Source of the DNA: a virus
Direction: 5' to 3' (one strand)
Virus record (IMG/VR): IMGVR_UViG_3300044655_002995
Coordinates: 1-23,353 of that record
Length of the DNA: 23,353 nt
The notes under the pieces were generated by a model. It saw nothing but the letters and a program-made list of their open reading frames with translations. It did not search any database and had not been told where the DNA came from. This document shows, one piece after another, positions 1-23,353 of the stretch (position 1 is the first letter of the stretch; each line of letters starts with the position of its first letter). The position numbers and the translations under genes are program-made.

Positions 1-9
1 TATTATTTT

Positions 10-264
10 TTATGATTTAATTATTTTAACTTTTAATTCATTAGTGCCTTTTATTAAACGATGCCATTGTCCACATTCAATAAAAATAACTGAATTTAAT
101 TCCTTAGGCAATTCATTTTCTAATTGTATCTTCCAATCAGTTTTTTCAATAGCGACGATCATTCTATCTTCATTATCTCTATGCCATTTAAGTTCAATCG
201 GATCAATATATTCGTTAAAGGTTCTGATTACAAAATCATCTGTTTCAATATCTAAATATATCAT
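10..264 (-). CDS. Small cupin-like protein (84 aa)
   Basis: This short protein has the layout of a one-domain cupin, a small beta barrel that often binds a metal. The first half holds LKWHRDNEDR (residues 25-34) with His28, followed by alternating strands and a QLENELP turn (48-53). The second half holds GQWHRLIKG (65-73) with His68, followed by a closing strand. The pair of histidines in the two half-motifs is what suggests a cupin, and I recall similar WHR/HRLIKG small proteins in other phage genomes. The start ATG overlaps the TGA stop of the upstream gene (ATGA), so translation is probably coupled. It is the third gene of a cassette that starts at 1381. The substrate and role are unknown. 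The stop is TAA at 10-12, and the remaining bases to the window edge are non-coding as far as can be seen. Confidence 0.72.
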   Translation of the reverse strand: MIYLDIETDDFVIRTFNEYIDPIELKWHRDNEDRMIVAIEKTDWKIQLENELPKELNSVIFIECGQWHRLIKGTNELKVKIIKS

Positions 265-806
265 TTTTTAGCTTTTAATTTTTTGACAACTGATTTTATT
301 TCTGGATCCTGGTTAAGTATTAATTTTTTAGCAACTTCTACTGCTTCTTTAGCTGCAGATATTCCCATCTTTTTATTTTCATAATTGAATATCACATTAT
401 ACTCGCCTTTTTTACCAGTGCCTCGAGTTCTGCCAAATCCAGTATCGTCTCCAGCAAGAGTTTGTAGTTCCAATGCAATATGTTCTATTATGTGACCTAA
501 CCAAGTTCCTCCTTTTACTCTTGAAAAGAATCCTCCTTTTCTTCCTACTGAACATCGATGTGCATTCATTGAAGGAAGATATTTTTTGATATTTTCATAG
601 AACTTAGGAATATTTGCTGATGAAAATTCTTCCCATCCACCTAAATCAAACACCATATGTACAAGCTTGTCCTTTGGGTAGTCCCATTTATTTTTACCCT
701 CAATTGTTTTAATTGATACTATCGTTAATTCGCTAATACTCGGCAAATCTTTGTTAGTCTCATGTTGAGTAGCTTCAAATACTCTATATGTCATTAAATA
801 TTTCAT
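261..806 (-). CDS. Stand-alone cyanophycin synthetase N-terminal domain homologue (181 aa), possible HxxEH metal hydrolase
   Basis: Residues 50-165 closely match the N-terminal domain of cyanophycin synthetase (CphA) as I recall it: FDLGGWEE (53-60), a helix ending in LPS, HRCS (83-86), GGFFSRV, GTWLGHIIEHIALELQ (100-115), GFGRTRGTG (123-131) and YNVIF (136-140). The protein ends at residue 181 in a Lys-rich tail, so the ATP-grasp and Mur-ligase-like catalytic domains are absent and it cannot make cyanophycin alone. In CphA this domain binds the growing polymer, and in some enzymes it was reported to hold a zinc-dependent site that cuts cyanophycin to make primers. Here His105, Glu108 and His109 form HxxEH, and Cys85 could be a further ligand. 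I chose the ATG at 806 because it forms TAATG with the stop of the upstream gene; an in-frame ATG at 839 would overlap that gene by 34 bases. The fold assignment is strong. The activity and the substrate in a phage are inference. Confidence 0.82.
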   Translation of the reverse strand: MKYLMTYRVFEATQHETNKDLPSISELTIVSIKTIEGKNKWDYPKDKLVHMVFDLGGWEEFSSANIPKFYENIKKYLPSMNAHRCSVGRKGGFFSRVKGGTWLGHIIEHIALELQTLAGDDTGFGRTRGTGKKGEYNVIFNYENKKMGISAAKEAVEVAKKLILNQDPEIKSVVKKLKAKK

Positions 807-1381
807 TACCAAAATCCAGGATAAGTTTTTCCGCCCCAAAGATGAGCATATCGATTTATTCTACATGCCCAATAACCAGCAGTAGTTCGATCTTTTTTCT
901 CAGCACAGTTATGTCTAGCAGCAAATGATTTTCTAGCTTTAGGATCACTTACTTTTGCAGTTAATCCACCATGTACATCTCCAAAAGCAATCTTCATTAC
1001 TCTTCCAGTTTTAGGATTCTTTACATACACATGATACTTCTTCTTTTTTCCTCCACGCCGAGGATAGTTTAATTTAACATCAGCCTCTTCAAATATCTCT
1101 AACTCTTCTAATGGAAGATCAAGTGGAACTACTTCTCCATTGAAATAATCAGTTAATCCAAGATCAGTTGATTCAAATAATTGCTTGTCTAATCTCCCTA
1201 ATTCTAAATACCCATCATAAAATCTATCTCGAGCTTCGCATAATAATATAATGTGAGCATTTGAACCAGGTCTAAATACTGATTCGGCAATACTATTATT
1301 ATTATCTATATGATATTTAAGATTTTCAGAAATCTCTCCATCACCTATAAATTGACTAAAACTTGTTATTCGTGTTTTCAT
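806..1381 (-). CDS. Virion-type protein with C-terminal RKSFxARHxC...YWxCR motif (191 aa)
   Basis: The N-terminus (MKTRITSFSQFI) is a short amphipathic segment of a kind common in T4-like phage structural and core proteins. The middle (residues about 60-105) is acidic. A basic stretch with GGKKKKYHVYVKNP follows, and the C-terminal third carries GDVHGG, DPKARKSFAARHNC, TTAGYWACR and a final GGKTYPGFW. I recall the RKSF-ARH-C / YW-C combination at the C-terminus of head-core and other structural proteins of marine and T4-like phages. The two cysteines and nearby histidines could bind a metal, but this is not proven. The gene opens a three-gene cassette with the cyanophycin-synthetase-type protein and the cupin, and has an AATAAATAA motif immediately upstream that overlaps the stop of the preceding gene. 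The exact function is unknown; a head-core or packaging-related role is one possibility. Confidence 0.68.
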   Translation of the reverse strand: MKTRITSFSQFIGDGEISENLKYHIDNNNSIAESVFRPGSNAHIILLCEARDRFYDGYLELGRLDKQLFESTDLGLTDYFNGEVVPLDLPLEELEIFEEADVKLNYPRRGGKKKKYHVYVKNPKTGRVMKIAFGDVHGGLTAKVSDPKARKSFAARHNCAEKKDRTTAGYWACRINRYAHLWGGKTYPGFW

Positions 1382-1386
1382 ATTAA

Positions 1387-1395
1387 TTATTTATT
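1387..1395 (-). promoter_or_regulatory. Putative late promoter element AATAAATAA before the 806-1381 cassette
   Basis: The minus strand reads GAATAAATAATTAATATG into the start codon at 1381. The element matches the T4 late promoter TATAAATA at seven of eight positions. It lies only 5 bases from the ATG, closer than at the other sites, and overlaps the TAA stop of the upstream gene. If it is a promoter, the mRNA would be nearly leaderless. Chance occurrence in AT-rich DNA cannot be excluded. Confidence 0.4.
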
Positions 1396-2176
1396 CAACT
1401 GGTGGATAATCTTGGTCAATCCATGTATCATCTAACAGTGTTTCATCAGATCCAGTAGTTTCACGAAAATTAAATTGTTTAATTGTATTACCTTTATACA
1501 TCTTAGAGTGATCATCGAAACTAGGAAAGTAAGTTTCCATATTTAAGTCAAGTGAAATACTTACAGTATTTGTCTCAGCATAAGTAAAAGTATAGGCTTT
1601 GGTAAATGCAGCAGAGTCAGGCATAGTAATTTGTGCTGGAACCCTAACTCCTCTAAATTGAAAGTATTTTACTTGGCTCTTATAGTAGAAATCAAACATT
1701 TTTTCCATTATCTTAAATGTCTTGTTAATATTATCACTTTCTATTTTAATATTAAATGCAAGAGTCATAGGTAGAGTAAATAATCTAGCTGAGAATGCTT
1801 TTAATACTTTTTGATCATTTTCATCACGAGTTTCTTGATTAAAGGTACCTCGAACAAATTTATTAGTGTTATCTAATGGTTTTATAGCAAATGAAGAAAG
1901 AGTAACAATTCCTCTAGGTAACTGTTCATAGTTGCCTTCTGCATGGTTAGGATAGAGACAATCTGTTGGTAATTCCATAAAGAAATCTTTCATAAATCCT
2001 TCATCTCCTCCAAAATTATAGAAGAATGGAACTGGGTGATCTTCAATTTTTCCATCTCTAGTTAATTGAATAATTATTTGTCTATTCAAGAGATCTAGGA
2101 CAGTCAGTGTTGCATTCCTAAGAAAAATGTCTTGTACATTTTCGTTTCTAACGTTTTCATTATTTGTAACTTTCAT
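1391..2176 (-). CDS. Tail completion / sheath stabiliser protein, T4 gp15-like (261 aa)
   Basis: The order of motifs follows T4 gp15, the protein that caps the tail tube and sheath before head joining. A strand with VPFFYNFGGDEGFMKDFF (residues 49-66) corresponds to VPITYASKEHFMMKL in gp15. YEQLPRGIVTL (83-93) corresponds to ILPRINLHL. Then comes TLPMTLAFNIKIESDNINKTFKIMEKMFDFY (134-164), corresponding to the IYELSIFTRYEDDMFQIVEQILPYF strand-helix. Near the end, SISLDLNMETYFP (206-218) corresponds to the final strand before YPP. The comparison is from memory and not an alignment score. I start the gene at the ATG at 2176, 4 bases after the upstream stop; the longer frame from 2233 would overlap the upstream gene by 53 bases with an unlikely leader peptide. 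It probably shares a transcript with the 714-residue gene upstream. Confidence 0.62.
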   Translation of the reverse strand: MKVTNNENVRNENVQDIFLRNATLTVLDLLNRQIIIQLTRDGKIEDHPVPFFYNFGGDEGFMKDFFMELPTDCLYPNHAEGNYEQLPRGIVTLSSFAIKPLDNTNKFVRGTFNQETRDENDQKVLKAFSARLFTLPMTLAFNIKIESDNINKTFKIMEKMFDFYYKSQVKYFQFRGVRVPAQITMPDSAAFTKAYTFTYAETNTVSISLDLNMETYFPSFDDHSKMYKGNTIKQFNFRETTGSDETLLDDTWIDQDYPPVE

Positions 2177-2180
2177 AATA

Positions 2181-4325
2181 TTATCTGTTTTTAGCGATAT
2201 ATGGTAAATTAATTTGAGGTCTACAATTATCAATTAAGACTAACATTGATTCGTCCTTTAAGAACTGTTGACTTAGGATAAAATCATGTTCCTCTTCTCT
2301 TAGCATAGTATTAAAGATTCGAAGATTAGTAATTAATAATTTAGAACTAGGTAATCTATAATTTTGAGTAAGGTCAAATGAATCTTGTGTAAATGATGAA
2401 GATGTAGCCAAGACTCTAATAAAATTAGTATGATTTATAATATCACTAGGATCATCTTTTATCTGATATACGTATGCTCCACATTGCTTAAATTCATTTG
2501 ATGCTGAAATTATAATAGCGTGCCATACTCCACTAATAAAATTATTAATAATATAGTTTTTAACTTGTGAATTTATCTTTACTGTAATAGTTAAGTCTCC
2601 CTCAGGCGCAGTTGAATTATATCGATTGAATATAGCAGATATCCTAATTCCAGCTTGGGTATCATCTTCATATCCATCAATAAAACTAATTGATTCAGAA
2701 GTACTTGGCACATTAAATAGGCATGTAAATGATAGATTCCTATTAGTAGTATCATTAAACTTAGGAAGAGCAGTATAGATAATTGCAGATTCTCGTAATT
2801 TAAAACTTGCCGTATCAACCGCTCCTGAAGTATCAATTAAGATATCTCTTTGATCAGTTAATGCAATATTTCGATATGCTTCAATTCTAATATATCGACC
2901 CGATCCACTGGTACCAATATGATTTTCGATTGTATCAAATGGCCCTCTTACTTTACAATACATAGTAGATAAGCCGCTAGTATTCTTATCATGAGTAACA
3001 AATCCACCATTTTTCCAAGTAGTAAATAAGTCACTGCCTTGATATGCAAGGATAACTTTATTAATTGGTGCAGGAGTTTTATCTAAACTTGGTAAACTTA
3101 CGACTTCTTGACTTGTTGCAAGTAGAGGTACATCAGTTGTTATATTAGTAACAGTATCGACTACTGAAATATTACTAAGATCATAATAGTTTTCTATTAA
3201 AGGAGCAAAGTTAAATGTATATTTCAAAGGTCGTTGAGTTATATCAGGATGAATCTCTTTTCTAGAAGAATCAAAGGTTGTACTTATTTTACTATATTGT
3301 GATGGCATAGTAGCATCCTTAATATCATCTAGTACTTCTTCACTAAAAAGTTGATCTGCACTTAGGATAACGTTATCTAGGAAACTTCGAGTTTCGTCCA
3401 ATAATAACATATCGATATTTGGATTGTATTTTTTAAGTTGAATCTTCCAAAAGACCGGTGCCATCATAAATCCTCTATGTAAGAAAGATCCCTGTATTTC
3501 AAACATTCTATTCAATAGTGGAAAATATAGGAAATCTCTTTTTCTAGGTTCAGAGCTTGTTCCAAATATTGATTGAAAATATTTATGATCAATTTCAACT
3601 TCGAAAGGTAATTGAAAATCCATCCCAAATTCAGAGTATTTTGGTGCATTACTTGGAAAAATATTATTATTCACCATTACTTTAATACACTTACGATCTA
3701 CATTTTTATAGACAGTCCACTCTTTAAATACATAGTCTCCACTATTTGAATCAGGAAGAGTCCTAAAATAGATAACTTGGTGTCCATATAATTGATTAGT
3801 AAAGAAAGATATTTCCTGATACATGCCAATTGCACTATCCACCGCATATGGCCTAAAGCTAGGATCTCTATTTTGAATAATTGAAGTACACTGTTCATCA
3901 CTACATATTAACTTAGGAGAATAAGTATTTGCAACTGGAGCAGATTGTCTAAATCTCAATTTAACTTCATTAATTTCAATTGGAGTAGATAATTCGCTAT
4001 TTGTTCCATCATCATATTCATACTTAACTTCAAAATAGAAATCAGTACAGTCTTCTAGGAAAATATGTGCAGCATCCCCTAAATTTCCAGGAGCGACGAC
4101 ATACCATAGTGACCAGTCTAATCTATTTCTAGAATATCTAAATTGTCGAGTAAGCTTAGTTAAATCCAGAGTATTTGGCATTTCGATAACTAGATCTTCA
4201 ACAAAATCAGTAAATTCTAGAATATCACATATTGGATCGACTGTTGAAAATATCCTAAAATTTTGATTAAATGTCAGGGAATTATTCTGAGGATCGATTA
4301 ATAATTTTACAGTTGTATTAGCCAT
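2181..4325 (-). CDS. Large virion protein with C-terminal LamG/concanavalin-like domain (714 aa)
   Basis: The N-terminal part (residues 1-130) is beta-rich and its function is not recognised. A central segment (residues 233-300) has DFQLPFEVEIDHKYF, RKRDFLYFP and PVFWKIQLKKYNPN, which looks like a conserved virion domain. The C-terminal 180 residues resemble a LamG-like jelly roll: LSFTCLFNVP (531-540), GVWHAIIISA (599-608) and the typical closing strand LLITNLRIFNTMLREEE (663-679). Such domains usually bind glycans or stabilise fibres. The start ATG at 4325 has an AATAAATAA element 21 bases upstream and no Shine-Dalgarno sequence. The gene is followed after 4 bases by the gp15-like gene, so a neck, tail or adsorption role is likely. 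I cannot assign a specific T4 counterpart. Confidence 0.7.
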   Translation of the reverse strand: MANTTVKLLIDPQNNSLTFNQNFRIFSTVDPICDILEFTDFVEDLVIEMPNTLDLTKLTRQFRYSRNRLDWSLWYVVAPGNLGDAAHIFLEDCTDFYFEVKYEYDDGTNSELSTPIEINEVKLRFRQSAPVANTYSPKLICSDEQCTSIIQNRDPSFRPYAVDSAIGMYQEISFFTNQLYGHQVIYFRTLPDSNSGDYVFKEWTVYKNVDRKCIKVMVNNNIFPSNAPKYSEFGMDFQLPFEVEIDHKYFQSIFGTSSEPRKRDFLYFPLLNRMFEIQGSFLHRGFMMAPVFWKIQLKKYNPNIDMLLLDETRSFLDNVILSADQLFSEEVLDDIKDATMPSQYSKISTTFDSSRKEIHPDITQRPLKYTFNFAPLIENYYDLSNISVVDTVTNITTDVPLLATSQEVVSLPSLDKTPAPINKVILAYQGSDLFTTWKNGGFVTHDKNTSGLSTMYCKVRGPFDTIENHIGTSGSGRYIRIEAYRNIALTDQRDILIDTSGAVDTASFKLRESAIIYTALPKFNDTTNRNLSFTCLFNVPSTSESISFIDGYEDDTQAGIRISAIFNRYNSTAPEGDLTITVKINSQVKNYIINNFISGVWHAIIISASNEFKQCGAYVYQIKDDPSDIINHTNFIRVLATSSSFTQDSFDLTQNYRLPSSKLLITNLRIFNTMLREEEHDFILSQQFLKDESMLVLIDNCRPQINLPYIAKNR

Positions 4326-4346
4326 TAAGATAAAAGCTTATTTAGT

Positions 4347-4358
4347 TTATTTATTTTA
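4347..4358 (-). promoter_or_regulatory. Putative late promoter (leftward) for the 714-aa gene
   Basis: The minus strand reads TAAAATAAATAA, ending 21 bases before the ATG at 4325. The same 12-mer occurs on the plus strand at 4391-4402 in front of the divergent gene. The core differs from T4 TATAAATA at one position, and no -35 element is visible, as expected for a gp55-type sigma factor. Confidence 0.55.
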
Positions 4359-4390
4359 GTTTTTGAACTAAACTAGTATCTACGTTATAG

Positions 4391-4402
4391 TAAAATAAAT
4401 AA
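4391..4402 (+). promoter_or_regulatory. Putative late promoter (rightward) for the plus-strand gene
   Basis: The plus strand reads TAAAATAAATAA, identical to the divergent element at 4347-4358, and stands 11 bases before the ATG at 4414. The 32 bases between the two elements hold a small imperfect inverted repeat (TAGTTT...AAACTA) of unclear meaning. The two genes are probably expressed together, late in infection. Confidence 0.55.
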
Positions 4403-4413
4403 TAAAAAGATGT

Positions 4414-5220
4414 ATGGTCTTGAGAAATAAACAAATACTGGATCCGTTTTGGATAACTAAAGGATCTTACATAGATTCAGAATATTTTAATTATATTTTA
4501 CTTGATGCAAGTCAAAAATATAAGATTGACTTAGAGGAAGGTATGCTCGACCATTTTTATGAGATATTTTTCCATAGTTTAAATTTAAATAACTTAGCAG
4601 TTGATGGAAGTATATTTGATTTTAAAATGCATCCTATTTTTAGGAATGATAGAATAAAGGAAATTAGCAGAGAGCTTAAACAGATTTATTCTAGAAAAGC
4701 AGATGTTGTTGAAATATTTAGAAATGCAAATTATGTATTCTTAAATCTTATCTTAGATTATATGGATCTTCAGTTGGATATACTAGATAATATTAATTTC
4801 TTTTACCTAAATGAGATGATTCATGAGCAACCTGAGATTTTTCTAGTTATTAATCATGCTGGAAATAAGAAGTATTCTATCTGGAAAATAAAAGATGACC
4901 CTCGTAAAAATTTCGGATATTCATTCAAGCGAATAAAATCGGTTACTATTAACGAAGTTAAAGAGAATGCTCTTAGAATAGAATTAGATAAACTAGACGA
5001 TCCTGAATTAGAGAATATGAAAGAATATAAGAATGTATGCTTCGCTGTCTTAGAGGGTCCTCCTGAAAAAATGGTAGCGAATGTTATTAAAGATATTATT
5101 CTATTGAATAAAGGTATAGCAAAAGGCATTGAATTTGAATCAAATATAATTAGTGAGCTTTATGGGCTCATTTCATCTGAAAGATTAATGCCTTTTACCT
5201 TAAATCAATGGATGGACTAA
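4414..5220 (+). CDS. Hypothetical protein of unknown function (268 aa), only plus-strand gene in the window
   Basis: I do not recognise this protein. It is soluble, with no signal peptide or membrane segment. It appears mostly helical in residues 1-140, including IKEISRELKQIYSRKADVVEIF and a hydrophobic region around ANYVFLNLILDYMDLQLDIL. A more mixed alpha/beta half follows, with VCFAVLEGPPEKMVANVIKDIIL near residues 209-231. The start at 4414 follows an AATAAATAA element by 11 bases and has no Shine-Dalgarno sequence. An out-of-frame ATG lies 4 bases upstream. The gene converges with the collagen fibre gene, leaving only 8 bases between their stops, and diverges from the LamG gene. This position could suit a fibre assembly factor or an accessory gene, but nothing in the sequence shows it. 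The matching promoter element suggests late expression. Confidence 0.78.
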   Translation: MVLRNKQILDPFWITKGSYIDSEYFNYILLDASQKYKIDLEEGMLDHFYEIFFHSLNLNNLAVDGSIFDFKMHPIFRNDRIKEISRELKQIYSRKADVVEIFRNANYVFLNLILDYMDLQLDILDNINFFYLNEMIHEQPEIFLVINHAGNKKYSIWKIKDDPRKNFGYSFKRIKSVTINEVKENALRIELDKLDDPELENMKEYKNVCFAVLEGPPEKMVANVIKDIILLNKGIAKGIEFESNIISELYGLISSERLMPFTLNQWMD

Positions 5221-5228
5221 GATATTAT

Positions 5229-6980
5229 TTAAGGTTCAGTATACCAATTAGTTCCATCAGAGATAAATGTTCGCTTTGTATATAGTGGACTAGGGAATGT
5301 ATACCCGGCGCCTTCTGATCCACTGACTCCATTTATATTACCGGCAACACTATATACGATTAGTGTTGGTGATCCAGTATTAGATATTAACTGAAGGCAT
5401 ATTGATCGACCAGTATTTAGCACAGCAGACGGTAATCTAATGCCGAAAGAAGTACCAGCAGGACTAACACCAGAATCATCGGCTGTCATAAATATTATAT
5501 GATCAGTATCTTGTATACTCGGCGGGAGGAACGGTCCTCCTATTGGAATAATAAAAAGTGTACTCAGTGTTCGTGTTTTACTAAATACTGAACTATGTGT
5601 AGTATGTGAACCATATACATTAAGCGAATCACTCATTTTAGTTTTACCGACAACATGTAAGTTAACCGTTAAATCTGGCGAGCTTGTCCCTATACCAACC
5701 GTTCCTTCAATTATTGCACCATTTGTAGGTGCATTAATAGTATCATACCCAGCGCCAATTGAGACATTTCCAGATATTGTTAAATCCGACGTAGGATCAA
5801 TATCGCCAATTGATATTTTACCAATTACGTTCGTATTACCGATTACATAAGTATCATCTTTTATTAAGACTCCAGTAACACCTGCATTTGAATCAAGCAT
5901 AAATAGATCTTGTCCATCTAATCGAGTAGATATACTATTACTATCATACTGATATGCAAGTCCTATATTTGCGCCTATTCCACTATTAGTAAGTGCAAAA
6001 CTTATTCCATCAGTAACAACATGATCTAAATTAGGAAGTTCAACATGGGCTTCAGCTGGACCGACATGCATAGTTAATTCATCTTTAACTAGACCAGCTT
6101 CTCTATTTACTTTAGGCGTAATAAAATTAAATACTCCATTTTCATCAATATCTCCTAGAATAAATGGTTCAGGTATAGATAATGAGAATTGTGCGGTATT
6201 AATCCAAGTATTAGTAGAAGGCAATTCCGGAGTTGATCGATATTCTTTAACGAATTTAACTTTAAGATTATGCTTAAGATTACTAAGTAGAACATTTGTG
6301 CCATTATTATATAGTGATCCTAGCTCAATATGATATCTACCTAGAGAAGCATTTACTGATGATTGTGCATCAGAGTGATTTGGAAAAATACTTATTAACG
6401 AATTATATAATGCATTAGGAGAAAATGATGGATCTAACGGAAGGGCGAATGCTGTATTCGTTTCATCAAAATTTGTTAAAAATAATGAATTATTAGATGA
6501 AAGATTAGTTGCTCCTCTAGAAGCATCATTTCCAGCAGCACGTTGTGCAAATGTAATAAATCTAGCGTCTTCAGTAGTTATACCTAATCCTAAGTCTTTA
6601 ACAAAAGGTGATCCATTTATTGCAAGATAATTATTAATAATCGTTGAAATCCCTACTTCTAATACCCAAGTAGACATACTTGCATCCCATTGCCATACAT
6701 CAAAATTAATATTATCTAAATATAGATCTCCATCAAGTAATCCAATAAAAGTATGTGTATTTGGATCATTTGAATCAACCCACCAAGTAGCACCACGAAT
6801 TCCCTGGGTTCCAATTAAACCGATTGGACCAGGGGGTCCGACTGGCCCAGTTAGACCAATTGGTCCAGCTGTACCTATTCCTAGTTCAAGGAGTTTATTA
6901 AAATTGAAGTTTAATTTTTCACTACTTATCTCCTGAGGATCAGATGGAAAAATTTCTTTTAAGTTTATTCTAATTGGCAT
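5229..6980 (-). CDS. Collagen-like tail fibre / adhesin protein (583 aa)
   Basis: Residues 1-33 (MPIRINLKEIFPSD...FNFNKLLEL) form a probable attachment segment. Residues 36-63 have glycine at every third position, ten in all and rich in proline (GPIGLTGPVGPPGP), a short collagen-like triple-helix region. A GDLYLD...WQWD segment follows, of the kind usually seen after such repeats in phage fibres. Later parts hold VGIGTSSPD and ISIGDIDPT motifs typical of beta-structured fibre shafts. The C-terminus (about 500-583), with IRLPSAVLNTGR and a final FISDGTNWYTEP, resembles a receptor-binding or trimer tip domain common in tail fibres. It starts one base after the stop of the 1854-residue gene, so it is probably the last gene of that transcript. 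It probably contacts the host surface. The receptor is unknown. Confidence 0.82.
   Translation of the reverse strand: MPIRINLKEIFPSDPQEISSEKLNFNFNKLLELGIGTAGPIGLTGPVGPPGPIGLIGTQGIRGATWWVDSNDPNTHTFIGLLDGDLYLDNINFDVWQWDASMSTWVLEVGISTIINNYLAINGSPFVKDLGLGITTEDARFITFAQRAAGNDASRGATNLSSNNSLFLTNFDETNTAFALPLDPSFSPNALYNSLISIFPNHSDAQSSVNASLGRYHIELGSLYNNGTNVLLSNLKHNLKVKFVKEYRSTPELPSTNTWINTAQFSLSIPEPFILGDIDENGVFNFITPKVNREAGLVKDELTMHVGPAEAHVELPNLDHVVTDGISFALTNSGIGANIGLAYQYDSNSISTRLDGQDLFMLDSNAGVTGVLIKDDTYVIGNTNVIGKISIGDIDPTSDLTISGNVSIGAGYDTINAPTNGAIIEGTVGIGTSSPDLTVNLHVVGKTKMSDSLNVYGSHTTHSSVFSKTRTLSTLFIIPIGGPFLPPSIQDTDHIIFMTADDSGVSPAGTSFGIRLPSAVLNTGRSICLQLISNTGSPTLIVYSVAGNINGVSGSEGAGYTFPSPLYTKRTFISDGTNWYTEP
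6786..6875 (-). repeat. Collagen-like Gly-X-Y repeat in the fibre gene
   Basis: This stretch encodes residues 36-65 of the fibre, with glycine at 36, 39, 42 and so on to 63. The local base composition is richer in G and C (ccagggggtccgactgg on the plus strand) than its surroundings because of Gly and Pro codons. This length is enough for a short triple helix in a trimer. Confidence 0.85.
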
Positions 6981-6981
6981 A

Positions 6982-9900
6982 TTAGATGAATTTAATTTTT
7001 ATCTTAGGACTAACGGATAAACCTGAACCTGCTTGTTTATTAAAGCTGAATTTAAGTATCAGTTTGTCTTTTTTATTTATTTGCACTGATTTTAATATAT
7101 CATAGCCTTGTGCAAAGCGCTGACTGTCTGTTAAAAAGTTGAATTCAATTCCATTTGGATTCGATGTACTTTGAGTATTTGTGGCAGATATCAAAGCATT
7201 TGATTTGGCATAAAATTCATTTACATTAATATCGTACACTTTTAAAATATTTAGTTTTATGTATTGTTTAACATAATCTGTAATATTATTAAAATTCCCA
7301 ATATACTTATTATATGTATATGTTGAATCCACTAGAGTATCTGATAAATATTCATTAAATTTAACACTTATTCCATCATTAATTAAGAATCTAGTTAAAG
7401 TATTATTTAAATTAATAATTCCAGTTAAAGAAGATGGTGTCTCTTTAATAACTAATTCACGATTAGAAATATCTACTTTATCTAAATCCATGGTTTCATC
7501 AATTATATAAAATTGAGATAGATCATTTTTATCAAAATAATCTAATTCAATATATTCTGGCAAGTTTATTAATTTTGCTAAGAATGAATCATCTTCCTCT
7601 ATTCGCAAAGCACCTGAAACAGGATCTTTTTTAGATTTAGTTGAATACTTATGATGGAAGCCCCAATCCCAATTACCTTTAAGAAGAAAATAATCAGATT
7701 GGCCAATAGCTACTTCATCAAGTTTAGGATAGATCGGTAAATAAGTATCATCTGATTCAAGTTCTAATATTTGACTATCTGCTACTTTAATGTGATTAAA
7801 GTTTGGAAGAGTCATTAATGAATCAATTAGTGAATTAAATTTAATATTACTTAATGAAATATCATTAATCTTATTATTTTTAAATATAAAATTGCTTTGA
7901 TAAATTGAATAGTTTCGAATAACGGGTTCATATTCTCCCTTATATCGATTAACTTCATATTTCAATGGAAGATCGGCAACCTCATAATCTGTACCAATAT
8001 CAGATTTCCCTGAAAATTGAGTAGGTATTTTTGCAGTATTATTAGTTATTAATTGATTTTTTTTCTCAATATGTGATACATCAAGTATTTCTAAATAGAA
8101 ATTAGGATCAGTATTTAGTGTACTAATTCCATTAACGATTGAATATGAAGAATATTCAATAATTGGATGCTTAGTTGATGGAGTCTGTTCATTTACATAT
8201 TTTTTAAATTTAGCAAATGATATTTTCTCAAATAATTTTTCAAAATATTTTTCTCCGCCTGTCATTACTTTAAATACATAATAATTATCAATGATTGAAA
8301 GTATACTATATGGAATTGATCCAATTAATGAGACTGGGATAGTTGGAGAAATAACACATAATGTATATAATGAAGTGTCGTAATGTAAATATTCATCAGT
8401 TGCTCCATCGAAGATATTAATTAATTTGCCAGCTGTTCCTGGGATACCTGCACCATTTGGAAGAAATCCTAGTTTTGAATCAATAAAAATATTAAGACCG
8501 CTAGAAATATCTCTAATAAAAATGACAGTTGACTCAGTTGGATTAATAAGGTCATCGGATAGTATACCCGGATAATTAGGAGTATTTATGTTATTTAATC
8601 GACGAATCGTATTATTTGCTGAATCAACGCCGCCGCTAATATTTAATTTAGATGCCATTCGAATATTAGAAAAAGCATCTAGGTAATTATTATATTTTTT
8701 ATTTTTTAGTGAATATAATAAAGTATGGGTTAAATTGGATACACCATCAGTTAATTTCTTTTTTGCTTTACCTGAGGCAGTTAGAGTTAACGGAATATTT
8801 TGGATAATATAACTGAACGTGTTATTATCTATTTTAGTTATTATAAATTGACCTGAATAAGTAGGGACACTTGATTCAATTATAATAGTATCACCCGTTG
8901 AATATCCATGAGAAGCAAGAGTTGCACTAACAGTATTTCCACTACATACTAATGATACAGTTTCGAAGCTAGTATACTGAGTATTAAAACTTATTCGATA
9001 GTCACCATTAATAGTATCAAATAATCCAGTTGGATTATTTGTAATAGGATCTGGTGTAATTTCTATACTATTAAAATTTATAGTATCTAATAGACCACCT
9101 TCAAAATTAATAGGTAGAGTACGATCTTTCCAATATGGATCAATATCAGATACTTGACCTAGTGCAACTTCGATTACAATAACTATAAATTTATAATCAG
9201 TATGCTCAATAACATTATATTTTACTGGTGCCTGAGTATTAGAATTTATAGACTCTTCGACAGGTTTTAAAATACAACTAAATTTATATCCATCAAATCT
9301 ATTACTAAGAGTTTTAGCAATAGCCTTTCCGTCTGGTCCAATAACAGTAGGATCAGTAACATCTTTAAATGTAAGTTTAAAACCTTTAAAAAATGCTTCA
9401 TATTGGCCAGCATTATTCTTAATTAGAGAAGCATATCTAAATTGAGTATCACCAATTTCCTCTCCACTAGAATTAGTTGGAGTATATGTAAAATAATTTA
9501 TAAAATAATCAGGATCAGTTAATAATTTACCTTTATAATCAAATGGAGTATCAAAATAATAATTATTTTGTGCAATTAAGGAATCATCCTCCAAATAATT
9601 AAAATTACTCTCAATATAAAACCATTCGTGCGTAAAATTTAGTGGATTTTGAGAAGCATCAATATGATCAGGTGAAAAATTATTACGGCCAAATATAATT
9701 TCAGTATTTAAACGATATGGATTACTTCTAGAATCAGTACCATTTTTTATTCCCCATTTAGTAATATACGGAAGTATTTTTGAACGTAATGCAAAATCCA
9801 AACTTTCATTTTCCTTATAGTAATCATATTCAGTATATGTTACCCCGTTTAAATATTTTGTTCTTAAATTATATTCATTATCATCACGTTGAGGAACTAT

Positions 9901-12546
9901 TTTACTTGGATCCTTTAATAATGAGAAACCACTAAAATCTCTAAGTTCTTTATTTTCATCAAGGATAGGGATAATTGGATTCTGTATAGTAGCCGCATAA
10001 AATGTAACTAGTGGAGTTCCATCTATAATTGAATATGAAACTGGTGAAGAAACGGTAAATGGAGTATTTTCAGAATAGTTAACACCAGCCGGATTTAAAC
10101 TATCGATTACATTAATTGTTCCATTATACACAATATAGTCTATTCCTGGCTCCAGTAATTTAGTATCCTCAGGAATAAAGTAATAGTTATATAAATCTAT
10201 TTCTGGAAAATTTGTATATGTACTTGAATAAAAATCAAAATCTAAATCTCTAATTGAGAAAAAAGAAAGTAGACCAATAGATGGTCTAAATTTAGGTCTC
10301 ATTAAAAATTCATTATGTGAAACGGTTGGAGTTTCATTCTCGTCAAGAACAATCGCAATCTTTGTATTATATGAATTAATAGCCTTTGATCTAGATGATT
10401 GAGTTAATGAATTCTCTTCATTAATATCATCGATGTATTGTGATATTTTTCTAATTTTAGAATAACTATTAGAAGATTTAATTAAAATAGATTCAAAATT
10501 ATTATTAAGTTTGTCTAGATGACCAGCATCAATAATTAATCTATTCCCTACTTCTTTAGATCCACCTTTAAAATTAATTTGAGTGTTTATTAAATAATTT
10601 CCAGTAACGCCATATATTGATACAACTGAATATTGTAAAGTCGGTGATGTAAATGATAACTTATAATCTATATCAAATTCGCCTGGAATATTTAATTTAA
10701 TGAATACTTGATCATCATATACATAGGCAGTAAAAGATCTATTTCTAATTCCATTTATACAATTTGCTAATGCACTAGCTACTTGTGATAAGTAACCTGA
10801 GCCATTCATATAAAATTCATCATATCCTAAGATATTATCATAATCATTATATACATAATAATCTCCAGGATTAGGAATTAGCGAATATACTGGAAGAGCT
10901 TGTACTGCTTGAATTAAATCATATTTTCCAATTAAATCTACTCTAGTTCCATGAGGATGATATATTCTAATTTCATCATAATTATTAAGAGTTGAATTAA
11001 TTTTAATTACTGAATGAGATAATCCTTGAGTTTTAACAGCGGTTCCTGCATCTTGTAAAAAAGAGTTTCGACTCTGTCCAAAGAATAATCCAAGATCTAT
11101 TTTATTATTAGCAAATCGAATATTACCTGAACGAAGTTCTTTTCGAGATGTACCACTTGCAGTAGGGTTAATTGGGATAGAGTTAACTTGATATTCAAAA
11201 ATATCATCATCGATTTTAGTTACTAGGAACTCTCCAGAATAATCAGAGTCAGAACTAGTAATTACTATTAGATCATCTGTTAAATACCCGTGAGAGGCTT
11301 GAGTAGCACTAACGAGTGTACCAATATTACTTAATGCAACTGGGATAGGATTAGTATAATCAATATTGAATGTGTTAGACGTAGGATTAAGATTCGGTAT
11401 GTATAATTTACCATCTTTATCACTAATATAATTTAAAAATAGATTATTAGAATCCTTAAAAATATTATTAAATTCAGAAATATTGATATCTAAGTTTTTA
11501 TATGGAATAATTACACCATTTGGATTAGCTTGCGGAATACTAACATCATCTGATTCTAGAAAAGGTTTTCTTAAATGAGGTGTATTTTCCCAAGTACCAC
11601 GATTAGAATATGCACGATCTAAATCAATATCTAATTTACTTAATTCAATTGAGTTTACATAGAATCCTAAATATCTATTGAAATCATATTTTTCTGAACT
11701 ATCATCATTAAAAATAAATTCAAGATTTAATATATCTGGAAAAAGTATTCCATTTCTAGAATAACCATTTGTAATATTTTCTTCAAAGAATTTTAAAGGT
11801 TGGGATGAAGTATATAAGTTTTCTAATAATTCTCCTTTGCTTCCAAGCGCTCCTTCATTTATTAATACGCCATTCCAATTAGTATATTCATTTTCACCAA
11901 AGCCAACAGTTAATGGACTTGCTGGAAAATTCTTATCATTTACATAATTACGAATATATTGACCTACTTTAGTTTCAGGACGTAAATCAAAAGTTTTTAT
12001 GATTGATGCTTTACTAAAAAGATCAATTAAATAATCTGTTTTTGATTGAGAATCATCATATAACTTTTTTACTTGATCTAGTGGAAAATTAGCAGGATCA
12101 GTTATTTTAAGAACAATAAAATATGAAGGAAGATCTTTTCTAAGATATAATGGAGCAAAATAAGCCATTCTTTCAGAATACTTGTTTGAAACTAAGTATT
12201 TTGCTCCGCTAAAATAGTGTGAAAAATCATATTGATCTTTAAAATCTTTAGATGTTCTAGTTGAATCTACTTTTTCAGAAAGATCAAAGATAATTTCATT
12301 TGGAGTAGTACCATTATTAAAAAATCTAAAAATATTTGATGCATGTGACTGGACAGTATCGATACTTACTTTTGAATATAAATCCTTTGATAATTCAGAG
12401 TTAGCTTTAATTGATTCTAGCCACATTTCATCAGACTCACTAACCATAACTTTAACATTACCTGTAAGCTTAGGATTAGTTCTCACTAATTGAAAACTTG
12501 CAGAGTCAGTTAAAATTTTAGTTGATGATACATTACGATTTCCCAT
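6982..12546 (-). CDS. Giant baseplate/tail virion protein with duplicated beta domain (1854 aa)
   Basis: This is the largest gene of the window. I do not recognise a T4 counterpart. It has no signal peptide or membrane helix and is rich in Asn, Asp, Ser, Tyr and Ile, as is usual for AT-rich phage structural proteins. The N-terminal 200 residues look globular (DEMWLESIKANSELSKDLYSK, then YFIVLKITDPANFP). Two related modules of about 68 residues lie near 405-472 and 1199-1266, each with VSAT-ASHGY, D/Y-YSG-F-(V/I)TKID and a TASG end. Such 'HGY/HGL-GD-YNG' modules recur in phage tail proteins. Adjacent genes follow after 1 and 16 bases, so it sits within one operon between the Fn3-like protein and the tail fibre. 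It probably forms a large peripheral part of the baseplate or a long fibre. That role is inferred from size and position only. Confidence 0.8.
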   Translation of the reverse strand: MGNRNVSSTKILTDSASFQLVRTNPKLTGNVKVMVSESDEMWLESIKANSELSKDLYSKVSIDTVQSHASNIFRFFNNGTTPNEIIFDLSEKVDSTRTSKDFKDQYDFSHYFSGAKYLVSNKYSERMAYFAPLYLRKDLPSYFIVLKITDPANFPLDQVKKLYDDSQSKTDYLIDLFSKASIIKTFDLRPETKVGQYIRNYVNDKNFPASPLTVGFGENEYTNWNGVLINEGALGSKGELLENLYTSSQPLKFFEENITNGYSRNGILFPDILNLEFIFNDDSSEKYDFNRYLGFYVNSIELSKLDIDLDRAYSNRGTWENTPHLRKPFLESDDVSIPQANPNGVIIPYKNLDINISEFNNIFKDSNNLFLNYISDKDGKLYIPNLNPTSNTFNIDYTNPIPVALSNIGTLVSATQASHGYLTDDLIVITSSDSDYSGEFLVTKIDDDIFEYQVNSIPINPTASGTSRKELRSGNIRFANNKIDLGLFFGQSRNSFLQDAGTAVKTQGLSHSVIKINSTLNNYDEIRIYHPHGTRVDLIGKYDLIQAVQALPVYSLIPNPGDYYVYNDYDNILGYDEFYMNGSGYLSQVASALANCINGIRNRSFTAYVYDDQVFIKLNIPGEFDIDYKLSFTSPTLQYSVVSIYGVTGNYLINTQINFKGGSKEVGNRLIIDAGHLDKLNNNFESILIKSSNSYSKIRKISQYIDDINEENSLTQSSRSKAINSYNTKIAIVLDENETPTVSHNEFLMRPKFRPSIGLLSFFSIRDLDFDFYSSTYTNFPEIDLYNYYFIPEDTKLLEPGIDYIVYNGTINVIDSLNPAGVNYSENTPFTVSSPVSYSIIDGTPLVTFYAATIQNPIIPILDENKELRDFSGFSLLKDPSKIVPQRDDNEYNLRTKYLNGVTYTEYDYYKENESLDFALRSKILPYITKWGIKNGTDSRSNPYRLNTEIIFGRNNFSPDHIDASQNPLNFTHEWFYIESNFNYLEDDSLIAQNNYYFDTPFDYKGKLLTDPDYFINYFTYTPTNSSGEEIGDTQFRYASLIKNNAGQYEAFFKGFKLTFKDVTDPTVIGPDGKAIAKTLSNRFDGYKFSCILKPVEESINSNTQAPVKYNVIEHTDYKFIVIVIEVALGQVSDIDPYWKDRTLPINFEGGLLDTINFNSIEITPDPITNNPTGLFDTINGDYRISFNTQYTSFETVSLVCSGNTVSATLASHGYSTGDTIIIESSVPTYSGQFIITKIDNNTFSYIIQNIPLTLTASGKAKKKLTDGVSNLTHTLLYSLKNKKYNNYLDAFSNIRMASKLNISGGVDSANNTIRRLNNINTPNYPGILSDDLINPTESTVIFIRDISSGLNIFIDSKLGFLPNGAGIPGTAGKLINIFDGATDEYLHYDTSLYTLCVISPTIPVSLIGSIPYSILSIIDNYYVFKVMTGGEKYFEKLFEKISFAKFKKYVNEQTPSTKHPIIEYSSYSIVNGISTLNTDPNFYLEILDVSHIEKKNQLITNNTAKIPTQFSGKSDIGTDYEVADLPLKYEVNRYKGEYEPVIRNYSIYQSNFIFKNNKINDISLSNIKFNSLIDSLMTLPNFNHIKVADSQILELESDDTYLPIYPKLDEVAIGQSDYFLLKGNWDWGFHHKYSTKSKKDPVSGALRIEEDDSFLAKLINLPEYIELDYFDKNDLSQFYIIDETMDLDKVDISNRELVIKETPSSLTGIINLNNTLTRFLINDGISVKFNEYLSDTLVDSTYTYNKYIGNFNNITDYVKQYIKLNILKVYDINVNEFYAKSNALISATNTQSTSNPNGIEFNFLTDSQRFAQGYDILKSVQINKKDKLILKFSFNKQAGSGLSVSPKIKIKFI
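8749..8952 (-). repeat. Second copy of an internal beta-module in the 1854-aa protein
   Basis: This encodes about residues 1199-1266, with VSATLASHGYSTGD, YSGQFIITKID and LTLTASGKAKKKL. It matches the first copy (8749 versus 11131 side) in order and spacing, with conserved His at 1213 and 419, an offset of 794 residues. The DNA has diverged, so the duplication is old. Confidence 0.85.
11131..11334 (-). repeat. First copy of an internal beta-module in the 1854-aa protein
   Basis: This encodes about residues 405-472, with VSATQASHGYLTDD, YSGEFLVTKID and INPTASGTSRKEL. It pairs with the copy at 8749-8952. The shared pattern is Thr/Ser-rich strand, SHGY, acidic turn, YSG-F strand, TKID, and a closing PxxxTASG. 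Confidence 0.85.
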
Positions 12547-12562
12547 ATATACTATTCATTTT

Positions 12563-15500
12563 TTAGAATGTAGTTACTCTTCCTGTACTTTGAACAAGCG
12601 GTGCATCAAGTGTAGTCTCCTTAATATATTGCGCACTTACTTGTAAATCAAAAGAAAAAGGTGAATCATCCTTTAAGATAATGTCAATTCCAAGTTTCTT
12701 AGAATATTTTATATTAGTAAGAGTCCCGTCGGTTTTATATCCACCGATATATCCAAGTTTATCTGATGCTCTAAATTGAAATAATACTGGAATATTCACT
12801 GCATTTTCAGAACCAACTTTAATTGATTTACTTGATCTTGCTGGGAAATTTCCTTGAACTGAAACAGATTCATAATTAGTAGGATACATATATAAATATG
12901 ATCCACATGTATATTTTCCTATTAAATATTCATCGTTTTTAACAAAACCTAATTTTGTAGGATAATGAGAATCATTTCTAGAGGTATCGTCAGTAGGTAG
13001 AGCCGGCGTGATTCTACTTGCCTGTTTATAATAAGCGACTCCGAATATATTAGTTGAATCAGATACACTGGTTTCAAAATTTAATGCTTGCGAAAATGGT
13101 AAATATTGTTGATTAGCAGTAGATGAAATAGATCCGCCTGCTGCAAACTCAGGTCTAAATACTCTAGCAATATTTGTTACTGAAAAAGAAGCATTGCATA
13201 ATGTAGGCAACTCAGGATGATCTTTACTTATACAGAATTCAGTAAGGTAACCTCCACCGTTTGCAACAGAAGCAGCAGTAGTTGTACCGTTCCATACCCT
13301 AGGATCAACTGAAGTGGACGGTGCAGCAAAGTTAGGAACATATGGTAGGTAGTGACTACCATTAATTGGTGTATTTTTACTAGAAATAACTCGACCATCA
13401 TATGCATATATAGTATTCAAATATGTAGGATCCAAATATGTAGTAGCTGGATCAGATGGTTCATAAAGTTCTTCAGCAAGACCATAATCTCTTACTCTAG
13501 AATGTATAAACTGGCTCTTAACTTGCCCAGATTGTTTACTCGCAATATGCTTAAAGTTATTAATGGTCGGGGTCGGATTAGAATTAACTCCAATTGGAAC
13601 AATATCATATCTTCTATTTCTATGATAGTCTGATCCTGGAATAAATGGAAGACTATCATCAACTAATTCGTCAATTCCTCCAAATAATAATGAAACTAAT
13701 TCTAAATTAGTAGCAGAGGTATTTTGAATAGAAATAGCATATTGTTTTGTAATAACTGATCCTTCTTTATATACGACAGTTCCACCAGTAGTATCTTTAA
13801 TTAAGTCTTTATAATATCCAGCAAATAGGTTAATTGTATCACCGTTTGCAACATCTAATGAATTACCATCTGAATCAATAATACTTACTTTAATAACTCC
13901 TTTATCTAATTGAATAGATTGTTGAATACTATCAAGAGTTGTCTGTAGAGTTTTTAATTTTTGGTATAAATCAACTACGTTTCCTTCAGGTGTAAAAAAT
14001 CCACTTGAAATATCTTCAGCTACATGTGAATAAAATTTATTGCCTGATGTAAATTGACTACTTAAGTGACTGTCTAATCCTTTTGAATTTAAACTAGTTT
14101 CAAAGTCAAGTTTTGCTTTTTCAGCAAATGTTTTTTGTGAAGTAATAACAGATTCTTCTTGAGCTTGAATGCTTTCTGGAAAATTTACTTGAACAGGTAA
14201 TGACCAGTCTGATTCAGCCGGGTTTGATGGCCACCCAGCCTCAGATAAAGATTTTACTTGAATTTCAACTATTTCACCTTTACGAATAGAAATATTTAAT
14301 TGATTTGTATTTACAATATCTGAATCAGTTAGGGTTTCTTCTGCCCATTCATATAATCCAGTTGTATCGTTTAATACTTTTAATCTAGGTTTAGTTGTTA
14401 CTTCAGTCCATTGAGAAAAGGAAGCCTGTCTAACAGATCCGTCAACTTCAGTAAATGACTGCTGCTGAGTATTTTGTTGAGTTCCAGTTAAACTTAAATA
14501 TCTATATCGGTATTTAAATTGAACGACATTCTGAGGTCCATATTTACTTACTTTAGGGCTAGGTATATGCCAAAATCCTCGAACTTCATATTTCCTAGCA
14601 GTTATAAACTGAGGAGTTGTAGAAAGTTGAGTAGTAATATTTGTAACAATCGAAGAAAGCGAAGAAGTTTTTTCAGTTCTATTAGTTAAAGATTCTTTTA
14701 ATTGTTTTTGTAAACGTGCAGTCTCTTTAGGAGTTTTAGATACAGTTGTAATATTCGATTTAATTGAATCAATCTTTTTATTAAGTTCCTCTATTTCCTG
14801 TTGAATAGCTGCTTTTTCTTTAACATTATTATTAAGCTCAGTAACATTTGCAGAATCTTGAATATGTTGATCTACTTGAACTACATTAAAACTTTTTGCA
14901 TCCAATACTGGTGAATCTGGAGAAATTCCTAAAATTGCAGGTTGAGTTTTTTCTTTTGCTAAATTTAATAGGATTACTCCAAAATCAGATACAAAATTAT
15001 TATAGTATTCTGCAAGAGTAACTGTTGAGTCATCTTGTAATGGAATAGTTAAATCATTTGTATATACCGCAACACCTTTTGAAAAATCGTTAACTGTTAG
15101 ATTTTTAGATCTACTTACAGGCTTAATAAATATTATTTCATGTTCATTAAAACCTACATTTATTTGTAATTCAGGTCGACGATATGGTACAGGTTTAAGT
15201 TTAAGAATATTAGCGCCTATTGTAATTGGATCAGTTCCAAAAATTCTTTCAAGTATAACTTCAGTATCAGTTGAATTTATTGAAATTACTTTATATTCAC
15301 TGTCATTTACAGTAATTAAAACATCGCCTACTGCTAAAGTCTTAGTGTTTTGTACCCCTGATAAAGTATCAGTATAAACTAAACTATTTAATTTATATCT
15401 TCTACGTACAATAGAAACAGTTGAGCCACTAGTTAATGTCTGATTACCTTCTTCTTCTAATATTTTAATAACATCAAATGATCCTTTATATCTATTAATA

Positions 15501-16132
15501 GATACTTCCATATCAACTTGGTTGTCATCTTCGAAGAAATCGATTCCAGTATTACTTAAATCTAGTTTAAGTGCATCTAACGAGATATCGTTTTTTCCTT
15601 TATAATTTTCATCAAAATATTTTGAAAAATCATCGTTATTTGCAATATTAAGAATAACTCTCTTTACTACAAATTGGTCGATATCATCAGTTAATATACT
15701 AGAAATATCTAAACTAATATACAATAATGGATTTAAGAATGATTCAAAAAACCAGTTATTTTTTACTTTAAATGAACTAGGAGAAGTAAAAGTTGAGGTT
15801 TGAACTTTCTCTAAATCACTTATTAATTTAGATGTCTTCTTTAATTCAAATTTTCTAACATCTCCATTTGAAGATTTTATTCCAATTACATCACTATTTG
15901 CAGAAATAAGAGTATCAAATTTTGTATCAATATCTTCAATCTTTCCTTTTAAATATCCAAATGATGGAACATTAATGTTTGTTTGTGTACCATCGACCTT
16001 AGTTTGAGAGATAGTTACATTTTCTGAACGCGATTCTAATATATTCTGTAAACTAAAAACGAATTGATTCATATTGTCAATATCGACAACAAGTCTTTTT
16101 AGAACATCAGATAGTGTATTTTTTGTTTCCAT
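12563..16132 (-). CDS. Baseplate/fibre protein with coiled coils and Fn3-like module (1189 aa)
   Basis: The N-terminal 300 residues are mixed and unrecognised. Residues 430-500 form a clear coiled coil (IQQEIEELNKKIDSIKSN, then ARLQKQLKESL). Residues about 508-652 look like a fibronectin III-type module interrupted by an insertion, with VVQFKYRYRYLS, FSQWTEV and the typical closing IVEIQVKSLSEAGWPSNP...SDWS. A second helical segment spans about 655-745 (LYQKLKTLQTTLDSIQQSI). The C-terminal 400 residues are beta-rich with many Tyr, Ser and Gly and contain a few cysteines. The protein likely forms a trimeric or elongated baseplate or fibre part. It starts 3 bases after the stop of the 706-residue gene and ends 16 bases before the next, so it is mid-operon. 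No specific T4 homologue can be named with confidence. Confidence 0.8.
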   Translation of the reverse strand: METKNTLSDVLKRLVVDIDNMNQFVFSLQNILESRSENVTISQTKVDGTQTNINVPSFGYLKGKIEDIDTKFDTLISANSDVIGIKSSNGDVRKFELKKTSKLISDLEKVQTSTFTSPSSFKVKNNWFFESFLNPLLYISLDISSILTDDIDQFVVKRVILNIANNDDFSKYFDENYKGKNDISLDALKLDLSNTGIDFFEDDNQVDMEVSINRYKGSFDVIKILEEEGNQTLTSGSTVSIVRRRYKLNSLVYTDTLSGVQNTKTLAVGDVLITVNDSEYKVISINSTDTEVILERIFGTDPITIGANILKLKPVPYRRPELQINVGFNEHEIIFIKPVSRSKNLTVNDFSKGVAVYTNDLTIPLQDDSTVTLAEYYNNFVSDFGVILLNLAKEKTQPAILGISPDSPVLDAKSFNVVQVDQHIQDSANVTELNNNVKEKAAIQQEIEELNKKIDSIKSNITTVSKTPKETARLQKQLKESLTNRTEKTSSLSSIVTNITTQLSTTPQFITARKYEVRGFWHIPSPKVSKYGPQNVVQFKYRYRYLSLTGTQQNTQQQSFTEVDGSVRQASFSQWTEVTTKPRLKVLNDTTGLYEWAEETLTDSDIVNTNQLNISIRKGEIVEIQVKSLSEAGWPSNPAESDWSLPVQVNFPESIQAQEESVITSQKTFAEKAKLDFETSLNSKGLDSHLSSQFTSGNKFYSHVAEDISSGFFTPEGNVVDLYQKLKTLQTTLDSIQQSIQLDKGVIKVSIIDSDGNSLDVANGDTINLFAGYYKDLIKDTTGGTVVYKEGSVITKQYAISIQNTSATNLELVSLLFGGIDELVDDSLPFIPGSDYHRNRRYDIVPIGVNSNPTPTINNFKHIASKQSGQVKSQFIHSRVRDYGLAEELYEPSDPATTYLDPTYLNTIYAYDGRVISSKNTPINGSHYLPYVPNFAAPSTSVDPRVWNGTTTAASVANGGGYLTEFCISKDHPELPTLCNASFSVTNIARVFRPEFAAGGSISSTANQQYLPFSQALNFETSVSDSTNIFGVAYYKQASRITPALPTDDTSRNDSHYPTKLGFVKNDEYLIGKYTCGSYLYMYPTNYESVSVQGNFPARSSKSIKVGSENAVNIPVLFQFRASDKLGYIGGYKTDGTLTNIKYSKKLGIDIILKDDSPFSFDLQVSAQYIKETTLDAPLVQSTGRVTTF

Positions 16133-16135
16133 GGA

Positions 16136-18256
16136 TTATCTTATTTTATCTACTTTAAATTGGAATGCTTTTTCGTCTAAGCAAATTATATCAAATATCG
16201 GTTTATTAAGTGATGGAGTAAATTCAAAATCTGTAAATACTACAATTTGAACTCCATATATTCCAGTATTATTTACATTTAATGCATCAGTGACTATGCT
16301 TAAATTAAAACTCTGCGGTATTACTTCATCATCAAAAACAAGTCTAAGAACTTGACCCTTTGACCAAGATACTGTCGAATCATCAATTTTAATTTTAACA
16401 TCTGCATTTAATATAATTGGTACACCACCTACGGTCTTATGTGAAAAGTAATTTGTAAAAGTCCCAAGAGTTAGTGTTGGATTAACACTACCGATAATAT
16501 TTGTAGTATGAGTATTTGAAATATTATATTGTTGATTCGAATTATTAATCCTTACGATATTTGGAGTAGATCGATTAACGGTTATTCCATCACCAGGACG
16601 AACAGTATCAGTATTATATGAAACAGTTATGTTTGATTCGCCTGCAATAATAGAATTAATTTTACTGTTTGTATTATCAATCATATCAATAAGGCTTGAA
16701 GTATTGCTGAATATTGCTTGATTTGCAATAAGTGATGTTTCTAAATTAGAAATCCTAGCAATAATTTCAGAACTATCGACAGTATTTAGTAATAAATCTT
16801 TTGCTGCTGTTACTTGTTGTTGTAATGCGTCTAGCTCAAGTATTTTATTACTATATGTTGTTTGTAACTGTGTAAATTTAGTTAAGACATCTGTAAATAA
16901 GTCTAATGAGAATGTTGAATAGTCATTAATAGATTTTTCAACTTTTGTTTCCTCAATTGAAGTATCTAATTTTAAATTCATTTTAAATGAAAATGAATTA
17001 CCATTAGTCTTATTTAAAGGATCTGGTTTATATTTTGTAATTGGTGGAATTACAAACTCTAATCCGCTCTGTTGAATCTTATCTAGAAATAAAACTCCAT
17101 ACAGATTTGTTTTAAAATCAGTCGGATTTCCAGTAGAGTCAAGCGTATTTGGATCATACGTATCATAATATACAAGTATCGCATTAAATTCAAAATCTCT
17201 ATTTGCTACGTAGTCATTAAATTGAGAAAATACTTTTATTGCTGGGTTTTCACTAGCTAGTTTATAATTAGCTAAATCGAAATCAAGTGATATACCATCA
17301 AGTGTAGATCTTTGATATTCAACAACAGTTGAGCCTTGAGTTTTTCTAATAAATTGGTCTTGTGCAACATTAAAATTAGCTGCAGATTCAATATAATATG
17401 AATTATTAATAGTATCTGTAAACCAGTTACCTGGAGCATATGTTCCAGCGAGAGTATTTTTAATCTCGGTAGTTACACTAGCATCATCTAAATCATAGAA
17501 TGCTTTTAATGATAATCCAAATGGGTGAGTGTCAGTATAGTGTCTGCCTGAAAGATATTCAATATCTAATGGATTTGCTAAAGTATTAGCGATAGGCGAC
17601 AGTGACGGTTTATAATTATCATCCTGTACTGATTTAAATAGGACATGTGGAGTAGTTCCAACATTTGTAGGAACATGTATGTAAACTTCAGTATATGAAT
17701 TTTCACTAGATGAAAGAGTATTAACTACGTCTATATCACCGATGTATTTAACAACTCGCTTATAAGTTGAAGTAGTTTCTGGCTTTTCAACAAATCGATA
17801 TTCAGTATGCTCAGGTGTAACTGGCAAATTTGCTGAATTTTTCTCAATAGAATTTGCATCTTGGAAACGAATTGCGCCAGTCTCCTTTAACCACTTCCAA
17901 AATACTCTTTCGGAAACAGTAAGTCTTTCATTTTTCTTATATGTTGGTCTAGAAAGAAGTAAGGATTCAAAATTAAGTGCATAGTTTTGAAAATTCTCTG
18001 CAAGATTTACATTATTATCTGGATTAAGTCCTTCAATTATAGGAGATTCGCCAGCCGCTGCAAATTGTACTTTATTATCTGTAGCTAATGTATTTGGGGT
18101 ACCTATTTCAGGTATCCTAAGCAGGGCAAATTTTGAAAAACGAACAGCATTCTCACTGTTACTTAATGTGATATTTATGTCTTCAAGAGCACTTTGAAAG
18201 TTATAAAATATCCCCTTCTTGTCCTGAATCGGCTTAATTAAAGGAGTTACTGCCAT
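16136..18256 (-). CDS. Baseplate/fibre-associated virion protein with coiled coil (706 aa)
   Basis: The N-terminus MAVTPLIKPIQD resembles that of the neighbouring 316-residue protein (MAFTPIALPIQE), suggesting a shared attachment segment. Residues 103-131 (RPTYKKNERLTVSERVFWKWLKETGAIRF) form a helical, conserved-looking motif. The middle is beta-rich, with GVLFLDKIQ (387-395) before a proline-rich turn. Residues about 440-535 form a long heptad-like helix (LTKFTQLQTTYSNKILELDALQQQV). After it comes a beta-structured tip with GDGITVNRSTPNIVRINN. The leader is unusually A-rich (two runs of A separated by G) with no Shine-Dalgarno sequence, as in Bacteroidota genes. The function is inferred from the block in which it lies: a trimeric baseplate or fibre part. 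Confidence 0.78.
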   Translation of the reverse strand: MAVTPLIKPIQDKKGIFYNFQSALEDINITLSNSENAVRFSKFALLRIPEIGTPNTLATDNKVQFAAAGESPIIEGLNPDNNVNLAENFQNYALNFESLLLSRPTYKKNERLTVSERVFWKWLKETGAIRFQDANSIEKNSANLPVTPEHTEYRFVEKPETTSTYKRVVKYIGDIDVVNTLSSSENSYTEVYIHVPTNVGTTPHVLFKSVQDDNYKPSLSPIANTLANPLDIEYLSGRHYTDTHPFGLSLKAFYDLDDASVTTEIKNTLAGTYAPGNWFTDTINNSYYIESAANFNVAQDQFIRKTQGSTVVEYQRSTLDGISLDFDLANYKLASENPAIKVFSQFNDYVANRDFEFNAILVYYDTYDPNTLDSTGNPTDFKTNLYGVLFLDKIQQSGLEFVIPPITKYKPDPLNKTNGNSFSFKMNLKLDTSIEETKVEKSINDYSTFSLDLFTDVLTKFTQLQTTYSNKILELDALQQQVTAAKDLLLNTVDSSEIIARISNLETSLIANQAIFSNTSSLIDMIDNTNSKINSIIAGESNITVSYNTDTVRPGDGITVNRSTPNIVRINNSNQQYNISNTHTTNIIGSVNPTLTLGTFTNYFSHKTVGGVPIILNADVKIKIDDSTVSWSKGQVLRLVFDDEVIPQSFNLSIVTDALNVNNTGIYGVQIVVFTDFEFTPSLNKPIFDIICLDEKAFQFKVDKIR

Positions 18257-18275
18257 TTATTTTTTTCTTTTTTTT
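18257..18275 (-). promoter_or_regulatory. A-rich translation leader of the 706-aa gene
   Basis: The 17-base gap between genes reads on the coding strand as two A runs separated by one G, followed by TAA directly before ATGGC. There is no GGAGG-like sequence. An A-rich unstructured leader is typical of translation starts in Bacteroidota and their phages. No promoter element is visible, so this gene is probably read through from 19224. Confidence 0.45.
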
Positions 18276-19224
18276 AGAATATCTCAGCACCAACTAATGC
18301 TTTTACTAGAATACGATCATCATTTACTGAATCTTTAATATAAAGGAATGAAATGTTCGTTCCATATTTTTGAAAAGTTAAAGATGATGGCAAGCCTATA
18401 TTATTTACAGCATTATGTAAAAGGATAGAAGCAGAAGTATTATTATTTGTACCGGCTAATATATACACTGGGACTACCGCTGATTGCACTGCTCCAGTAA
18501 TTGAACTAGATAAATTTGATTCGATTACATCAACAATGTGTATTGTAAATTGAGTATTTGCCGCAGGTGGGCTAACTGAATCAAAATCAATAATTAAAGA
18601 AAAATCAAGAATCGTAGGAGTAATTGATGATGTTCCTGAATCATATACTGGATTTAAAACCGGTGCAGCAGATGCTTTTAAAGTAACAAATATGTTTTGT
18701 CTAGAAGTACTTGTTAATGTAATAGTTGAACTCGCAGCAGTTGCTCCAACGTTTGCAAGTAAATCAAGTGTGATTGATTCAGAAGATTCAGTAAAACTTG
18801 AATTAATTTTAACATTTGAATTAAAGGTAGAAGTTCCTGTAAAAGTAGCAGCTGTGTTTAAAGTCAGCGTATTTACTGAAAGTGCATCTGCAGTTAATGC
18901 TAAATTTGAAATAATTCTATCTACTTGTAATATTGATTCATTGCTAACATTCTTAGTTAAACTTGCAATTGTTACTGGAGTAGGCGAACCTGTCTGATAT
19001 ATAAACCCAGTATCATGTAAAATTAATGATTTTGTTTTTAAATAGTTTATCGGAGTATCAGTACCGATCGATAATCCTGCAGTATCGATTTCAAGATTAT
19101 TAATTAAATCTTCTAATTTTGCTTGTAAAAGTAAAGCATTTGCATTTGTTATAGACGCAATATCTGTAACAAAATTAGTCATTAATATTTCTTGGATCGG
19201 CAATGCGATTGGTGTAAATGCCAT
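18274..19224 (-). CDS. Beta-rich fibre-like virion protein (316 aa)
   Basis: This protein is rich in Ser, Thr, Ala, Asn and Ile and poor in charged residues, as in beta-helical fibre proteins. The start MAFTPIALPIQE is shared in pattern with the next gene. A helical stretch (residues 14-45) follows, then the shaft-like series LSVNTLTLNTAATFTGTSTF and TITLTSTSRQNIFVTL. The C-terminal 100 residues look like a compact beta domain (FSLIIDFDS, TQFTIHIVDV). It has an AATAAATAA element 18 bases upstream of the ATG and is followed by four large genes with short gaps, so it appears to be the first gene of the long baseplate/fibre transcript. It may be a decorated baseplate or short-fibre part. The specific role is unknown. 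Confidence 0.75.
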   Translation of the reverse strand: MAFTPIALPIQEILMTNFVTDIASITNANALLLQAKLEDLINNLEIDTAGLSIGTDTPINYLKTKSLILHDTGFIYQTGSPTPVTIASLTKNVSNESILQVDRIISNLALTADALSVNTLTLNTAATFTGTSTFNSNVKINSSFTESSESITLDLLANVGATAASSTITLTSTSRQNIFVTLKASAAPVLNPVYDSGTSSITPTILDFSLIIDFDSVSPPAANTQFTIHIVDVIESNLSSSITGAVQSAVVPVYILAGTNNNTSASILLHNAVNNIGLPSSLTFQKYGTNISFLYIKDSVNDDRILVKALVGAEIF

Positions 19225-19241
19225 GTCAATTAATTATTTTA

Positions 19242-19252
19242 GTTATTTATTA
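19242..19252 (-). promoter_or_regulatory. Putative late promoter TAATAAATAAC before the 316-aa gene
   Basis: The minus strand reads TAATAAATAAC, identical over 11 bases to the element at 22286-22296. It ends 17 bases before the ATG at 19224. It lies in a 29-base gap just after the stop of the 1003-residue gene and could drive the five-gene block down to 5229. Confidence 0.55.
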
Positions 19253-19253
19253 T

Positions 19254-22200
19254 TTAAAAATTATAGTTCTCGATCAATTGATTTTTCCTAAGGTTTAATC
19301 TATTTTCAATATTTGCAATATAATCATTCTTATCAAGTACTCTAATAAAGTTTTGTACTGAGTTTCGATAATTTGTTTCACGATTATCTATTACTTCTAC
19401 ACTTAATGAAAAATTACCTAAGTCTTTAAATTTCCAAACGAAGAAAGGAACTGACTTAACTCGAATAATTTCTTCTCCTGTGATCAAGTCTGTTAATATC
19501 CAAATAAAATCAGATTTTCCATCTAAGTTATTTACAACAAAGAAGGCTATTCCATTTTCAGGAAAAGAGAATGTTCCATTGAATAGTTTAATATCATTAA
19601 TATTAAATACATTTTGATCAATAGCTGTAGGTAAAAAGCCATATTGTTTATCACCATCAAAATACCAATAATTATCAACCCAATAATTAGGATCCTGGAT
19701 TGATCCATTTAATACATCACTTGTTTTAGAAAGTAGGAAAAGCGTTTCTTCTTTAAATAAAGGATATGTTGCAAGTAAATAATCAATTAATTTTTGTGAG
19801 AATACTTTCTTTGGAGTAAAATATGTAAATTCATCACCAGTAATAGTTGGACCAGTATATTGAATCGTATGATATAGTTCCTTACTTAAAAATCTAGCTT
19901 GCGCATGTATTTCACTTGAAACAATAGCATATGTAAATAAGCTTATTGCTGGATGTATACTTTCATTTAAGATTGTAATTAATTCATCAAACGATGAGAA
20001 TGCAGGAATAGTATATGCTGAAAATAGCGATATTGTAATAGTATCACCCGGTGAAGGATTACTAAAATAGAATCCAGCTTCGAAGTCATCAACATATACT
20101 AGATCATTAATTCGTAACCAGTATAAAGAGCCTACTGTAATATCTCTAAAATCTTTTAATGTTATCGGATTATCATTTTCTCCAAGACCCCAATATCTTT
20201 TCTTAGGGTGATTTTGTAAAGAATCAGTATATGGAATATATGAGTTAGTATCAGCATTATATAAATCTGCATCATAAATATTTTGACCCATTCCATATCT
20301 ATTTTTAAAGAATGAACCCCATTCAGTTAAATTTTTATATAAGTTAATTTTAACTGACGCATCTTCATTATCTAAAACATTAACTTTAGGATAATATATC
20401 GGAGAGGCTCCAAAATCTTGAAGTTGGATATTTGATAAATTTTCAATATCATAATTAAATTTGTCTTCTACTTTTGCGAATCCAATTATTTCAGGTTTCA
20501 TTTGATCTGAAACAGTTATAAATTTAGAAAAAACATTAGTATTTCCATAGAAATCAATTAATTCAATTGTTATTCTGTATTTTCCAGAATATGGTAAGAA
20601 ATGAGGTAGTGTATGAAGGTCAACGACTTTTCCTCTATATTCAAAATTATATGGATTTGGTCCAGGTTTAGTTATTCTCCAATTAATTTCATAGTAATTT
20701 CTAAAGTCAATATTTTCAAATGTCCAATATGGATCTAATCCTACTGTGATAGCATCTAAATCTTCTAGCTTAACCCCATTTAAATCCTGGACTAGAAATT
20801 TTGATATATCTGCAGTTAATATTACGGGCGCACCAATAACTCTCTGTGGATCATCTCCAAATTCCCAAGTTAACCTTTCATTTAGATTAGGAAATCTCTG
20901 ATCTCTAATATTTTCATAGAACTTAATAATATATTCATTAATTCCGGTGATTTGGTCCTTTATATAATTTTGAGAATTTTCAAACGGGTTGGTAAATTCA
21001 TTATTATATCTAACTACGCCTAAATCTATACCGCTAGTCGATCCTTGTCTATATAATGGATCTAGCGATCTAAGCACAAGATTAACATTATTGCCAGGAT
21101 AAATCACAATTGGTATATTTTCATTTATTTGATAATCAAATATTTGAGTTGAATCTGGCCAATAGTTAATCGTGATTTTTTGAAAATATATAAATTCACC
21201 GATTACGTCTTTTATTTTAACGTTTATCGGTAAGAATTCATTTTTAAGTTTTTTATTTAGTAAATCTAATTTATAGAATATCTCATTAACGCTAAAATCA
21301 GTAGTTTCCGCAACTAATGGAACTCCATCATCGTCATAACTTCCAGTAACAGCAGTAAATTCATAAACTAGTGCTAAGAATTCAGTCTTCTTAAACTGTT
21401 TACCTGATCGCATATTACTATTCTTATCAACTAGATCAAGAGTATCAATTTTTCCATCATCTAGATAATCAGCTAGATCTACCATCGATAGAGTATTATA
21501 ATATGGCGAACTAGGATTAACGTTTTTCCAATATTCTTTAACTCGAAGAACATCTTTATAACCTAACATGTTTATAAAATTAGATAGTCCTTTATATGTA
21601 CCAATATAAGGATAAATCTCCTCTTTTGTTACAAGTAACTGTTTTCTAATTTTATTTAAGGCATCGATATCAGGGAAAGCTTCTTTAATATCATACTCTT
21701 TAAGAATATTTGCATCTTCTCTTAGAAATTTTATTCCAAAGTTTTGAGCCCATACTCTAAATCTTTCCTCTTCTTCAATACCTTCACCATATAATTCTAG
21801 ACTAGCAATAGTCGTAGTTATGGAACCATCAATTAATTTAATTAATAATTTACGAGTATATGCAGATTCAGAGGTTGGACTAAACGCTAAATTTACTTGC
21901 AAAGGCATAATTAGATCAAGTGGCCCTGGACTAGATGAAAAATCCGAATGAGAAAATAGAGCAGAGTCTATCTTATTTAGGAAGTTTTCATTTAATGTAG
22001 TATCTACTGCTACATTATATAAAAAGAATTCATTACTATTTTTAGAATCTTCCCAAGTAAAAGATAATGATTGAGTTGAAGTAAGAGTAGGAAGCTTATA
22101 TAAACTTGCTACTTTTTCAAGAAGAAATAAGTTCTCATTATCAAATAAGTAGACTGAGATATTATTAAAAAATATTCTACCCTTCCACTGATTCTCAGTA

Positions 22201-22265
22201 GTATCATATTGTAAATTCAAGTTTTTTCCAAACTTGTCAAAAAAGTGCAAATTTTGAACAATCAT
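19254..22265 (-). CDS. Baseplate wedge protein candidate, gp7/gpI-like, with PKD-like domains (1003 aa)
   Basis: The length is close to that of T4 gp7, a baseplate wedge subunit. Residues 165-247 carry RFRVWAQNFGIKFL, a helical region with RKQLLVTKEEIYPYIGTYKGLSNFINMLGY and then DVLRVKEYW. This G(T)-x-x-x-L-x-x-x-x-x-x-LGY...V-x-E-W/YW layout is also found in P2 gpI-type tail proteins, which are the gp7 counterparts. Residues about 515-586 look like a PKD/Ig-type domain (GKYRITIELIDFYGN). A second such segment lies near 890-975 (KFKDLGNFSLSVEVIDNRET). There is no signal peptide. The gene has its own AATAAATAA element 21 bases upstream. The baseplate role is likely; identity with gp7 is tentative and rests on recalled motifs, length and position. 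Confidence 0.7.
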   Translation of the reverse strand: MIVQNLHFFDKFGKNLNLQYDTTENQWKGRIFFNNISVYLFDNENLFLLEKVASLYKLPTLTSTQSLSFTWEDSKNSNEFFLYNVAVDTTLNENFLNKIDSALFSHSDFSSSPGPLDLIMPLQVNLAFSPTSESAYTRKLLIKLIDGSITTTIASLELYGEGIEEEERFRVWAQNFGIKFLREDANILKEYDIKEAFPDIDALNKIRKQLLVTKEEIYPYIGTYKGLSNFINMLGYKDVLRVKEYWKNVNPSSPYYNTLSMVDLADYLDDGKIDTLDLVDKNSNMRSGKQFKKTEFLALVYEFTAVTGSYDDDGVPLVAETTDFSVNEIFYKLDLLNKKLKNEFLPINVKIKDVIGEFIYFQKITINYWPDSTQIFDYQINENIPIVIYPGNNVNLVLRSLDPLYRQGSTSGIDLGVVRYNNEFTNPFENSQNYIKDQITGINEYIIKFYENIRDQRFPNLNERLTWEFGDDPQRVIGAPVILTADISKFLVQDLNGVKLEDLDAITVGLDPYWTFENIDFRNYYEINWRITKPGPNPYNFEYRGKVVDLHTLPHFLPYSGKYRITIELIDFYGNTNVFSKFITVSDQMKPEIIGFAKVEDKFNYDIENLSNIQLQDFGASPIYYPKVNVLDNEDASVKINLYKNLTEWGSFFKNRYGMGQNIYDADLYNADTNSYIPYTDSLQNHPKKRYWGLGENDNPITLKDFRDITVGSLYWLRINDLVYVDDFEAGFYFSNPSPGDTITISLFSAYTIPAFSSFDELITILNESIHPAISLFTYAIVSSEIHAQARFLSKELYHTIQYTGPTITGDEFTYFTPKKVFSQKLIDYLLATYPLFKEETLFLLSKTSDVLNGSIQDPNYWVDNYWYFDGDKQYGFLPTAIDQNVFNINDIKLFNGTFSFPENGIAFFVVNNLDGKSDFIWILTDLITGEEIIRVKSVPFFVWKFKDLGNFSLSVEVIDNRETNYRNSVQNFIRVLDKNDYIANIENRLNLRKNQLIENYNF

Positions 22266-22285
22266 TATCTTATTTCTAGCTTTAT

Positions 22286-22296
22286 GTTATTTATTA
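22286..22296 (-). promoter_or_regulatory. Putative late promoter TAATAAATAAC before the 1003-aa gene
   Basis: The minus strand reads TAATAAATAAC, ending 20 bases before the ATG at 22265, in the 43-base gap after the sigma factor gene. It is the same 11-mer as at 19242-19252. This is the first late-type element after the sigma gene, and marks where tail gene transcription probably begins. Confidence 0.58.
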
Positions 22297-22308
22297 AATT
22301 AGATAACT

Positions 22309-22707
22309 TTATATGCTATACACTGAATTTTCTCCGCTGGTACTAATAGAAATAAATTCTAGAGTATCGTCAGGATCTAATCCGGTCTTTTTATGAATCT
22401 TTTTCCATTCCTTAGCATATCCATTTTTACAAATTTGAGTAAAATAGGCAAATGCATTTGGGATAGCCATTTTAGTTTCATCGAAACTTTTCCAATACTT
22501 TAAACAGTCTAAGATAGCTGACTGTATACAATCTTCTCTATCTCTATAATCTTTAAAGTAGAGACGGTCAACTGCTCTATTCGCAAGAGAAATAAAACAA
22601 TTTACAGTATAATTAGAAAGCTCTCCAGCTTTCTTGCATTCTATAATGTCTGCAGTAAATTCTTTATTGTTAATATAGTGAGTGTCTCCTTTTTTCTTTC
22701 TAGCCAT
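22309..22707 (-). CDS. Late-transcription sigma factor, T4 gp55-like (132 aa)
   Basis: This is a small sigma factor of the T4 gp55 family, which directs host RNA polymerase to late promoters. Residues 10-18 (HYINNKEFT) match the YVNNKEL start of gp55. Residues 54-106, with YRDREDCIQSAILDCLKYWKSFDETKMAIPNAFAYFTQICKNGYAKEWKKIHKK, correspond to the region 2 core in gp55 ([46 protein letters not shown]). The protein is shorter than the 185-residue T4 protein. The C-terminus has DDTLEFIS (114-121), which resembles the SLDFL clamp-binding end of gp55 but is followed by 11 more residues. It starts 9 bases after the RuvC-like gene, without an AATAAATAA element, as expected if it is made before late transcription. 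Confidence 0.88.
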   Translation of the reverse strand: MARKKKGDTHYINNKEFTADIIECKKAGELSNYTVNCFISLANRAVDRLYFKDYRDREDCIQSAILDCLKYWKSFDETKMAIPNAFAYFTQICKNGYAKEWKKIHKKTGLDPDDTLEFISISTSGENSVYSI

Positions 22708-22716
22708 GATTATTAA

Positions 22717-23353
22717 TTATTTTGAAAGATTATAAATTTTAATTATTCCTAATACTGCATCTACCATGTCAATAATAGGTGATACTATTTTATCTCCGTT
22801 GACTGTCCAGCTTTCAGCATGGACAGCTTTATATAGATCTGATTCTCTTAATGCTTCTATTTGAGGATCTTCTTTGAATTGATTAAAAACATCCATTTTA
22901 CTAGCATTACCTTTACAACCTATTGCATTCTTAAGTTCACTAGGGCTAAATATAAAAAGATGGTCAGCGTTATTTTTAAGTACTCTAGTTAAGAGCTCAT
23001 GCTTTAATATTCCAGTAGATTGAGCAATATCAACTAGCGAATTTCCTTTAGATCCAAATGAAATACCTTCAATTGCTACTATAATATCTTCGTCTTTTCC
23101 TACTTCTTTTAAGATATTATCGACGATTTTACTTATTAATTCTTGATAGTTTATTAGTTTTACACGTTCAGTAACATGATACTCTGGATGAGTTTTTCTA
23201 ATAGTAGTCGTTTTATCGATTTTAATATTAGGATATTTTCCTAAAAGATAATTTAAGTTAGTTTGATCTACTTTTCTAAGCTTAGTATTTACTACAGAGA
23301 GCCATTTAAATTCTTTAAAGTCTTTACAAATAAATATACCTGGATAAAGTATT
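22717..23353 (-). CDS. RuvC-like Holliday junction resolvase, 5' end missing (about 212 codons visible)
   Basis: The visible part belongs to the RuvC/RNase H fold resolvases, which cut four-way DNA junctions and could trim branched phage DNA before packaging. DIIVAIEGISFGSKGNSLVDIAQSTG holds the conserved catalytic Glu strand and following helix. SPSELKNAIGCKGNASKMDV matches the P-x-x-x-K-x-x-x-G-x-G-x-A-x-K-x-x-V region of RuvC. The final DMVDAVLG gives the two acidic residues of the C-terminal D-x-x-D motif. The first catalytic Asp strand lies near or beyond the window edge at 23353, so I cannot see it. The stop is TAA at 22717-22719, and the sigma factor gene follows after 9 bases. T4 uses endonuclease VII (gp49) for this job, so this is a different resolvase family in the same niche. 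Confidence 0.85.
   Translation of the reverse strand, partial: ILYPGIFICKDFKEFKWLSVVNTKLRKVDQTNLNYLLGKYPNIKIDKTTTIRKTHPEYHVTERVKLINYQELISKIVDNILKEVGKDEDIIVAIEGISFGSKGNSLVDIAQSTGILKHELLTRVLKNNADHLFIFSPSELKNAIGCKGNASKMDVFNQFKEDPQIEALRESDLYKAVHAESWTVNGDKIVSPIIDMVDAVLGIIKIYNLSK

Follow-up and report, generated by a model that had tools for sequence, protein, structure and literature searches.

The window analysed here is a stretch of 23,353 nucleotides from a viral record of IMG/VR, and it carries at positions 261..806, on the minus strand, a gene with an ATG start whose 181-residue product is related to the N-terminal domain of the cyanophycin synthetase CphA1. These coordinates and this length agree with a preliminary description of the same DNA, which left the strand unstated; a plus-strand reading of 261-806 was rejected, as the frame is full of stops. 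The ATG start is backed by relatives, and a TTG start upstream is possible. The gene overlaps by one base (TAATG) with the upstream flanking gene (806..1381, minus strand), which encodes 191 residues with a phrog_7595-type C-terminal domain, and by four bases (ATGA) with the downstream flanking gene (10..264, minus strand), whose 84-residue product looks by eye like a small cupin-like protein and has no family match. Such overlaps are expected of a translationally coupled cassette.

A late run of minus-strand genes, of which this gene is the penultimate member, contains tail-fibre-like genes, a neck protein gene (gp14-like, head closure Hc2; 2181..4325, minus strand; phrog_679, E=2.6e-7; PF11649, E=7.9e-5) and a late sigma factor-like gene of the gp55 type (22309..22707, minus strand; phrog_234, E=1.3e-20). 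The neck protein gene places the cassette in the late structural region. The only long plus-strand gene of the window (4414-5220, 268 residues) has no family match, and a similar protein is encoded at 13823-14440 of another contig (G009). PADLOC returned no defence-system match.

A CphA1 N domain with an intact metallopeptidase-type site

Read from its N terminus, the product consists of a putative capsid-targeting leader, MKYLMTYRVFE (residues 1-11; 774..806, minus strand), which ends in V-x-E with a predicted cleavage after Glu11, a variable linker (residues 12-27; 726..773, minus strand), and a complete CphA1 N domain of inverzincin-like fold that begins at residue 28, is recognized by PF18921 and Foldseek in residues 28-164 (315..725, minus strand) and is taken to reach residue 179. 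The Pfam profile of the cyanophycin synthase N-terminal domain (PF18921) matches residues 51-163 with E=4.5e-41 and a score of 139.9 bits (family cut-off 27), and phmmer matches the protein to CphA1 of Synechocystis UTEX2470 (SuCphA1) and of Trichodesmium (TeCphA1) with E values of about 1e-32 to 5e-33. The blocks HRCS, GTWLGHIIEHIALELQ and GFGRTRGTG, by which the domain had been recognized in the preliminary description, are all present. Residues 29-179 match the NCBIfam model TIGR02068 over positions 2-150 of 862, with 167 bits where the model demands 850; the protein therefore lacks the ATP-grasp and Mur-ligase parts, as had been proposed, and the neighbouring open reading frames are phage genes. 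The window protein is a CphA1 N domain with nothing else of CphA1. A weak, zinc-finger-like match in PHROGs (E=0.076) was disregarded.

The AlphaFold2 model, computed from an alignment of 30 natural relatives, reaches a pLDDT of 90.7 and replaced a first model built from 5 sequences (pLDDT 79.5). Its fold is that of the CphA1 N domain: Foldseek superposes it on TeCphA1 (7wae_A) with a TMq of 0.83 and an rmsd of 1.0 Å, and on the E82Q form of SuCphA1 (7txv_A) with an rmsd of 1.1 Å. Residues 6-18, which cover the last part of a short N-terminal helix and a linker, fall below a pLDDT of 50. Structure matches without significance (E about 0.4-1) repeatedly include LuxS, an enzyme whose zinc site likewise combines HxxEH with a Cys ligand.

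In SuCphA1, the N domain holds a metallopeptidase-like site with the motif Cx19HxxEH, in which C59, H79 and H83 bind the ion and E82 is the base, and which cuts cyanophycin into primers (PMC9262961, Sharon et al. 2022). The window protein has exactly this spacing, its C85, H105, E108 and H109 aligning without gaps with C59, H79, E82 and H83 of the Synechocystis enzyme. Thus HIIEH (H105-x-x-E108-H109; 480..494, minus strand) would supply two metal ligands and the general base, and H83-R84-C85 (552..560, minus strand), aligned with H57 and C59 of SuCphA1, a second-shell His and the third ligand. The numbering first given for His105, Glu108 and His109 was therefore exact, and Cys85, named in the same place as a possible fourth member, corresponds to C59, the third residue by which CphA1 binds its metal (PMC9262961). 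These residues are anything but scattered among homologues. In an alignment of 12 distinct phage proteins and 26 Bacteroidota CphA1s (SuCphA1 numbering), the site residues C59, H79, E82 and H83, the supporting H57, F67, R70 and E87, and likewise S60, G97, R100, T101 and Y110 are invariant in both sets; E90 is replaced by Thr in all 12 phage proteins and by Thr or Ser in Bacteroidota. The window protein thus almost certainly keeps a complete N domain with an intact zinc-peptidase-type site, and by homology it may bind a metal (zinc in CphA1) and act as an endo-cyanophycinase. The CphA1 N domain also holds the growing chain by its alpha-a helix (PMC9262961), and on this ground the protein could be a non-catalytic binder, either retaining chains of cyanophycin or inhibiting host CphA1 by pairing with it; the invariance of the full catalytic set, including the general base E108, makes such a role highly improbable.

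The HxxEH motif is also that of the M16 inverzincins (pitrilysin, insulin-degrading enzyme), of which the CphA1 N domain has been proposed to be a distant relation (PMC9262961). Unlike in M16, the third ligand of the window protein is an upstream Cys instead of a downstream acidic residue or His, the protein has a single domain of about 150 residues, and no M16 family match was obtained for it in Pfam. From CphA1 itself (7txv, 7wae), with which it shares the fold, the Cx19HxxEH site and the substrate-contact residues, it differs in being free-standing, in its extra N-terminal leader, in three phage-only Lys positions (see below) and in its location within a late structural region.

Phage relatives, cellular kin and the insertion site

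Scans of viral contigs, in line with the search for other stand-alone copies suggested at the outset, revealed homologues on 21 IMG/VR contigs and in three forms. Clade A, comprising the window and 13 contigs of up to 436 kb, has the leader followed by the domain; in clade B (4 contigs) the domain is followed by LKESIRRILREE and this in turn by a further, variable protein; and clade C (4 contigs) has the domain and a tail ending SYQEFVEAHKKFTNK. An apparent upstream extension of homology in clade C was dropped, as it reads past a stop codon and into the last part of the gene before it. The phage proteins form a single clade with support of 100/100, which is not nested within any particular Bacteroidota branch of the tree. 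Pairwise dN/dS among the phage homologues is about 0.08-0.29, with values of 0.08-0.16 in five of seven pairs, and the gene is under purifying selection. Its occurrence on 21 other contigs and its conservation with low dN/dS indicate that it is neither a chance reading frame nor debris.

In the BFVD database, the domain is found in A0A6J5PU94 of an uncultured Caudovirales phage (57% identity, rmsd 0.7 Å), annotated as “Cyanophycin synthase-like N-terminal domain-containing protein”; this protein differs from that of the window in its length of 245 residues, typical of clade C, and is named by its domain only, and no study of it was found in the present analysis. A tblastn search of 50,697 records of annotated phage genomes gave no match to the window protein, and consequently no cultured member was found. 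A cyanobacterial N domain used as query on the viral contigs retrieved no relative; no cyanophage version was thus seen.

The nearest cellular proteins found, with search patterns that favour phage-like blocks, are full-length CphA1s of Bacteroidota (45-51% identity); identity to cyanobacterial CphA1 is 41%. The N domain occurs in 35 of 297 Bacteroidota genomes (about 12%), 36 of its 37 matches lying in frames of at least 700 residues, and no free-standing copy was found in these genomes. One short frame (contig C51 of genome G186) was rejected as such a copy, being a CphA1 split by an IS66-type insertion. This Bacteroidota cyanophycin locus (L206:7910-14469), in which cphA is interrupted right after the N domain, also contains an adjoining cyanophycinase gene and an IaaA-like (asparaginase-like) gene. 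On plasmids, almost all matches to the N domain fall in annotated cphA genes. The free-standing form therefore looks viral within the samples searched.

The neighbourhood indicates that the gene is an accessory one. The cultured Flavobacterium phage immuto encodes homologues of both flanking genes (immuto26A_172 and immuto26A_173; 46% and 43% identity), which directly adjoin each other in the same order as in the window, yet with no CphA1 N-domain gene between them. The gene occupies this site in the clade A loci L012-L016, and locus L020 has an extra gene between it and the downstream neighbour; in G002 and G006, two of the leader-bearing genomes described below, it lies elsewhere, among other genes with leaders. 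In immuto, immuto26A_171 (L211:7531-7968) is annotated as an NAD synthetase, a name that looks doubtful for a product of only 145 residues.

A leader shared with unrelated genes

The best clue to the use of the enzyme is its leader, which the preliminary description did not mention. Complete N termini of clade A follow the pattern M[KR][YH][LI]xxY[KRS][LVI]FE and diverge fully afterwards: residues 1-11 are conserved among the clade A homologues having that end, and residues 12-22 are not. The upstream flanking gene also begins with a leader-like stretch, MKTRITSFSQFIGDGE, with SFTQFIGE and SFSRYLGE in its relatives. In related huge phages, a leader of the same kind stands at the start of otherwise unrelated genes about four times as often as expected from shuffled sequences: on 40 of 507 genes versus 11.0 (sd 3.0) in the 436-kb G002 (IMGVR_UViG_3300042261_002385; leader loci L028-L047, L057 and L058), at 25 of 286 gene starts versus 5.9 (sd 2.3) in G006, and at 9 of 161 versus 1.7 (sd 1.3) in G001. 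Stretches of 50 kb from phiKZ and from a Lak phage contained no such start. Under a stricter definition of the leader, the residue after Glu is Ser in 21 of 42 cases. The roughly 40 otherwise unrelated genes in G002 carry a leader resembling MK[YH]LKxFKLFE, with Ser after the putative cut.

A short N-terminal leader with a hydrophobic or aromatic residue at positions 4 and 7, followed by x-x-E, is likewise found in the T4 proteins IPI-IPIII and Alt; the start of ipIII, taken as a control, reads MKTYQEFIAE. The protease gp21 cuts after L/I-x-E, and the first ten residues are enough for targeting, with residues 4 and 7 the most important among them (PMC9026906); Ser after the cut is also known for the SPN3US protease (PMC10052503). 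We infer that the shared leaders are capsid-targeting sequences, and it is likely, judging from these signatures, that the window protein is packaged and injected. The cargo is unrelated to that of T4. The cleavage-type motif, L-x-E or I-x-E in the relatives, is V-x-E in the window, which counts against this assignment.

Among the leader-bearing phages, G002 has a gene for a capsid protein of the Gp23 type (E=4.2e-28) close to a portal-like gene and to an S77-like protease gene, whose product is fused to a repetitive scaffold-like stretch and matches PF03420 with E=1.5e-5, below the curated cut-off. An S77-like capsid protease was not found in the 136-kb G001, and that of the window phage was not seen because the window is a 23-kb fragment; the sub-threshold match in G002 and the null result in G001 both weigh against the reading preferred below. 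Clades B and C lack an N-terminal leader. In the clade B phages, many small genes around the CphA1 N-domain gene begin with a leader of a second type, MNLQENIRRILREE (L065-L072, G007, G008), and an element of the same type follows the N domain in the fused proteins, where it could serve to split the domain from its cargo instead of directing packaging. The tail of clade C contributes a single C-terminal leader-like match. Some proteins of G007 and G008 carry the second type internally, as if leader-cargo units had been fused.

Two other uses of the leader were weighed. On the one hand, the protein might act in the cytoplasm during infection, with the leader as some other tag (membrane, phage compartment or chaperone). 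Packaging is here read from sequence, and the leader is missing from the N termini of two clades, both of which favour this possibility; it is nonetheless unlikely, given that the shared leader has a Glu cleavage-site pattern with Ser resembling known prohead protease sites (PMC9026906, PMC10052503), and that one leader-bearing phage has a T4-type head module. On the other hand, the protein might be an accessory peptidase acting inside the prohead during head maturation, never to be injected. The leader type, the late structural neighbourhood and the clade B fusions, which place the domain beside a putative processing site, would suit this role; its absence from immuto, however, shows that the gene is not generally needed for assembly, and G002 already has an S77-like protease, so that a maturation role appears quite improbable. 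The leader favours entry with the virion.

Host, substrate and proposed role

The proteins of these phages are closest to those of phages of Flavobacterium, Tenacibaculum, Chryseobacterium and Prevotella and of huge metagenomic phages, and the host of the window phage is probably a member of the Bacteroidota, an assignment drawn from relatives. In a published survey, every CphA1-bearing Bacteroidota genome also had a cyanophycinase (PMC10206079). Among the 297 Bacteroidota genomes sampled here, the 35 with the N domain have full CphA1, once together with cphB and an IaaA-like gene. Nine phage records, which include fragments, contained neither a cyanophycinase gene (PF03575) nor one of the IaaA type (PF01112), and the host would thus have to complete any degradation of the polymer.

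The preliminary description had seen no obvious reason for a phage to make cyanophycin and had suggested that the module may be a peptidase or isopeptidase working on another substrate. The enzyme stands, but the premise is weakened and the alternative substrate has become doubtful, and the account was incomplete without the leader. The kinship with Bacteroidota CphA1, the Bacteroidota hosts of the nearest cultured phages and the retained contacts make a cyanophycin-like substrate at least as likely as another. We consider it somewhat favoured, given the retention of the binding residues and the occurrence of CphA1 in lineages that are candidate hosts. Packaged and injected, the enzyme could instead cleave an isopeptide bond or a protein, be it of the host or of the phage. 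This would accord with the lack of any other cyanophycin gene in the phages, with the lack of CphA1 in most sampled Bacteroidota, and with phage-only switches near the substrate-binding N-terminal strand, namely P12 to K38, (I/Y)14 to K/R40 and R19 to K45 (one Arg); other leader proteins also include peptidase-like ones of the M28-like and HExxH kinds, although the HExxH motif is not significantly enriched among them (p=0.16). The contacts to cyanophycin known from SuCphA1 and common to Bacteroidota CphA1 are, however, unchanged in every phage protein, although some would probably have drifted had the enzyme turned to a new substrate, so that we consider such a target less likely than cyanophycin.

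The reading preferred here is that a large phage took the N domain from a CphA1, probably that of a host, and kept it as a free enzyme. Cys85, His105 and His109 would bind the metal and Glu108 would act as general base for endo-cuts in a polymer with an Asp backbone. In clade A, including the window, the T4-like sequence of residues 1-11 would bring the protein into the prohead, where the prohead protease would cut after Glu11; the enzyme would then leave the virion with the DNA and act in the newly infected cell. Endo-cuts in host cyanophycin could provide new chain ends for the host cyanophycinase, releasing Arg and Asp, or synthesis of the polymer could be undone. The retained site and contacts favour the endo-cyanophycinase. 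For the whole chain, a packaged and injected endo-cyanophycinase-type inverzincin derived from CphA1, we estimate a probability of about 0.42, the near certainty of domain and site being lowered by the likelihood given above to packaging with injection and, further, by that given to the substrate. Beyond the points already raised, this reading must accommodate the missing cyanophycinase and IaaA-type genes, the presence of CphA1 in only about 12% of the sampled Bacteroidota, and the M-domain contacts to the polymer in CphA1 (S603 and E607; PMC9262961), whose equivalents are missing from the free domain, as it has no M domain.

The domain family is already known, and the free-standing, leader-tagged phage form is a new variant of it. 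If the proposed reading is correct, the hydrolytic site found in 2022 inside a biosynthetic enzyme also occurs naturally as an independent enzyme, which would offer a small model in which the site could be tested apart from the synthetase, and, as far as the searches show, no viral gene directed at cyanophycin would have been described before this one. The shared N-terminal leader would also provide a simple sequence rule for recognizing the proteins that huge uncultured phages inject, a payload that to our knowledge is not known by other means. That huge phages of Bacteroidota load dozens of leader-tagged proteins into the head and inject them, among them the primer-making peptidase site of a biosynthetic enzyme set free as an inverzincin to cleave a polymer or protein of the host at an early stage of infection, is a tentative proposal to which we give slightly less than even odds. 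In G002, leader-like starts were observed on a glutamate-racemase-like gene (399598-400371, minus strand), on a gene for an M28-like peptidase (264402-265934, minus strand) and on two genes for HExxH proteins (371673-372386 and 374410-374994, both plus strand).
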